This document shows, piece by piece, positions 1-64,000 of a stretch of 64,000 bases of DNA (position 1 is its first letter; every line of letters begins with the position of its first letter). The notes beneath the pieces are model-generated. The model saw only the letters and a list, made by a program, of their open reading frames with translations. It did no database searches and was not told where the DNA came from. This stretch comes from Paucidesulfovibrio longus DSM 6739 (GTDB lineage Bacteria; Desulfobacterota; Desulfovibrionia; Desulfovibrionales; Desulfovibrionaceae): NCBI RefSeq assembly GCF_000420485.1, contig NZ_ATVA01000019.1, forward strand, positions 62,001 through 126,000, read 5' to 3'. Both the position numbers and the translations under genes were made by a program.

Positions 1-437
1 AGCTCGTCGCGCAGCTCGTCCCAGCGGCCCTGGTTGGCCAGATCCTCGAAGGTCTTGCTGCGGTCGAGGATGGTCTCCTGGACCTGAAGTTCCTCGGCCA
101 GGGTGATGACGATGACGATGACCTGTCCGAGCTTGGTCTTGTCCTCGGCCAGAATGGCCACGAGGCCGTCCGCAGCGCGCACGCCCAGGTTCATGGCGCG
201 CATGTAGTTGTCCTGATAGTCGTACCGCTCGTTGAAGACGGCCGCCTCGTTCCAGTTGGTGTCCCCGAGCCTGTCGATGGCCAGAAACATTTCCGCCGGG
301 GACGGCAGGGCCACGTTCAGGGAAAACTCCTTCTTCTCGGCCTCGGTGAGAGACTGCGAGAAGGCCGGGCCGGCGGCCAGCACGAGCTGGGCCAGCAGGA
401 CGGCGAGGAGAACAAGGGTGGTCGATCGCTTGCTCAT
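1..437 (-). CDS. Secreted protein of unknown function (partial, C-terminus beyond left edge)
   Basis: The ATG at 437 opens a frame that stays open for 145 codons to the left edge, so the C-terminus is missing. The product begins with a clear signal peptide (MSKRSTTLVLLAVLLAQ, then a small-residue cleavage zone near GPAFSQ) and is probably periplasmic or surface-exposed. The mature part is mixed and acidic with no motif I recognise. It follows the STAS gene on the same strand after about 120 nt, so it may belong to the same phosphatase/STAS transcription unit, but no promoter or terminator in the gap settles this. No function is proposed. Confidence 0.75.
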   Translation of the reverse strand, partial: MSKRSTTLVLLAVLLAQLVLAAGPAFSQSLTEAEKKEFSLNVALPSPAEMFLAIDRLGDTNWNEAAVFNERYDYQDNYMRAMNLGVRAADGLVAILAEDKTKLGQVIVIVITLAEELQVQETILDRSKTFEDLANQGRWDELRDE

Positions 438-560
438 GCGTATACCTCTGCTCGAATGTTCATCACAGGGCAATGCCGCGAAAAGGACGCGTACCCCGCC
501 ATAGTGGGGCAAGATACCAGTAGGGAATGGAAATGTAAAACGGCAAGGACGATTCCGTCG

Positions 561-905
561 TCACTCCCCGCGCGCGCGGCTTGCGGCCGCCTCCGGGTCG
601 TGCTCGATGGGAATCAGCTGCTGAAGCCCGGCGATGTGCATGACCTCCTCCACCAGCGCCTGAGGCCGATAGAGCACCATGCGCAGGCCTTTCCCGGCCA
701 GAGCGCGGGCGTTGCGCAGCAACAGCCCCATGCCCATGGAAGCCATGAACGACACTCCGCCCATGTCCACGACCACGGAGCGTCCGACCTGGGCCACGCC
801 CCGGGTGAAGGCGGACTCGATGTCCTTGATGCCCGCGGCGTCCATGCGCCCGGACAGGGCCACCCGGTTCAGCCCGTCGGCGTCTTCCAAGACAGTGAAC
901 TCCAT
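561..905 (-). CDS. STAS-domain anti-sigma factor antagonist (SpoIIAA/RsbV-like)
   Basis: This 114-residue protein is a single STAS domain, the size usual for anti-anti-sigma factors. It has the ordered strand GRMDAAGIKDIE and the core VVVDMGGVSFMASMGMGLLL, in which the switch-serine region (ASMG in place of the common DSSG) follows the hydrophobic strand. The start at 905 is preferred over an upstream ATG because AAGGAGGAGG sits four bases before it. Family knowledge: such proteins bind a serine kinase/anti-sigma factor when dephosphorylated by a PP2C enzyme. The gene immediately upstream encodes exactly such a phosphatase. No HATPase anti-sigma kinase is visible here, so the third partner must lie elsewhere or be absent. 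Confidence 0.88.
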   Translation of the reverse strand: MEFTVLEDADGLNRVALSGRMDAAGIKDIESAFTRGVAQVGRSVVVDMGGVSFMASMGMGLLLRNARALAGKGLRMVLYRPQALVEEVMHIAGLQQLIPIEHDPEAAASRARGE

Positions 906-1060
906 TCCTCCTCCTTGGCGTCCCGGCGGCACGCGCCGAAAGACGTTCCGGCCCGACGGGCCGGATGCGCGCAAAAAGCCGCCGAGGCATTATGTATCCG
1001 GCTTTTCGGGGGAAGGCAACCGGGACGGGGAGAGTGCGCCATGTTCCCGGAAGAGAAAAA

Positions 1061-3226
1061 TCAGGTCCGCTTGACCACGGCCAGGGTCACATCGTCTTCG
1101 CAGTGCGTGCCGCCGCGGAAGCTTTCCAGCGCGGCAAGCACGGCCTGGACGATCTCGGCGGCGCTCTTGTCCGCGTTGCGGCGGACCACGTCGAGCATCC
1201 TGTGGCGGCCGAAGGTTTCGCCCTTGGCGTTCATGGATTCCCAGACGCCGTCCGTGGCCAGCAGGGCGAACTGGCCGCGCCGGTCGAATCCGCGCTCCCG
1301 CTCCTCGAATTCGGTGTCCTCCAGAAATCCGAGGCTGACGCCCTCGCCGCGCAGTTCTTCGAATTCCCCGGTCCAGGGATCATAGAGCCAGGCGGGCTCG
1401 TGGCCGGCACGCACCCAGCGGATGCGCCCCAGCGCCGTGTCGAACTCCGCACAGAAAAGCGTCATGAACCGCCCCGTGGGGGCCACGTCCGCGTAGAGCT
1501 GGCGGTTGACCAGGGCCACGCGCTCGGCAAGCGAGCGGTGGGTTTCCGATGCGGCGCGAAGCATGGCCCGCACCGTGGCCATGAGCAGGGCCGGGGCCGC
1601 GCCGTGGCCGGAAACGTCTCCCACGGCGACGGCCATGCGCCGTCCCGCGTGGCCCGGCAGGGCAAAGGCGTCGTAGTAGTCGCCGCCCGTTTCGTCGCAG
1701 AAGAGAATGGTTCCGGCCACGTCCAGGCCGGGCATCTTGGGGGAGCTGCGCGGCAGGAGGTTCTGCTGCACCTCGCGGGCCAGGGCCATGGACCGGCTCA
1801 GGCGCATGTGGTCTGCGAGCTTGGGAACGGTCTCGTTGAAGGCCTCCACGAGCAGGTCACGCTCGTCCCCGGTATGCATGCGCAGCCGGGCGGTGAAATC
1901 GCCCCCGGCCAGCCGCTGCCAGGCGCCGACCATATGCGTGACCATGTCCGAAGCGCGCTTGGCCGCCAGGAAGGACAACAGCGCCGCGCCGCCCACGGCG
2001 GCCAGGGCCACGAGCAGGGCCGTGCTGCGCTGGTCCGCGGCGTGGGCGGCCACGTCCTTGCGCAGCTTGTCCGGAACGCCCATGGCCACGGTCTTGGGCA
2101 CGACCAGCAGGAAGGCCGTGCTGCCCTCCACCGGGGCAAAGGCCCAGATGGACGGCCTGCCCGCGTAGTCGATCTCCATGCTGCCGGACTCCCCATTGCG
2201 GACCGACTCCACCAGCCGGTCGAACTTCGGGTCGTCCACGGGCTGCATCCAGCGGTATTCCACCGGCTTTTCCTCTTCCGGCTCACCCTGGTTGCGCGAA
2301 TCGCGCTCCACCGTGATTTGCAGGCCGAGCTGCTTGCTGTCCGGGTTGATGCGCGCGCTGACCAGGAAGGAACGCATCTCCTCGGACCACTGGGAAGCCA
2401 GCCGGGCCTCCTGGAGAAACCAGCTCACCGGGGCTTCTATTCCGGCCACGCCCATGAAGCGCCCCTCCTGGTCGTAGAGGGGGCGGTTCAGGGCGATGAG
2501 CACCCTTCCCGTATTGCGGCTGTAGAGCAGCCCGGACCACTCGGTCCGCCCCGTGTCGCGGGCGCGGGCGTACCAGCCCGCCTTGCGCAGGTCCAGGCCG
2601 GGCGGATACCCGCCGAATCCGGGATAAGCCATGCTCACCCCGCTTTCCAGGGCCACGTAGACGCGGTGGGCCGCATAGCCGGAATAGGTGAAGATGTCCT
2701 GGCAGACGCCGAGCAGCTGGGAAAGCCGAGCCAGATCGGGCGCGGCCCGGCGCAGCTCCAGGCCCTGGGCCAGCAGGAAGACGGGATGCCCGAAGCTGAC
2801 GGGCATGGGCTTGGCCTCGCCCGCGCTGGTCCGCCGGGTGTAGCGCCGGTCCTCGACAAGGTCGGTGGGCGCCCGCAGCGGCTTGTTGAAATCCTCCGAA
2901 AAATAGACCTTGGGCGCGCGGAGGAACGGCTGGGCAAAGGTCCGCTCCGCGTCCACCGCCAGGGAACGCAGGGCGAAGGTCAGGGCCGCGGTGCCGCGCA
3001 GCACGGACTTGGACGCGTTCTCGGCGTCCTGTTCCAGCTGCGTGGTGACCATGTGGGTGATTTCGGCCCCGGCCACGTCTGAAACCGTGCGTTCCAGACG
3101 CAACGCGCCGCGCTGCATGATGCCTCCGGCCAGAAAGAGCGGGCCGAGACTGATGCACAGCAGCGCGACGAAATATTTCCAGCGTATCGACACGGCGGGG
3201 CAGGCTCCCTTGCACCCGAAGCCCAT
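1061..3226 (-). CDS. Membrane-bound PP2C (SpoIIE/RsbU-type) serine phosphatase with sensor domain and HAMP
   Basis: About 721 residues: a first membrane segment near 18-36, a large periplasmic double-Cache-like sensor region (about 45-395), a second membrane segment (about 401-421), a HAMP domain (about 422-475) and a C-terminal PP2C/SpoIIE phosphatase. The phosphatase metal motifs GGDYYD (514-519) and GDVSGHG (536-542) are present, as is the late DDVTLAVV strand. The enzyme should dephosphorylate a STAS protein in response to an external signal, and the next gene downstream encodes one. The start is uncertain: the ATG at 3226 lacks a good ribosome site, while a GTG at 3193 has AAGGGAG upstream and still keeps the first membrane segment. 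The gene is divergent from the binding-protein gene at 3404. Confidence 0.88.
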   Translation of the reverse strand: MGFGCKGACPAVSIRWKYFVALLCISLGPLFLAGGIMQRGALRLERTVSDVAGAEITHMVTTQLEQDAENASKSVLRGTAALTFALRSLAVDAERTFAQPFLRAPKVYFSEDFNKPLRAPTDLVEDRRYTRRTSAGEAKPMPVSFGHPVFLLAQGLELRRAAPDLARLSQLLGVCQDIFTYSGYAAHRVYVALESGVSMAYPGFGGYPPGLDLRKAGWYARARDTGRTEWSGLLYSRNTGRVLIALNRPLYDQEGRFMGVAGIEAPVSWFLQEARLASQWSEEMRSFLVSARINPDSKQLGLQITVERDSRNQGEPEEEKPVEYRWMQPVDDPKFDRLVESVRNGESGSMEIDYAGRPSIWAFAPVEGSTAFLLVVPKTVAMGVPDKLRKDVAAHAADQRSTALLVALAAVGGAALLSFLAAKRASDMVTHMVGAWQRLAGGDFTARLRMHTGDERDLLVEAFNETVPKLADHMRLSRSMALAREVQQNLLPRSSPKMPGLDVAGTILFCDETGGDYYDAFALPGHAGRRMAVAVGDVSGHGAAPALLMATVRAMLRAASETHRSLAERVALVNRQLYADVAPTGRFMTLFCAEFDTALGRIRWVRAGHEPAWLYDPWTGEFEELRGEGVSLGFLEDTEFEERERGFDRRGQFALLATDGVWESMNAKGETFGRHRMLDVVRRNADKSAAEIVQAVLAALESFRGGTHCEDDVTLAVVKRT

Positions 3227-3315
3227 GGCAAACGGGTCTGTTTCGAAACGACGGGAACCACGGGGAACGCATCTTGCGGGAGGCGATCCGGTTCCCGCCA
3301 CAGAACTACCTTTCT

Positions 3316-3331
3316 TTGCTTCATGAAGCAA
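3316..3331. promoter_or_regulatory. Perfect 16-bp palindrome in a divergent promoter region
   Basis: TTGCTTCATGAAGCAA reads the same on both strands. It lies about 90 bp from the start of the phosphatase gene (minus) and about 70 bp from the binding-protein gene (plus). A second, shorter palindrome GTTTCGAAAC lies at 3240-3249. The symmetry and position suggest an operator for a dimeric regulator, but the regulator is unknown. Confidence 0.4.
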
Positions 3332-3403
3332 TGACCGCGCACTGGTGTTTTCGCGCTGGACATGGCAAAATGAAACGTCCAACACGAGGGGTACGCCACG
3401 ACG

Positions 3404-4162
3404 ATGACCATTTCGCCCGCCAGGCTTTGCGCGCTTTCGCTCGCGCTCATGCTGCTCTGCGCCGCCGCGTCTTCGTTCGCCGCCGGGGAGCGTCGGCTGC
3501 GGCTGCTCACGGAGGACGGCCCGCCCTTCAACTTTCCCGGCTCGAGCGGCCCCCAGGGGTTTACCGTGGAGGTGGTCCGGGAGCTGCTCGCCCGTACGGG
3601 CTGCCAGGGCGAAATCACCTTCCTGCCCTGGCCCAGGGCCTACGACGAAACCCTCAAGAAACCGGACACGGTCCTCTTCACCATCACCCGCACTCCGGAC
3701 CGGGAAGACCTGTTCCGCTGGGTCGGGCCCATCGCCTCCCTGACCTGGGCGCTCTTCGCCCTGCCGCAATCGAAACTGAAGCTCCGATCCCTGGACGAAG
3801 CCCGCGCCCTTTCGGGCATCAGCACCTACCGCGCGGACGTGCGCGAGCAATACCTGCGCGGACTCGGCTTCGCCAACATCCACAGCGCGGCCAATTTCGA
3901 GAACAGCGTCGAGATGATGCTCCAGGGCCACGTCCCGGCTGTCATCGCCGACACCCTCGGCATCTCGCACTATCTCCGGCAGCGGGGACTGCCGCAGGAG
4001 AGCGTGGAGAACATCTTCACCTTGAAGACCATCGACCTCTACATCGCCATTTCCCAGCGGAGCGACCCCGGCCTTGCCGAGCGCTGGCAGAACGCCCTCG
4101 AGGAAATGCGGCGGGACGGAACCAGCGAACGCATCCGCGCCAGATGGCTGTCCGGAAAATAG
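3404..4162 (+). CDS. Periplasmic solute-binding protein, family 3 (amino-acid type)
   Basis: This 252-residue protein has an N-terminal signal peptide (hydrophobic core LCALSLALMLLCAAAS, cleavage near FAAGE). The fold signature of SBP_bac_3 proteins follows: RLRLLTEDGPPFNF, then GFTVEVVRELL and FLPWPRAYDE. The length is normal. Family members deliver polar amino acids or similar solutes to ABC permeases, or present them to a sensor. No permease or ATPase gene is adjacent. Instead a membrane histidine kinase starts 63 nt downstream on the same strand, so a sensory role is the better guess. The ribosome site is weak (GAGGGG about 13 nt upstream). Confidence 0.82.
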   Translation: MTISPARLCALSLALMLLCAAASSFAAGERRLRLLTEDGPPFNFPGSSGPQGFTVEVVRELLARTGCQGEITFLPWPRAYDETLKKPDTVLFTITRTPDREDLFRWVGPIASLTWALFALPQSKLKLRSLDEARALSGISTYRADVREQYLRGLGFANIHSAANFENSVEMMLQGHVPAVIADTLGISHYLRQRGLPQESVENIFTLKTIDLYIAISQRSDPGLAERWQNALEEMRRDGTSERIRARWLSGK

Positions 4163-4225
4163 TTCCAAGGCTTTGACGCAACACGAGCAATGCAGTAACT
4201 TGCCCGCAATCCTTGTGAGGTATCA

Positions 4226-6007
4226 ATGAACCGCCAATATCCGAAACGCTCCCTGTCCACGAACCTGACCATCAGCCTGGTGGCGGCCGTGGTCATCCTC
4301 GTGGCGACGCTGCTCGGCGTGCAGCACTGGAACATGGCCTCGCGCGCCGCATCGGAGCTGGAAGTCAAGGCGGACAACTACGCGGACGAGCTTGCGGAAA
4401 TCCTGGCCATTCCCATGTGGACCCTGGACACCTCCAACGTCCGGCACGTGGGCCAGGTCTACGAGCGCAACGACCTCTTTTCCCGGCTGCGCATCACGGA
4501 TTCGCGCGGTGAGGTGCTCTACCAGTACGAAGCCGACGACCGCAGCGCCGAGGAGATCTCCCGCACGCGGAGCATCACCTTCGAGGGGCACGTCATCGGC
4601 CACCTGGACATGGCCCTGTCCATGGCCACCCAGCGCAAGACCTCGCGGCAGCTCTTCTACGCCACCATGATCAACATCGCGGCGACCACGGCCGCCCTGC
4701 TCGCGGCCACGGGCATCCTGCTGCGCATCTTCCTGCGCCGCCCGCTCAGCGAGCTGGAATCCGCCATGGACCGAGTCGCCCAGGGCGACTTTTCCCGCCC
4801 CTTCACCGGACCGCGCTACACCGAGCTGGAACGCATCATCGACTCCTTCCACAAGATGTCCGCGACGATCCGGGCGCGGGAGGAATCCCTGCGCCGGGTC
4901 AACGAAGCCCTCTCCATCAGCGAACAGCGGCTGAACATGGCCATCACCGCGGCCAACGACGGGCTCTGGGATTGGAACATCCCGCGCAACGAAGCGTATT
5001 ATTCGCCGCGCTGGTTCACCATGCTCGGCTACGAGCCGGATTCCCTGCCGCCCCATGTGGAAACCTGGGAAAATCTGCTGCACCCCGACGACAAGGAACG
5101 CGTTCTCGCGGAGCTGCAAGCCCATCTGAGAAAAAGCGAGGACGAATTCACCTCGGAATTCCGCATGCGCACCCAGGACGACGGCTACCGCTGGATCCTC
5201 ACCAGGGGACAGGTTTCCGAGCGCGGAGCCCAGGGCGAGCCCCTGCGCATGGCCGGAACGCACCAGGACATCACCGACCGCAAGGAAGCAGAGGCCCTGC
5301 GCGAGGAACTCATCAACGAACTGGAAGAAAAGAACGCCGAGCTGGAGCGCTTCACCTACACCGTGTCCCACGACCTCAAGAGCCCGCTGATCACCATCAA
5401 GGGCTTTCTCGGCATGCTCCAGCGCGACCTGGAACGCGGAGACAAGGAACACATCGCCAAGGACATGGACCGCATCGGCCAGGCCGCGGACAAGATGCAG
5501 CAGCTCCTGGACGAGCTGCTCGAACTCTCCCGCGTGGGCAGGCTGAACAACCCGCCCGAAAACGTGAACCTGGAAAAGCTGGCCCATGAAGCCGTGGAAT
5601 TGGTGGCCGGGCAGATTTCCGAGCGCGGCGTCAAGGTCGACATCCAGACCGGCCTGCCCACGGTGCGCGGCGACCGGCCGCGCCTGCTGGAGGTCTTCCA
5701 GAACCTCGTGGACAACGCCACCAAGTTCATGGGCGACCAGCCCCAGCCGCACATCGAGATCGGACTGCGCCACGACAAGGGCCAGGAAGTCATCTACGTC
5801 AAGGACAACGGGCTGGGCATCAAGGAGCAGTATTTCCAGAAGGTCTTCGGGCTGTTCGACCAGCTCGACCAAGGCAAGGGAGGCACGGGCATCGGCCTCG
5901 CCCTGGTCAAGCGCGTCATAGAAACCCACGGCGGGACCATCTGGGTCGAATCCGAGGGTCCGGGCCGGGGCGCGACCTTCTGCTTCACCCTCAAGGGCGT
6001 CGATTGA
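4226..6007 (+). CDS. Membrane sensor histidine kinase (HAMP-PAS-HisKA-HATPase)
   Basis: 593 residues. Membrane segments near 16-34 and 145-168 enclose a short periplasmic domain of about 110 residues. A HAMP linker (about 170-222), a PAS/PAC domain (about 235-352, ending HQDITDRKEAE) and the kinase core follow. The phospho-acceptor is His382 in SHDLKSPL. The N box NLVDNATKF and the G boxes DNGLGI and GGTGIGLALV are intact, so it should be an active autokinase. No response regulator gene is next to it. The upstream binding protein may pass ligand occupancy to the periplasmic domain; that link rests on gene order only. Confidence 0.92.
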   Translation: MNRQYPKRSLSTNLTISLVAAVVILVATLLGVQHWNMASRAASELEVKADNYADELAEILAIPMWTLDTSNVRHVGQVYERNDLFSRLRITDSRGEVLYQYEADDRSAEEISRTRSITFEGHVIGHLDMALSMATQRKTSRQLFYATMINIAATTAALLAATGILLRIFLRRPLSELESAMDRVAQGDFSRPFTGPRYTELERIIDSFHKMSATIRAREESLRRVNEALSISEQRLNMAITAANDGLWDWNIPRNEAYYSPRWFTMLGYEPDSLPPHVETWENLLHPDDKERVLAELQAHLRKSEDEFTSEFRMRTQDDGYRWILTRGQVSERGAQGEPLRMAGTHQDITDRKEAEALREELINELEEKNAELERFTYTVSHDLKSPLITIKGFLGMLQRDLERGDKEHIAKDMDRIGQAADKMQQLLDELLELSRVGRLNNPPENVNLEKLAHEAVELVAGQISERGVKVDIQTGLPTVRGDRPRLLEVFQNLVDNATKFMGDQPQPHIEIGLRHDKGQEVIYVKDNGLGIKEQYFQKVFGLFDQLDQGKGGTGIGLALVKRVIETHGGTIWVESEGPGRGATFCFTLKGVD

Positions 6008-6034
6008 CGCCGGACGCCCCCCGCAGGACAGCGA

Positions 6035-6685
6035 ATGAAGTTCACGGACGTGAACCTGCTCGAAGAGCTGGAAAAGCCCGAATACGCCGAACTCAAACGG
6101 CGCTTCGCCCTGCGGACCTTTCCCAAGGACGCCCTGGCCTTCCACCCCATGGACGGCAAGAGCCGCGTCTTCGTGATCTGCTCCGGCCGGGCCAGGGTCT
6201 ACCTCAGCTATGAGGACAAGGAATTCACCCTGGCCATCCTCGGACCGGGCGACGTCTACAGCACCCATACCCGCGCCGGGGTCCAGGCGCTCTCCCCCCT
6301 GGAGCTGCTCGTCACGGACGCGGCCACCTTCCGCCGCAGCCTGACGGCCTTCCCGGAAATGACAGGCACCATCATCCGCGTGCTCGGCGGCGTGCTCAGC
6401 AGCACCTTCGGCATCATCAGCGGCCTGGTCTTCAAGGACGCCAGCCAGCGGCTGGCCGAATTCCTGCTCGCCGAGGCCGAGGCGTCCCAGGAGTCCGACG
6501 AGACCGGCGTGGTCATCCGCTCCGGACTGACCGTGGAACAGCTCGCCCAGCTCGTGGGCTCCACCCGTCAGACCGTCTCCACCCTGCTCAACGACATGAT
6601 CCGCTCCAAGGTCATCGAACGCCGCGCGCGCGGCGAATTCGTGATTCTCAGCCCGCAGCGCCTGCGTGAATACCTGGGCAGCTAG
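6035..6685 (+). CDS. cooA: CooA-like CO-sensing Crp/Fnr-family transcription activator
   Basis: 216 residues: a cyclic-nucleotide-binding-like sensor domain, a long dimer helix and a C-terminal helix-turn-helix (about 164-190, VEQLAQLVGSTRQTVSTLL). Against Rhodospirillum rubrum CooA, the segment GDVYSTHTR places His78 where the proximal haem ligand His77 lies. The redox-switch Cys75 position is Ser76 here, and there is no Pro2, so the ferric ligation would have to differ, as in other CooA proteins without Cys75. AGGA precedes the start. The gene sits directly before cooS, and a CooA-type palindrome lies in between, which supports the assignment. A generic Fnr-like regulator is the alternative. 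Confidence 0.85.
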   Translation: MKFTDVNLLEELEKPEYAELKRRFALRTFPKDALAFHPMDGKSRVFVICSGRARVYLSYEDKEFTLAILGPGDVYSTHTRAGVQALSPLELLVTDAATFRRSLTAFPEMTGTIIRVLGGVLSSTFGIISGLVFKDASQRLAEFLLAEAEASQESDETGVVIRSGLTVEQLAQLVGSTRQTVSTLLNDMIRSKVIERRARGEFVILSPQRLREYLGS

Positions 6686-6753
6686 CATACTTTTTCGCAT
6701 TTCGTAACACTATCGTTTTATTTTTTGCCGTTCCGCAATTTTCCGCCCTGTTT

Positions 6754-6769
6754 TGTCGCCTAGCCGACA
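6754..6769 (+). promoter_or_regulatory. Candidate CooA operator upstream of cooS
   Basis: TGTCGCCTAGCCGACA is a near-perfect palindrome with TGTCG and CGACA arms and a 6-bp centre, matching the TGTC-N8-GACA type of CooA site. A -10-like TAGGAT lies at 6791-6796, which would put the operator centre near -41, the position used by class II activators. No good -35 element is seen, consistent with activator dependence. Confidence 0.7.
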
Positions 6770-6861
6770 GACCTCTCCGGGATTTTATCCTAGGATCATT
6801 CCATGGATGTCCAATCCCCGGCTGCTTGGCCGGAAAACCAAGGTTCGAGGAGGTTGAAGGC

Positions 6862-8739
6862 ATGGCAAAGGAACCGAGAAAGCTCGACGAGCTGACCCTT
6901 TGGGACGATGCGAAGCTGATGATCGAAAAAGCCAAGGCCGACGGAGTGGAAACCGTCTGGGACCGGCTTGAGCAGCAAACCCCGCACTGTACGTTCTGCG
7001 AGAAGGGCACGACCTGCAACAAATGCGTCATGGGCCCCTGCCGGATCAGCGACAAGAAGCCGCGCGGCGTTTGCGGCGCTGACGCCGACCTGACCGTGGC
7101 CCGCAATTTCGGCCGCTTCGTGGCCGCCGGAGCCGCCTCCCACTCGGACCACGGCCGCGACCTCGTGGAAACCCTGCTCGCGGTGGGCCGGGGCAAGACC
7201 CGCGACTACGCCATCCGCGACGAGGAAAAGCTCCGCAGAATCGCCGCCGAGGTGGGCATCGACGTGGACGGCCGCGAGGCCAAGGACGTGGCCCGCGACC
7301 TCGCCGAGACCTTTGTCCAGGACTTCGGTTTCGCCACCGAGGGCCTCAGCTTCATCTGCCGCGTTCCGGAGAAGCGGCGCGCCCTCTGGAAAAAGCTCGG
7401 CATCACCCCGCGCGGCGTGGACCGCGACGTGGTGGAGATGATGCACCGCACGCACATGGGCGTGGACAGCGACGCCGTGAACATCTGCCTGCACGCGGCG
7501 CGCGTCTCCCTGGCCGACGGCTGGGGCGGCTCCATGATCGCCACGGAAATCTCCGACATTCTCTTCGGCACGCCCACGCCCCGCAGCGCCAAGGTCAACC
7601 TCGGCGTGCTCCGGGCCGACCAGGTCAACATCCTCGTGCACGGCCACAGCCCCATCGTCTCCGAGATGATCCTGGCGGCCGCGCGCGACCCGAAGATGCT
7701 CGCAAAGGCCAAGGACGCCGGAGCCTCCGGCATCAACATCGCCGGACTCTGCTGCACGGGCAACGAGCTGCTCATGCGCCAGGGCGTGCCCATCGCGGGC
7801 AACCACCTCATGACGGAACTGGCCATCGTCACCGGAGCCGTGGAAACCATCGTGGTGGACTACCAGTGCATCATGCCCAGCCTCGTGCAGGTGGCGCACT
7901 GCTACCACACCCGCTTCGTAAGCACCTCGGACAAGGCCAAGTTCACGGGCGGCGACCATGTGGAATTCCACTACGACAACGCGCGCGAAAAAGCCCTGGA
8001 AGTGGTCGGCGAAGCCATCGAGCGCTTCAAGCTGCGCGACCCCGCAAAGGTTGACATTCCCTGCGATCCGGTGGAAATCACCACCGGCTTCTCCAACGAG
8101 GCCATCCTCGGCGCGCTCGGCGGCACCCCCGCCCCGCTCATCGAGGCCATCAAGGACGGCAAGGTGCGCGGCGTGGCCGGCATCGTGGGCTGCAACAACC
8201 CCAAGCTGAAGCACGACCACTGCCACGTGACCCTGGCGCGCGAGCTGATCAAGCGCAACGTGCTCGTGCTCGCCACGGGCTGCGCCACGGTGGCCATGGG
8301 CAAGGCCGGGCTGCTCATGCCCGAAGCCGCGTCCGAAGCGGGCGAAGGGCTGGCCGCGGTCTGCCGCAGCCTGGGCATTCCGCCCGTGCTGCACGTGGGC
8401 AGCTGCGTGGACAACGCCCGCATCCTGCACATCTGCGGCGTGCTGGCCAACGCGCTCGGCGTGGACATCGCCGACCTGCCCGTGGCCGCCAGCGCCCCGG
8501 AATGGTATTCGGAAAAAGCCGCTGCCATCGGCCTCTACGCCGTCGCCAGCGGAATTTATACGCATTTGGGCCTGCCGCCGCACATTACCGGCAGCGAGAC
8601 CGTCACCTCCCTGGCCCTCGAAGGCCTGGAAGGTGTCGTTGGCGCAGTGTTCGCGGTGGAACCCGACCCTGTGAAGGCCGCTGATCTCATGGACACCCGG
8701 ATCAGCATCAAGCGAAAGGCCTTGGGGCTCTCGGACTAG
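6862..8739 (+). CDS. cooS: Anaerobic carbon monoxide dehydrogenase, Ni-Fe catalytic subunit
   Basis: 625 residues, the usual length for monofunctional CODH. The N-terminal cysteine cluster gives Cys43/Cys46 (CX2C, D-cluster), then Cys52, Cys55, Cys60 and Cys71 (B-cluster). Later cysteine-bearing loops typical of the Ni-4Fe-5S C-cluster are present (CCTGNELL, GCNNPK, GCATVAMG, SCVDNARI). It oxidises CO to CO2, passing electrons to a ferredoxin. The CX2C D-cluster spacing matches the Desulfovibrio vulgaris enzyme, where this cluster is reported as [2Fe-2S]. The start at 6862 has GAGGAGG eight bases upstream; an in-frame TTG at 6826 does not. No CO-linked hydrogenase genes follow, so it probably feeds the general electron pool. 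Confidence 0.97.
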   Translation: MAKEPRKLDELTLWDDAKLMIEKAKADGVETVWDRLEQQTPHCTFCEKGTTCNKCVMGPCRISDKKPRGVCGADADLTVARNFGRFVAAGAASHSDHGRDLVETLLAVGRGKTRDYAIRDEEKLRRIAAEVGIDVDGREAKDVARDLAETFVQDFGFATEGLSFICRVPEKRRALWKKLGITPRGVDRDVVEMMHRTHMGVDSDAVNICLHAARVSLADGWGGSMIATEISDILFGTPTPRSAKVNLGVLRADQVNILVHGHSPIVSEMILAAARDPKMLAKAKDAGASGINIAGLCCTGNELLMRQGVPIAGNHLMTELAIVTGAVETIVVDYQCIMPSLVQVAHCYHTRFVSTSDKAKFTGGDHVEFHYDNAREKALEVVGEAIERFKLRDPAKVDIPCDPVEITTGFSNEAILGALGGTPAPLIEAIKDGKVRGVAGIVGCNNPKLKHDHCHVTLARELIKRNVLVLATGCATVAMGKAGLLMPEAASEAGEGLAAVCRSLGIPPVLHVGSCVDNARILHICGVLANALGVDIADLPVAASAPEWYSEKAAAIGLYAVASGIYTHLGLPPHITGSETVTSLALEGLEGVVGAVFAVEPDPVKAADLMDTRISIKRKALGLSD

Positions 8740-8745
8740 GCTCCG

Positions 8746-8776
8746 GGGCGGTCCGGCCCGGCTGGACCGCCCTTTT
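8746..8776 (+). terminator. Hairpin with T-tract between cooS and cooC
   Basis: GGGCGGTCC (8746-8754) pairs with GGACCGCCC (8764-8772) across a 9-nt loop and is followed by TTTT. It has the form of an intrinsic terminator and could lower cooC expression relative to cooS. Confidence 0.7.
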
Positions 8777-8813
8777 CCCTTTTCGCCCTGTTCTCTCCCG
8801 CGCGGAGGTTTCC

Positions 8814-9587
8814 ATGAAGCTCGCATTCGCAGGCAAAGGCGGCGTGGGCAAGACCTCGCTCACGGCCTGGATCGCCGATTATCTCGCCCGCCGGGGCAAA
8901 AACGTCTGGATGGTGGACGCGGACACGGCCCTCTCCCTGGGCCAGGCCTCCGGTCTCGCCGCGGCCGACCTGCCCGTGCCCCTGGTCCTGCGCGAAGATC
9001 TCGTGCAGGAGCGCATCGGCGCCGGGTTCATGAATCTCAATCCCGAAGTGGGCGACCTGCCCGAACAGCTCGCCGTGGACGTGCCCCTGGGCGGCCCCGC
9101 GCCGAAGGGCGTCACGCCCGGACGCAAGCGCCTGCTCGTCATGGGCACCGTGGCCGGGGCCGGAGGCGGCTGCGCCTGCGCGGCCAACGCCCTGCTCAAG
9201 GCCCTGCTGCACCACGTGGTTCTGGAGCGGGACGAATGGGTGCTCGTGGACCTGGAGGCGGGCGTGGAGCACCTCGGACGCGGCACCGTGGCCTCGGTGG
9301 ACGGGCTGGTGGTGGTCAGCGAGCCGAGCCTGCGCGGGCTCCAGACCGCGGCCGAGGTCGGGCGGCTGGCCACGGAAATGGGCCTGCCCCGCCAGGGCCT
9401 CGTGCTCAACCGCCACGACTCCGGCGCCGAGCCGCCCGCCCTGCCCGGCCTGCCCCGGCTGCTCGCCTCGGTCCCGGTGCTGCCCGGCCTGGTGGCGCGG
9501 CAGTTCGCCTCCGCGTCCGTCCTGGGCCTGCCGGAATCCAATGCTCTGGACGCCCTGGCCCACGACGTGATCCGGGCCTTCGAATAA
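8814..9587 (+). CDS. cooC: CODH nickel-insertion accessory ATPase
   Basis: 257 residues of the MinD/ParA-like deviant P-loop class. GKGGVGKT (7-14) carries the signature lysine, VDADTAL (34-40) is the Walker A' region, and Cys120-Ala-Cys122 is the CXC metal site that bridges the CooC dimer. It binds Ni(II) and ATP and helps assemble the C-cluster of CooS in the cytoplasm. It lies 74 nt after cooS with an intervening hairpin, and GCGGAGG provides the ribosome site. No cooT or cooJ gene is visible. Confidence 0.95.
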   Translation: MKLAFAGKGGVGKTSLTAWIADYLARRGKNVWMVDADTALSLGQASGLAAADLPVPLVLREDLVQERIGAGFMNLNPEVGDLPEQLAVDVPLGGPAPKGVTPGRKRLLVMGTVAGAGGGCACAANALLKALLHHVVLERDEWVLVDLEAGVEHLGRGTVASVDGLVVVSEPSLRGLQTAAEVGRLATEMGLPRQGLVLNRHDSGAEPPALPGLPRLLASVPVLPGLVARQFASASVLGLPESNALDALAHDVIRAFE

Positions 9588-9600
9588 CTGAAATGCAAAT

Positions 9601-9638
9601 GCGGGGGAAAACCTTTCTGCGAAAGGTTCTTCCCCCGC
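9601..9638 (+). terminator. Strong GC-rich hairpin after cooC
   Basis: GCGGGGGAA plus AACCTTTC pairs with GAAAGGTT plus TTCCCCCGC around a tight loop, making a stem of roughly 16-17 bp. There is no T-run on the plus strand. A CCCCTTTCCAAAGCCTTT tail follows. I recall similar hairpin-plus-tail elements between genes in Desulfovibrio genomes, so it may be a dispersed intergenic repeat that also stops transcription. Confidence 0.6.
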
Positions 9639-9663
9639 GCCCCCTTTCCAAAGCCTTTCACGG

Positions 9664-9686
9664 GCCGGAGGCAGGATGCCTCCGGC
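9664..9686. repeat. Perfect 10-bp inverted repeat
   Basis: GCCGGAGGCA (9664-9673) and TGCCTCCGGC (9677-9686) pair perfectly across a 3-nt loop, about 25 bp beyond the cooC hairpin. It is probably part of the same intergenic element. Confidence 0.6.
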
Positions 9687-9796
9687 GGGAAAGGCGTTGC
9701 GAATCTCATCAAGACAGCTAAGCCCAGCAAGTCCGCCCCGCCTGATCAACCCCTGATGATCGGATCATCACGCGATCGCATCCGCACAGGATATCC

Positions 9797-9848
9797 GTGC
9801 GGGAGATCGGCGCGGGAGATCAGCGCGGGAGATTCGTGCGGGGGAGCC
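9797..9848. repeat. Four tandem 13-bp units
   Basis: Four consecutive 13-bp units of the form GYGCGGGAGATYN run from 9797 to 9848: GTGCGGGAGATCG, GCGCGGGAGATCA, GCGCGGGAGATTC and the degenerate GTGCGGGGGAGCC. They end about 9 bp before the stop codon of the minus-strand kinase. Function unknown; replication slippage is the simplest origin. Confidence 0.65.
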
Positions 9849-9856
9849 GCAGCGGC

Positions 9857-12922
<3,066 letters not shown>

Positions 12923-13268
12923 ACCGTGCTCCACAGGAAAAGCAAGCAATACGCAAGGCCAGCCCTAAAGAATCGTCGAGCCAAAATCGTTGTTAGCACT
13001 TCCGAAGCAACATGCCAACAACGTATTGCAGCATTGGCAAACCGGGAAAACAGTCCAGACTTTACTGGTGATATAGAATGGCAAACAAAAACAAGAGATC
13101 AAAACACGCATGCGCACACTGCGCTGCTGCAAGACGGGAAGGAGCCTGCCGGACAGGCGCAGGCAAGGCATGGCGCAACGCAGCCCCGCCATCGCCGGAC
13201 GGATTGAAAAAGACAGGCAGGCCAAGGCAGGATGAATCGGAACCGCAGGGGAGCTGGCCCCAAAAGCG
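12923..13268. other. Intergenic stretch without a recognised gene
   Basis: About 350 bp between the hybrid kinase start and the tRNA terminator. It should carry the minus-strand promoter of the kinase. The part near 12960-13110 is AT-richer than its surroundings, but I could not fix a convincing -35/-10 pair. Plus-strand frames that run through here into the tRNA are not genes. Confidence 0.5.
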
Positions 13269-13294
13269 AAAAGGCCGTCCCTTTCGGAACGGCC
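13269..13294 (-). terminator. Intrinsic terminator of the tRNA-Arg gene
   Basis: Read on the minus strand, GGCCGT and ACGGCC arms (extended by CC/GG pairing) form a hairpin followed by TTTT. It starts 14 nt after the encoded CCA end of the tRNA. Confidence 0.75.
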
Positions 13295-13307
13295 ATATTC
13301 TCGGAGA

Positions 13308-13383
13308 TGGTGGGCTCGGCAGGATTCGAACCTGCGACCTTTCGGTTCGTAGCCGAATGCTCTATCCACTGAGCCACGAGCCC
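13308..13383 (-). tRNA. tRNA-Arg (anticodon ACG)
   Basis: On the minus strand the acceptor stem GGGCTCG/CGAGCCC, a D arm, the anticodon arm TTCGG-CTACGAA-CCGAA with ACG at the anticodon, the T arm GCAGG-TTCGAAT-CCTGC, discriminator A and an encoded CCA are all complete. It reads CGN arginine codons after A34-to-inosine editing. A promoter-like element lies just upstream and a terminator just downstream, so it is a single-gene unit. Confidence 0.97.
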
Positions 13384-13397
13384 ACGCGAGGAAGAGA

Positions 13398-13426
13398 GAA
13401 CTAAAGTAATCGACCCTGGCCGTCAA
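13398..13426 (-). promoter_or_regulatory. Probable sigma-70 promoter of tRNA-Arg
   Basis: On the minus strand TTGACG (13426-13421) is followed after 17 bp by TAGTTC (13403-13398), about 15 bp before the tRNA 5' end. Confidence 0.45.
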
Positions 13427-13473
13427 GCAGTTTTTGGTATTTTTTCAAATTAGGCCGAAATTGCGCCCGGCGC

Positions 13474-14049
13474 TCAGGCGGGACCGGAAAGCTCGGCCCA
13501 GCGGAAGCAGTCCACGGTGTGGTCGTTGACCAGTCCGGCGGACTGCATGAACGCATACATGGTCGTGCTGCCCACGAAGCGCATGCCCCGCCTTTTGAGG
13601 TCTTTGGCCAGCGCGTCGGATACGGGCGTGCTCGCGGGAATGCCCTCGCGCCCCTTCCAGGCGTTTTGCACGGGCACGCCGTCCACGAAGTCCCAGAGAT
13701 ATTCCGCGAACGAGCCGCGCGCGGCTGCGATGTCCAGAAACACGCGCGCGTTCCCGATGGCGGCCTTGATCTTGGCCCTGTTGCGCACGATGCCCGCGTC
13801 GGCCATGAGCCGCTCCTCGTCCCCCGGCCCGAACTCGGCCACGGCCCGCGGGTCGAACCCGGCAAAGGCGGCGCGGTAGCCTTCGCGCTTTTTCAGGATC
13901 GTGTCCCAGGAGAGTCCCGCCTGGGCGCTTTCCAGAATCAGCAGCTCGAAAAGGGCGCGGTCGTCGCGCAGCGGCACGCCCCACTCCCCGTCATGGTACC
14001 GTACATAGTAATCTTTGCCTTCCGGCACCCAGAAACAGCGTTTGCGCAT
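13474..14049 (-). CDS. tag: DNA-3-methyladenine glycosylase I
   Basis: 191 residues, the normal length for Tag. It has the signature start MRKRCFWV with the zinc-binding cysteine, YHDGEWGVP with the zinc-binding histidine, LSWDTILKKREGYRAAF, and NDHTVDCFRW, which supplies the C-terminal His and Cys of the zinc site. The enzyme excises 3-methyladenine from alkylated DNA, the first step of base-excision repair. The start at 14049 has GGAGGT seven bases upstream; a longer frame opening at 14082 adds an unlikely leader. It is a single gene between the tRNA and a divergent acyl-CoA dehydrogenase operon. Confidence 0.96.
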   Translation of the reverse strand: MRKRCFWVPEGKDYYVRYHDGEWGVPLRDDRALFELLILESAQAGLSWDTILKKREGYRAAFAGFDPRAVAEFGPGDEERLMADAGIVRNRAKIKAAIGNARVFLDIAAARGSFAEYLWDFVDGVPVQNAWKGREGIPASTPVSDALAKDLKRRGMRFVGSTTMYAFMQSAGLVNDHTVDCFRWAELSGPA

Positions 14050-14197
14050 CTTGCTCACCTCCGAAAAACAGGATACCCACATTGCACCGGTTCGGATACA
14101 GAGTGAGCGCCCGCCCGCTTTGCGGCGCCCGCCCCCAAAGGCAACCTAAATCAAGAGCGGACAAGAACATCCCGATGTTTCGCAGGGGATAATTTTT

Positions 14198-14226
14198 TTG
14201 ACTCGTTCTGCGCTTTGCCCTATCCT
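14198..14226 (+). promoter_or_regulatory. Sigma-70 promoter of the acyl-CoA dehydrogenase/ETF operon
   Basis: TTGACT (14198-14203), a 17-bp spacer and TATCCT (14221-14226) make a good vegetative promoter with a start site expected near 14233, about 50 nt before the first gene. An AT-rich run precedes the -35 element. Confidence 0.65.
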
Positions 14227-14285
14227 CATGCGTCAGATCGACCCCTGTATCCATTCACAAAACCCATCGAGACCAGGAACGACCC

Positions 14286-16334
14286 ATGTACACCCTCAGC
14301 ACCCTGCCCGGCGACGACGTTCGCCAGATCATGTGGCGATTCTCCGACCGCTTCGACCTGCAAATGGTCGTGCAGTCCGCGCGCCAGATCGCGCGCGGCA
14401 CCGTGGCCACCCTCGTGGCCGAGGGAGCGCGCCACACCCACGAATGGACCGAGCACAAGGCCCAGCTTCTGGAAGCCTTTGACCAGTCCGGCCTGACCTC
14501 CCTGTTCATGGACCCGCATCAGGGCGGCTTCATCGAGGGGCCGAAAAACCTGGCCCTGGCCCTGGTCGCCTTCGAGCTTTCCTGGGTGGACGGCGGCTCC
14601 GCCACCTGCTCCCTGGCCAGCAACCTCGCCCTCGCCCCCATCCATGAAAAAGGCACCCGCGAACAGCGCGACTTCTACATGCACCGGGCCACCCCGCCGC
14701 AGCCCGGCGAGGACCGCGAAATCTGGCGCGGCGCGTTCGCCCTGACCGAGCCGCTGCCCTATGTGGGCGTGGACACCGGCGTGCTGGTGGGCAAGGTCCG
14801 CGTGGACGAATGGAAGGACGGCGCGGAGCCCATGCTCCACGTGGAAAAACGCGGCCGCTTCATCACCAACATGGACTTCGCCCACTTCGTCACCGCCGCA
14901 GTGGACAGCGCGGACGAGCGCATCCAGGGCTCCTGCATGATCACCCTCCAGGCGGACGATCCCGGCAGCTTCGACCGGGGCGCGCCCACTCTGAAGATGT
15001 GCCACCAGCTTTCCTCCACCCGCGACCCCATCATCACGGTGAAGGTTCCGGCCAGCAGGATCATCGGCGGCTACGAAATCAAGGACGGCGTGATCGTCCC
15101 GAAATATTCCCACTCCGAAATCATCGGCGCGGTCTTCCACCGCACGCGCATCCCCGTGGGACTGATGACCACGGCCAAGCTGCTCTCCGCCGTGGAGCCG
15201 GTCATCCGCTACCAGCGCAGCCGCTTCCGCGGCGGCGACGCCTCCGGCCCGGGCAGCCCCAAGTTCGAAATGGGCCTGCAACAGAAGGAAGACGCCCAGC
15301 AGCGCCTCGTGGACATCTGGGCCATGGGCGAGGCCGGCGCCTCCCTGGGCTTCGGCGCGGCGCGCATGGCCGATGCCTTCGACCCCGTTGAAAAGCGGAA
15401 GGAAGCGCTGCTCGAGGAGCAGGGCTGCACCGGACCGCGCAAGCAGATGGCCGCCCTCAAGAAGAAGCAGGCCGAAACGCTGGAATACGTGGACCTGCTC
15501 TTCGCCGATCCGGCGGACAAGGCCGCGAACCAGGCCCGCCTGGACGAGCTGGAGGCCGACACCCTGGTGCGCTTCTCCTACCTCGACGCCGTGCTCGGCG
15601 TGACCATCCCGGCCACCAAGGTCTGGAACACCGGCTCCGGCGCGAACACCCTGCGCGAGGCCATCAGCCTCATGGGCGGCTACGGCATCACCGAGGACTG
15701 CCCCGGCTTCCTGATGTACAAATGGGCCGACTCCCAGCTGGAGGCCACCTACGAAGGCCCCGAAGCCGTGCAGCGCATGCACCTGACCGTGACCATGGGC
15801 AATCCCGTGTTCCTGGCCGTGCTGGGCAAGTGGGCCGACAAGCTCGACGCCTCGGACCGGCCCGGCGCCGCCGCCCTGGACGCGGCCATCCGCGCCTGGC
15901 TCTGGGCATACGAATTCCTCGACGCCGCCAAGGACGCCGAAGGCAAGAAGCTCCTGCACCGCAAGCGCCAGGGCGTGACCTTCCCCCTGGCCGACGCGCT
16001 CTGCTGGCTCGTGGCCGCGGCCTCGCTCTTCGACGACGTGGACGCCCTCATCGAGAACGGCCCCATGAACCCCACCGTGGCCGAGGGCCTGGAAGGACTG
16101 GTCGGCTTCTACACCGACCTCGCCTTTGTCCAGGCCGCGCGCGCCGCGGGCGAGGCCGGGCGCATCCTGGCCGAGCTGGTCTACGGCTACGGCGCCCAGG
16201 CGGACACCTCCGCCTTTGCCGCCCTGCGCGCGGAAATCGACGCCAACCTCGCCGGAGCGCGCCTGGCCAAGGACCGCGCGGGCGAGGCCCTGACCCAGGT
16301 CATGATCCCCGAGGCGCTCGACTACCCCATGTAG
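14286..16334 (+). CDS. Acyl-CoA dehydrogenase-family flavoprotein (large form)
   Basis: 682 residues, longer than classical acyl-CoA dehydrogenases (about 380-400). The FAD/substrate core is recognisable in FALTEP, GYEIKDGVIVPKYSHSEI and GGYGITEDCP, followed by the segment LEATYEGPEAVQR, which corresponds to the IYEGTNQIQR region. An inserted charged helical stretch lies near 365-430, and a long C-terminal helical extension resembles very-long-chain members. It should remove two hydrogens from an acyl-CoA and pass electrons to ETF. The genes for an ETF:quinone oxidoreductase and ETF follow on the same strand, so the partner chain is encoded here. The substrate chain length cannot be read from sequence. 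Confidence 0.85.
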   Translation: MYTLSTLPGDDVRQIMWRFSDRFDLQMVVQSARQIARGTVATLVAEGARHTHEWTEHKAQLLEAFDQSGLTSLFMDPHQGGFIEGPKNLALALVAFELSWVDGGSATCSLASNLALAPIHEKGTREQRDFYMHRATPPQPGEDREIWRGAFALTEPLPYVGVDTGVLVGKVRVDEWKDGAEPMLHVEKRGRFITNMDFAHFVTAAVDSADERIQGSCMITLQADDPGSFDRGAPTLKMCHQLSSTRDPIITVKVPASRIIGGYEIKDGVIVPKYSHSEIIGAVFHRTRIPVGLMTTAKLLSAVEPVIRYQRSRFRGGDASGPGSPKFEMGLQQKEDAQQRLVDIWAMGEAGASLGFGAARMADAFDPVEKRKEALLEEQGCTGPRKQMAALKKKQAETLEYVDLLFADPADKAANQARLDELEADTLVRFSYLDAVLGVTIPATKVWNTGSGANTLREAISLMGGYGITEDCPGFLMYKWADSQLEATYEGPEAVQRMHLTVTMGNPVFLAVLGKWADKLDASDRPGAAALDAAIRAWLWAYEFLDAAKDAEGKKLLHRKRQGVTFPLADALCWLVAAASLFDDVDALIENGPMNPTVAEGLEGLVGFYTDLAFVQAARAAGEAGRILAELVYGYGAQADTSAFAALRAEIDANLAGARLAKDRAGEALTQVMIPEALDYPM

Positions 16335-16354
16335 TCGGATCAATTGGTTATCCA

Positions 16355-16393
16355 GCGGCTCCCGCACGGCGCAAACGTCCGTGCGGGAGCCGC
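16355..16393. repeat. Perfect 15-bp intercistronic hairpin
   Basis: GCGGCTCCCGCACGG (16355-16369) pairs fully with CCGTGCGGGAGCCGC (16379-16393) around a 9-nt loop, between the dehydrogenase stop and the next ribosome site. There is no T-tract, so a role in mRNA stability or processing is likelier than termination. Confidence 0.7.
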
Positions 16394-16416
16394 GACACAA
16401 CCGCCGGAGCACGCGC

Positions 16417-18279
16417 ATGAGCGACCAGACGCCCGAATTCAATCCCGACGAACTGCGGCAATCCATGGACGCGGACATCGTCTGCGTGGGCTATGGCCCG
16501 GCCACGGCCGGATTCCTGGCCACCCTGGCCCCCGCCCTGATGAACGAGGACGGCACTCCCATCGCCGATTCGCAGGCCATGCCCGGCATGCCGCCCCAGG
16601 TGCTCTGCTACGAGCGCGCCGACGACATCGGCTTCGGCGTGTCCGGCATCGTCACCAAGGGACGCGGCATCCGCGCCAGCTTTCCGGACCTGGACCTCTC
16701 CCGGATTCCCATGGCCTGCGAGGTGCGCGAGGAAAAGGTCGTCTACCTCTTCGACCACATCGGCGCGAGCCGCAAATCCACGGGCATGAAATGCTTCGAG
16801 GCCCTGCTCTCCGCCTTCAAGCGCGAGCACGCGGCCGAGCTGCCCTGGATTCCGCCCTTCCTCGAAAAAAAGCCCGGCATGATCCTCTCCATGGGCCAGT
16901 TCCTCTCCTGGACGGGCAACGAGATCATGGGCTCCGGCATGGCCCAGATCTGGCCGGGAATGCCCGTGGAAAAGGCCCTCATCGAGGGCGGCAGGGTCGC
17001 GGGCGTGCGCCTCGTGGACCAGGGCGTGGCCAAGGACGGCGCCCCAGAAGGCGCGTACATGCCCGGCATGGACGTGAAGGCCCGGCTGACCGTGGTCGGC
17101 GACGGTCCGGTCGGCCCTGTCGGACGCGGGCTGGACCAGCACTTCGGCCTGCCCGAGGGCAACCACCAGCGCGAATGGGCCGTGGGCATGAAGATGGTCG
17201 TGGACCTGCCCGAAGGCTGCGCGCTCAAGGAAGGCACGGTCCTGCACACCCTGGGCTTCCCGGAGCCTGAAATTTTCGGATTCCTCTACGTCTACCCCGG
17301 CAACGTCGCCTCCCTGGGCATTTTCGTGCCCTCCTGGTTCGACTCTCCGGTGCGCACCGCCTACCGCTACCTCCAGCACTGGATGCAGCACCCCTACCTC
17401 TGGAAGCACCTCAAGGGCGGCACCCTGCGTTCCTGGGGAGCCAAGTCCATCCAGGAAGCGGGCAGACGCGGCGAACCGTTCCTCGCGGGCGACGGCTGGG
17501 CGCGCATCGGCGAAGGCTCCGGCACCACCAACGTGCTCACCGGCTCCGGCGTGGACGAGGCCTGGACCTCGGGCGTGCAGCTCGGCGAGGCGGTCATCGA
17601 CCTGCTCCGCCAGGGCCGCGACTTCACCCGCGAGAATCTCGAAGTGGCCTATGTGGCCCGCCGCCGGGCCTCCTGGCTCGACGAGGAGTCCCGCCAGGCC
17701 GAAAAGGCCCGCGACGGATTCCAGAAGGGAATGCTCACGGGCCTCGTGGGCATGGCCCTCTCCGGCCTGACCAAGGGCGCCCTGAACCTCTCCGGCCCGC
17801 AAAAGCGCGTCTACGAGCGGCTCTCCTCGCCGGAATCCTACTTCCGGGGCCTTGTCCCCGCCGAGGAGATCGCCCGGCTGCGCCAGGAATGCAAGGCCCA
17901 GGGCCGCACCCTGCACGACGCGCTCATGGACCGCGCGGGCTGGCCCGCCATTCCCTACGACGGCCGGCTCCTCGTCTCCCATCAGGACGCCCTGCTCATG
18001 GGCGGCAAGGTCCAGGCCAACCCCGGCTTCGCGGACCACGTCCGCTTCGCCGACCCGGCCGCCTGCGAACGCTGCAAAACCAACATCTGCGCCGAGGTCT
18101 GTTCCGGGCAGGCCATCACCGTGAATCCCGACGGCCCCGTGCCGCTTTTCGACCGCGAGAAGTGCGTGCACTGCGGAGCCTGCATGTGGAACTGCACCCA
18201 GGCGCACAAGAACGACCCGGAACAGACCAACGTGGAATTCCATGCCGGTTCCGGCGGCCTGCATTCGGCCGAGAATTAA
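16417..18279 (+). CDS. ETF:quinone oxidoreductase-like flavoprotein with C-terminal ferredoxin domain
   Basis: 620 residues. The N-terminal FAD Rossmann motif is VCVGYGPATAG, the central region is of the ETF-QO/FixC type, and the C-terminus is a ferredoxin-like domain with cysteine groups CERCKTNIC and CVHCGACMWNC. ETF-QO enzymes take electrons from reduced ETF and reduce membrane quinone. The LTGLVGMALSGLTKGAL region could be a membrane-contact helix. The start at 16417 has GGAG eight bases upstream. It lies between the acyl-CoA dehydrogenase and the two ETF subunit genes, which supports the role. The two cysteine groups suggest that more than one cluster might bind, unlike the single cluster of mitochondrial ETF-QO. 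Confidence 0.85.
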   Translation: MSDQTPEFNPDELRQSMDADIVCVGYGPATAGFLATLAPALMNEDGTPIADSQAMPGMPPQVLCYERADDIGFGVSGIVTKGRGIRASFPDLDLSRIPMACEVREEKVVYLFDHIGASRKSTGMKCFEALLSAFKREHAAELPWIPPFLEKKPGMILSMGQFLSWTGNEIMGSGMAQIWPGMPVEKALIEGGRVAGVRLVDQGVAKDGAPEGAYMPGMDVKARLTVVGDGPVGPVGRGLDQHFGLPEGNHQREWAVGMKMVVDLPEGCALKEGTVLHTLGFPEPEIFGFLYVYPGNVASLGIFVPSWFDSPVRTAYRYLQHWMQHPYLWKHLKGGTLRSWGAKSIQEAGRRGEPFLAGDGWARIGEGSGTTNVLTGSGVDEAWTSGVQLGEAVIDLLRQGRDFTRENLEVAYVARRRASWLDEESRQAEKARDGFQKGMLTGLVGMALSGLTKGALNLSGPQKRVYERLSSPESYFRGLVPAEEIARLRQECKAQGRTLHDALMDRAGWPAIPYDGRLLVSHQDALLMGGKVQANPGFADHVRFADPAACERCKTNICAEVCSGQAITVNPDGPVPLFDREKCVHCGACMWNCTQAHKNDPEQTNVEFHAGSGGLHSAEN

Positions 18280-18289
18280 AGGAGAAGCA

Positions 18290-19087
18290 ATGAGTTATCA
18301 CATCGTAGTCTGCGGCAGCATCGTGCCGGACCCGCTCCAGACGCTCACGCCCATGGACGGTCCGCAAGGCCCTGCCCTGAAGAACGAAATGATGCTGCCC
18401 GCGGTCCTGGACCCCTGGGCCGGGCACGCCCTGTTCGAGGCCGCGAACCTCGCCAGGAAGCTCCCCGACTGCAAGGTCTGGCTGGTCAGCCTCGGCCCCA
18501 AGGCCAAACTCCAGCAGGTCATGATGGCCGTGGCCCAGAAGGCCCCGTTCCAGTTCGTGGCCGTGGACGGCCCGGCCTCCGGCTTCACGGACAGCTTCGC
18601 CGTGGCCGAGTCCCTGGCCCAGGCCATCGAGAACATCGCCGACCTGGACAAGGGCAAGCTGCTGCTCTTCGGCGGCTGGCAGTCCGCTTCGCGCGGGTCC
18701 GGCTCCACCATCCAGATGGTGGCCGAGCGCCTCGGCATCGTGGACCAGTTCCAGGGAGTCGATAAGCTCACGGTCACGGACGACGGCATCGAGGTGCTGG
18801 AGCGCGTGGACGGCGGCGCCTGGCTGGCCTCCAAGGTCGAAGGCGCGCCCGCCGCGTTCGGCTGGGCCACGGGCGAGCTGCCCGAACCGCCCAACAACCC
18901 CCAGGTGGGCATGATGAACATGAAGTCGATCATGCCCGCGCTGCAACAGGCCAAGCCCGCGCAGCCCGGCACCGGCTTCAAGGTCCAGGGCGTTTCCGTG
19001 CCGCAGGTCGTCCGCGAGACCCGCATCGTCAAGGACATGCCCGTGGACGACATCGCCCGCGAACTCGTGGACTGGATCAAGGCCTAG
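18290..19087 (+). CDS. etfB: Electron transfer flavoprotein, beta subunit (divergent)
   Basis: 265 residues, typical for EtfB. The N-terminal strand VVCGSIVPDPLQTL replaces the usual CVKQVPD signature, but the general plan holds: an alternating strand/helix AMP-binding fold, and LLLFGGWQSASRGSGST in the position of the GxQxxDxD loop. It follows the ETF-QO gene after 10 nt, with AAAGGAGAAGCA before the ATG. Together with EtfA it should form the soluble FAD carrier between the dehydrogenase at 14286 and the ETF-QO-like protein. The divergence makes a dedicated rather than general ETF likely. Confidence 0.85.
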   Translation: MSYHIVVCGSIVPDPLQTLTPMDGPQGPALKNEMMLPAVLDPWAGHALFEAANLARKLPDCKVWLVSLGPKAKLQQVMMAVAQKAPFQFVAVDGPASGFTDSFAVAESLAQAIENIADLDKGKLLLFGGWQSASRGSGSTIQMVAERLGIVDQFQGVDKLTVTDDGIEVLERVDGGAWLASKVEGAPAAFGWATGELPEPPNNPQVGMMNMKSIMPALQQAKPAQPGTGFKVQGVSVPQVVRETRIVKDMPVDDIARELVDWIKA

Positions 19088-19096
19088 GGAGACGAC

Positions 19097-20128
19097 ATGA
19101 GCATACTCTTCATCGCACATACCGACGAGAACGGCGCGCTGCCCAAGGCCGCCCTGGAAACCCTGACCGCGGTCAAGTCCCTGGCCGTGGAATTGGGCGC
19201 GCCCTTCAGCGTGGGACTCTTCGGCGCGGACGTGAAGGCCGCTGCGGACAGCATCGGCGCTTGCGGCGCAGAGGCGTTTTTCGGCGTCGGCGGCGAGGCC
19301 TTCGGCCCGTCGCGCTACGCCACGGACGCCGCGGCCTGCGCCGCGCTCTGCACCGCCGCCAAGGCGGCAATCGTGGTCGGCCCGGCCACCCCGCGCCTGT
19401 CCCGCTGCCTGCCCGGCGCAGCCTACCGCCTGGGCGGCCGCATCGACACCAACCTCACCGCCCTGGACGCCAAGGACGGCAAGCCCCTGCCCACCCGCTG
19501 GTACTACCGCCAGCGCATGTTCGGCCAGGTGGAACGCGATCCCGCCACCTTTTCCGGCCCCTGGGCGCTGACCCTTTCCTCCGGCTGCTTCGCGCCCGCG
19601 GACTGCGCCGGTCCCGCCGTGGTCCAGGCCGTGGACGTGCCCCTGGACGGGCTGACCCGGACCACGGTCACGGGCCTGAAAACCCCTGCCGCCGACGCCC
19701 AGACCATCCGCCCGGACGCCAAGCTGCTGCTCGTGGCCGGCGCGGGCTGGACCAAGAAGCAGGCCGACGGCCAGCCCCACGTCAAGGAGGCCGGCGAGCT
19801 GATCCTCGGATTCCTGGACAAGACCAAAGGCTCCCTGGGCAGCTCCAAGTCCCTGGTGGACCTCGGCTCCGAGGGGCACGACGTGCTGAACTTCCTGACG
19901 CACCTGCACCAGGTCGGCCAGACCGGCGCCACCCCGCGCCACCCCAAAGGCCTCGCCACCTGCTGCCACGGCGAGGAACCGCACGTGGTCGGCTGGCGCT
20001 TCATCAACGAACGCCGCGCCGTGAACCTCGACGCGGGCTGCGGCTGGGCCCACGGCAAGGCCGACGTGCTCTATGTCGCGGACGCCTTCGCGGTCATGAA
20101 GAAGGTCAACGAGCTGCTGGGGCAATAA
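19097..20128 (+). CDS. etfA: Electron transfer flavoprotein, alpha subunit (divergent)
   Basis: 343 residues with the EtfA layout: an N-terminal ETF domain (ILFIAHTDENG) and a C-terminal FAD-binding domain. The final segment PRHPKGLATCC...INERRAVNLDAGCGWAHGKADVLYVADAF stands in for the usual SGAIQH...IVAIN...ADYGIVGD sequence, so FAD contacts are altered though the order of elements is the same. It starts nine nt after etfB with a GGGAGAC ribosome site, is last in the four-gene operon and is followed by a long hairpin. Confidence 0.85.
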   Translation: MSILFIAHTDENGALPKAALETLTAVKSLAVELGAPFSVGLFGADVKAAADSIGACGAEAFFGVGGEAFGPSRYATDAAACAALCTAAKAAIVVGPATPRLSRCLPGAAYRLGGRIDTNLTALDAKDGKPLPTRWYYRQRMFGQVERDPATFSGPWALTLSSGCFAPADCAGPAVVQAVDVPLDGLTRTTVTGLKTPAADAQTIRPDAKLLLVAGAGWTKKQADGQPHVKEAGELILGFLDKTKGSLGSSKSLVDLGSEGHDVLNFLTHLHQVGQTGATPRHPKGLATCCHGEEPHVVGWRFINERRAVNLDAGCGWAHGKADVLYVADAFAVMKKVNELLGQ

Positions 20129-20182
20129 GAAAACAACAGGCCTTCTGCGGCCCTAAGGGCCGTGGCCTTCAGGCCCCGCCAA

Positions 20183-20220
20183 GCGGCGGGGGGAGATGCG
20201 TGTGCGTCTCCCCCCGCCGC
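20183..20220 (+). terminator. Long hairpin at the end of the ETF operon
   Basis: GCGGCGGGGGGAGA (20183-20196) pairs perfectly with TCTCCCCCCGCCGC (20207-20220) around a 10-nt loop, about 55 nt after etfA. No T-run follows, so it may be a 3'-end stabiliser or a non-canonical terminator. Confidence 0.55.
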
Positions 20221-20226
20221 AAGTCG

Positions 20227-20250
20227 TTTCAGCGCAGATTTCAGCGCAGA
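20227..20250. repeat. Direct duplication of a 12-mer
   Basis: TTTCAGCGCAGA occurs twice in tandem (20227-20238 and 20239-20250) in the gap between convergent genes. No function is evident. Confidence 0.7.
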
Positions 20251-20371
20251 TTGCCCGCCGTTGTTGCTTTCCCGGACGCACGGACGTTTCCCGCTTTCCC
20301 CTTCGGCGCGCAGCAAAACTTGGATCAGGGACACACGGCCTTGCTGGAAACGGCATAACCCGCAACAACGC

Positions 20372-20399
20372 AAAACGGCGGAGATGCAATCCCCGCCGT
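20372..20399 (-). terminator. Terminator for the minus-strand gene at 20433
   Basis: On the minus strand ACGGCGG and CCGCCGT arms (20399-20393 with 20381-20375) form a hairpin followed by TTTT, about 35 nt after the stop codon. Confidence 0.65.
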
Positions 20400-20432
20400 C
20401 ATCGGCCAACTATCGGTCCCGCCCGTCCAGCT

Positions 20433-21329
20433 CTACACGAGCATGTCCACCTGGGAACCGAGAAACGAAGCGACTCCGCTCGATGCGCCCTGCGCCGAGA
20501 CCGCTGCCGCCGCCTGGGCCGCGGCGGGCTCCTGCGAGGCCTCGCCCACGGACGCGGCCTGCTGCACGATGTTCGCCGTCTGGAATCGCTCCACAGCCTC
20601 CACCACGGTATCGCCGGTGCCGTTCTCCGATCCCTTGAGAAGCGCATCTGCCGGAGCCGCAACCGCTTCGGATTCTTCAGCCTTTCCTGCGGAGTCCGCC
20701 CCCTCCCCGGTCGCACCCTCCGCGCTCGCAGCGTCAGCCGCTTCGGAGTTCGTGCCGTCCTTCGGGGTGCTGCTCCCGGCTTCGGCGGCGTCCGTGCCCG
20801 TCTTGCCCTGCGTGGCTTCTTCCGCAGCTTGGTCAATATCGTCGCGCGTTTCTTCGAGGTTCCGTTCGGAAGCCTTCAGGGTTTCCTTTTCCTTGTCGTC
20901 CCTTGCCAGCTTGTTCACGGCATGCTGATTCAGGACGGCATCGGTGTATTCACTGCCGAAACCGCTGCTCGGAGCACCAAAGAGACCTCCTGCCGCGTCA
21001 AGCAGGGTGAAGGAATCGGCCTTGAGCTGCTCGCGCATCTGCGAGGCCAAATCCAAGCCGTCGAGCGTGGCCTTGATGTACTTCGATTGCTGCATGGTGT
21101 TCTTGACGAAGAAGTCGGCCATCATGTTCGAAGCGGGTGCGGCGGTCTGCAGAGCGGATGCGGGGGCGGGAGCCGGCTCGGAAAGCGAACCGGCCTTCAT
21201 CCCGGTTGTGGAGACGGCGTTCCCGGAAACGGCCGCTTCAGCCGCGACGTCCTGTCCGCGTCCACGGACATTCATTCTGGCTTGCGCCATGATCCCGGAA
21301 TTACCCGAATTGATGCTTGAAAGAGCCAT
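20433..21329 (-). CDS. Low-complexity protein of unknown function
   Basis: 298 residues, not recognised. The N-terminus (MALSSINSGNSGIMAQARMN) has no signal peptide and is Ala/Ser/Asn-rich. A helical core near 65-130 includes MMADFFVKNTMQQSKYIKA and a possible coiled coil at 130-175 (KEKETLKASERNLEETRDD). A long Ala/Glu/Gly/Ser stretch to about 260 precedes a C-terminal FLGSQVDMLV. The overall style, a small-residue N-terminus with helices and a disordered linker, recalls flagellar accessory or surface-structure proteins, but nothing firmer can be said. GGAGTCGGAGC precedes the ATG. It stands alone, convergent with the ETF operon. Confidence 0.75.
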   Translation of the reverse strand: MALSSINSGNSGIMAQARMNVRGRGQDVAAEAAVSGNAVSTTGMKAGSLSEPAPAPASALQTAAPASNMMADFFVKNTMQQSKYIKATLDGLDLASQMREQLKADSFTLLDAAGGLFGAPSSGFGSEYTDAVLNQHAVNKLARDDKEKETLKASERNLEETRDDIDQAAEEATQGKTGTDAAEAGSSTPKDGTNSEAADAASAEGATGEGADSAGKAEESEAVAAPADALLKGSENGTGDTVVEAVERFQTANIVQQAASVGEASQEPAAAQAAAAVSAQGASSGVASFLGSQVDMLV

Positions 21330-21500
21330 GCTCCGACTCCGCTCGGTTTAATACTGCCCCACCACGTTTCTTATCGGTCGTCGACATATGAATCTTTAGG
21401 CATAATAAATATAAAATGGCATAATTTCATACGATTATAGGAGGAAATTCACGGATGATCCGCCCCTTGCGGGGAATGCGTATCTGGGGCAGACAAGGGC

Positions 21501-22370
21501 ATGGACTATCAAGGACGCATCATCCGCCCGCCCAGCGAGGCGGAATCCATCCTGCTTCAGGTCACCACGGGCTGCTCGCACGGCAAGTGCACGTTTTGCG
21601 GCGCATACGACGGCAAGCGCTTCTCCATCAAATCCCCGGAAACCATCTCGCGGGACATCCGCTACGCCGCCGCGCATTTCCAGGACCAGCGCAGGTTGTT
21701 TCTCTGCGACGGCGACGCCCTGATCATTCCGCAGAAACGGCTGGTGGCGCTGCTGGATGAAATCCGCGCGCACCTGCCCTGGCTGACCCGCATCGGCAGC
21801 TACGCCAACGCCAAGGCCGCGCGCATGAAAAGCGACGAGGAACTGCGCGAGCTGCGGGAGCACGGCCTGGCCATGGCCTACATGGGTCTGGAGTCCGGCC
21901 GCGACGAGACGCTCCGCAAGGTCCGTAAGCACGGCGACGCGGCCTTCATCGTGGCCCAGGGACGGCGGCTGCGCGAGGCGGGCATGAAGCTGAGCGTGAC
22001 CGTGCTGCTGGGACTGGCCGGACCGGACGGCAGCCTCGCGCACGCGCGCGCCACGGGCGAGGCGCTTTCGGCCATGGACCCGGATCAGGCCGCCGCGTTG
22101 ACGCTGATGCTCATTCCCGGCACCCCGCTGCACGCCGAGGCCGAAGCCGGGCGCTTTCGGGAACTGACCGCGCGCGAGGCCCTGCTGGAGCTGCGCGAAA
22201 TGCTGGCGGCCACGGATTTGAGCCGGGGCTTGTTCCTCTCGGACCACGCCTCGAACAGACTGCCGCTGCGGGTCCGGCTGCCCAAGGGCAAAAACGAAGC
22301 TCTGGCACGCATCGACGCCGCCCTGGCGGGCGACGTGACGCTCAAGCCGGAATGGCTACGCCGACTGTAA
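21501..22370 (+). CDS. Radical SAM protein (COG1032-like)
   Basis: 289 residues. TTGCSHGKCTFCGAY is the iron-sulfur motif variant CX4CX2C found in a widespread group of small radical SAM proteins. A SAM-binding beta-barrel core follows (DGDALIIPQKRL, YMGLESGRDETLRKVRK, VTVLLGLAG). There is no B12-binding or SPASM domain. The reaction is unknown. A small membrane protein gene starts 25 nt downstream and may be co-transcribed. AAGG lies before the ATG. Confidence 0.9.
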   Translation: MDYQGRIIRPPSEAESILLQVTTGCSHGKCTFCGAYDGKRFSIKSPETISRDIRYAAAHFQDQRRLFLCDGDALIIPQKRLVALLDEIRAHLPWLTRIGSYANAKAARMKSDEELRELREHGLAMAYMGLESGRDETLRKVRKHGDAAFIVAQGRRLREAGMKLSVTVLLGLAGPDGSLAHARATGEALSAMDPDQAAALTLMLIPGTPLHAEAEAGRFRELTAREALLELREMLAATDLSRGLFLSDHASNRLPLRVRLPKGKNEALARIDAALAGDVTLKPEWLRRL

Positions 22371-22395
22371 TTCCCTCTGACGCAAAGGAAATCAA

Positions 22396-22752
22396 ATGAC
22401 GTATGAGGTGCATTTTCTTCAGGCCCTGGTCCTGACCGTACTCCTGGAAGCGGGCGCGCTGCTGGCCGCGCTGCGCTGGCTGTTCCACGCGGACGCCCGG
22501 ACCCTGCCGACCTGGAAAATCCTGGCGGCGGCCCTGGCCTGCACGAGCCTGACGCTGCCCTACGTCTGGTTTCTGCTCCCGGCCCTGGAACTGCCGCACC
22601 TGCAATCCCTGGCCGTGGGCGAAGGCTTCGCCGTGATCGCGGAGGCCGCCCTGCTCATGGGCCTTTTGCGCATGAATCCCAAAGGCGCCCTGGCCGCCTC
22701 GCTGATCTGCAATTCCTTTTCCGCCCTGGCGGGGTCGTTCCTGCTCGGCTGA
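22396..22752 (+). CDS. Small integral membrane protein of unknown function
   Basis: 118 residues with about four hydrophobic segments (near 8-27, 41-62, 74-94 and 99-117), one carrying the polar motif TLPYVWF. I do not recognise the family. AAAGGAA precedes the ATG. The close spacing after the radical SAM gene suggests an operon, and a shared bidirectional hairpin ends it. Confidence 0.75.
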   Translation: MTYEVHFLQALVLTVLLEAGALLAALRWLFHADARTLPTWKILAAALACTSLTLPYVWFLLPALELPHLQSLAVGEGFAVIAEAALLMGLLRMNPKGALAASLICNSFSALAGSFLLG

Positions 22753-22783
22753 CGCCGCTGCCGCACACGAACGCCTGAACGCG

Positions 22784-22818
22784 AAAAAAGCTCCCGCGCG
22801 AAAAACGTACGGGAGCTT
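22784..22818. terminator. Bidirectional terminator between convergent genes
   Basis: AAGCTCCCG (22788-22796) pairs with CGGGAGCTT (22810-22818). An A-run on the left gives a T-tract for the minus strand, and TTGCTCTTT on the right serves the plus strand. Confidence 0.75.
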
Positions 22819-22855
22819 GCTCTTTATGATGGGTTGCGCCCCTGCGGGCGCGCTC

Positions 22856-23809
22856 TCAGGCCCGCGAATCGATCAGGTCGATCACCTTGCTGGTCAGCGA
22901 ATTGAAGTCCGGCTTGGTCACCTGAAGATCGGCGCGCACGGCGTCGCCCTTGTGGGCCACGTCTCCGGCGATGAGCGAGGAGAAGAGCACCACGGGCAGC
23001 CGGGAGAGTTCCGGGTCGTCCTTGATGCGCCGGGTCAGGGTGTAGCCGTCCATGCGCGGCATTTCCACGTCCGTGACGACCACGTCGAGCATGTCGGTGA
23101 TCTTCTTGCCCTGGCTGCGGGCCTCCTGGCGCATGGCGTCCAGCGCGTCCCAGGCTTCCTGGCCGTCCATGGCGGCGTGGACCTCGAATCCGGCCTTGTC
23201 GAAACGCTGCGTGAGCAGGGCGCGCACCGAAGTGGAGTCGTCCGCGAGCAGCACGCTGCGGCCCTCGCCGCCCTTGTCCGCGGACGTGGAATCGTCTTCG
23301 AGCTTTCCCGACTCGTCCAGCTCGGCCAAGGCGCGTTCCAGGTCGAGCAGGAGCACGAAATTCTCGCCGATGGAAATGGAGCCGGTGATGCAGTTGCCGG
23401 GCATGTTGGACATGACCCTTCCCGGCGGCTGGATGTCCTTCCAGTTCACGCGGTGGATCTGAATGACCCCGGTGACCAGAAAGCCCGTGACCTCGTTGTT
23501 GAAGCGCGTCACGATGATGTTTTCGTTGGCGGCGGGGGCGCGCCGCAGGTCGAGCCAGCGGCCCAGGTCCACCACGGGCAAAGCCATGTCGCGCAGGGCG
23601 ATGGTGCCCATGAGCGCGGGGTGGCGGTCCATGCCTTCCGGCTCCAGCCCTTTGGGAGCCTCCACCACTTCCATGACCTTGGCGACGTTCACGCCGAAGC
23701 GGCTGCGAACAGGTTCCCTGCCTTCCTCGACCTGGTGGTCGACGAAAAATTCCAGCACCTCGAGCTCGTTGGTGCCGGTTTCCAGAAGAATCTCGTGACT
23801 GCCGCTCAT
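22856..23809 (-). CDS. cheV: Chemotaxis coupling protein CheV (CheW domain plus receiver)
   Basis: 317 residues: an N-terminal CheW-like domain (about 10-165) and a C-terminal receiver (about 185-315). The receiver has the acidic pair in VLLADDSTSVRALL, the phospho-acceptor Asp in DVVVTDVEMPRMDG, and the conserved Ser and Lys positions in FSSL and TKPD. CheV couples chemoreceptors to the CheA kinase, and its receiver allows adaptation. The start at 23809 has GGAGGT six bases upstream; the ATG at 23827 contains that ribosome site and is rejected. No other che gene is visible in the window. Confidence 0.94.
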   Translation of the reverse strand: MSGSHEILLETGTNELEVLEFFVDHQVEEGREPVRSRFGVNVAKVMEVVEAPKGLEPEGMDRHPALMGTIALRDMALPVVDLGRWLDLRRAPAANENIIVTRFNNEVTGFLVTGVIQIHRVNWKDIQPPGRVMSNMPGNCITGSISIGENFVLLLDLERALAELDESGKLEDDSTSADKGGEGRSVLLADDSTSVRALLTQRFDKAGFEVHAAMDGQEAWDALDAMRQEARSQGKKITDMLDVVVTDVEMPRMDGYTLTRRIKDDPELSRLPVVLFSSLIAGDVAHKGDAVRADLQVTKPDFNSLTSKVIDLIDSRA

Positions 23810-23972
23810 GCGCACACCTCCATCCATCTTCTTGTATACGACGAAAGCAGAGATGGAAAGGGGGCAATCCGATCAAGAGCGATCTTGCGGCGGGGCAGGA
23901 ACGAAGCGAGGACGGCGGCCATAGTGCGCGGGAGTCGCGCGGCCGCCGCCCGGGAAAGAAAGGAAAATACGG

Positions 23973-25070
23973 CTAGGAGCCGGAAGCGGTCCTGACGCTC
24001 GGCTCGCAACGCGCAGCCAGCAGTTCCCAGCGCAGTTGCTGCTCGTGCTGCACGGCCACGCTCAGGGCCGATCCCAGCACCTCGTCCCAGTGCACCGGGG
24101 AAACGCCGTCGCCGGGGCACTTGGTGGTCAGGTCCGCCTCGGCCAGGACATGCCCGGCCGGCAGGTCGCGGGCGAAAACAATGCTCTTGCGCAGCTTCTT
24201 TGCCGCGGCCTGCTCCTCGGGAAACACGGTCTTGCCCTTGATGAGCACGGCCTTCTCCACCTCGCGGATCATGGCCACCATCAGGGCCAGCTCGCCCGGA
24301 GTGAGGGAAACCTGGTGGTCCGTGCCGCGCATGGACTTGTCCAGGGTGAAGTGGCGCTCCACCACGCACGCGCCCAGAGCCACGGAAGCCACGCTCGGCC
24401 CCATGCCGCGCTCATGGCCGGAGTAGCCCACGGGCAGGTCGAACGTCTCGCGCAGCGCCTGCATGACGGGCAGGCCGATCTGTTCTTCCGGGCAGGGATA
24501 GCGGCTGTTGCAGTGCAGCAGCACCACGTCGTCGTGCACCTGCCGGATCTCGTCCAGGGCAGCCTGGATGTCCGCGATGGAACTCATGCCCGTGGACACG
24601 ATCAGCGGAATCCGGGACGCGGCCATCTTGCGCACCAGGGGCAGGTTGACGAGTTCGGCGGAGCTGATCTTGAGCAGCTCCGGTTCAAGGCCGATCATTT
24701 CGTCCAGGCTGGGCTGGTCCCAGGCCGAAGCGAAGAAGACCAGGCCGAGGGACTCGGCGCGCTTCTTCAGCGCGGCGAGATCGTCCGCGGAAAGCTCCAG
24801 CGCGTCGCGGTGCTGGCCGTAGGTCGGGCCGAAGCTGTTCGGTCCGGTGTAGGGAGCCTCGCGCCCGGCGCGGGTCAAGAGCGCCTCGGTGTTGCGCTTC
24901 TGGAACTTGACGGCGTCCGCGCCCGCGGCAGCGGCCTCCTCGACCATGCGCAGGGCCACTTCCAGTTCGCCTTGATGATTGTTGCCGATTTCCGCGACCA
25001 CGAAGCAGGGATGGCCTGCGCCGATGGTTCTTCCGCTACGAAGCCGTACCGTCGGATTGCTGTTCTGCAT
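23973..25070 (-). CDS. NeuB-family nonulosonic (sialic) acid synthase
   Basis: 365 residues with the two domains of the family: a TIM-barrel NeuB domain with VAEIGNNHQGELE, DAVKFQKRN, KISSAELVNLPLV, STGMSS, LLHCNSRYPCP and GYSGHE, and a C-terminal SAF (antifreeze-like) domain from about 300. It condenses PEP with an N-acetylated aminosugar to give a sialic-acid-like sugar (neuraminic, legionaminic or pseudaminic). Sequence alone does not tell which; the other pathway genes are not in this window. Its ATG lies one nt from the stop of the upstream regulator gene, so the two are co-translated. CheV lies next door, so flagellar glycosylation is a possible use. Confidence 0.92.
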   Translation of the reverse strand: MQNSNPTVRLRSGRTIGAGHPCFVVAEIGNNHQGELEVALRMVEEAAAAGADAVKFQKRNTEALLTRAGREAPYTGPNSFGPTYGQHRDALELSADDLAALKKRAESLGLVFFASAWDQPSLDEMIGLEPELLKISSAELVNLPLVRKMAASRIPLIVSTGMSSIADIQAALDEIRQVHDDVVLLHCNSRYPCPEEQIGLPVMQALRETFDLPVGYSGHERGMGPSVASVALGACVVERHFTLDKSMRGTDHQVSLTPGELALMVAMIREVEKAVLIKGKTVFPEEQAAAKKLRKSIVFARDLPAGHVLAEADLTTKCPGDGVSPVHWDEVLGSALSVAVQHEQQLRWELLAARCEPSVRTASGS

Positions 25071-25071
25071 C

Positions 25072-25692
25072 TCAGATTCTCACGATGACGAAACCCTTTC
25101 GCTCGGAAAGGGGCAGAAGTTGCTCGAAGATCTCGTGCTGCTTCCCAAAAGACGTAATCACCACGGCGTCGCAATCGAATTGCTCCAGGACAAGAGGGTG
25201 GCTGATGACGTGGCCGTGAAAGCTGCGGCCCTGCTTGCCGGGATCGTTGTCCAGCAGGGCCAGGATCTGAAATTTGCTGCCGATGAGCGCGGAGAGCACC
25301 ACCTCGCAGGTTTCGGAGGCGCCGAAGAGAATCAGCCGCTCCAGGTTCTTCTTTTCCAGGGCGGAGAGCTTTTCCTGCACGAACCGTTTGACCGCGGTGT
25401 AAATCCGGATGGTTTCGCTGGAATAGTCCGCGAACATCCGCTCCCTGCGGGCGCTGCCCTTTTCGGTAAGCTCGTAGCGGTAGCTCTTGCCGTTCAGCGG
25501 GACGAAGCGGACCAGCTCCTGCTCCTGGAGGCTGCGCAGGTACTGGTTGACCATGGCGCCGCTCAGGCGCAGCCGCTTTCCCAGTTCATACTGGGACATG
25601 CCGCTGTCCGAAGCCAGGGAATCCAGGATGGCCAGCACCCGGGTCTCTTTGCTCGGCTTGAGATATTTTCCGTGCGAAATCAGCATATTCAT
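25072..25692 (-). CDS. Winged-helix regulator fused to a PglD/NeuD-like Rossmann domain
   Basis: 206 residues. The N-terminal 75 residues form a MarR-like winged helix (VLAILDSLASDSGMSQYELG, MVNQYLRSLQEQELV, then a wing with KSYRYELTEKG). A helical linker follows. Residues about 115-206 (RLILFGASETCEVV, ILALLDNDPGKQG, CDAVVITSFG) look like the nucleotide-sugar-binding N-terminal domain of sugar O-acetyltransferases such as PglD. The domain may sense a sugar nucleotide. It precedes the NeuB gene by one nt, implying control of that pathway. No strong ribosome site is visible; Met3 is an alternative start. The Rossmann assignment is by pattern. Confidence 0.75.
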   Translation of the reverse strand: MNMLISHGKYLKPSKETRVLAILDSLASDSGMSQYELGKRLRLSGAMVNQYLRSLQEQELVRFVPLNGKSYRYELTEKGSARRERMFADYSSETIRIYTAVKRFVQEKLSALEKKNLERLILFGASETCEVVLSALIGSKFQILALLDNDPGKQGRSFHGHVISHPLVLEQFDCDAVVITSFGKQHEIFEQLLPLSERKGFVIVRI

Positions 25693-25836
25693 TCAGTCAT
25701 TAAGCGATCAGGGGCAAGAATGTGCATCAGCGGCCTTCCGTGTCCAGCAAGAGAACCCAGGATATGCCCACTTTTCTATCCCCGGTCCTACATACTGTCA
25801 ATGCAACCGGCAAGTTGCGGTCGCATCCCCCGAGCC

Positions 25837-25857
25837 ATCATTCACCAATTGAATGAT
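25837..25857. promoter_or_regulatory. Inverted repeat upstream of the acyl-CoA ligase gene
   Basis: ATCATTCA (25837-25844) and TGAATGAT (25850-25857) are perfect 8-bp arms around 5 nt. The site sits about 80 bp upstream of the -35 element of the ligase promoter in a divergent region. It is suitable as an operator for a TetR- or GntR-type fatty-acid regulator; the regulator is not known. Confidence 0.4.
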
Positions 25858-25937
25858 CGGACAGGAAAGGAAATCTCTTTAGGGTAGCCCTATCAACTTT
25901 CGTTCCAGGCAGAACTTGCCCAGTCCGACGGCGCAAG

Positions 25938-25966
25938 TTGACCGAAACGGTCCGCTCTTATATCCT
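25938..25966 (+). promoter_or_regulatory. Sigma-70 promoter of the acyl-CoA ligase gene
   Basis: TTGACC (25938-25943), a 17-bp spacer and TATCCT (25961-25966), with a start expected near 25973, about 30 nt before the ATG. The -10 hexamer and spacing equal those of the ETF operon promoter at 14198. Confidence 0.65.
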
Positions 25967-26003
25967 CCGCCGTCACTAACGCTGTTTTTCAGGAGCAATT
26001 CAG

Positions 26004-27764
26004 ATGGCGGAAATGGAACACCCCTGGCTCAAAAGCTACGACCCCAACGTGCCCTACCACCTCGACTACGAGTCCAGACCCCTGTTTGAATTTCTCGACC
26101 AGACGGCGCAACGTTTTCCCAAGCGGACAGCCCTCGTCTTCCACAACTACAAGCTCAGCTACGCCAAGCTGGCCAAGTTGACGAAAGTCTTCGCCGCCAA
26201 CCTGCGCGGCCAGGGCGTGCGCCCCGGCGACCGCGTCGCGGTGATGCTGCCCAACTCGCCCATGGCGGTGGTCGCCTACTGGGGCATCCTGCGGGCGGGC
26301 GGCGTTGTGGTCATGTCCAACCCGCTCTACATGGAAACGGAAATCGTTCATCAATTCAACGATTCCGGCGCCAAGTTCCTGATCATGCTCGACCTGCTCT
26401 GGCCCAAAATCGAAAAGCTGCGCAAGGACATTCCCATCGAGAAGTTCTGCGTGACCAGCCTTTCGGACTGTCTGCGCTTTCCGCTGAACATGCTCTACCG
26501 CCTGAAGACCAAGCGCGAGGGCAAGCTGCCCACGATCCCCTACGACGACAAGACGATCTTCTCCTACAAGTCCATGCTCGCCGGACGCGGCAGCTTCACC
26601 TGCCGGGGCATCAACCCCGCCGTGGATCTCGCCCTGCTCCAGTACACGGGCGGGACCACGGGCGTGCCCAAGGGCTGCATGATCACCCACGACAACCTCT
26701 CGGCGAACATGCAGCAATGCCGCGCGCAGCTCCACAAGCTCAGCCAGGAAAAGGGCGAAAGCTTTCTCGCGGTGCCGCCGTTCTTTCACATCTACGGCCT
26801 GACCGTCTGCCTGAACGTGCCCACCATCCTCGGCTCCACCGTGTACATCTTTCCGCGCTACGTGCCCAAGGAGCTGCTCAAGGCCATTCACAAGAAAAAG
26901 CCGACCATCTTTCCAGGCGCGCCGTCCATCTATGTCTCCCTGCTTCAGCAGAAAGACCTCAAGAAATACAACCTGCGCTCCATCAAGTATTGCATTTCCG
27001 GCTCCGCGCCCATGCCCGTGGAGTACATCGAACAGTTCAAGGCCGTTACCGGAGCCGAGATCATCGAGGGCTACGGCCTGACCGAAGCCTCGCCCATCAC
27101 GCACCTGAACCCCTTTGTGGGCGTTCGCAAGAACGGCTCCATCGGCCTGCCCTTTCCCAATACCGAGGCCAAGATCGTGGACATGGTCGTGGGCGGCGAG
27201 GAGCTGCACCACGGCAAAATGGGCGAGCTGGTGCTGCGCGGCCCGCAGGTCATGAAGGGCTACTACAACCGGCCCGACGACACCGCGGACGTCTTGCGCA
27301 ACGGCTGGCTCTACACGGGCGACATCGCCACCATGGACGACGACGGCTACTTCTACATCGTGGACCGCCGCAAGGACTTGATCATTTCCGCAGGGTTCAA
27401 CATCTACCCGCGCGAGATCGACGAGGTGCTCTACCAGCATCCCAAGATCAAGGAAGCCGTGGCCGTGGGCATCCGCTCCGAGACGCGCGGAGAAATCGTG
27501 AAGGTCTACATCGTCCTGCACGACGGCGAGGAAATGGACAAGTCCGAGGTCATGGCCTACTGCCGGGAAAAGCTCGCCCATTACAAGGTGCCCCGGCAGG
27601 TGGAGTTTCGCGACGATCTGCCCAAGACCATGGTCGGCAAGGTGCTGCGCCGAGCCCTGCGCGACGAGGAAGAAGCCAAGCAGCGCAGGCGGGCCGAACG
27701 GAGGGCGGGAAAATCAAAAGCTTCCGGACAGGCCGGGTGTTCCGAGGACGAGGACAAGAACTGA
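26004..27764 (+). CDS. fadD: Long-chain fatty-acid-CoA ligase (AMP-forming)
   Basis: 586 residues of the ANL superfamily. The AMP/phosphate loop is QYTGGTTGVPKG, adenine-binding GYGLTEASP is present, YTGDIATMDDDGYF carries the ATP ribose aspartate, DRRKDLIISAGFNIYPREIDE is the hinge region, and the C-terminal lysine lies in KTMVGKVLRR. It activates fatty acids to acyl-CoA at the membrane. AGGAG lies eight bases before the ATG. It is a single gene with its own promoter and terminator. With the acyl-CoA dehydrogenase/ETF operon 6 kb away it suggests fatty-acid use or remodelling. Exact chain length is not readable. Confidence 0.93.
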   Translation: MAEMEHPWLKSYDPNVPYHLDYESRPLFEFLDQTAQRFPKRTALVFHNYKLSYAKLAKLTKVFAANLRGQGVRPGDRVAVMLPNSPMAVVAYWGILRAGGVVVMSNPLYMETEIVHQFNDSGAKFLIMLDLLWPKIEKLRKDIPIEKFCVTSLSDCLRFPLNMLYRLKTKREGKLPTIPYDDKTIFSYKSMLAGRGSFTCRGINPAVDLALLQYTGGTTGVPKGCMITHDNLSANMQQCRAQLHKLSQEKGESFLAVPPFFHIYGLTVCLNVPTILGSTVYIFPRYVPKELLKAIHKKKPTIFPGAPSIYVSLLQQKDLKKYNLRSIKYCISGSAPMPVEYIEQFKAVTGAEIIEGYGLTEASPITHLNPFVGVRKNGSIGLPFPNTEAKIVDMVVGGEELHHGKMGELVLRGPQVMKGYYNRPDDTADVLRNGWLYTGDIATMDDDGYFYIVDRRKDLIISAGFNIYPREIDEVLYQHPKIKEAVAVGIRSETRGEIVKVYIVLHDGEEMDKSEVMAYCREKLAHYKVPRQVEFRDDLPKTMVGKVLRRALRDEEEAKQRRRAERRAGKSKASGQAGCSEDEDKN

Positions 27765-27786
27765 CGAACCGCCGACCATGAATGAC

Positions 27787-27823
27787 AACGCCCCGCCGGG
27801 AAATCCCGACGGGGCGTTTTTTT
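27787..27823 (+). terminator. Intrinsic terminator after fadD
   Basis: AACGCCCCG (27787-27795) pairs with CGGGGCGTT (27810-27818), with inner GGGA/TCCC pairing, followed by seven T residues. Confidence 0.92.
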
Positions 27824-27844
27824 GACGAGGATGCCCGCGAGTTA

Positions 27845-28216
27845 TTACCGCGCGCACTCCATGGACACGAAGTGGCAATCCGCGTGTCCCGCGTCGGTGC
27901 AGCGCTTCATGGCGTCGCGCACCACGGCCTTGGGTTCCGGCCCCCAGGCCACGGACACGGACTCCTGCGAGTCCACCAGAGCGATGCACTGGCCCGATTC
28001 CACGACCTCGGCCTCCTGGCGGCAGAAGTCCGTGCCGCCGCAGGCGCGCACAGCCGCACTGATCGCCTCATTCTTGGTCTGCCCCCTGCCGTAGTATGCC
28101 ATCCAATTTTCGTTGGAAACCGTTCCGGACAGATACTCCCCGGCCAGACAGGACGAAGCCGCGACTGCGAGCAGACACAGGCTCAGCATGCAGAGGAAAA
28201 GGTGCTTGCTCTTCAT
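27845..28216 (-). CDS. Secreted DUF4189-type cysteine-rich protein (second of a pair)
   Basis: 123 residues: a signal peptide (MKSKHLFLCMLSLCLLAVAAS) then a compact domain with AYYGRGQTKNEAISAAVRACGG, and cysteines in FCRQEA, GQCIAL, KRCTDAG, DCHF and ECAR, which could form disulfides. The repeated pattern of aromatic residue, A(I/A)xxAxxxC, and C-terminal cysteines matches DUF4189 proteins of unknown function. The ATG at 28216 overlaps the stop of the upstream paralogue (ATGA), so the two are translationally coupled. The longer frame from 28267 is rejected because it would remove the signal peptide from the N-terminus. Confidence 0.8.
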   Translation of the reverse strand: MKSKHLFLCMLSLCLLAVAASSCLAGEYLSGTVSNENWMAYYGRGQTKNEAISAAVRACGGTDFCRQEAEVVESGQCIALVDSQESVSVAWGPEPKAVVRDAMKRCTDAGHADCHFVSMECAR

Positions 28217-28590
28217 CGACGACACTCCAGGCTGATGATCCGGCAGTTGCTGCTCTGGTCGCGGCATTCCTTCAGGGCCACGTCAATGGCTTCCGAGTAG
28301 TCCGGCCTGCTGGCCCAGCCGAGCCAGTCCGGCGAATCCGCAATGGCGAAGCAGATGGGCGTGGCTGCGCTTTCGACCTGATCGATGCAGGTCTGCGAAC
28401 CGCCGCAGGCGCGTATGGCCGCTTTTTCGGCCGCCTTGGCCGTAGAGCCTTCACCATAGACCGGCAACCAGTCCGTTTCGGACACGGTGAAGGCAAAAAA
28501 ACTCTCTGCTCCTGCGGGGCTTGGCAAAAGCAACCCGCAACAGAGCAGCATTGCGCCCAGCGCAGGCGCGATAAACCGAAATGATTTCAT
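28213..28590 (-). CDS. Secreted DUF4189-type cysteine-rich protein (first of a pair)
   Basis: 125 residues: a signal peptide (hydrophobic core APALGAMLLCCGLLLPSPAG, cleavage near AGAES), then VYGEGSTAKAAEKAAIRACGGSQTC and a C-terminal CRDQSSNCRIISLECRR. It is clearly a paralogue of the next gene, with the cysteines in the same order. A GGAGGGAGA ribosome site precedes the ATG. The pair forms a two-gene operon ending about 20 nt from the fadD terminator on the opposite strand. Function unknown; periplasmic location is expected. Confidence 0.8.
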   Translation of the reverse strand: MKSFRFIAPALGAMLLCCGLLLPSPAGAESFFAFTVSETDWLPVYGEGSTAKAAEKAAIRACGGSQTCIDQVESAATPICFAIADSPDWLGWASRPDYSEAIDVALKECRDQSSNCRIISLECRR

Positions 28591-28758
28591 TCTCCCTCCT
28601 GTTGAATCAAGTCCAATACTCCGAGTCAGATTGCCAGAAACAACACTCCAGGTCTATGTAAAATCCATACATAACATAAGGATCATGTATTCCACTTGCG
28701 TTGCGCGACTGCATCGGGAATGTTGATTGGATGGCTTCCGGCACTGCATCGCGCGAAA

Positions 28759-28791
28759 CAAAAAAGCCCCGGATCAAGAGATCCGGGGCTT
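28759..28791 (-). terminator. Terminator of the fused dehydrogenase/acetyltransferase gene
   Basis: Minus strand: AAGCCCCGGAT arm (28791-28781) pairs with ATCCGGGGCTT (28774-28764), a 6-nt loop, then a T-tract. It lies about 45 nt after the stop codon. Confidence 0.9.
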
Positions 28792-28836
28792 GCAGCATGC
28801 GATTCGCCTCGTTTGCGGGCGAGGTACGAACTCCTG

Positions 28837-30447
28837 TCAGGAAAGCGGGCTCAGGCCGTCCTCGTCCTTGCGATATACGGTTCCGCAGACGCCGCAGCGC
28901 AGGCTTTCCGGCAATTTCTCGCCGCAGGAGCACATCCAGCCCGTGCGCCGCGCCGGGTTGCCCATGAGCAGGGCATGGGCGGGCACGTCGCGGGTGACCA
29001 CGGCCCCGGCGCCCACAAAGGCGTAGCGCCCGATGGTGATGCCGCAGACGATGGTCGAGTTCGCGCCCAGGGTCGCGCCCTTGCGCACCAGGGTCGAGCG
29101 GATCTCGTTCTTGCGGGGAATATGCGAGCGGGGATTGAAGACGTTGGTGAAGACCATGCTCGGCCCGCAGAAGACCTCGTCCTCCAGGGTCACGCCCGGA
29201 TAGACCGAGACGTTGTTCTGGATTTTGCAGCCGTCGCCCACGACCACGTCCGGGCCGATGACCACGTTTTGCCCCACATTGCAGCGTTCGCCGATGCGCG
29301 AGCCCTTGATGATGTGGGAAAAATGCCAGATGCGCGTGCCCTTGCCGATTTCCACGCCTTCGTCCACCTCGGCGGTCTGATGCGCGAAGTAGCCGCCGTC
29401 CGGCTTGGCCGGGGCAGCCGGCTTGGGCGCGGCGGGCGCGGCCAGGAGCCTGTCGGCCTCCGGCTGAAGTTCGAGGCTGCGCTGGGCGCGGTTGAGCACC
29501 TCGAGCACGCGCAGGCCCTCCTCGCCGTCGGTGACGGGGCGCTTGTTCTCGCGGATGCACTCCAGAAAGTGCTCGCACTCCCGGCGCAACGGCTCGGATT
29601 CCGGCAGATCGACCCGCACGGGGTTGGCCTTGCACGGCGTGGGCACGTTGTCCTTCCAGTCGATGCAGTGCGGATAGAGCTGGAGCTTCTCGGCCCAGGG
29701 CAGGGTGTCGTCGAACACGGCCATCTGCTTCTCGCCCACCACCACCAGCCGCTGCTCCTTGAAGGGGTGCAGCCAGGAGACGAAGATGTGGGCCTTGATC
29801 CCGGACGGGAACGAGAGATGCGTGGTGGTCACGTCCGCGATGCGGCTGTGCAGCCAGGAGCCGCCCTCGGCCTTGACCGCATCGGGCATCTCCCCGGTCA
29901 GGGCCAGGATCATGGAGATGTCGTGGGGGGCGAAGGACCAGAGGATGTTCTCCTCCCGGCGGATTTTCCCCAGGTTGAGACGGTTGGAATAGATGTAGTT
30001 GATCTTGCCCAGTTCGCCGCCGCGCACGAGCCGCTTCAGTTCCTGGAAGGCGGGATGGTAGTGCAGCAGGTGGCCGACCATCAGGCAAAGGCCCTTCTCG
30101 CGGGCCAGGGCGATCAGTTCGCGGCCTTCGTCCTCGTCGAGCACGAACGGCTTTTCCACGTAGACATGCTTGCCCGCCAGGAGCACCTCGCGAACGATGT
30201 CGAAATGGGACGGGGCCGGGGTGGAGATGACCACGCCGCGCACCGCGTCGTCGCCGAGCACGTCGGTCAGGGACGAACAGGTCCGCACGCCGGGGTACTG
30301 CTCCTGGAACAGCTTGAGCACGGCCTCGTTGCTGTCGCAGATGCTGCGCAGGGAACCGAGGGCGTGATGGTTGCGGACCAGGTTCTTGCCCCAATAGCCG
30401 GAGCCGATCACCGCTATGCAGGGCTCATAGGCTTTCTTTTCGCTCAT
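28837..30447 (-). CDS. Fused Gfo/Idh/MocA sugar dehydrogenase - hexapeptide N-acetyltransferase with C-terminal zinc ribbon
   Basis: About 536 residues. 1-330: a Gfo/Idh/MocA oxidoreductase ([10 protein letters not shown] dinucleotide loop, YVEKPF with the catalytic-type lysine). A Pro/Ala linker spans about 345-370. About 375-500: left-handed beta-helix acetyltransferase repeats ([35 protein letters not shown]). A C-terminal CSCG...CGVCG pair looks like a zinc ribbon. The two enzymes correspond to WbpB/WlbA and WbpD/WlbB steps of diacetamido-uronic sugar synthesis, normally separate proteins, so fusion would channel the sugar nucleotide. The start at 30447 has AAGGA six bases upstream; the ATG at 30450 is possible. 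The aminotransferase for this route is not nearby. Confidence 0.88.
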
Positions 30448-30514
30448 CATTTATCCTTGCCGGCGGAAAACACGCCGGAACAGATCGATTTTGTCATGTT
30501 GTGGAAAGCGGACG

Positions 30515-31129
30515 CTACTCCAGGACGGTGACGCGCTTGATGACGATGGGCGTCACGGGCACGTTGGCGAACGGCGGGCGGCCCTGCGGGCGCACCGGAG
30601 TGGTCCGGATCTTTTCGACCACGTTCTTGCCCGCGTAGACCTCGCCGAACACGCAGTAGCCCCAGCCGTCCTGGGTCTTGGAGCGGAAGTTCAAGGGGTT
30701 GTTGTCGTTCACGTTGATGAAGAATTCGGCCGTGGCGGAATGGGGTTCCATGGTCCGGGCCATGGCCACGGTGTAGGTCCGGTTCTTCAGTCCGTTGTCC
30801 GCCTCGTTGACGATGGGCGGGAACTCCGCGCGCTTCGGACGAAGATTCTCGTCGAAGCCGCCGGCCTGGATCATGAAGTTGCTGATGACCCTGTGGAAAA
30901 TGGTGCCTTCGTAATGGCCGGACCTGGCGTAGCGCAGAAAGTTCTCCACGGTCTTCGGAGCCTTGTCGGGCCAGAGTTCCAGCACGATGTTTCCGGCGGT
31001 GGTCATGATGTTCACGCGCACCGGCTTGGCCGGGTCGGCGGCGGGTGCGTCCTGGGCCTGGGAAAGCGCGGGCAGGGACAAAAAGGCCGCGACAGCGAGG
31101 CAAAGCAGCGGCGTGAGGATTCGTTTCAT
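30515..31129 (-). CDS. Secreted cyclophilin-type peptidyl-prolyl cis-trans isomerase
   Basis: 204 residues with a signal peptide (MKRILTPLLCLAVAAFLSLP, cleavage near SQAQD) and a complete cyclophilin domain: FHRVISNFMIQAGGF holds the catalytic arginine, followed by MARTMEPHSATAEFFINVNDN and WGYCVFGEV. It speeds proline isomerisation during folding of exported proteins in the periplasm. Its ATG at 31129 overlaps the stop of the dsrN-like gene (ATGA), so translation is coupled to the dsr-linked gene. The overlap and AGGAGA seven bases upstream fix the start; the earlier in-frame ATG at 31192 is not used. Confidence 0.93.
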   Translation of the reverse strand: MKRILTPLLCLAVAAFLSLPALSQAQDAPAADPAKPVRVNIMTTAGNIVLELWPDKAPKTVENFLRYARSGHYEGTIFHRVISNFMIQAGGFDENLRPKRAEFPPIVNEADNGLKNRTYTVAMARTMEPHSATAEFFINVNDNNPLNFRSKTQDGWGYCVFGEVYAGKNVVEKIRTTPVRPQGRPPFANVPVTPIVIKRVTVLE

Positions 31130-32577
31130 TCGTCTTCTCCTGAGGTTTGCAGCATGTAGGCGCGCGCGGCGCGAACGAAATTGGGAGCCCATTGCGGCGT
31201 GCCCAAAGCGAAAATATGGTTGTAGCCCGCATGGGTTCGCTGACTGCGCAGCCCGTCGCGTCCATCGAGCATGCCGTTGCCGCGCAGCATGCGCAGCGCG
31301 AAACGCAGGCTCTCCGCGCCGCCCGGGCGGACGCAGCGCGAGTAGTGGAATTCATGTCCCCGCACGATGTCGCCGACCTCGAAGAATGGCGTTTGCTCCC
31401 GCACTTCGGCCTCGGTGTAGCCCAGGCCCTGGGGACGCTCGCAAAAGCCCGTTTCCAGGGGGAACACCCCGGCCATGGGCCAGGAGCGGCCCTCGTATTC
31501 GAGCCGCTCGCAAAGATACATGAACCCGCCGCACTCGGCATAAACCGGGAGCCCCGCGAAGACAAGTCCGCGCACGGCCTCCCGCCGCGCCTGGTTGGCG
31601 GCCAGCCGTTCGGCCAGGGTCTCCGGGAAGCCGCCTCCGAGATAGAGCCCGTGCAGCTCCGGCCAGGGCGCGTCGTCGAGCAGGCTGAGGCGCACGAGCC
31701 GGGCTCCGGCGCGTTCCAGGGCCTCGAGGTTTTCCGGGTAGTAGAACCAAAGCGCGGCATCGTGCACGTAGCCGATAGCGGGCTTGGGGCCGGGCTCCGG
31801 CCGGGGCCAGATGTCCACGTCCGGCCTTGGCAGGACAGGGGCGGAGCCTGCTTCGTCGCGCAGGCGCTCCAGGTCGAGGCAATCGGCCATGGTCCGGCCG
31901 AGCTCGCCCAGGGCCGCGTCGCTGTCGCCGTCCAGCTCGCGGTCGGACCAGAGGCCCATGTGCCGTTCTGGAATGGGGTTCTGCTTGAGCTTGGGCAGCG
32001 CGCCCAGCACGGTCACGTCCGTGTATTCCTCGATGGCCCGGCGGAGCAGGCTGCGGTGGCGTTCCCCGGCGGTGCGGTTGAGGATGACCCCGGCCAGGGC
32101 GATGTCCGGCTCGAAGGAGGCGCAGCCCTGGACGATGGCGGCCACTGTGCGGGTCATCTTGGTGCAGTCGATCACCAGGGCCACGGGCGCGCGCAGGGTT
32201 CGGGCCAGTTCCGCCGTCGAGCAGGAGCCGGTCACGTCCTTGCCGTCGAACAGCCCCCTGTTGCCCTCCACGAGGCTGATATCCGCTCCCTGGGCCTTTT
32301 CCAGAAACAGCGCGGCGAGCGGGTCGCGCTCCATCAGGCCGGGATCGAGATTGGTGCAGGGATTGCGGGCGGCTAGGCCGAGCCAGGTCGCATCGATGTA
32401 ATCAGGCCCCTTCTTGAAAGGCTTGACGCGGAGCCCGGCGTCGGCCCAGGCGCGGGCGAGGCCGAGACTGACGATGGTCTTGCCCGCCCCGCCGGAAAGG
32501 CCGGCCAGGACGAGTCTCGGAAATACGGTGCGTTCGGTGTTCGGCGTCAAAAGGCAGCCTCGAAGCTGGGGAGCCAT
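31126..32577 (-). CDS. dsrN: CobB/CbiA-type a,c-diamide synthase homologue, probable siroheme amidase DsrN
   Basis: 483 residues: an N-terminal dethiobiotin-synthetase-like P-loop domain (LAGLSGGAGKT, KKGPDYIDATW, VEGNRGLFDG) and a C-terminal class I glutamine amidotransferase domain (LYLGGGFPE, nucleophile Cys in VYAECGGFMYL, FHYSR with the catalytic His). It transfers glutamine nitrogen to carboxyl groups of a tetrapyrrole. Position after dsrABD matches dsrN of Desulfovibrio, proposed to amidate siroheme for sulfite reductase; cobyrinate synthesis is the alternative. The start is uncertain: the ATG at 32577 lacks a ribosome site, while a TTG near 32550 has GAGG upstream. Confidence 0.85.
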   Translation of the reverse strand: MAPQLRGCLLTPNTERTVFPRLVLAGLSGGAGKTIVSLGLARAWADAGLRVKPFKKGPDYIDATWLGLAARNPCTNLDPGLMERDPLAALFLEKAQGADISLVEGNRGLFDGKDVTGSCSTAELARTLRAPVALVIDCTKMTRTVAAIVQGCASFEPDIALAGVILNRTAGERHRSLLRRAIEEYTDVTVLGALPKLKQNPIPERHMGLWSDRELDGDSDAALGELGRTMADCLDLERLRDEAGSAPVLPRPDVDIWPRPEPGPKPAIGYVHDAALWFYYPENLEALERAGARLVRLSLLDDAPWPELHGLYLGGGFPETLAERLAANQARREAVRGLVFAGLPVYAECGGFMYLCERLEYEGRSWPMAGVFPLETGFCERPQGLGYTEAEVREQTPFFEVGDIVRGHEFHYSRCVRPGGAESLRFALRMLRGNGMLDGRDGLRSQRTHAGYNHIFALGTPQWAPNFVRAARAYMLQTSGEDE

Positions 32578-32585
32578 GGAACAGG

Positions 32586-32615
32586 AAAAGCCTTGCCCAG
32601 AGGTATGGACAAGGC
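32586..32615 (-). terminator. Hairpin with T-tract between dsrD and dsrN
   Basis: Minus strand: GCCTTGTCC (32615-32607) pairs with GGGCAAGGC (32598-32590, one G-T pair), followed by TTTT. It would cut read-through from the highly expressed dsrABD into dsrN. Confidence 0.65.
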
Positions 32616-32643
32616 CCTTGTGACACGACGGGAACGGGTGAGG

Positions 32644-32892
32644 CTAGCCTTCACCCTCACCGGCGGTCTGTTTGCCCTCGCCGGCCAGACCGTACATGGT
32701 GGTGCTGCCGGAGGACCAGAAGATCATCACGCCGTCGTTGACCAGAGCGGTCAGGACTTTCTTGACGTCGCGGGCCTTCTCGTCCGGGAAGAGCTTCGTA
32801 AAATCGTTGAAGTAGAACTTCGACTTGCTGCTGGACTTGGAATGGATGAAGTCGATGATCTGTTCTTTAGCGGTGGCCAAATCGAGCGCCAT
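32644..32892 (-). CDS. dsrD: DsrD, small sulfite-reduction protein
   Basis: 82 residues, a little longer than the usual 78. It has the winged-helix-like fold sequence typical of DsrD: DFIHSKSSSKSKFYFNDF, DVKKVLTALVNDGVM and FWSSGSTTMYGL. DsrD has been reported to increase DsrAB activity, acting as an allosteric partner of the sulfite reductase rather than as a DNA-binding regulator. The gene follows dsrB after 71 nt with a strong ribosome site (AAAGGAGAGG), and a hairpin occupies the gap. Confidence 0.97.
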   Translation of the reverse strand: MALDLATAKEQIIDFIHSKSSSKSKFYFNDFTKLFPDEKARDVKKVLTALVNDGVMIFWSSGSTTMYGLAGEGKQTAGEGEG

Positions 32893-32914
32893 AGCCCTCT
32901 CCTTTGTTGTTGTA

Positions 32915-32943
32915 GGGCGCGGAGCTTTGTGGGCTCCGCGCCC
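32915..32943 (-). other. Perfect 11-bp hairpin between dsrB and dsrD
   Basis: GGGCGCGGAGC (32943-32933 on the minus strand) pairs with GCTCCGCGCCC (32925-32915) with a 7-nt loop. There is no T-run. It probably protects the dsrAB message from 3' decay or sets the dsrB:dsrD ratio. Confidence 0.7.
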
Positions 32944-32963
32944 TTAATTTCAGCCAGTCAGTC

Positions 32964-34109
32964 CTAGAACTTGAACTGGGTGGTCTGGCGCCAGGTGTAG
33001 TAGGCGGGATCGCGGAAGTCGTCGATCAGGTGCTCGGAGAACTCCAGATCGCACTTCTCGAAGAAGCGCTCCCAACCGATACGGGTGGCCCAGTCGCCGA
33101 GGCGCTCGTACTTGCGGGCGTCCGCGGAGTAGGCATCCAGGATCTTCTTGATGACCGCGGTCATCGTGGGCCAACGGGGCGGCTCGTTCGGGATGAACGG
33201 AACCACGACCTTGGAGAAGGCGGGCTTCGTGATGCGGTTGGAGATCTTGCCGCCAACCATCAGCGCGATGCCGTCACCCTCTTTGTCGGCCAGGGGCATG
33301 GCCGGGCACATGGTGTAGCAGTTGCCGCAGAACATGCAGCGCTCTTCCTTGACCGCGACGGTGTTGTACTTCTGACCGTCGATCTCGATCTTGGTCGGGC
33401 GGATGGCGCCGGTGGGGCAGGCAGCGACGGCCAGGGGCACTTCGCAGAGGTTGTCGAGGATCTTGTTGTCGATCATCGGCGGCTTGCGGTGGATGCCCAG
33501 GATGGCGATGTCGGAGCAGTGCACGGCGCCGCACATGTTCAGGCAGCAGGCCATGGAGATGCGCACCGGAGCGGGCAGACGCATGTTCTGGAACTCCTCG
33601 AACACCACGTCCATGGTAGCCTTGACGGTACCGGAGGCGTCGGTGGCGGGAGTGTGGCAGTGGACCCAGCCCTGGGTGTGCACGATGTTGGTCACGCCAG
33701 CACCGGTGCCGCCCACGGGGAACTTGTAGGATCCGCCCTCGAACTTCTGCGCGTTGAGGTACTTCTTGAGCTCAAGCGCTTTGTCCTTGGACTCGAGCAT
33801 GAACTCAATGTTGTTGCGGGTGGTGAAACGCAGGTGGCCGTCGGCGAACTTGTCGGCAACGTCGCAGATCTCGCGGATGTGCGTGACCGTCATCAGACGG
33901 GCGCCGCCGCAGCGGACGGTGTAGACTTCATCACCGGACTCGGCCTTGTGCATGAGCACGCCGGGCTCGAGGATCTCGTGATAAAGCCATTTGCCGAAGT
34001 TCTTCTTGATGACCGGCGGCAGAAAATCCGTGAAGTGGCGCGGCCCGATGTCCGTGATACGGTTTTCCATCGGTTTCGCGGGATTGTATCCAGAAGAGAT
34101 AAAAGCCAT
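32964..34109 (-). CDS. dsrB: Dissimilatory sulfite reductase, beta subunit
   Basis: 381 residues, the expected size. A sulfite-reductase half-domain is followed by the cluster-binding segment [16 protein letters not shown], an inserted ferredoxin domain ([20 protein letters not shown]) that binds a [4Fe-4S] cluster, and the C-terminal sulfite-reductase fold. With DsrA it forms the cytoplasmic alpha2beta2 siroheme enzyme that reduces sulfite in sulfate respiration. The gene follows dsrA after 15 nt with a GGGAGG ribosome site. Confidence 0.99.
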
Positions 34110-34124
34110 GTCTTTTCCTCCCTT

Positions 34125-35444
34125 TTACAGCTTGTGGCGTTTTCTGTAGTCGGAGATGTCGCGATCCCAGCCGCCTTCCACATCTTCGGCCTTCCAGAAG
34201 ATGTAGGGGTTGGTGCGGGGTTCCTGCACCTGACGCGAATCGAAGGGGACACCGGCCGCTTCGATGATCTTGTTGAAGCCCATGCGTTTCATGGTTTCGC
34301 CAAGACGCTCGCGGTTCTTGCCTTCTTCCATCCACAGATCCCAGATGCCTTCGACGACGTCCTTGATCTCGCGGTACTCGTTGTCGGCATCGACCTTGAC
34401 GAACGGGACGAGCAGGGAGCCCATCTGCGCACCGTCGAGGATCGGAGCCTTGGCGCCGACGAAGATGGAGGCGCCGCGATCGTTACCGATGCGCAGAGCC
34501 TGCGGCATGGTGTTGATGCAGTGCATGCAGCGGACGCATTCCTTGTCGTTGATGGCCAGCTTGCCACCCTCGTAGGACATGCACTCGGACGGGCACAGGT
34601 CGATGACTTCCTTCTGGATGTCGAACTTGCCCCAGTCGCGGCCCGCGTGGGCACCGGCGTTCGGGGCGATCTCGCCGCCGACGTAGCCGGCAACGGCCTT
34701 CTGGTCGATGCGGATCGCGTCGCGCCAGGTGCCGATGACGGAGAAGTCGGAACGGGCGATGGAGGCCACGCAGCCGTTCGGGCAGCCGTCGAACTTGAAC
34801 TTGAACTTGTACGGGAAGGCCGGGCGGTGCAGCTCGTCCTGGTACTCGTTCGTCATGTCGTAGCAGAGGGCCTGGGTGTCGTAGCAGGCGAACTCGCAGC
34901 GGGACATGCCCATGCAGGTGGCCGGCGTACGCAGGTTGGAACCGGAACCGCCGAGGTCGGTGTTCAGGTTGTGGGTCAGTTCAAAGAAGATCTCTTCGAG
35001 CTGCGGGGTGGTGGTGCCGATGAACACGATGTCGCCGGTGGCGCCATGCATGTTGGTCAGACCGGAGCCGCGGAACTCCCAGAGGTCGCAGAGCTGACGG
35101 AGGAATTCGGTGGTGTAGAATTTGCCGGAGGGCTGGTTCACGCGCACGGTGTGGAAGTGGGCCACGCCGGGGAACATCTCAGGCTGGTCGCAGTAACGAC
35201 CGATGACGCCGCCGCCGTAACCGAAAACGCCGACGATGCCGCCGTGCTTCCAGTGGGTCTCACCGTCTTTGTAGGAGAGCTCAAGCACGCCCAGCAGGTC
35301 GTCCGGGCAGTCGGCGGGGATCTGGAACTCGATCCCCTTCTCGTTCTTGGCTCTGCTGTCACACTCCTGCTTAATGTCGGACACAAAGCTGGGCCACGGG
35401 CCGCTTTCCAGCTGGTCCAACAAGGGGGTTTTGTGTTTCGCCAT
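34125..35444 (-). CDS. dsrA: Dissimilatory sulfite reductase, alpha subunit
   Basis: 439 residues, within two of the D. vulgaris protein by memory. The siroheme/[4Fe-4S] ligand groups are CMGMSRC (CX5C) and CPNGC (CX3C), and the inserted ferredoxin domain carries CPSECM and CVRCMHC. It catalyses sulfite reduction with DsrB, using DsrC as co-substrate and electrons from the DsrMKJOP complex; neither dsrC nor dsrMKJOP is in this window. The start at 35444 has GGAGG ahead; the ATG at 35459 would place that ribosome site inside the gene. It is the first gene of the operon, with a long upstream region that holds a palindromic site. Confidence 0.99.
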   Translation of the reverse strand: MAKHKTPLLDQLESGPWPSFVSDIKQECDSRAKNEKGIEFQIPADCPDDLLGVLELSYKDGETHWKHGGIVGVFGYGGGVIGRYCDQPEMFPGVAHFHTVRVNQPSGKFYTTEFLRQLCDLWEFRGSGLTNMHGATGDIVFIGTTTPQLEEIFFELTHNLNTDLGGSGSNLRTPATCMGMSRCEFACYDTQALCYDMTNEYQDELHRPAFPYKFKFKFDGCPNGCVASIARSDFSVIGTWRDAIRIDQKAVAGYVGGEIAPNAGAHAGRDWGKFDIQKEVIDLCPSECMSYEGGKLAINDKECVRCMHCINTMPQALRIGNDRGASIFVGAKAPILDGAQMGSLLVPFVKVDADNEYREIKDVVEGIWDLWMEEGKNRERLGETMKRMGFNKIIEAAGVPFDSRQVQEPRTNPYIFWKAEDVEGGWDRDISDYRKRHKL

Positions 35445-35603
35445 TCCCTTAACCTCCATAACGTTTGGATTAAGTTACTACCCTCATCACCGATAGCGCG
35501 TCCGGATGGGCCTCCCGCTTATGGGGCGGGGCGTCCGGGCATCTTTCCGTGCTATGACGAGAACGCCCGCAGGCCGATGGGCGTGCGGTCGCGCTCTGAA
35601 AAC

Positions 35604-35621
35604 CTGTGACAAATAGCACAA
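35604..35621 (-). promoter_or_regulatory. Rex- or CRP-type palindrome upstream of dsrA
   Basis: On the minus strand TTGTGCTATTTGTCACAG matches the Rex pattern TTGTG-N8-CACAA with one mismatch, and also TGTGA-N6-TCACA (CRP/FNR family) with one mismatch. It lies about 160 bp before dsrA. The rest of the 380-bp gap (35445-35823) shows no gene. It has an AT-rich patch at 35601-35640, a likely promoter position, and a C8 run at 35722-35729. Confidence 0.5.
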
Positions 35622-35823
35622 GCTGCCAACACTTTTAAGGACATCGGGAGTTCTTTGTCAACCCAAAATCCCCGGAAACGCGGCGTCTCCGCTTATAATC
35701 AATCGCCGCCCCGGTCCTTTGCCCCCCCCTGTGACGGCCCTCTTGCCTTGGCGGCCACGGCAGGGTATCCCTCCCCCCTGCCGGGACCGGAATTTTCCGC
35801 AAACCTGACCGGCGGGAGAGCAC

Positions 35824-36495
35824 ATGATCGAACGCGAGACCACCACCGGCTGCCGCCGCTGCGGCATCTGCTGCGGCAAGGGCGGCCCCGCCCTGCACGA
35901 CGAGGACGCCGGACTCGTGGGCGGCGTCCTGCCCATGGAAAAGCTGACCACCCTGCGGGTGGGCGAAATGGTCTATGACCAGCCCCTCGGCAAGGTCGTA
36001 CCCCTGGTCGAGGAGATCATCAAGATCCGTTCGGCCCCGGATTCCGCGACCTGCATATTCTTCGACGAGAAAAACCGGGCCTGCGGCATCTACGAGAACA
36101 GGCCCGTGGAATGCCGCGCCCAGCTCTGCGAGAACGACGAACGGCTCAAGGCCGTCTACGACAAGGAGCGCATCGGCCGCCGCGACCTGCTGCCGGAGGG
36201 GCACCCCCTGCTGGAGCTGATCGAGGACCACGACGAGCGCTGCTCCCCCCGCCGCCTGACCAGCCTGGCGCGACGCATCGCCGAAGGCGACAAGGACGCG
36301 CTCGAAGCGGTGGGCGCACTTCTCGCCTACGATGCCGAGCTTCGCAAGGCCATTTCGGAAAAGTCCGGAATCAGCCCGGACGCCTTGGAATTTCTGCTCG
36401 GACGCTCCCTGGACAAGGTTCTCGCCGGAATCGGCCTTGAGGTCCGGCGCGAGGACGGGCGCACCGTGCTGCGCAGACGCCCGGTGCGGATCTAG
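35824..36495 (+). CDS. YkgJ-family cysteine-cluster protein
   Basis: 223 residues. The N-terminal TTGCRRCGICCGKGGP motif and later cysteines in ATCIFFDEK, ACGIYENRPVECR and AQLC define the YkgJ/UPF0153 zinc-or-iron cluster family (usually CX2CX2CC...C...C). The function of the family is not settled. The C-terminal half is helical and charged without known motifs. The gene is divergent from dsrA and starts with GGGAGAGC upstream. A small protein gene follows after 47 nt. Confidence 0.88.
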   Translation: MIERETTTGCRRCGICCGKGGPALHDEDAGLVGGVLPMEKLTTLRVGEMVYDQPLGKVVPLVEEIIKIRSAPDSATCIFFDEKNRACGIYENRPVECRAQLCENDERLKAVYDKERIGRRDLLPEGHPLLELIEDHDERCSPRRLTSLARRIAEGDKDALEAVGALLAYDAELRKAISEKSGISPDALEFLLGRSLDKVLAGIGLEVRREDGRTVLRRRPVRI

Positions 36496-36542
36496 CCCGC
36501 GCCGGGACGAAGCCACAAAACCGACAGGAACGAGGAACGACC

Positions 36543-36803
36543 ATGAAGGACGATCTGGGACTTTACTATCTTCCGTCCATGCAGGACACGACCACGCGCA
36601 TGTACGTGCGCGAGGTAGACGGCCAGGTCCAGTTCCGGCTTTGGAACGCCGCGCATCCCGAAGTCTGGGAGCGCCACGAGTGGCTGCCCTTCGACGTCAT
36701 CGAAGCCGCCTCCGAACTCTATCGCGAGCGCAGCCCGGACCGCAATCCGCTGGCTCTCTACGACCTGGCCATCGCCAAGCGGCTGATCAAGGACGGCAAG
36801 TAG
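36543..36803 (+). CDS. Small conserved-looking protein of unknown function
   Basis: 86 residues, not assigned to a family. MKDDLGLYYLPSMQDTTTRM leads into a beta-rich half (MYVREVDGQVQFRLWNAA) and a helical half (FDVIEAASELYRERS). It is soluble, with no cysteines. GAGGAACG precedes the ATG and a perfect terminator follows, so expression is likely. It may share a transcript with the YkgJ-family gene upstream. Confidence 0.75.
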   Translation: MKDDLGLYYLPSMQDTTTRMYVREVDGQVQFRLWNAAHPEVWERHEWLPFDVIEAASELYRERSPDRNPLALYDLAIAKRLIKDGK

Positions 36804-36842
36804 CCGCCGCAGGCCGGGCGAAATCCGCGCCCAGGCAGCGCC

Positions 36843-36869
36843 AAAAAAGACGCATTTCGCGTCTTTTTT
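36843..36869. terminator. Symmetrical intrinsic terminator
   Basis: AAAAAAGACGC (36843-36853) pairs with GCGTCTTTTTT (36859-36869) around ATTTC. It would stop transcription from either direction. Confidence 0.93.
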
Positions 36870-36994
36870 CGCGTTCGGGCGCAGACTCAACCTGCGGCGA
36901 CCGCCGCAGGGCTTGAGAATACGCCCAGGCACGCTTCTTGATTAGCATTGATATTCCGACTCCCGGCTGAGGCAAACCGGAAGGAGTGTATGTC

Positions 36995-37297
36995 ATGCAC
37001 GCTTACGATCTTACCCGCATCATCCAGCAGAGCATTCTTGAAGGCGGAAAGCCGGCCAAGGTCATCGCAGAGGAAATCGGGAAGCCTTATTCCACCATGC
37101 TTCGCGAAGCCAATCCCTTTGACACGACGGCCAAGGTCGGTGTGGAAACCCTCATGGATCTGATGAAAGCGACCGGCAACCTGGCGCCGCTGCGCTACAT
37201 GGCTGCGAAATTCGGGTACGACCTTGTGCGGAAGACGGAAACCGCCACGGAGGACGTGTTCTCCGGTGCGGGAAACGGCTATTCCGTGAATGCCTGA
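36995..37297 (+). CDS. Phage-CII-like regulatory protein (Phage_CII/CP76-type), stand-alone
   Basis: 100 residues. KPAKVIAEEIGKPYSTMLRE is a helix-turn-helix of the kind in phage CII/CP76 regulators, followed by the family's characteristic VGVETLMDLMKATGNLAPLRYMAA segment. There are no other phage genes around, so it is a domesticated regulator or a remnant. The ATG at 36995 has AAGGAG eight bases upstream; the GTG at 36986 overlaps that site. A strong promoter is not evident. It ends 12 nt from a convergent gene, and its terminator lies inside that gene's 3' end. Confidence 0.8.
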   Translation: MHAYDLTRIIQQSILEGGKPAKVIAEEIGKPYSTMLREANPFDTTAKVGVETLMDLMKATGNLAPLRYMAAKFGYDLVRKTETATEDVFSGAGNGYSVNA

Positions 37298-37309
37298 GCC
37301 GAAGCTCCG

Positions 37310-37729
37310 TCACTGGCGACGGGGCTGATCGACCGCCCGGCTCTCTTGGGAGCCGGGCTTTTTTTGCGCCTCGCGCCCCTGCCCGCCGCTCTCCGGCTGC
37401 TGCTCCATGACGCGCGCGCCCGTGCCCAAGGTGCCGCGGATGATCACCTCCCCGGCCGCCTGCGGCTTGCCGGAGCCGCCGCCAGCGTCCTTGGACGGAC
37501 GCTGCTCCGCCGCATCGGCCTGCCCGCCCTCGTTCTGCTCCGCCACGTCCTGCTCCGCCACGTATTGCCGCGCGCCGATGGCCCGCGCTGTCAGGGACGT
37601 TCCCGGCAGGACGCACGAAAGCATAACGGACAGCAGCAGGATTCGGCATATCCGCCCCAAAAAGCGCCCGGCAGGACAGGGGCCGAAAGGAGCGTGCCGC
37701 CCTGTCCCGCCGGATTCGACACCGGTCAT
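37310..37729 (-). CDS. Hypothetical secreted Gln/Glu-rich protein
   Basis: 139 residues if started at 37729; an in-frame ATG at 37762 is possible. A basic leader and a hydrophobic segment (ICRILLLSVMLSCVLPG) look like a signal peptide or anchor. The rest is low complexity with a short repeat (VAEQDVAEQ) and many Gln, Glu and Gly. No family is recognised. G/C is favoured at third codon positions, as in the neighbours, which supports coding. The last codons overlap the terminator hairpin of the convergent CII-like gene, which is unusual. Moderate doubt remains. Confidence 0.45.
   Translation of the reverse strand: MTGVESGGTGRHAPFGPCPAGRFLGRICRILLLSVMLSCVLPGTSLTARAIGARQYVAEQDVAEQNEGGQADAAEQRPSKDAGGGSGKPQAAGEVIIRGTLGTGARVMEQQPESGGQGREAQKKPGSQESRAVDQPRRQ
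37335..37365 (+). terminator. Terminator of the CII-like gene
   Basis: GCCCGGCTC (37335-37343) pairs with GAGCCGGGC (37350-37358), followed by seven T. It lies within the 3' part of the opposite-strand hypothetical gene. Confidence 0.9.
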
Positions 37730-37986
37730 ATTCCGTTCCACCCTTGCTGCGCGTTGAATCATGCGAAGATGATAGCAACCCACGTGCCACGAGCAACACG
37801 CTAAAATAAAAGAGTTAATTCCACCCCTTGCTTTTCTCTCGCGCAGAAATTGCGCTCCGGGGGCAAAAGACGGCCTCCCGAACCTGCGACTCCGCTTGAC
37901 GTATCGTATACGCAAAGCTAGGAAACCAAGTGATGCGACCATTCGTGGGATTCTCCCACCCAACCGGAACAACGAGGTGACGTGAT

Positions 37987-38382
37987 ATGTTGCGCAAAGC
38001 CTTCAACCTGGCTGCGGTCCTTTTTCTTTTCAGCGCCCTTCTCGTGGGATGCGGCGGCCCCGGCCCTGAAAAGGCCGCGCAAAGCGCGTTGGAGGCCACT
38101 GTCAGCGGCGACTTCAAGACGGCGTCCGACAATTTCTGCAAGAAGATGCTCGACGAGATGCCTCCCCAGGAGCTCATCGACGAGATCGCCAAGGAACTCA
38201 AGCAGTACGAATTCGACTTTTCCGGGCTGAAGTACGAGGTCGTCGAGGAAAAAGGCGACAGCGCCACGGTCCACGTGAGCGGCACCATCAAGGCCAAGGG
38301 ACCGGACGACGAAAAGACCGACGACATGGACGAGAAGATCTCCATGGTCAAGGAAGACGGACAATGGAAGGTCTGCGAATAA
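37987..38382 (+). CDS. Small lipoprotein with a DUF4878/NTF2-like domain
   Basis: 131 residues. A lipoprotein signal (LFLFSALLVGC, lipobox cysteine near residue 22) precedes a domain with ALEATVSGDFKTASDNFCKKM and a C-terminal ISMVKEDGQWKVC. The pattern of an N-terminal helix, accumulated strands and a final DGxWKV strand is typical of small NTF2-like lipoproteins. It would be anchored to the inner or outer membrane. Function unknown. AACGAGGTGACG precedes the ATG, and it is a single gene with its own terminator. Confidence 0.85.
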   Translation: MLRKAFNLAAVLFLFSALLVGCGGPGPEKAAQSALEATVSGDFKTASDNFCKKMLDEMPPQELIDEIAKELKQYEFDFSGLKYEVVEEKGDSATVHVSGTIKAKGPDDEKTDDMDEKISMVKEDGQWKVCE

Positions 38383-38403
38383 GCGCGGCCCGATGCTTTC
38401 TCA

Positions 38404-38428
38404 GGGGCGGGGTTTCCCGCCCCTTTTT
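38404..38428 (+). terminator. Terminator after the lipoprotein gene
   Basis: GGGGCGGG (38404-38411) pairs with CCCGCCCC (38416-38423), followed by five T. Confidence 0.92.
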
Positions 38429-38500
38429 CGTGCTCGCGGCCCAGGGCGGGCGCGCGGCTGACCCGATCATTTCCGCAGCCTCGCTTCCCGGCCTGCGCCC

Positions 38501-39595
38501 ATGAAATCCCTGTTCGCCGACATCGCGGCCATTGCCTTCGGCCTGTTCCTGACCCTCCTCCTGCTGGAAGGCGCCCTGCGTCTGCTGCCCGTCAACGAGG
38601 GGCTGCACACCCAGCCCGTGAACGCGGACTCGCCCGTCTATCATTTCGAACCGAACCGCGATTCGGTCTGGTCGCGGGGGCCGGACTTCGCCCTGGTCAA
38701 CCGCGTGCACACCAACAACTGCGGATTCGTCAACGACCTCGACTATCTTCCGGACGCCCCGACCCCGCTGGCCGCCGTCATCGGAGACAGCTACGTCGAA
38801 GCGGTCATGGTCCCCTCCAAGGAAACGCTTCAGGCCAGACTGGCCTCGGACCTGCAAGGACGCGGCCGGGTTTACAGCTTCGCGGCCTCCGGCGCGCCGC
38901 TGTCCCAGTATCTCGCCTACGCTCGCTACGCCTGTTCGACCTTTCATGCGGACAAGCTCATCTTCGTGGTGGTGGGCAACGACTTCGACGAATCCCTTTT
39001 CCGCTATGCGCAAATGCCCGGCTTCCACTATTTCAGTGAACGGAACGGAAAGCTGGAGCTGGTCCGCAGGGACTACGAGCCTTCCTGGACGACGCGGCTG
39101 GCGCGCCATTCCCGACTGGCCCTCTACCTGCTGACCAACGCGCGGGTGCAGGACGTTCCCGCGCGGGTGCTCGGCCTGTTCGGCTCCGGACGGGACGAGC
39201 GGTATGTCGGCCAGACCTCGGCCAGGATCGATGCCGAGCGGCTGCGCCTTTCGCGCATGGCCGTGGATGAATTTCTGCGCCTGCTTCCGCAGGAGACGGG
39301 CCTGCCCGCCGGGCGGATGCTCTTCGTCGTGGACGGCGTGCGGCCCCGGCTCTACGATCCGGCTTACGCCCCCCAAACCGACGACAGCTACTTCGCGCAA
39401 ATGCGCCGCGAGTTCATGGTCAAGGCGCGGCGTCTCGGTTTTGGCGTGATCGACATGCAGCCGCTCTTCCGGGCGGAACACGCGCTCACGGGCGGTCGTT
39501 TTGAATTCGCGCAGGATGCGCACTGGAACGGCGCGGGCCACGAACTCGCGGCCCGCGCCGTGCGGCAAAGCGGATTTCTGGACGATCTCCGCTGA
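38501..39595 (+). CDS. Membrane-anchored SGNH hydrolase/acyltransferase-like protein
   Basis: 364 residues with one N-terminal membrane anchor (about 8-30) and a periplasmic SGNH domain. GDSY at 95-98 gives the nucleophile Ser, VVGNDF an oxyanion Asn, and DAHWN (from 339) the Asp-His pair. Related proteins add or remove O-acetyl groups on surface glycans. Its N-terminal 90 residues closely resemble those of the partial gene at 63722 (shared LLPVNE and QPVNA motifs), so they are paralogues. It lies next to the oligosaccharyltransferase gene, tail to tail. The ribosome site is weak. Confidence 0.85.
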   Translation: MKSLFADIAAIAFGLFLTLLLLEGALRLLPVNEGLHTQPVNADSPVYHFEPNRDSVWSRGPDFALVNRVHTNNCGFVNDLDYLPDAPTPLAAVIGDSYVEAVMVPSKETLQARLASDLQGRGRVYSFAASGAPLSQYLAYARYACSTFHADKLIFVVVGNDFDESLFRYAQMPGFHYFSERNGKLELVRRDYEPSWTTRLARHSRLALYLLTNARVQDVPARVLGLFGSGRDERYVGQTSARIDAERLRLSRMAVDEFLRLLPQETGLPAGRMLFVVDGVRPRLYDPAYAPQTDDSYFAQMRREFMVKARRLGFGVIDMQPLFRAEHALTGGRFEFAQDAHWNGAGHELAARAVRQSGFLDDLR

Positions 39596-39610
39596 GAGGC
39601 GGATTCCCTT

Positions 39611-41800
39611 CTATTTGACCCGATAAATGCGCACGTGGGGCGAGCCCTCGACCACCAGCTGGAAATGCTCGCTGATGGCGGGATCATCCGGATTGCCCAC
39701 GAGCAGGCGCACCAGGGTGCTGCTGTAAAGGGATTCGTCCATGAGGTAGGTGTCCTGCTGCCCCTTGTTCACGACCAGATGCGGCGCGCCGAGGTTCTGC
39801 AGGAAATCGTGGTGCTTGTAGTCGCCGCCGTCGAGCACGTCCACGCTGCTCACGGGGATCGGCGGCCTGCCGTCGGCGGGCACGAGCAAGCCCCGGCGCG
39901 GGTCGAGCTGAAAGGCCGTGGTCACGCGCTGGCTGCGATACCCTTCCGGCGCGGCTCCCGTGTCCAGCCGCCAGGAGCCGAAAAAGCTGATCCACTTGGT
40001 AATGCGCATGTCCGCCCAGGGCACCACGAGATATTGCGGCTTGTCCGGCGCGGGCACGTCCTCGGTGCGCAGGCTCTCGACCTGCGCCCGCGCCGCCTGC
40101 GCGCCCATGGCGTCCCATTCCCCGGAGGGATCGCCGCCGTGCAGGGCGGCGTACTTGATGATTCCTGCGGACTGCCGGAGCGAATCCGAAACCAGGGCCA
40201 GAGCCGTGGGGTAAATGTAGCGCCCGGCGTGCTGGCCGCCGTCCGAGGGGGTCATGCGCCCGGCGTAGAACTGGGTCGCGTAGCCGTAGTCCCACCAGGT
40301 CCAGACGGTGCTTCCTTCCGGGGCTCTCTCGCCCAGGGCCACCAGGGCCTCGCCGTGCGGCTTGTCGATGACCGGGGTCAGCGGCAGGGACTTGTACTGG
40401 AAGGCAAGGCCCGCGACGATGGCCAGGCCGATGGCGATCTGCGAGGCAGGGACGTACCAGGCGCGCAGATTTTTTGCCCGCACCAGGCGCTCCATGCCCC
40501 AAGCCAGCGGCACGGCCAGGCCGATGGCCACCGCGGGACCGCCGAACATGGTGAAGCGCACGCCGAGCTTCCAGCCCGCGAGGCCCAGGCCGAGCAGCGG
40601 CAGGAGCAGCACGGCCGCGGGGCGGCGCAATACCACCCAGATCAGGCCGATGATTCCGAAGGGAGCCAGCCAGCTGAACGGGCCGAGCCGCATGAAAATG
40701 GCGGCGAGCCCGACGTTTTCGGCCTCGATGATGCTCTGGGCCACGGCCGGATACGTGGGCGGGGTCACTCCGGCCACTCCCGCTGCCACGCCGTCCGCCA
40801 CGGGCTTGAAGTAGGGGGCGAGCTGGGACCAGATCAGATCCAGCGGGCCGAGAACAAAATTGCCCAGCAAAGCGACCAAGCACAGGACTGCCGCGCCTAC
40901 GGGAAGAGAAATCACACGCCGTCGCGGGGCTGCGGGCAAAAGCCCCACTCCCAGGGCGAGCACCAAGGCAAAAAGCGGGGCAAAGCCGGCGAGCGCCCTG
41001 CTCAGCCCGGTTCCTTCCCGTCCCCACAGCGCGGCCATGCCGAACAGTGCGATCTGCCACAAAGCCGCGCCGCGCGCGCCGCGCACACCGCCGACAATCG
41101 CCAGGGCCGCGGCAAGCCAGGCGATGACTACATAGTAAGAAAAAATATCCTGGTGGAACCACCATCCGCATCGCGCGAGCATGCCGAATCCCACTGCGGC
41201 GAGTGCGTCGCGAAGTCCCCAGGCAGCAGGCTCCTGCTCCACGGTCCGCCAAGACGGACGGATATATTTGCGCAGCAGGAGGGCCAACAGAAACCCCGCC
41301 AAAAGCGGCATGAGCAGGGTCATGAGGTCTGTATCGTAATAACCGAGCCTCGTACGGCGGTAAAATCCGGGCGCCAACCCCGAAAGCAGGCCCGCCAACC
41401 ACGCGCCATTGCGCCCGCCAAGCAGCCATCCCCACAGCGCCCCCACAGCCCCCACCAGCCCGGCCAGCAATACCGGACCGAAAAAGGCGGCGTTGACGAG
41501 ATTTCCGCCGAAGAGGACGGAAACACCACGCAAAAGAATATGCATTTCCGAGTTGTAGGTTCCGCGGACACCGCTCGCGGCAGCCAGCCAGTAATAGGTG
41601 TCGTGCGTGCCCATGATATGGCCGTCGTTCACGAAAAGACCGGGATGCCCCCACGCGGAGAGGTCGATCATCCGCAAGAGGAAGTTGACGAGCCAGGCGA
41701 GCAGACAGGCCGCCAGAAGGGTTTTCCAGTCAACGCGCAGACCCAGTCGGGGCGTATCGGCATCGTTTGCGCCGAATATGCGGTTCACTACCGAGATCAT
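39611..41800 (-). CDS. STT3/PglB/AglB-type oligosaccharyltransferase
   Basis: 729 residues: about 12-13 membrane segments in the first 470 residues, then a soluble periplasmic domain. Catalytic features of the family are present: an acidic first loop (FVNDGHIMGTHDTYYW), the DxD motif in GYYDTDL (about 153-159), SIIEAE in the external loop, and the acceptor-recognition motif WWDYG (about 502-506). It transfers a lipid-linked glycan to asparagine of exported proteins. It lies beside a large plus-strand glycan gene cluster but is transcribed away from it. The ATG at 41800 has GAGG seven bases upstream; a GTG at 41803 is the alternative. N-glycosylation has been described in Desulfovibrio. Confidence 0.95.
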   Translation of the reverse strand: MISVVNRIFGANDADTPRLGLRVDWKTLLAACLLAWLVNFLLRMIDLSAWGHPGLFVNDGHIMGTHDTYYWLAAASGVRGTYNSEMHILLRGVSVLFGGNLVNAAFFGPVLLAGLVGAVGALWGWLLGGRNGAWLAGLLSGLAPGFYRRTRLGYYDTDLMTLLMPLLAGFLLALLLRKYIRPSWRTVEQEPAAWGLRDALAAVGFGMLARCGWWFHQDIFSYYVVIAWLAAALAIVGGVRGARGAALWQIALFGMAALWGREGTGLSRALAGFAPLFALVLALGVGLLPAAPRRRVISLPVGAAVLCLVALLGNFVLGPLDLIWSQLAPYFKPVADGVAAGVAGVTPPTYPAVAQSIIEAENVGLAAIFMRLGPFSWLAPFGIIGLIWVVLRRPAAVLLLPLLGLGLAGWKLGVRFTMFGGPAVAIGLAVPLAWGMERLVRAKNLRAWYVPASQIAIGLAIVAGLAFQYKSLPLTPVIDKPHGEALVALGERAPEGSTVWTWWDYGYATQFYAGRMTPSDGGQHAGRYIYPTALALVSDSLRQSAGIIKYAALHGGDPSGEWDAMGAQAARAQVESLRTEDVPAPDKPQYLVVPWADMRITKWISFFGSWRLDTGAAPEGYRSQRVTTAFQLDPRRGLLVPADGRPPIPVSSVDVLDGGDYKHHDFLQNLGAPHLVVNKGQQDTYLMDESLYSSTLVRLLVGNPDDPAISEHFQLVVEGSPHVRIYRVK

Positions 41801-41975
41801 CACGTAACCTCACGATGGGCTTGATCGGTGCTTTTTTTCAAGCTGCCTCAGTACACGCTTGGTGCTGGAAAAGCAACTTGAGCAAGGGCGGAGGCTGGTT
41901 ATGCCGCCGAAACGCAGTCAGATTCAATGCCAATCCCACTTGCTTATCGTTCAATTTTTCTGTACGAACTTGGTC

Positions 41976-42500
41976 ATGCTTACCGAGCTGTTCACATCGA
42001 AAACGCGCATCAAGCTCTTGATGAAGCTTTTCCTCAACCCGCAAGTCTCCTGCTATCTGCGCGAACTGGCGGGCGAGTTCGATGTATCGCCGAACGCCAT
42101 CAAAGGCGAGCTGGACAGCCTGACCAGCGCCGGGTACCTCGAACGGGAGCAAAATGGCCGATCCGTCTTTTTCCGGGCCAACCCCCGCCATCCTTTCTTC
42201 CCGGAAATCAGCTCCATCGTGCGCAAGACCTTCGGCATCGACCAGCTCATGGACGAGATCATGGCCAGCCTGGGGAAGGTGGAGGAAGTCTACATCCTGG
42301 ACGACTACGCCCAGGGCAGGGACTCCGGCATCATCGACGTGCTGCTCGTGGGGGACGTGAACCGCGACAAGCTCGAAGACCTGCGCCGCATCACCGAGCA
42401 GAAGATCAACCGCAAGGTCCGCCCTCTGGCCATCACCGCGCGGGAGTTTGACGAAGCCCGCGATATTTTCATGAAACGCCCTCATTGGAAGGTTGTCTGA
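41976..42500 (+). CDS. Winged-helix regulator with a degenerate nucleotidyltransferase-like domain
   Basis: 174 residues. 1-70: an ArsR/MarR-like winged helix (LFTSKTRIKLLMKLF, ELAGEFDVSPNAIKGELDSL, NGRSVFFRAN). From about 85 on: a domain resembling MNT-type nucleotidyltransferases, but the GSxAxG active-site loop reads LDDYAQGRDSG and only one of the usual aspartates (IIDVLLVGD) remains, so it is probably a ligand-sensing relic. It is first in the long glycan gene run and divergent from the oligosaccharyltransferase gene, a good place for a local regulator. The ATG at 41976 has no clear ribosome site, and TTGCTT-N17-TACGAA just upstream could even give a leaderless message. Confidence 0.8.
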   Translation: MLTELFTSKTRIKLLMKLFLNPQVSCYLRELAGEFDVSPNAIKGELDSLTSAGYLEREQNGRSVFFRANPRHPFFPEISSIVRKTFGIDQLMDEIMASLGKVEEVYILDDYAQGRDSGIIDVLLVGDVNRDKLEDLRRITEQKINRKVRPLAITAREFDEARDIFMKRPHWKVV

Positions 42501-42563
42501 CATGGCAGCAGATTCGCCACGGACGGCAGGGCAGAGGTCCGAATTCGCAGCCGAGGCAAGCAG

Positions 42564-43580
42564 ATGAACGCAACCGGAACACCTTTTTCCGTCGACGCTG
42601 GCGCCTTCCCTGTCCGGGTGACGCTGGAATTGACCAACATCTGCAACCTCAGTTGCACCTTCTGCCCGCGCAAGCTGATGGAACGCTCGCGCGGCTTCAT
42701 GGACGTCGCGTTGGCCAAACGGCTCATCGACGAGATGAGCGAACATGATTGCCATGCGCTCGTACCCTTTTTCCGGGGAGAGAGCCTGCTGCACCCGGAA
42801 TGGGAAGAAATCCTGCGCCACGCCCGCCAACGGCTCTCCGGAGAACTCCAGTTCACTTCCAACGCGGCGCTTTTGACGACGGAAGCGGCAGACAGACTTC
42901 TGGCGCTGGGCATCGACTTCATCTCCTTCTCGCTTGATACGCTTGAACCGGCGCTCTACAACGCCTCCAGAAAAGGTGGCGACCTGGAAAAAGCCATGCG
43001 CAACGTGCGGCATTTCATTGCCCGGCGTGATCAGCTCGACGCGCCGACCCTTGTCCAGATATCCTCCGTCCAGACGAAGGCCCACCGTCCCGGCATGGAC
43101 CGCTTCATCGACTACTGGACCGACCGGGCCGACCGCGTCCGGGTGTACACGGAGCACAGCTCGGACGGGAACCCCGGAAGCATCGGCGAAGAACTGCCGA
43201 ACTTCGAAGAGCGTAAGCCCTGCAGAAAGCCCTTCACCGACATCGCGGTCTATTGGAACGGCACCGTTGCTGTCTGCAACCACGACTGGACAAGGCTTGT
43301 GGACGGCTCTCCGCTTGGTGACGCTTCCAAATCAGACATCCACGACATCTGGACCTCGGCAGCCTACCAACGGCTTCGCGAAAAGCATCTCGACGGCAAC
43401 CTTGAAGACTGCCCCCCCTGCACGCATTGCGACCACTGGAAGATGTACTACATGGAGGAAGGATTCTTGGGGCGTACCTATCTGCGAAAGGCACGACGAA
43501 ACGCAGCCGATGCAAACCCGGGCTCTGTCGGTTCTGCGTATCCCCTTGCGGACGATGAGCCTTCGCCCTCGCATCCATGA
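42564..43580 (+). CDS. Radical SAM/SPASM-domain protein
   Basis: 338 residues. The N-terminal ELTNICNLSCTFCPRK gives the SAM-cluster cysteines (CX3CX2C). The C-terminal SPASM-like region has cysteines in RKPCRKPF, VAVCNHDW and CPPCTHCDHW for auxiliary clusters. It resembles radical SAM enzymes found in surface polysaccharide clusters; the substrate could be a sugar, a lipid carrier or a peptide. GAGG lies seven bases before the ATG. The next gene overlaps by ATGA, so the two are coupled. Confidence 0.92.
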   Translation: MNATGTPFSVDAGAFPVRVTLELTNICNLSCTFCPRKLMERSRGFMDVALAKRLIDEMSEHDCHALVPFFRGESLLHPEWEEILRHARQRLSGELQFTSNAALLTTEAADRLLALGIDFISFSLDTLEPALYNASRKGGDLEKAMRNVRHFIARRDQLDAPTLVQISSVQTKAHRPGMDRFIDYWTDRADRVRVYTEHSSDGNPGSIGEELPNFEERKPCRKPFTDIAVYWNGTVAVCNHDWTRLVDGSPLGDASKSDIHDIWTSAAYQRLREKHLDGNLEDCPPCTHCDHWKMYYMEEGFLGRTYLRKARRNAADANPGSVGSAYPLADDEPSPSHP

Positions 43581-44719
43581 ACCGCCGAAGAATCATTCTC
43601 TCTTTTCTTGGCGCCCTTCTCCTGGCCGCGGCTTTCGCCTTCGGGCTTGCCTCGGCGGCCTACAACACGCCGTTGTTTCGGGCCATCGTGGAAATCAAGC
43701 GGTCCATCCTGCCCGAAGATTTTGGCACGCGCTCCTGGGCCGAAGGGGCCAGTAACCCGCAACAAATCGTGCTTCCGTTGCTCTTCGACGAGCCTTTGCC
43801 TGCCGTGCCCTTGCTCCTGGCACCTGTTCGATCCATGGACGACCTTGCCGCCCGCATTGACGAAATGCGCCTCGTCACATCCGAGTCCTTCCTGGACGGT
43901 CCGTCGTTGCGGATTGAGGACGCGGAGGCTCTTGCCGACGATGTCCTTCGGTTGCGGTTCCGCTGCGACGGCCGCCCCCATGAGGCATATGCATACCATC
44001 TCCCCCCGACCGGCGGCGCAAGCCGAGGCGGCGTGCTGATCATTCCGGGAAGCGGCGACGACCAGGCCTGGGAAATCCGAAGAGGGAACGGGTACCACGG
44101 TGACGTGGCGAGCTATCTCCGACAGTGGTTCGACGTCTACGTGCTCATCAAGCCGAACCATGGTGCGCGGGCCATCCACGATGGGGTGAAGCGCTACTCA
44201 CGGTATGTTTTCGTGCCCGGCCTGCTGAACGACGGCTACCCATACAGCGCCACGCACATCACCGAAGCCATGGCCTTCCTTCAATTGATCCGGGCGCATC
44301 ATCCTTTGGTCGGTTGCGTCGGCCTCTCCCAAGGCGGGGAAGCGACATTGATCGCCACGCTGCTCTCCCACCCCGACTTTGCCGTGGTGGCCTCGGGATA
44401 CAGCACTCTTTTACGCCGGATGCCCCTCGACAACATCGGCCAGATCATCATCCCCGACCTCTGGAACAAGCTGCTCGCGCCGGAACGCGTCCGGGCCATT
44501 CTGCTCCAAGGGAAAACCCGTATGCTCTTCTCCTGGGGCAAGCAGGAAGGCTACCCCTACGGAAGCGAATGTCTGACGCATGCATCGCAGAATGCGCTGC
44601 GACTCGACGGGGATCCGCGCATCACCTTCACCTACCATGAAGGCGAACATGTTTTCCCGTTCTCAGAAATGACTCCGTTCCTCCAAGGCGTTATCGCCGC
44701 TCGGGACAAGGGGGAATAA
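43577..44719 (+). CDS. Membrane-anchored alpha/beta hydrolase
   Basis: 380 residues. An N-terminal hydrophobic anchor or signal (LSFLGALLLAAAFAFGLASA) is followed by an alpha/beta hydrolase domain with GGVLIIPGSGDD (oxyanion region), the nucleophile elbow GLSQGG and a late histidine in YHEGEHVF. It probably acts in the periplasm as an esterase or deacylase on the glycan. It overlaps the radical SAM gene by 4 nt and shares a base with the next start, in a tightly coupled set. Confidence 0.87.
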   Translation: MNRRRIILSFLGALLLAAAFAFGLASAAYNTPLFRAIVEIKRSILPEDFGTRSWAEGASNPQQIVLPLLFDEPLPAVPLLLAPVRSMDDLAARIDEMRLVTSESFLDGPSLRIEDAEALADDVLRLRFRCDGRPHEAYAYHLPPTGGASRGGVLIIPGSGDDQAWEIRRGNGYHGDVASYLRQWFDVYVLIKPNHGARAIHDGVKRYSRYVFVPGLLNDGYPYSATHITEAMAFLQLIRAHHPLVGCVGLSQGGEATLIATLLSHPDFAVVASGYSTLLRRMPLDNIGQIIIPDLWNKLLAPERVRAILLQGKTRMLFSWGKQEGYPYGSECLTHASQNALRLDGDPRITFTYHEGEHVFPFSEMTPFLQGVIAARDKGE

Positions 44720-45240
44720 TGCGAAACTTGAAGGCCTCGGATCGTCTCTTCTTTGTTGTTCAGGCCTGGCTGAAGTACCTCTCGTTCTCGTGGGCCGCCC
44801 GCTTGCGCGGTCGCCTCTACTCCCGGTTCTGCAAAGCCGCGGGGCGCAACCTGACCATCCACGATGGAGTGACGATCAAGCATCCGGGGGGAATTACCTT
44901 CGGCGACAACGTGACGTTGAATACCGGCTGCTTCCTTGGAGGCGGCGGCGGGTTGACCATCGGGAGCGACGTCATGATCGGGGCTGGCAGCAAGATCGTC
45001 ACATCAGCCCACACTCACGACAAAACGGACATTCCCATGCGCGAGCAGGGCCTGGAATGGAAGCCCGTGCATGTGGAGGACGACGTATGGTTCGGGTTCG
45101 ACGTTGTCGTCCTCCCCGGCGTACGCATAGGAAGGGGCTCCATCCTCGGAGCCGCAAGCGTGGTCACGCGGGATGTGCCCCCCTACAGCGTTGTCGCGGG
45201 CAACCCCGGCCGGGTTCTGCGGCAGCGTACGGAGCGATAG
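44719..45240 (+). CDS. Hexapeptide-repeat O-acetyltransferase (maltose acetyltransferase-like)
   Basis: 173 residues with left-handed beta-helix repeats (LTIHDGVTIKHPGGITFGDN, LTIGSDVMIGAG), the catalytic-type histidine in TSAHTHDK, and a C-terminal VVTRDVPPYSVVAGNPGRVL cap. It should O-acetylate a sugar using acetyl-CoA in the cytoplasm. The ATG shares its A with the preceding TAA. The gene before encodes a hydrolase and the gene after an amidotransferase, consistent with glycan decoration. Confidence 0.92.
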   Translation: MRNLKASDRLFFVVQAWLKYLSFSWAARLRGRLYSRFCKAAGRNLTIHDGVTIKHPGGITFGDNVTLNTGCFLGGGGGLTIGSDVMIGAGSKIVTSAHTHDKTDIPMREQGLEWKPVHVEDDVWFGFDVVVLPGVRIGRGSILGAASVVTRDVPPYSVVAGNPGRVLRQRTER

Positions 45241-45243
45241 ATT

Positions 45244-47130
45244 ATGTGCGGAATTTGCGGCGTCCTGAACTTCTCCGGTTCCCCGGTCCTCCGCGAACAG
45301 CTGGAGGCGATGAATGCGGTCCTGGCACATCGGGGACCGGATGGTGAGGGTGTCTTCACTGATGGTCCCCTGGGGCTGGCCCACCGCCGACTGGCGATTC
45401 TGGACCTGAGCAGCGCGGGACAACAGCCCATGCTGACCGAGGATGGACGTCTCGCGATCTCGTACAATGGCGAAGTCTACAATTTCCGCGAACTACGTCA
45501 TCAACTGGAAGGGCTCGGCCACGTTTTCCGCTCCGAATGCGACACCGAGGTGGTGCTGAACTCTTATGTCCAATGGGGGGCAAAGGCTGTTGAGCGCTTC
45601 AACGGCATGTTCGCTCTCGCCATTTACGACAGGAGGGAGCGGAAGCTCTTCCTCGCCCGTGACAGGTACGGCATCAAGCCGTTGTATTACGCATTTCAGA
45701 ACGGCACATTTTTCTTCGCGTCGGAACAAAAGGCGATTTTACACTATCCTGGATTTGCCCGTCGCGTGGACAGCGAAGCTGTGCTCGAATATTTCACCTT
45801 TCAAAACCTCTTTTCCGACAGAACCTTCCTCCAGGGAGTCCGACTCTTTCCAGCGGGCCACCACGCCACGCTCGATTGCGCACACCCAACAGACAAATTG
45901 CCTTTTCGGCAATATTGGGACTTCCACTTCCGGGAGCCCGAACACCCCCTCGACGAGAACGAATACGTTGAGGAAGCCGACAGGCTCTTCAGGCAGGCAG
46001 TTCGACGCCAGCTCGTGAGCGACGTGGAGGTGGGAGCTTTTCTCTCCGGAGGCATCGACTCCGGCTCCATCGTGGCCGAGGCTTCCAAGCATACACGGGA
46101 CTTCAAGACCTTTACCTGCGGCTTTGATCTCCACTCCGCGTCGGGACTGGAACTGGCTTTTGACGAAAGGGAGCGGGCCGAGCAGCTCTCCTACCTCTTC
46201 AAAACCCGGCACTATGAGATGGTGCTCAAGGCGGGGGACATGGAAGCCTGCCTGCCGCAATTGGTTCGGCATCTCGAAGAGCCTCGGGTGGGCCAAAGCT
46301 ACCCGAACTATTACGCCGCCCACCTTGCCAGCAAATTCTGTACGGTGGTCCTGGCCGGCACGGGCGGGGATGAGCTTTTTGCCGGGTATCCATGGCGATA
46401 TCCACGAAACGCGGCAACACAGACTTTCGACGAATACGTCGACAGCTACTACCTGTTCTGGCAGCGGTTGATCCCCAATTCGCTCATCAAGAAAGTTTTT
46501 CGACCGGTCTGGGGCTCCGTTGAACATGTCTGGACACGAGATATCTTCCGCGACGTTTTCCCGAAGCATCTCGCCCCGCCACAAAGCCCGCAGGACTTCA
46601 TCAACCATTCGCTCTACTTCGAATGCAAGACCTTCCTGCACGGCCTGCTCGTGGTCGAGGACAAGCTGACCATGGCGCACGGCCTTGAGGCTCGTGTCCC
46701 CTTCCTGGATAACGACCTTGTGGACTTCGCCATGCAGGTTCCTGTGGCCTGCAAGCTCAAGCACATCAACAGCGTTCAACGCATCGACGAGAACGAGCCG
46801 GGCAGTTCCATGCGCAAGAACACGTTTGGCAAGCAGGACGGCAAGATCATCCTGCGCAAATGTCTTCAGCGGCATGTGCCGGACGATATGCTCAAGGCTG
46901 CGAAACAGGGCTTTTCCGGCCCCGATGCGACATGGTTCAAGGGAGAGAGTATTGACTTTGTTCGCAACGTCATCTTCAATGACCACTCCCGCTTGTTTGA
47001 GTATCTTGACCGTCAGGCTGTACGCGACCTTGTCCGAGAGCACCTGGACGGAAAACAGAATCGACGCCTGCTGATCTGGTCGCTCCTCAACTTCGAGCAA
47101 TGGCTGAACGAATTCATGGAGGCTGCATGA
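45244..47130 (+). CDS. Asparagine synthetase B-type glutamine amidotransferase (first copy)
   Basis: 628 residues. Class II glutaminase domain with nucleophile Cys2 (MCGICGVL), AHRGPDGEG and SYNGEVYNF; C-terminal synthetase domain with the ATP pyrophosphatase loop FLSGGIDSG and the later GTGGDELFAGY. It moves glutamine nitrogen to an activated carboxylate. In glycan clusters these proteins often amidate uronic-acid sugars rather than make asparagine. It starts three nt after the acetyltransferase stop and overlaps the epimerase start by ATGA. A second, clearly different copy lies at 61837. Confidence 0.92.
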   Translation: MCGICGVLNFSGSPVLREQLEAMNAVLAHRGPDGEGVFTDGPLGLAHRRLAILDLSSAGQQPMLTEDGRLAISYNGEVYNFRELRHQLEGLGHVFRSECDTEVVLNSYVQWGAKAVERFNGMFALAIYDRRERKLFLARDRYGIKPLYYAFQNGTFFFASEQKAILHYPGFARRVDSEAVLEYFTFQNLFSDRTFLQGVRLFPAGHHATLDCAHPTDKLPFRQYWDFHFREPEHPLDENEYVEEADRLFRQAVRRQLVSDVEVGAFLSGGIDSGSIVAEASKHTRDFKTFTCGFDLHSASGLELAFDERERAEQLSYLFKTRHYEMVLKAGDMEACLPQLVRHLEEPRVGQSYPNYYAAHLASKFCTVVLAGTGGDELFAGYPWRYPRNAATQTFDEYVDSYYLFWQRLIPNSLIKKVFRPVWGSVEHVWTRDIFRDVFPKHLAPPQSPQDFINHSLYFECKTFLHGLLVVEDKLTMAHGLEARVPFLDNDLVDFAMQVPVACKLKHINSVQRIDENEPGSSMRKNTFGKQDGKIILRKCLQRHVPDDMLKAAKQGFSGPDATWFKGESIDFVRNVIFNDHSRLFEYLDRQAVRDLVREHLDGKQNRRLLIWSLLNFEQWLNEFMEAA

Positions 47131-47987
47131 AGGCTCTCGTCACTGGCGCGAACGGCTATGTCGGACGGCACTTGACGGCCCTGCTGGCCGAACTTGGACA
47201 CGAAGTCCACGCTGTGGTGCGTTCGCACCCCGAACGCCTTCCCTCCGGAGTCGTGCCCGTGGTCGCCGACCTCTCCCAAACAGGTTGGACCGATGCTCTC
47301 CCCGACAAAGCAGAGGCGGTGATCCACCTCGCGCAGTCCATGCAATATCGAGAATTTCCCGCCGGTGCCGAGGACATGTTCGCCATCAACGTCCGCTCCA
47401 CCTTCGAACTGCTGGAATGGGCTCGCATCCGGAAGGCGGATGACTTTATTTTCGCTGGAACCGGCAGCGTCTACCCGTTGCGCCCCGAACCGCAGGGAGA
47501 GTCCACGCCATGCGAGCCGCCCAACTTTTATGCGGTCAGCAAGTTCAGCGCGGAAAAAATGGTGCTGCAGTACAGTCCTTCTTTCCGTCCTCGAGTCTTC
47601 CGCATCTTCTCGGTTTACGGTCCGGGCCAGGAAAACATGTTGCTCCCCCGCCTTGCCCGAAGCGTAAAATTGGGGAACCCCATCACCCTGGCGGGCGGAG
47701 TGGGGCTTCGGCTTTCGCCCATTCATGTCCATGACGTCTGCCGGATTCTTGCTGAAACACCCGGACGAGACGACCTGCCCGGAATTCTCAATCTCGCCGG
47801 GCCGGAATGCCTGAGCATTCGGGAACTGAGCTTGGAATTGGGCCGCTGCCTCGAAACAGAACCGGTCTTCGAGGAAACGCAGGACACTCCTTCCGCCATC
47901 TGCGGAGACGTTTCCACTCTGCTGCGGCACTTTCCGGATTTGCACCTGCGCCGTTTCGCCGACTATGCCCACGAGGTGCGCCCATGA
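47127..47987 (+). CDS. NAD-dependent nucleotide-sugar epimerase/dehydratase (SDR)
   Basis: 286 residues of the extended SDR family: GANGYVGRH (NAD-binding GXXGXXG), the catalytic Tyr-Lys pair in YAVSKFSAEK, and FRIFSVYGPGQ. It would alter the configuration of, or dehydrate, a sugar nucleotide. The substrate cannot be told. The ATG at 47127 overlaps the upstream stop and has ATGGAGG before it; it also overlaps the next gene by 4 nt. Confidence 0.92.
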   Translation: MKALVTGANGYVGRHLTALLAELGHEVHAVVRSHPERLPSGVVPVVADLSQTGWTDALPDKAEAVIHLAQSMQYREFPAGAEDMFAINVRSTFELLEWARIRKADDFIFAGTGSVYPLRPEPQGESTPCEPPNFYAVSKFSAEKMVLQYSPSFRPRVFRIFSVYGPGQENMLLPRLARSVKLGNPITLAGGVGLRLSPIHVHDVCRILAETPGRDDLPGILNLAGPECLSIRELSLELGRCLETEPVFEETQDTPSAICGDVSTLLRHFPDLHLRRFADYAHEVRP

Positions 47988-48763
47988 CCCGGACGGCCTC
48001 GATGCGACCCGCCGACTTCACAACGCAAGAATTCCACCGACTGCTGCGGCTGGCCGGGGAACGCTATGCCTTCCATACTTTCACGGACTGTCCGAGGGAC
48101 GGAGAATTTCTCATCTGGCGACACGACATCGACCTTTCCCCGCAGCGCGCGCTCCGACTCGCACGGATTGAGCGGGAGGAAAGCGTCCGGGCGATCTATT
48201 TCATCAATCCCCACAGCGAATTCTACAACCTGCTCGATCAGCACTGCACCGCCGCCGTTAGGGAAATCGCCTCTCTCGGCCACGAACTGGGAGTCCACTT
48301 CGATTCCTGCTACTTCGGCGACCCCCGCGAGGACTTTGAGGAGGTGCTCGCCCGCGAGAAGCGGATGCTTGAGGATATCTTCCGCGTGGAGATGGGCAGT
48401 TTCTCGTTCCACTATACCACCCCGTTTTCGCAGACCTTCACCGGGGAAAGCTACGCGGGGATGGTCAACGCGGCCTCGGACTATTTTCGCAACGAGGTGA
48501 CGTATTGCTCCGATTCCAACGGACTCTGGCGCTACGATCGCCTGGAGGACGTGCTGCTCAAGGGCGGACACGAACGGCTCCAGGTGCTTACGCACCCAGG
48601 GCTCTGGCAGGATGAGCCCATGCCGCCGGCTGATCGCTACCGCCGGTGCGTTTACGGCCGCGCGGACGCCACATGGAAATGGATCAACGACTTCCTGCAG
48701 TCCTGCGGAAGAGAATTTGGCGTTCAGGGATGCAGTGAAACCAATAAAAGTAAATCAATGTGA
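47984..48763 (+). CDS. Polysaccharide-deacetylase-like (NodB superfamily) protein
   Basis: 259 residues. FLIWRHDIDLSPQRAL carries the metal-binding Asp pair, HELGVHFDSCYF the histidine motif, and VLTHPGLWQ a late strand with His, matching a deacetylase subfamily common in lipopolysaccharide clusters. It could remove acetyl groups from a sugar. Coupled to the epimerase by ATGA. A frame from far upstream (47807) overlaps the epimerase and is rejected. It is the last gene before the base composition changes to AT-rich. Confidence 0.85.
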   Translation: MTRTASMRPADFTTQEFHRLLRLAGERYAFHTFTDCPRDGEFLIWRHDIDLSPQRALRLARIEREESVRAIYFINPHSEFYNLLDQHCTAAVREIASLGHELGVHFDSCYFGDPREDFEEVLAREKRMLEDIFRVEMGSFSFHYTTPFSQTFTGESYAGMVNAASDYFRNEVTYCSDSNGLWRYDRLEDVLLKGGHERLQVLTHPGLWQDEPMPPADRYRRCVYGRADATWKWINDFLQSCGREFGVQGCSETNKSKSM

Positions 48764-48764
48764 T

Positions 48765-49760
48765 ATGATGAAAATACAACAATCCATCATGGAAGAAAAC
48801 GAGCGAAGGGTTCAATTCAAAAACAACATTGAACACATTGAATTTCTTGAAAAACTAAACGATGCTGTCTCCGGACTTAACGAACGTCTCAAAAACAGTG
48901 AAAATATGGAATCCAGTAAGCATGTCTGCCTCATGGTCTTTGGACTTTACAGAAGCGGGACATCACTGACGTACCAACTTCTTGCAAATTGTCTGAACGT
49001 CATTTTTCCCAACAACATTTCCGCAAGATTCTGGAAGAATCCCAATGTAGGTTTTAAACTGGCCAGCATCATAACGAGTGAAAAATACGTTACAGAATAC
49101 ACGCCATGCTTCGGCAAGTTCCCAAACGCGGAAGGAGTTCATGAATATAGCTATTTTTGGAGCGACATTTTGCATATGGGAGACCATGAGAACCAATTTA
49201 CAGAACGACCGTTTAGCCCAGATCAATCAAAAAAGTTAAGAGAAACATTATTTTCCCTGATGAATGCTCACGACAAGCCACTTCTGTTCAAGAATATCCT
49301 GGGAGTCCCTCATATGGATCAGATAGACGCGACCCTCGACAAGACACTCTGGATATATGTACAGCGCGACTTCACGGACACTGCGATTTCCCAATACAAT
49401 TCCAGAATCGAATATTACGGCACACCTGACTCCTGGTGGGGACTGTATCCGCCTAACTTTGAGGAGATTCGCCACCTATCTCCCGAGGAACAAATAGCCC
49501 ACTCAATGAAACGTATTTCGGAGATTTATGGGAAAAAGATTGAGGGAAAGGACAATGTCATTGTTTTGCGATACAAGGATGTCTGCAATAACCCTACAAT
49601 GACCATCGAGCAAGTCAGAATGGCATTGAAACGGCTGTACGACTATAGCATTGATGTTAGAAATGGGATACCGGAAAGATTCACAGCCAAGGAGTACGCT
49701 CTGGACACGGACATAAACCAACGCATAGCAAAGGCCGTCAAGGCTATCTGTCACAAATGA
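48765..49760 (+). CDS. PAPS-dependent sulfotransferase-like protein
   Basis: 331 residues. VFGLYRSGTSLTY (about 58-70) is the 5'-phosphosulfate-binding loop, and WIYVQRDFTDTAISQYN the 3'-phosphate-binding segment of sulfotransferases. The N-terminal 50 residues are a charged helix. It would sulfate a glycan, drawing on PAPS. The start region has two ATGs (48765, 48768) without a clear ribosome site; the frame begins two bases after the previous stop. Codons are much richer in A and T than those of the preceding genes, which suggests horizontal transfer. Confidence 0.82.
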   Translation: MMKIQQSIMEENERRVQFKNNIEHIEFLEKLNDAVSGLNERLKNSENMESSKHVCLMVFGLYRSGTSLTYQLLANCLNVIFPNNISARFWKNPNVGFKLASIITSEKYVTEYTPCFGKFPNAEGVHEYSYFWSDILHMGDHENQFTERPFSPDQSKKLRETLFSLMNAHDKPLLFKNILGVPHMDQIDATLDKTLWIYVQRDFTDTAISQYNSRIEYYGTPDSWWGLYPPNFEEIRHLSPEEQIAHSMKRISEIYGKKIEGKDNVIVLRYKDVCNNPTMTIEQVRMALKRLYDYSIDVRNGIPERFTAKEYALDTDINQRIAKAVKAICHK

Positions 49761-50446
49761 CAATCTACGCAGCCCATCAGCCAAACTTTTTGCCGTGGTT
49801 CGGCTATTTTTACAAAATCACACATTGCGATGTGTTTGTGTTTTTGGATGACGTCCAATTTTCATCAGGATCCTACATTAACAGAGTTAAAATGCTTTTC
49901 GGAAAACAACCAAAGTGGGCGACGGCCAGCATACGCAAACGCCAATCCCACACGACACAGCTAAACCAAATGTTCTACTCGAATTCTGACTGGGAGCAAT
50001 TGCTGCTCCGCAGGTTTGAACACAATTACAGAAACTGCGCTCATGGTCGTGTCGCGACATCTATCTTGGAGAGCATCATGTTGCACAAGGAACGCAATGT
50101 TTCCAAATTTAATACGTATGCCATCCATATCATTTGTAAAGAACTCGGTATCGACATGCCCGAGTTTGTGCTTTCGTCCAGCCTCAGCGTTCAATCGCAG
50201 AGCACTCAACGGCTTTGCGATATCGGGAAAGCGATAGGAGGAAACTCATATCTTAGTGGAAACGGAGCTTCCGCTTATCAGGAGAATGCTCTTTTTGCCG
50301 CCCACAACATCCAGGTTTGCTATTCTCAAATGCAACACCCGACGTACCCTCAAATTGCCGATGGAGAATTCTATCCGGGCATGTCAATTCTGGACACTAT
50401 CGCCAATATAGGCTTGGAAACAACAAAAAAACTCCTCATGGGCTAA
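49757..50446 (+). CDS. WbqC-family protein
   Basis: 229 residues. IYAAHQPNFLPWFGYFYKI at the N-terminus, then VFLDDVQFSSGSYINR and a C-terminal YPQIADGEFYPGMSILD, is the plan of the WbqC family, found in O-antigen and capsule clusters. The biochemical role is unsettled; an acyl- or aminosugar-modifying role has been suggested. Overlaps the sulfotransferase by ATGA and shares its AT-rich composition. Confidence 0.9.
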   Translation: MTIYAAHQPNFLPWFGYFYKITHCDVFVFLDDVQFSSGSYINRVKMLFGKQPKWATASIRKRQSHTTQLNQMFYSNSDWEQLLLRRFEHNYRNCAHGRVATSILESIMLHKERNVSKFNTYAIHIICKELGIDMPEFVLSSSLSVQSQSTQRLCDIGKAIGGNSYLSGNGASAYQENALFAAHNIQVCYSQMQHPTYPQIADGEFYPGMSILDTIANIGLETTKKLLMG

Positions 50447-50450
50447 CTCG

Positions 50451-50888
50451 ATGGAAAAGCTGCTTCAGTATATCAACAACGTACGCCCCCTTACGTCTCT
50501 CAAGGCGCTGGACACATTTTCTCGAGCCGGAGAGTGGGCTACCTATCGCTTCGCTTCCATGGTCAAGACGCTGGAATGCTGGGAATATGATTCTCAACAC
50601 ATCGAGCGACTCAAGCGCAACTTCCCGAACGCGATAGTACGGCAGGTTGATTCTATTCAACAGATGCAGCAGCACTCTCAGAGGTACGATTTTGTTTTCA
50701 TTGACAACCCTCAAGGGCTTTACTGCGACAACAAGTATTGTGAGCACTTCGAGATTTTAGGTCATATTCACAGGGTTGTCACTGATCACTGTTTTGTGAT
50801 TTTCAACTGCAACAACAAACCATATGTCAACCCTGAAAAACCTATTGAATATTACAACAAATGGATAGAACGACGCAACATATTTTAG
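50451..50888 (+). CDS. Class I methyltransferase-like protein, prematurely stopped
   Basis: 145 residues up to a TAG at 50886-50888. KALDTFSRAGEWATYRF resembles SAM-binding motif I, and RYDFVFIDNPQG the motif IV strand. Methyltransferases of this kind are normally longer. The same frame continues without another stop for 57 codons after the TAG, encoding a plausible C-terminus, so the gene is best read as interrupted by a nonsense codon. It follows wbqC after four nt in the AT-rich segment. Confidence 0.7.
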   Translation: MEKLLQYINNVRPLTSLKALDTFSRAGEWATYRFASMVKTLECWEYDSQHIERLKRNFPNAIVRQVDSIQQMQQHSQRYDFVFIDNPQGLYCDNKYCEHFEILGHIHRVVTDHCFVIFNCNNKPYVNPEKPIEYYNKWIERRNIF

Positions 50889-51062
50889 CATACCGATTCG
50901 AGATCTATTAATATAGATTTTTTTGACATATTTTATTCGATTTTTTTTAAGGTTCAAAGACTGCACACTCTTTCACATCTCTATATATGTGAACCGTCTC
51001 ACATAAAGGGAACAGATTCTTTCATTTCGCGACACCTCTTTGAGCTTAAAAAGGCTGACTAA
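50889..51062 (+). pseudogene. Orphaned C-terminal part of the methyltransferase (same frame after the TAG)
   Basis: From 50889 the frame of the preceding gene reads on for 57 codons to a TAA at 51060-51062. The product has normal composition, with an aromatic-rich helix (SINIDFFDIFYSIFFK) and a closing FISRHLFELKKAD typical of a methyltransferase final strand. No ribosome site or start codon precedes it. Remaining bases to 51155 show no gene. Confidence 0.6.
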
Positions 51063-51155
51063 GGTCTCGGCTTACGCTTTCACTACCGAGCAGGTCAGAT
51101 AATTATATCAACAAGAGTGCGGGTTAGATCCACCGCAGCAGGCTTAACGCAAAAT

Positions 51156-52625
51156 ATGACATCGTTTTCAGCACCCGGTAAAATTGAGCAACTTTGCATT
51201 TCATTGGCGGCGAGGATTTGCGACAGCCGGACTGCTCCGTGGGCACTGGCTGCACTCTGGCGTTGCACGAAACGGGTATTCAACGACTCCATTGCCGACT
51301 TTGTGGCGCTCAAGGTCATCAACCTCCTGGGCTACCTGTTCTTCAAACGTGGCATAGTCTGGAACAATTTCCACATTGACGGCCTTCGGGCGCGATTCGA
51401 ATCGAAAAAATCCCCTTTCCGGACGATCCCCAAACGTACCCCCACCGCTTCCCCCGCGCTGAGAATCGGCGTCGTTACCCGGCGTGTGGATATGGGTTTT
51501 CCGGAGTGCTACGAATCGCAGTTTCCTCAACCGCACCAGCTCTACCTTTTCGACACGGTCGTTGACGACGGCCCACACCGCCCCGCGCCCGCGAGACCGG
51601 ACATCCACTGCGTTCGAGTGGAACAGCAGGAGTCCTATCAGAAATTCATCCGCGAACTTGCGGAACGCATCAATGCGGCGCAGCTCGATATCCTTATCCT
51701 TGCTAACTGGTGCCCTGTTCGCTTCAACCAGCCGAAGAGGGATCTAGCAAGTCTGGTCGATACGCCGTGCCTGATAGGCTACTTGTCAGGATCCGACCTG
51801 ATCTATCATCCTAAAGTCGACTACTCCCTCTATGTGCAGCCAAGGAAAGGCTATAGCGTCAAGAACCAGCGCTTGTGGTCGCATTTCGCACGCGGATACG
51901 TCAGGGCAGAGAGATGCTACGAGACTGTCTTCACTTGGCCGTCCTATGAGATAAAAAGAGCGGAGAATCCACCGTTCAGCCAGCGCAGCAACATAATTCT
52001 GAGCATGAACAGGCTGTACAAGGTGGCCCAAACCCCCTATCTGACGGCGATAACCACTCTCTTGCAGCGGGACAAGAGCTTGCGTTTTGTTTTTCTCGGT
52101 GAAGACAACGCCCAGCATCTTGAATCGATATCATCCTTTTTCAGGCGCAGTGGCGTGGCAAGTCAGGTCCAGTACCTTGGAGCCTTTTCTCTTTACCTGC
52201 CCAAAGAGCAGCTTACGGATAAGATTTTCACATTGCTTCGAGCGGCGCGCCTTGCTCCCGACCCATGGCCCATCGGCGGAGGGCGAACAAGAATCGAAGC
52301 TTACTCCGCCGGTACGCCTTCGACACACATGCGGCTTGACCACACTCCGACGACATTGTGGAACAGAGACTCCCAAAAGGGCACGGATCTCCCCTGCCTC
52401 GAACTCCCCGAGGCTACCGCGACCACGCTCGACGAGTTCATTTCGATTTGTTCAAGGCTGCTGTACGATAAGGAAGCTGCTGAAAGCATCGTCCGCAAGC
52501 AATACCGGATTGTCGACCATGTCACCTCTCCCTCGGTTTGGTGGGAGGAGGTTTTGTCGTCCCATGATCAATGGCTGCACGGAACAGGATGGGCGTCGGA
52601 TTTCGCGCCCGCCTTGAAGGATTGA
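51156..52625 (+). CDS. Glycosyltransferase-like protein
   Basis: 489 residues. The C-terminal half has the look of a GT-B donor-binding domain: ILSMNRLYKVAQTPYL, LRFVFLGEDN, a helix, then WPIGGGRTRIEAYSAGTPST, in which the Gly-rich, acidic segment may grip the nucleotide. The middle (LDILILANWCPVRF, PCLIGYLSGSD) resembles SPINDLY/O-GlcNAc-transferase-like proteins. I cannot name the donor or acceptor. The ATG at 51156 is chosen over a GTG at 51117; neither has a strong ribosome site. GC content returns towards the locus average here. Confidence 0.7.
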   Translation: MTSFSAPGKIEQLCISLAARICDSRTAPWALAALWRCTKRVFNDSIADFVALKVINLLGYLFFKRGIVWNNFHIDGLRARFESKKSPFRTIPKRTPTASPALRIGVVTRRVDMGFPECYESQFPQPHQLYLFDTVVDDGPHRPAPARPDIHCVRVEQQESYQKFIRELAERINAAQLDILILANWCPVRFNQPKRDLASLVDTPCLIGYLSGSDLIYHPKVDYSLYVQPRKGYSVKNQRLWSHFARGYVRAERCYETVFTWPSYEIKRAENPPFSQRSNIILSMNRLYKVAQTPYLTAITTLLQRDKSLRFVFLGEDNAQHLESISSFFRRSGVASQVQYLGAFSLYLPKEQLTDKIFTLLRAARLAPDPWPIGGGRTRIEAYSAGTPSTHMRLDHTPTTLWNRDSQKGTDLPCLELPEATATTLDEFISICSRLLYDKEAAESIVRKQYRIVDHVTSPSVWWEEVLSSHDQWLHGTGWASDFAPALKD

Positions 52626-52634
52626 GTCGGGCCA

Positions 52635-54425
52635 ATGTACGCACTTGCAAAAGAAATCCTTCGCCATGCGGGGGAAAACCGCGACCGCCAACTGGCGGTC
52701 TTGACTCTCCTGACCATTTTCAACGGGTTGGTGGAAGTCATGGCTTTAGGCTTGCTGGCAGCCTTCATCTCAAGCCTCACGGCCCCGGAAAAAGTCATCG
52801 ACTCCCAGGCGGTCCAGACATTGAGCACCTTTTTCTCCATCAACTTCACCCAAGACCGCCTCACTTTTTACAGCTTGATAGGCGGTGCAGCCCTGGCGAT
52901 GATTCTGTTCAAAAACATGCTCATCGCGCTGCATACCTGGCTCACGGCGCGCTATGACGGCGCCCTGAATTTGGCCTATGGCGAGAAAATGCTCGCGGGT
53001 ATCGACAGGATCCCATATGAAACCTTTGTCCGCTTAAATTTTTCCGACATCTACTCGACGATATCCTGGCGAGTCTTCATCGGAAACATGCTGACCAACG
53101 CCATGGCCATCTTCAGCGATCTGACGGTATCGTTGATCATCTTCTTCTCCTTATTTTATCTCAATCCGAAAACCACGCTACTCGTTTTCCTTGTTATCAG
53201 CCTCATGGGCCTCTCCTGTTTTCTCTTGCTGCGCAAACGTTCCTTACGTCTGGGGCAGCGAGCCACGCAAAGTCTCCTCGATGTAAACAGAGTTCAGATG
53301 AAGACGGTCCAGGGTTTTCGCGACTTGAAGATTTTCGACAACATAGATGAGTCTCTTTATCTTTTTCATCGAGATCAAACGAGCTACGTGCACTACATCG
53401 CGAAACAGCGTGTGCTGACGCGAATCCCGGTTTTCCTGCTGGAAAGCCTCGCATTCGGGGGGCTCATAGTCGGAACGATCGTCATGCTGCGGCATGACGG
53501 CAGATCGTCTGAGGAAGTCATGGTGATGCTTTCGCTCATCGCGGTTTCAGCCTGGCGGGTTCTGCCAGCTATATACCGAAGCGTATCGGCAATGGTCGCC
53601 ATCCGCACCGACTATCCCCGTGTGGAGCGCGTTCTTGCTTTTGTGCGCTTCATTGACAGCCATACGCAAAAGGATCCCGAAGCCCACGAAACGGCTATGC
53701 CGGTGCTGCAGTCCACGATTGCCATTGATGGTCTTCGATTCCGCTATTCGGACAAGGATTCCGAAGCACTCAAAGGGGTCGACGTTACGATCCATAAGGG
53801 ACAGATGGTCGGATTTATCGGACACTCCGGCTCCGGCAAAAGCACGATGGCCGACCTCATCACGGGACTACTTTTTCCATCCGCCGGCGGGATATTCGTG
53901 GACGACGTAAAACTCGAACAGCGGAATGCCAGGTCCTGGCGCAAGCAGATCGGCATTGTGCCGCAAAAGCCGTTTCTATTTGACGGGACAATTGCCGAAA
54001 ACATCGGCTTTTCCATGCTGAAGGAACGCATCGACATGGAACGGGTAAAGCTGTGTTGCGACCTGGCGGGCGCAAGCGATTTCATTGAGCGACTCCCCGG
54101 TGGAGTTCATTATACGCTCGGCAACAACGCCGGGAACCTGTCCGGGGGACAAGCCCAAAGGCTCGCCATAGCGCGGGCGCTCTACCGCGATCCCAGCGTG
54201 CTGATCTTTGATGAAGCGACGAGTTCCCTTGACGACAAGACGGAACGAATCATTCGGGATACGATCACGGGAATCCGAGGCTCAAGGACCATCATCATCA
54301 TTGCGCACAGAATGACAGCCGTCGAGCACTGTGATATAATTTACTGGTTTGACGATGGAGACATCATCCAAAATGGGTCACCCGAAGAGATCATCCCCAA
54401 GTATACATTCATCAGCAACTCCTGA
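52635..54425 (+). CDS. ABC exporter with fused membrane and ATPase domains (PglK/MsbA-like flippase)
   Basis: 596 residues: six membrane segments in the first 330 residues, then an ATPase with Walker A GHSGSGKS, signature LSGGQAQR, Walker B LIFDEATS and the H-loop IAHR. Members such as PglK flip lipid-linked oligosaccharides across the inner membrane for N-glycosylation, and MsbA flips lipid A. Its place in a glycan cluster next to an STT3-type transferase favours a lipid-linked glycan. It starts nine nt after the glycosyltransferase stop. Confidence 0.92.
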   Translation: MYALAKEILRHAGENRDRQLAVLTLLTIFNGLVEVMALGLLAAFISSLTAPEKVIDSQAVQTLSTFFSINFTQDRLTFYSLIGGAALAMILFKNMLIALHTWLTARYDGALNLAYGEKMLAGIDRIPYETFVRLNFSDIYSTISWRVFIGNMLTNAMAIFSDLTVSLIIFFSLFYLNPKTTLLVFLVISLMGLSCFLLLRKRSLRLGQRATQSLLDVNRVQMKTVQGFRDLKIFDNIDESLYLFHRDQTSYVHYIAKQRVLTRIPVFLLESLAFGGLIVGTIVMLRHDGRSSEEVMVMLSLIAVSAWRVLPAIYRSVSAMVAIRTDYPRVERVLAFVRFIDSHTQKDPEAHETAMPVLQSTIAIDGLRFRYSDKDSEALKGVDVTIHKGQMVGFIGHSGSGKSTMADLITGLLFPSAGGIFVDDVKLEQRNARSWRKQIGIVPQKPFLFDGTIAENIGFSMLKERIDMERVKLCCDLAGASDFIERLPGGVHYTLGNNAGNLSGGQAQRLAIARALYRDPSVLIFDEATSSLDDKTERIIRDTITGIRGSRTIIIIAHRMTAVEHCDIIYWFDDGDIIQNGSPEEIIPKYTFISNS

Positions 54426-54460
54426 ACCAGATAATTCTTAAGTAAGAGAAAGAGGAATCA

Positions 54461-55405
54461 ATGTCTAAGACGAATGTCGCCTATTCTGAAACTGTTTGGG
54501 ATGACTCCTATTCCGGGAAATATCCCCCCCCCCAGTATGAGCAGCAGTTCGAGCTACAGTGGAAGCTTGCGCTGGAAAAAGAAGAATTCTTCCAGACTCC
54601 CGGATCGTCCACGGAAGAGAAATACATCAACGATCGAGTGTTCGAATGGACCGGAGTCCATCCCGACGGAATAGACCACTTTCACGATCCTTCCATGGGA
54701 TCAAGAGTCATGGACGTGCCCGTGGATCCTGCGCTGATCCGAGGGAAAAAATGCCTCGACTTATGCTGCGGACATGGACGCTGGACGAGAGTGCTGCAAA
54801 AGCTGGGAGCAGCCAGCGTTCTTTCCACAGACATCTCGCAAAGCGCGCTCAAGGCCACTTCGCGATTCAACTCCAATGTCCGCGAACTGGATATCATGAC
54901 ATTGCCGGACCATCCCGAAATGCACGGCCAGTTTGACTTCACCAACTTCTGGGGTGTGGCCATGTGTACGCACGATCCAAGGCTTGCTTTCGAGAACGCC
55001 GCCTCCACCGTTGCCCCCGGTGGTTCCATGTACCTCATGGTCTATGCTCCTGATGGCATCCACGGAACCCGACTGACGGGCATCCAGCGCAAAATATTTC
55101 ACTCTCTGAATTCCGTTGAAAAACGTCTAGCGTTCGTCGACAAGGTTTGGGCAAAAAAGTGGGACTGGCGCTATCCCCTTATGGACAACTACCAAAACCT
55201 GCGCTTCAACATGTCCGGAGCGACCGAAGGGCGCGGACACAAGATCGGCGTGCTTGACATGCTTTCTCCGGCATACAACTGGGTCATCACGCTCGACACC
55301 GTCAACAACTGGATGCGTAAGGCGGGATTCCAGCAGGTGCTGCATTTGAACAGCAAAGAGAAGACGCCGTGCGCGTACCATGTGCTTGGGACACTCAAGT
55401 GTTAA
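54461..55405 (+). CDS. SAM-dependent methyltransferase (class I) with an early C10 tract
   Basis: 314 residues. KKCLDLCCGHGRWTRVL is motif I and VLSTDIS ends the adenosine-binding strand; FDFTNFWGV and VAPGGSMYLMV follow. It probably methylates a sugar or a lipid-linked glycan. Codons 22-24 (Pro-Pro-Pro) are encoded within a run of ten C (54524-54533). A one-base slip there would shift the frame after about 25 residues, so the gene may be phase variable. AGAGGAA precedes the ATG. Confidence 0.88.
   Translation: MSKTNVAYSETVWDDSYSGKYPPPQYEQQFELQWKLALEKEEFFQTPGSSTEEKYINDRVFEWTGVHPDGIDHFHDPSMGSRVMDVPVDPALIRGKKCLDLCCGHGRWTRVLQKLGAASVLSTDISQSALKATSRFNSNVRELDIMTLPDHPEMHGQFDFTNFWGVAMCTHDPRLAFENAASTVAPGGSMYLMVYAPDGIHGTRLTGIQRKIFHSLNSVEKRLAFVDKVWAKKWDWRYPLMDNYQNLRFNMSGATEGRGHKIGVLDMLSPAYNWVITLDTVNNWMRKAGFQQVLHLNSKEKTPCAYHVLGTLKC
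54524..54533 (+). repeat. Homopolymer C10 inside a methyltransferase gene
   Basis: Ten consecutive C residues at codons 21-25 of the gene starting at 54461. This is the longest C or G run I found in the window, and long enough for slipped-strand length change. Confidence 0.9.
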
Positions 55406-55417
55406 CAAGGTGCCTTC

Positions 55418-56104
55418 ATGCTTGAATTTGTCAAACTGCATCGAGACAACGAACGCCGCCTCATCACGGAAGCACTCCTTCCGCGGGCGTTCCAGATCTG
55501 GCGGAAGCGTCGCTTCCTCGCGAAAAAGTATCCACAAGCCTTTGTTTCCATCGGCAGCAATATCGCTCCGAACGCTCACATCGGAAACGGATGCCTGATA
55601 TATGACGCCCACGTGGACGACAACGTCTCCATTGGGGATTACTGCGCCGTGGGACAGGCCAGCATCTTGGGGCATGGAAGGATTTCAATAGGCAAATTCT
55701 GCTCAATCGCGCACAATACATATATTACTTCGACGAACAGACGACTGCGCAGCAGAACGACATGTCTGCTGAGCCGGATCGTATCCAGTCGTGTGACATC
55801 GAAAGCAGAGGACACGGAGTCCCTCCCCGTCACCATAGGAAACGATGTCTGGCTCGGTTGGGGTGCCGTTGTCCTCCCAGGAGCTGTGATTCCCGATGGT
55901 TGCGTCGTCGGCGCCAACGCCGTCGTGACCAAAAGAGCCTATAAACCATACTCCATTTTGGGGGGGGCGCCGGCCTCGATCCTCGGACAGCGCTTTTCCG
56001 ACCTAGAAATCGCACGATTGCTGGAGATGCGGTGGTGGGATGACGCAGATACCGACATGAGCGAAGAAATGGTAGCCTTCCTGACAACCACCCCGGACGA
56101 GTGA
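55418..56104 (+). CDS. Hexapeptide-repeat acetyltransferase (xenobiotic-acetyltransferase-like)
   Basis: 228 residues: beta-helix repeats (SIGSNIAPNAHIGNGCLI, GRISIGKFCSIAHNTYI) and TIGNDVWLGWGAVVLPGAVI. The C-terminal MRWWDD helix is characteristic of the CatB/VatD type. It would acetylate an amino or hydroxyl group of a sugar. It contains a G8 run at 55960-55967, another possible slippage point. It starts 12 nt after the methyltransferase. Confidence 0.9.
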   Translation: MLEFVKLHRDNERRLITEALLPRAFQIWRKRRFLAKKYPQAFVSIGSNIAPNAHIGNGCLIYDAHVDDNVSIGDYCAVGQASILGHGRISIGKFCSIAHNTYITSTNRRLRSRTTCLLSRIVSSRVTSKAEDTESLPVTIGNDVWLGWGAVVLPGAVIPDGCVVGANAVVTKRAYKPYSILGGAPASILGQRFSDLEIARLLEMRWWDDADTDMSEEMVAFLTTTPDE

Positions 56105-56115
56105 GAAACGTGGCC

Positions 56116-56940
56116 ATGTCTGAAAAGACCACCAAGACTCTCCCCCAATCTCATTGGGACAACATCTGGGACGTGGATGCCGTCCCCGCAGCGGCCGACA
56201 TCACGAGCGTAGACATCAACCACTTCATGACACGCCGCTTTGGCAGGTATTTCGATCAAAATCTCCCCCCCGCTCAACCCAATGCGCGCCTTGCGCTTCT
56301 TGAGGCGGGCTGCGGGGGATCGGCATGGCTTCCGGCCTTTGCGCGACAGTATGGGCTGGAGATCACGGGCATCGATTATTCCGAACAGGGATGCAGCCTC
56401 AGCCGGGCCATCCTCGCCAAGGCAGGCGTACAGGGGACCATCATCCATGCCGACCTGTTCACGCTCCCGATTAACCTTCAGAAACGATTTGACATCGTCT
56501 TCAGCAACGGCCTGGTGGAACATTTCGAACCCGCCGAATCGATCATCACGCAGCTTGTCCAGCTGCTGCGCCCAGGGGGGCGTATTATCTCAATCATACC
56601 GAACATGCGAGGACTTCAGGGCCTTCTGCAAAAATGGATCGACAGACCTCTCTACAACGCGCATGTCGCGCACACCCCCGCCAGCCTGGCCGCATGCCAC
56701 CAGAATTGCGGCTTGAAAGTTCTGGATGCATCCTATCTCGGTACACTGAGTCTTGGCACAATCAACGCCGAGGTTTGGTCCGGGACATGGAAGTACCGCC
56801 TCTTTCGCGAATTGGCGTATCGCTGCAGCATCGCAGTCTGGAGGCTCGAAGAGGCCGGGATGCGAGAAAAACAGAGTCTGACGTTTTCCCCTTTTGTGGC
56901 TTGTGTCGCTCAGAAGAACCACGAAGAAATCTGCAAATGA
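56116..56940 (+). CDS. SAM-dependent methyltransferase (class I)
   Basis: 274 residues with LLEAGCGGSAWLPAF (motif I), GIDYSEQG, VFSNGLVEHF and LRPGGRIISIIPN, the usual order for sugar or lipid methyltransferases. A GTG at 56101 overlapping the previous stop is an alternative start. C7 and G6 runs occur inside (near 56265 and 56575). It is the second of three methyltransferases in a row with glycan genes. Confidence 0.88.
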   Translation: MSEKTTKTLPQSHWDNIWDVDAVPAAADITSVDINHFMTRRFGRYFDQNLPPAQPNARLALLEAGCGGSAWLPAFARQYGLEITGIDYSEQGCSLSRAILAKAGVQGTIIHADLFTLPINLQKRFDIVFSNGLVEHFEPAESIITQLVQLLRPGGRIISIIPNMRGLQGLLQKWIDRPLYNAHVAHTPASLAACHQNCGLKVLDASYLGTLSLGTINAEVWSGTWKYRLFRELAYRCSIAVWRLEEAGMREKQSLTFSPFVACVAQKNHEEICK

Positions 56941-57011
56941 GGATCTGCCGCCGCTACGCATTTGAAAAAACTGTTTTTGCTAAATTTTCCCACCGGGTGG
57001 GCCAGGACAAC

Positions 57012-57773
57012 ATGCTGGGACGAATCAAAACATTCCTTTTCAGGCTGATCGAGTCGTACTCGAAGTGGTATGATCGGCTCTGTGGAATACCTCCGCATCT
57101 GCGTCCGTGGCATTTCCAGTGGCACGCACAAGCCCCCCTTGACAGCGACTTGCGCGAAGTGCTTTCCACCTTACGGGGATCTGTTCTAGACGTGGGCTGC
57201 GGCTCGCAGCCCTACCGACAATATCTCATCGTCGACAGCTACGTTGGTCTGGACATCTCCCCCAGCCCCAACGTAGATGTCACGGCGGCTCCAGGCGATC
57301 CTTTTCCCTTTGAATCGGAGTCTTTTGACGCAATCCTTTGCACTCAGGTGATTGAGCATGTCGAAGACCTACCCTCTTTCCTTGCTGAAACGGACCGCGT
57401 CCTGGCGCATAACGGAACCCTGATTCTTTCAGCCCCCTTCATCTATCCAGTGCATGGCGCCCCCCACGACTACCGACGTTTCTCAGAGCATGGCCTGCGC
57501 AGTATTATGCCTGGCTATACGATCCTGACGACACGCCGTCAGGGAGGGATCGGCTCGACCCTGGCACTGCTTCTCCTGTGCTGGATGCACAACCAGCTCG
57601 GAACCACTACGCTCGGTCAGTTATTACGATTTCTGGGGTTGCCGCTGTTTTTGCCTCTGAGCCTTTTCTGCAATTTTGCAGGCTGGGCGCTTGATCAAAT
57701 TGACACGACGGACACAACTTACGGCAACCTCCTCATCGTGGCCCAAAAAACAACGCCCCCGACATGCGGATAG
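57012..57773 (+). CDS. SAM-dependent methyltransferase (class I)
   Basis: 253 residues from the ATG at 57012, which has CCAGGA five to six bases upstream. An in-frame ATG at 56937 overlapping the previous stop would add 25 unusual residues. Core motifs: GSVLDVGCGSQPY, YVGLDIS, FDAILCTQVIEHVEDL and GTLILSAPF. The C-terminus is hydrophobic (LALLLLCWMH, LPLFLPLSLF) and may touch the membrane. It overlaps the next glycosyltransferase by 10 nt. Confidence 0.87.
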   Translation: MLGRIKTFLFRLIESYSKWYDRLCGIPPHLRPWHFQWHAQAPLDSDLREVLSTLRGSVLDVGCGSQPYRQYLIVDSYVGLDISPSPNVDVTAAPGDPFPFESESFDAILCTQVIEHVEDLPSFLAETDRVLAHNGTLILSAPFIYPVHGAPHDYRRFSEHGLRSIMPGYTILTTRRQGGIGSTLALLLLCWMHNQLGTTTLGQLLRFLGLPLFLPLSLFCNFAGWALDQIDTTDTTYGNLLIVAQKTTPPTCG

Positions 57774-58846
57774 CTTTACTCATCGAATCCCTCGAAGGAG
57801 GGGGGGCCGCCAGGGTGCTGACCACGATGGCCAACCACTGGGCATCCCATAACCACCGCGTTACGCTGCTAAGCTTTGAGCAGCCAGGGCGGCCCTCCTT
57901 CTATCCACTGCATCCAGGGGTTGAGGTCATTCATGTCCCGCGGATCCTTCCGACCGTATCTTCGGATACCCTCAATAACCTCACGCATCTGCGCAGAATC
58001 CGAAAAGCGATCTTAGAGCTGCGCCCCCAGGCGGCGATCAGTTTTATCGACACCACCAACCTCCGCGTCCTGCTCGCCCTGCTCGGCAGCGACATTCCCG
58101 TCATCGTTTCGGAACGAGTGGACCCCGCTCACTACTACCTGGGAAGAATACCCAACTACTTGCGCCGCCTGCTCTATCCGCTCGCCCGCGCTATTGTTGT
58201 CCAGACACGTACTTGTGCCGATTATTTTCCCTCTAATCTCCAGAAGAAAATCAGCGTCATCCCGAACCCGGTTTTAGCGCCCATTGACTTATGGACCGGA
58301 GGAGGCAAAAGAATCATCGCTGCGGGGAGACTTTGCCCGCAAAAAGGATTCGATCTCCTTCTAAGGGCTGCCGCCGATCCGTTGCGCCGACACCCTGACT
58401 GGTCCCTGGCGATCTTTGGAGAAGGGCAGGAACGCCCACACCTGCTGCGGTTGGCAAAGGAACTTCAAATTGACGCACAAACCATGCTCCCAGGCAACGT
58501 ATCCGACCTGAGCAAAGAGTTCCGCCGCTCCGACCTGTTCGTTCTTTCTTCCCGCTTTGAGGGGTTTCCAAACGTTCTCTGCGAAGCAATGGCCTGCGGG
58601 ATGCCTGTCGTGGCCTTCGACTGCCCCAGCGGTCCTGCCGAGATCATCCGGGACGGAACCGATGGACTATTGGTCCCCGCTGAAAAAATCGGCCAGCTAT
58701 CGAAATCCATCGCACGGCTGATGGCCGACCAAAAACTCCGCGAGCGTCTAGGGATGGAAGCCCTTCAGGTGACGAAACGCTTTTCCCTCACCAGGACGAT
58801 GGCTTCGTGGGAACAGCTTTTGAACGCCCCCCCCGGATACAAATAA
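57764..58846 (+). CDS. Glycosyltransferase family 4 protein
   Basis: 360 residues, GT-B fold: N-terminal LIESLEGGGAARVL, C-terminal RIIAAGRLCPQKGFDLLLRA, and the donor-binding EX7E region SSRFEGFPNVLCEAMACGMPVV. It adds a hexose or hexosamine from a sugar nucleotide in glycan assembly on the cytoplasmic face. It is about the same length as, and clearly paralogous to, the next gene. Runs of G7 (57800-57806) and C8 (58827-58834) occur in it. Confidence 0.94.
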   Translation: MRIALLIESLEGGGAARVLTTMANHWASHNHRVTLLSFEQPGRPSFYPLHPGVEVIHVPRILPTVSSDTLNNLTHLRRIRKAILELRPQAAISFIDTTNLRVLLALLGSDIPVIVSERVDPAHYYLGRIPNYLRRLLYPLARAIVVQTRTCADYFPSNLQKKISVIPNPVLAPIDLWTGGGKRIIAAGRLCPQKGFDLLLRAAADPLRRHPDWSLAIFGEGQERPHLLRLAKELQIDAQTMLPGNVSDLSKEFRRSDLFVLSSRFEGFPNVLCEAMACGMPVVAFDCPSGPAEIIRDGTDGLLVPAEKIGQLSKSIARLMADQKLRERLGMEALQVTKRFSLTRTMASWEQLLNAPPGYK

Positions 58847-59033
58847 CGTTTTGGTTACTGGGGGAGAAGGATATCGCCATTGACAATCCCCTAACGAGGG
58901 TTGCGATTTCAAGAAAGATCAGATGAAGCAGCAAAAACTTCTCAAGTGGCGAACACCCGGATGTGGATTATGAACGACTCGCGGGACCGTTTCACCGATG
59001 TTAACGACGAGGAAGGAAAACGGAAACAGGCTC

Positions 59034-60140
59034 ATGAAAATCGCATTCGTCATATCCTCTATGGAATCCGGCGGAGCCGAGCGGGTTGTCGCTACCCTGG
59101 CCAACCATTGGGTTCTGCACCATACTCATTCCGTTGAAATCTTCACCTTCGAGAAGCACGCCTATTCATTTTACAAACTACAGGACAGCATCAAAATCCA
59201 CCCCTTGGACCTGCTATGGCCGTCCAGCACACTACGTGAATCCATCACGAGCAACCTGCGCCGCCTGCGCATCCTCAGAGCGGCCATCTGCAATGCAGCT
59301 CCCGACATCGTTCTTAGCTTCATCGATACCGTCAACGTTCGCGTCATACTAAGCCTCATGGGGAGCGGAATTCCCCTCGTCGTTTCTGAGCGGAGCGACC
59401 CCTGGCTGCATAGTATCGGCACGGGGTTCCGCTGTCTTCGAAAGCTCACCTATCCTTTTGCCCACCGAATCGCCGTGCAGGGCTCGTGGGCAAAATCTTT
59501 CTTTCCACGTTGGCTCTTTCACAAAATCGACATCATTCCCAACCCTGTTCCTAAACCTGAAGTACAGGGCCCCCTCCCGAAACTTCCTTCCCCTCTGATC
59601 ATGAGCATCGGCCGTCACTCCCGGGAAAAGGGTCATGACCTGCTGATAGAAGCGTTTGCGAAGGCGGCGAGGGAAAGACCCCACTGGCATCTCGCGCTAG
59701 TCGGCGACGGACCGCTGCATCAGCTCCTGCGCGAACAGACCCGCCGCCTGGGACTCGAAGAACGCATCCATTTTCCGGGAAGGATTCAAAACGTACCGGA
59801 GTATCTAGCCAGAGCAGATCTTTTCGTATTGCCTTCCCTTTATGAAGGTTTCCCCAATGCGCTTTGCGAGGCGATGGCCAGCGGGATGCCCGTCATCGCC
59901 ACCGATTGCGGATCTGTAGCGGACATCATTACAGATCGGCAAAACGGGCTTCTTGTTCCGCCGAACAGTATTGACTCGCTTGCTGCGGCCCTCTCTCTCT
60001 TGATGGACAACCCCGATCTGCGCCTGAAACTGGGAGTCAAAGCAGAAGGCGTCGTGGAACGCTTTTCCATAAACGCCGTCACGGAGACTTGGGACCGGAC
60101 GTTGCAAAGGGCCATCCAGGCGACACAACGTAAGAGATGA
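59034..60140 (+). CDS. Glycosyltransferase family 4 protein (paralogue of the preceding gene)
   Basis: 368 residues with the same plan as its neighbour: KIAFVISSMESGGAERVV, LIMSIGRHSREKGHDLLIEA and LPSLYEGFPNALCEAMASGMPVI. The shared mid-segment (SFIDT, followed by VIVSER or LVVSER) shows tandem duplication. It would add a different sugar to the same chain. The ATG at 59034 is chosen over an upstream ATG at 58998 because it begins the conserved strand and has an AACAGG site. A 187-nt gap before it shows no gene. Confidence 0.94.
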   Translation: MKIAFVISSMESGGAERVVATLANHWVLHHTHSVEIFTFEKHAYSFYKLQDSIKIHPLDLLWPSSTLRESITSNLRRLRILRAAICNAAPDIVLSFIDTVNVRVILSLMGSGIPLVVSERSDPWLHSIGTGFRCLRKLTYPFAHRIAVQGSWAKSFFPRWLFHKIDIIPNPVPKPEVQGPLPKLPSPLIMSIGRHSREKGHDLLIEAFAKAARERPHWHLALVGDGPLHQLLREQTRRLGLEERIHFPGRIQNVPEYLARADLFVLPSLYEGFPNALCEAMASGMPVIATDCGSVADIITDRQNGLLVPPNSIDSLAAALSLLMDNPDLRLKLGVKAEGVVERFSINAVTETWDRTLQRAIQATQRKR

Positions 60141-60277
60141 AAGCATAAAAGATTCTTCCAAGGGCCCGCACGGACGCCGGAATGGCGAAAGCGGCGCAAC
60201 AATTCCCTGGAGAAGAAGGCGACCGGCGGAAGGCCTGGAACACGGCGACAAGCCGCCTGTCTTGGCAGGACGCCATG

Positions 60278-60307
60278 TTGCCGTACCCTACGAGCCAATG
60301 CTAAACT
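60278..60307 (+). promoter_or_regulatory. Possible promoter before the SGNH-like gene
   Basis: TTGCCG (60278-60283), an 18-bp spacer and TAAACT (60302-60307), in the 233-bp gap between the glycosyltransferase and the next gene. The match is weak. Confidence 0.3.
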
Positions 60308-60373
60308 GAGCGGACAGGATCGGCACTTCTCAGTCCGCTGGGGTCTACCCACGACATTCAACCAGGAATTGAC

Positions 60374-61567
60374 ATGAAAAATCTGATGCTCGTCCTTGCT
60401 TCCAGCCTCATCACGCTTCTACTGCTTGAAGGCGTTTTACGTATCGCGCTTCCCCTGTTCTCGACACAGCCGGATCCTTTACAGGCCGAACGGCATCTCT
60501 ATTCGCCCTATCGGGGCCATGAACTCAACCCACTTTTCAACACGAAAAACAACACGGAAGGACGACTCCTGCATTCGCCGGACGGATTCAGACGCGACCA
60601 ACCCATCGCCGTGTGTAAGCAAGATCGAACCATCCGAATTTTCGCAATGGGCGCATCAACCCTCTACGGGCTCGGAACATGGGGAGGCGTCTACTCGAAC
60701 CATCGGGATCTCTTCAACTCGGAACTGCCAACGTTCCACCTGGAACAGACTCTGAACCGCCAGCTCAAGGAGGAGGGATCGTCGTGGCGGGTCGAAGTTA
60801 TCAACACCGCAGTGGTCGCCTACCAGACTTTCCAACAGCTCGTTTACCTCAATGAAAAGCTCCTAGACTACCACCCCGACATCATAATTAACATCGAAGG
60901 ACACAACGACTTTTACATTTCCGACCCAAGCTTTGAACCGTGGAACAGCTACGCCTACTCTTCGGTCCAGTTGACAAGAGCAATCAACCACCGAGACATT
61001 TTTACGGCTGTTCACCTGCTGGCCCGCGCTCTCGCTCCTTACTCCGCCCTGGCCGCACAAGTTGAAAAAAGAGTAACGCGCCCCATCTTTGAACGCAATA
61101 TTGCCCGACAGCCCGTCGCTCCGATAGATGCTCCGTATACGGATGAATCATACAGATCCGCTGCTCGCAAGACCTTTTTGCGCGCCTACTGGCAGATCAC
61201 TCAACTTGGAAAGCTGCATGATTTCAGGCACCTCATTTACCTCCAGCCGGAAATCGTCCTGGAACCAGCGGAGTTGCTCACAGAGCATGATCGACGGATT
61301 CTTGACATCACAGTCCGCAACATGCATCGCCCACCTGTAGAGATGCGCCACATACGTGACGAGCTGCCGGAGCTCTTCCGCTCCTATGGCCTTAGCTACT
61401 TCGACGCCGCCCAACTGACCGCGCCGGACAAGCCTGGAGACCTCTACGTGGACTACTGCCACCTTACGCCGCTTGGCGCGGAACGCCTCGCGGAGAACAT
61501 CTACCCCTCCTTGCTTTCGGCTATTCAGGAACGCATAGCGCAAAGGGAAGCACAGGGGCGGAATTGA
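60374..61567 (+). CDS. Membrane-anchored SGNH-hydrolase-like protein with altered nucleophile motif
   Basis: 397 residues. An N-terminal anchor (about 4-28) is followed by an SGNH-type domain. The GDS block reads MGASTLYG (Ser kept, Asp replaced by Ala), a GHNDF block supplies Asn, and YCHLTPLGAERLA supplies the late His. It may be an O-acyl esterase or transferase acting on the glycan outside the cytoplasm. It is distantly related to the genes at 38501 and 63722. AGGA lies before the ATG. Confidence 0.8.
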   Translation: MKNLMLVLASSLITLLLLEGVLRIALPLFSTQPDPLQAERHLYSPYRGHELNPLFNTKNNTEGRLLHSPDGFRRDQPIAVCKQDRTIRIFAMGASTLYGLGTWGGVYSNHRDLFNSELPTFHLEQTLNRQLKEEGSSWRVEVINTAVVAYQTFQQLVYLNEKLLDYHPDIIINIEGHNDFYISDPSFEPWNSYAYSSVQLTRAINHRDIFTAVHLLARALAPYSALAAQVEKRVTRPIFERNIARQPVAPIDAPYTDESYRSAARKTFLRAYWQITQLGKLHDFRHLIYLQPEIVLEPAELLTEHDRRILDITVRNMHRPPVEMRHIRDELPELFRSYGLSYFDAAQLTAPDKPGDLYVDYCHLTPLGAERLAENIYPSLLSAIQERIAQREAQGRN

Positions 61568-61836
61568 TGCAGCTGCAGTACCGAGCAGGCCTTTTGCATC
61601 ATGTCCACCAGCATGCCGCATGTGACGCTCTGCAAGGCATTCCCGCTCGGAAAAGTCAGACATCAACCCCGGTCCAGCCTGACGGCCAGCCACGAGGCAG
61701 GTGAGCCCCCCGCAGCTTCAAAGTGGGAAGGCCCCACCTGAATCCAGCGAGAGGCAAAGGGCAAGCCATCCCCTTGAGAACAGAGAAGGGCCAATTACCC
61801 AAGGTCACTGTTCATGTTACCCAAAGGACATAAAGC

Positions 61837-63732
61837 ATGTGCGGAATTGCAGGTATTTTAGGATACGAAAATGCCAGCGGCGAAAGCCTGGCCCGCTCCA
61901 TGACCGACCGCATTCCCCACCGCGGGCCGGACGACGCCGACGCATGGGCGGACGACGATGCGGGGATCGCCCTCGGACACCGCCGCCTCTCCATTCTCGA
62001 CCTCTCGCCCCTGGGCAGGCAGCCCATGCACTCCGCCTGCGGCCGCTTCGTCACGGTCTACAACGGCGAAGTCTACAACTTCGCGGAGATCAAGCGCGAA
62101 CTCGAACCATTGGGGCACGCCTTCAAGGGCGGTTCCGACACCGAGGTCATCCTCGCAGCGGTCCGGCAATGGGGCCTGCGCAAGGCGGTGACACGCTTCG
62201 TGGGCATGTTCGCCATCGCCCTCTGGGACCGTCAGGAGCGTAGCCTCTCCCTGGTCCGCGACCGCCTGGGCATCAAGCCGCTCTTCTACGGCCGCGTGAA
62301 CGGCGCGTTCGCCTTCGCCTCGGAGCTGAAGCCGCTGAAGGCCCTGCCGGGCTTCGACAACCATGTGAACAGGGAAGCTCTGAGCCTCTATTTCCGCCAC
62401 AATTACATCCCGGCTCCCTACAGCATCTATTCCAATATCTGGAAGTTGGAACCTGGAACGATCCTGACGCTGCGAGCCGGGCAAAGCGAACCGGAACTGG
62501 AGCAGTATTGGTCCGCCAGGGACGTGTGGATTTCCGGAGCGGCAGCCCCCTTTCCCGGGGATGCCAAGCAGGCTGCGGACGAACTGGAACGCCTGCTCCA
62601 GGATGCCGTCTCCCTGCGCATGGTCGCGGACGTGCCCCTGGGCGCGTTCCTTTCCGGAGGCATCGACTCCTCCACCGTGGTCGCGCTGATGCAGTCGCTT
62701 TCAAGCCGACCGGTCAAGACCTTCTGCATCGGATTCCATGAGAAGGGCTACAACGAAGCCGAACACGCAAAAGCCGTGGCGGCGCACCTCGGCACGGATC
62801 ACACGGAACTGTACCTCACCCCGCGCGAGATGCTCGACGTGGTTCCCCTGATCCCTCATTTCTGGGACGAACCCTTCTCCGACTCGTCGCAAATTCCAAC
62901 CTACTGCGTCAGCAAGCTCGCGCGGCAGAACGTTACGGTTTCCCTGTCCGGAGACGGCGGCGATGAACTTTTCGCAGGCTATCAGCGCTATTTTTGGATG
63001 AATGGCTGGAACACATTGTCCCGTGTGCCCCTGGCCGTACGCAAGGGCATGCGCTCGCTGCTGCGCCGACTTCCCCGCGGCAGCTTCGACCTGCTGGGCA
63101 GCGTCGGGCCAAAGATACGCTGGCGGCTGGACATGCTCGGCATGGCGGATTTCTCCGAATTCTACCGTTTTTTCATTTCCCATCAGAAACACCCGGAAGA
63201 CATTGTCCTTGGAGGCGCGGAGCCGCCCACCGCGTTGACGCGACCCGACAACCGCCTGGACACGGACCTGTTCCGGCAGATGATGTTCTGGGATCTTGTG
63301 TCCTACCTGCCGGACGACATCCTGACCAAGGTGGACCGGGCCAGCATGGCGGTAAGCCTGGAAGCGCGCGTCCCCCTGCTGGACCACCGCGTGGTGGAAT
63401 TCGCCTCCCGGCTGCCGACCGCCATGAATGTTCGCGGCGGGCAGGGGAAATGCGTTTTGAGGGACGTGCTGTATCGCTATGTCCCCCAAAACCTGGTGGA
63501 ACGCCCCAAAGTCGGCTTTGGCGTGCCCATTGAACACTGGCTCAAGAATGAATTGCGGGACTGGTGCGAGTCGTTGATCGGGGAAAGGCGACTCCGTGAG
63601 GAAGGCTATCTGGACTCGAAAATGGTCCGGCGCATGTGGGACGAATATCTCTCCGGCCAGGCCAATTGGCACTATTATCTCTGGGACGTGCTCATGTTCC
63701 AGGCCTGGCTGGAGCACAACATTGCACCATAA
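61837..63732 (+). CDS. Asparagine synthetase B-type glutamine amidotransferase (second copy)
   Basis: 631 residues. Glutaminase domain with Cys2 (MCGIAGIL), PHRGPDDAD and VYNGEVYNF; synthetase domain with FLSGGIDSSTVVAL, SGDGGDELFAGYQRYFW and KVDRASMAVSLEARVPLLDH. This copy looks like the exosortase/polysaccharide-linked subfamily and differs clearly from the copy at 45244. It may make a second amide on the glycan. AAAGGA precedes the ATG, and the last codons overlap the next gene. A 269-bp gap upstream shows no recognisable feature. Confidence 0.93.
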   Translation: MCGIAGILGYENASGESLARSMTDRIPHRGPDDADAWADDDAGIALGHRRLSILDLSPLGRQPMHSACGRFVTVYNGEVYNFAEIKRELEPLGHAFKGGSDTEVILAAVRQWGLRKAVTRFVGMFAIALWDRQERSLSLVRDRLGIKPLFYGRVNGAFAFASELKPLKALPGFDNHVNREALSLYFRHNYIPAPYSIYSNIWKLEPGTILTLRAGQSEPELEQYWSARDVWISGAAAPFPGDAKQAADELERLLQDAVSLRMVADVPLGAFLSGGIDSSTVVALMQSLSSRPVKTFCIGFHEKGYNEAEHAKAVAAHLGTDHTELYLTPREMLDVVPLIPHFWDEPFSDSSQIPTYCVSKLARQNVTVSLSGDGGDELFAGYQRYFWMNGWNTLSRVPLAVRKGMRSLLRRLPRGSFDLLGSVGPKIRWRLDMLGMADFSEFYRFFISHQKHPEDIVLGGAEPPTALTRPDNRLDTDLFRQMMFWDLVSYLPDDILTKVDRASMAVSLEARVPLLDHRVVEFASRLPTAMNVRGGQGKCVLRDVLYRYVPQNLVERPKVGFGVPIEHWLKNELRDWCESLIGERRLREEGYLDSKMVRRMWDEYLSGQANWHYYLWDVLMFQAWLEHNIAP

Positions 63733-64000
63733 GAAGCCGACAACGCTCTCTCTTCTGGCCACCACCCTGGCCGCGCTGATCCTGACGCTTGCGGTCCTGG
63801 AAATCTTTTTCCGTTTCCTTCCCGTCAACGAACTCCTGCTTTCGCAGCCCGTCAACGCGGCATCCCCCATGCTCCGATTTGTGCCCAACCAAACCCTGCT
63901 GCGTTCGAATGGGCCGTTCTTCTCGATGCAGAACACAGTGCACAGCAACAACTATGGGTTCATCAACAACCAGGATTACGACAAAGAGGCGGTGCCCCCC
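63722..64000 (+). CDS. SGNH-like membrane-anchored protein, N-terminal part (cut by right edge)
   Basis: 93 codons visible from a TTG at 63722, which has GGAG seven bases upstream and overlaps the amidotransferase stop. An N-terminal anchor (LATTLAALILTLAVLEIFF) is followed by FLPVNELLLSQPVNAASP and NTVHSNNYGFINNQDY, both closely matching the start of the gene at 38501. The GDS catalytic block would lie just beyond the edge. It is the paralogue that brackets the locus. Confidence 0.75.
   Translation, partial: MHHKKPTTLSLLATTLAALILTLAVLEIFFRFLPVNELLLSQPVNAASPMLRFVPNQTLLRSNGPFFSMQNTVHSNNYGFINNQDYDKEAVPP

Follow-up and report, generated by a model that had tools for sequence, protein, structure and literature searches.

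Is the in-frame TAG in a methyltransferase-like gene of Paucidesulfovibrio longus DSM 6739 a plain nonsense mutation, or is it a stop codon that the cell reads through? The frame lies on the forward strand at positions 50451–51062 of the window, by which we mean the whole 64,000-nucleotide stretch of DNA that was analyzed (contig NZ_ATVA01000019.1, positions 62,001 to 126,000). The original prediction had offered a fresh nonsense mutation, a sequencing error, and amber read-through giving two protein forms as the possible explanations. We favor a single nonsense substitution in a glycan methyltransferase gene that was acquired and is now probably a pseudogene; an ordinary broken gene is the most likely reading, and nothing that we saw points to read-through of the TAG by the cell.

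The interrupted frame and its phage relatives

Translation of 50451–51062 yielded 145 codons from the ATG at 50451, a TAG at 50886–50888 located about three-quarters of the way along the methyltransferase frame, and then 57 further codons, the last residues of which are FELKKAD, before a TAA at 51060–51062; the stop and the open codons beyond it were confirmed exactly as first described. Apart from the TAG, no stop interrupts the frame before the TAA, and the other two forward frames contain several stops each over the extension. A terminator was sought just 3′ of the TAA, and none was found. TAG also closes ordinary-looking open reading frames elsewhere in the window, such as a frame at 23973–25070 on the minus strand that resembles NeuB by eye.

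In a tblastn search of phage records, the frame matched methyltransferases that phages of Stenotrophomonas, Rhodobacter, and Vibrio carry in glycan cassettes, with E values of 4e-13 to 4e-8 and local identities of 27.6–30.8%; the overall identity of the frame to these class I methyltransferase relatives was about 21–27%. Five further relatives were found in IMG/VR, bringing the number to ten, each of 226–230 aa. The motifs LDxFxRxG, WE, DxPQG, EHF, NxxPY, and WxxxR are invariant columns common to the window frame and the phage cassette methyltransferases. The matches of the frame in Pfam and NCBIfam were to methyltransferases, and all were below the cut-off; because the phage relatives also lacked a Pfam match above the cut-off, we ascribe these weak scores to a methyltransferase family that is simply not modeled there. 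Judged from these alignments, the window frame is a distant relative of the phage-cassette class I SAM-dependent methyltransferases.

The window copy and the cassette methyltransferases of Delepquintavirus DLP5, Summit, and DLP3, Rhodobacter phage RcZahn, and Vibrio phage KarBoss have core motifs in common over 145 residues, and their C termini lie equally far from the [FY]Y column, whereas the window copy has a shorter N terminus and carries a TAG at the [FY]Y column. The similarity reaches the residue just before the TAG, and both W138 and R142 are conserved. The column occupied by the TAG is Tyr in 10/10 relatives, which run on for 53–59 residues beyond it in comparison to 57 in the window frame, and none of the ten ends there. 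Intact relatives that run on beyond the stop position, as found here for 10/10, are what a pseudogene made by a nonsense substitution would show. On this length comparison, the TAA is the probable ancestral stop. The nonsense mutation is the best supported of the options first put forward, given that the alignment with the relatives reaches the TAG and continues on its far side.

Origin of the 57-codon extension

The extension (50889–51059, forward strand) may be the separated C terminus of the methyltransferase, or it may be unrelated to it, the end of the gene having been lost by recombination near the TAG, which serves as the present stop, and the AT-rich DNA that follows being open by chance. 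Inclusion of the extension raised the score of the frame against a ten-member family profile from 90.9 to 95.7 bits, and this gain of 4.8 bits, which argues against an unrelated tail, was reached by just 18/5000 shuffles. When smaller family profiles were used, 9/1000 and 53/3000 shuffles reached the score of the extension. Among the controls, 27/2000 open frames drawn at random with the same composition and 37/1446 pieces of other window proteins reached its profile score. An 18-residue block test was weaker, at about 4%. The C-terminal motif [FY]Y ... CxSDxxG...YAFRLALE is weakly kept in the extension, in the form of Y162, S183, and R194, with the TAG standing at the Tyr column, and few of the C-terminal residues that are invariant among the phage proteins survive. 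Other comparisons favor an unrelated tail: the gapped global score of the extension against the tails of the relatives was at chance (1006/1500 shuffles), and the extension alone had no BLASTP match and no match in family searches. At the level of sequence, the similarity inside the extension is faint yet exceeds chance. Of the two findings that the original prediction had held to count against it, homologues ending at the TAG were not seen, whereas a lack of similarity in the extension is contradicted only weakly.

The openness of the extension alone is weak evidence because the chance of an open frame of at least 57 codons in DNA of the same dinucleotide make-up is about 0.057, a value that also suits an unrelated tail, and the chance of a stop 50–64 codons downstream is about 0.045. 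The openness nevertheless counts because the relatives end at a matching distance past the same point and the profile score rises. At third positions, the extension has a GC of 0.32, a value below those of all 57-codon windows of three neighboring coding regions (0.39–0.67); this atypical value suits noncoding AT-rich DNA. Long T runs are present as well and, like the third-position GC, would be hard to account for if the open extension is the old C terminus. On the basis of these mixed profile, block, global, and third-position GC results, we regard homology of the extension to the methyltransferase C terminus as probable rather than proven.

The read-through protein was modeled with an alignment that included four viral relatives, and the model had a mean pLDDT of 73.6 and a pTM of 0.77. 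The N-terminal 145 codons (50451–50885) are predicted to form strands 1–5 of a Rossmann-like fold, and the extension is predicted to form a helix (residues 155–168) followed by two strands (171–181 and 192–201), with pLDDT values of 84–90 in blocks 161–180 and 191–203, which cover most of both strands. These elements, which follow the expected order, correspond in the model to the last helix and to β6 and β7, the strand pair with which the sheet of class I methyltransferases is complete. Methyltransferases of solved structure could be aligned with the model from residue 1 to residue 203 with Z scores of 12.6–15.9, and the nearest viral model is that of the DLP5 methyltransferase (TM 0.75). The modeled read-through protein has the class I methyltransferase fold, with its Rossmann-like core and terminal strand 6–7 pair; the 145-residue product, in which the end of the core sheet is missing, would be unlikely to fold stably if the model is right. 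The model is not independent evidence because its input alignment contained relatives, and a single-sequence prediction made without an alignment failed to produce the fold (pLDDT 32). With the agreement in length, the profile gain, and the order of secondary structure elements all standing against an unrelated tail, we consider that origin unlikely, although it deserves to be kept in mind.

Consensus error and read-through

A consensus or assembly error would mean that a sense codon stands at this position in the real genome and that the gene is intact. The frame contains no second lesion and the TAG falls at a conserved residue, as such an error would allow; however, the assembly comprises 19 contigs and is 99.99% complete and 0.22% contaminated, the frame is not shifted, and substitution errors in a finished consensus are rarer than indels in homopolymer runs. 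We judge this explanation to be quite improbable.

Amber suppressor and pyrrolysine genes, which the original prediction had proposed to look for, were not found in the genome. No amber-reading tRNA (CTA anticodon) was present among the 46 tRNAs detected, with the anticodons assigned by ARAGORN on Rfam tRNA hits only, a procedure that an aberrant tRNA could escape. The matches to PylS scored 20.7 and 19.5 bits against a cut-off of 178, and none was convincing; PylD had zero matches, and release factor 1 (RF1) is present. In pyrrolysine genes, too, further open codons lie behind an in-frame TAG, but in this genome the searches yielded neither a PylD match nor an amber tRNA, and the PylS matches were unconvincing; on these grounds together with the presence of RF1, we rejected pyrrolysine recoding. 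A structured read-through element 3′ of the TAG was also rejected, as the RNA folding was unremarkable (z 0.38). A recoding apparatus is not supported by the genome sequence, and the suggestion of amber read-through by dedicated machinery did not survive these searches.

Near-cognate tRNAs might instead read the TAG at a low but useful level, producing a short form and some full-length enzyme. In its favor, the open frame looks like part of the family, and purifying selection on in-frame stops has been described for bacteria, one case being a TAG in a family of sulfotransferases (PMC7918605). Bacterial genes of this kind, with one nonsense codon, resemble the window gene in that one TAG interrupts a frame that is otherwise open before and after it (PMC7918605). 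The evidence for purifying selection on those tolerated stops rests, however, on stops shared by at least two species (PMC7918605), whereas the window gene was found in no other species and no genome searched in the family, class, or phylum shares the in-frame TAG, so that conservation cannot be shown. The tRNA, PylS, PylD, RF1, and RNA-folding results also weigh against such read-through, which we consider very unlikely. It is scarcely credible that the cell tolerates the TAG as a leaky stop that keeps a surface-glycan methyltransferase at a very low level and so varies coat methylation from cell to cell with the DNA unchanged.

The surface-glycan locus and the fate of the gene

The methyltransferase-like gene is part of a low-GC block (48600–51100, GC 0.39–0.48) within a surface-polysaccharide locus with a GC of 0.55–0.60. 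The block also contains, on the same strand, a sulfotransferase-like gene (Pfam PF13469, 1.4e-8, and composition), which spans 48612–49760 as a mechanical open reading frame and has its true start probably near 48765, and, directly upstream of the methyltransferase frame, an intact WbqC-like gene at 49757–50446 (Pfam PF08889, 2.4e-57, profile positions 1–217 of 218). The GC contrast fits horizontal acquisition, and the block looks recently acquired. The methyltransferase gene was not found in either of the genus's other two genomes or in the rest of the 348 class genomes searched. When genomes of the family, class, and phylum were searched with the protein or profile, no close relative was recovered, the few weak phylum matches being confined to short core pieces; no close cellular relative was found in two genome-collection scans, and plasmids and E. 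coli genomes had no match to the frame.

The window copy adjoins WbqC and sulfotransferase genes, whereas the phage cassette copies adjoin deacetylase, epimerase, and aminotransferase genes. The cassette order of PIG-L deacetylase, NAD-dependent epimerase, WecE/DegT aminotransferase, methyltransferase, and glycosyltransferase is kept in the Stenotrophomonas and Rhodobacter phages; the locus of the Vibrio phage is laid out alike, with its genes annotated as hypothetical only, and the aminotransferase-methyltransferase pair is also present in IMG/VR contigs. Our literature search found no paper on the phage glycan cassette. Among the papers listed on WbqC together with O-antigen genes, none seemed, judging by title and abstract, to concern the window's arrangement of sulfotransferase, WbqC-like, and methyltransferase genes.

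According to the nonsense substitution that we favor, a methyltransferase gene carried within a horizontally acquired surface-glycan block, along with those for the sulfotransferase and the WbqC-like protein, would have suffered a single change of the codon for a conserved aromatic residue to TAG. Translation would stop at this codon and leave a 145-residue product that has neither the last helix nor strands 6 and 7. The truncated methyltransferase would probably be unstable and inactive, and methylation of the glycan that is its likely substrate would therefore be lost, such that one methyl group may be missing from the strain's surface glycan. The lesion looks recent because the frame is free of any other stop. 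Its annotation should be that of a probably disrupted methyltransferase gene, with little consequence beyond that. The gene also ties an uncurated methyltransferase family, which was otherwise encountered here in phage glycan cassettes alone, to a locus for bacterial surface polysaccharide. The two ends of this glycan locus are occupied by frames at 45244–47130 and 61837–63732 that begin with MCGI(C/A)G and that resemble, by eye, asparagine synthetase-type amidotransferases.
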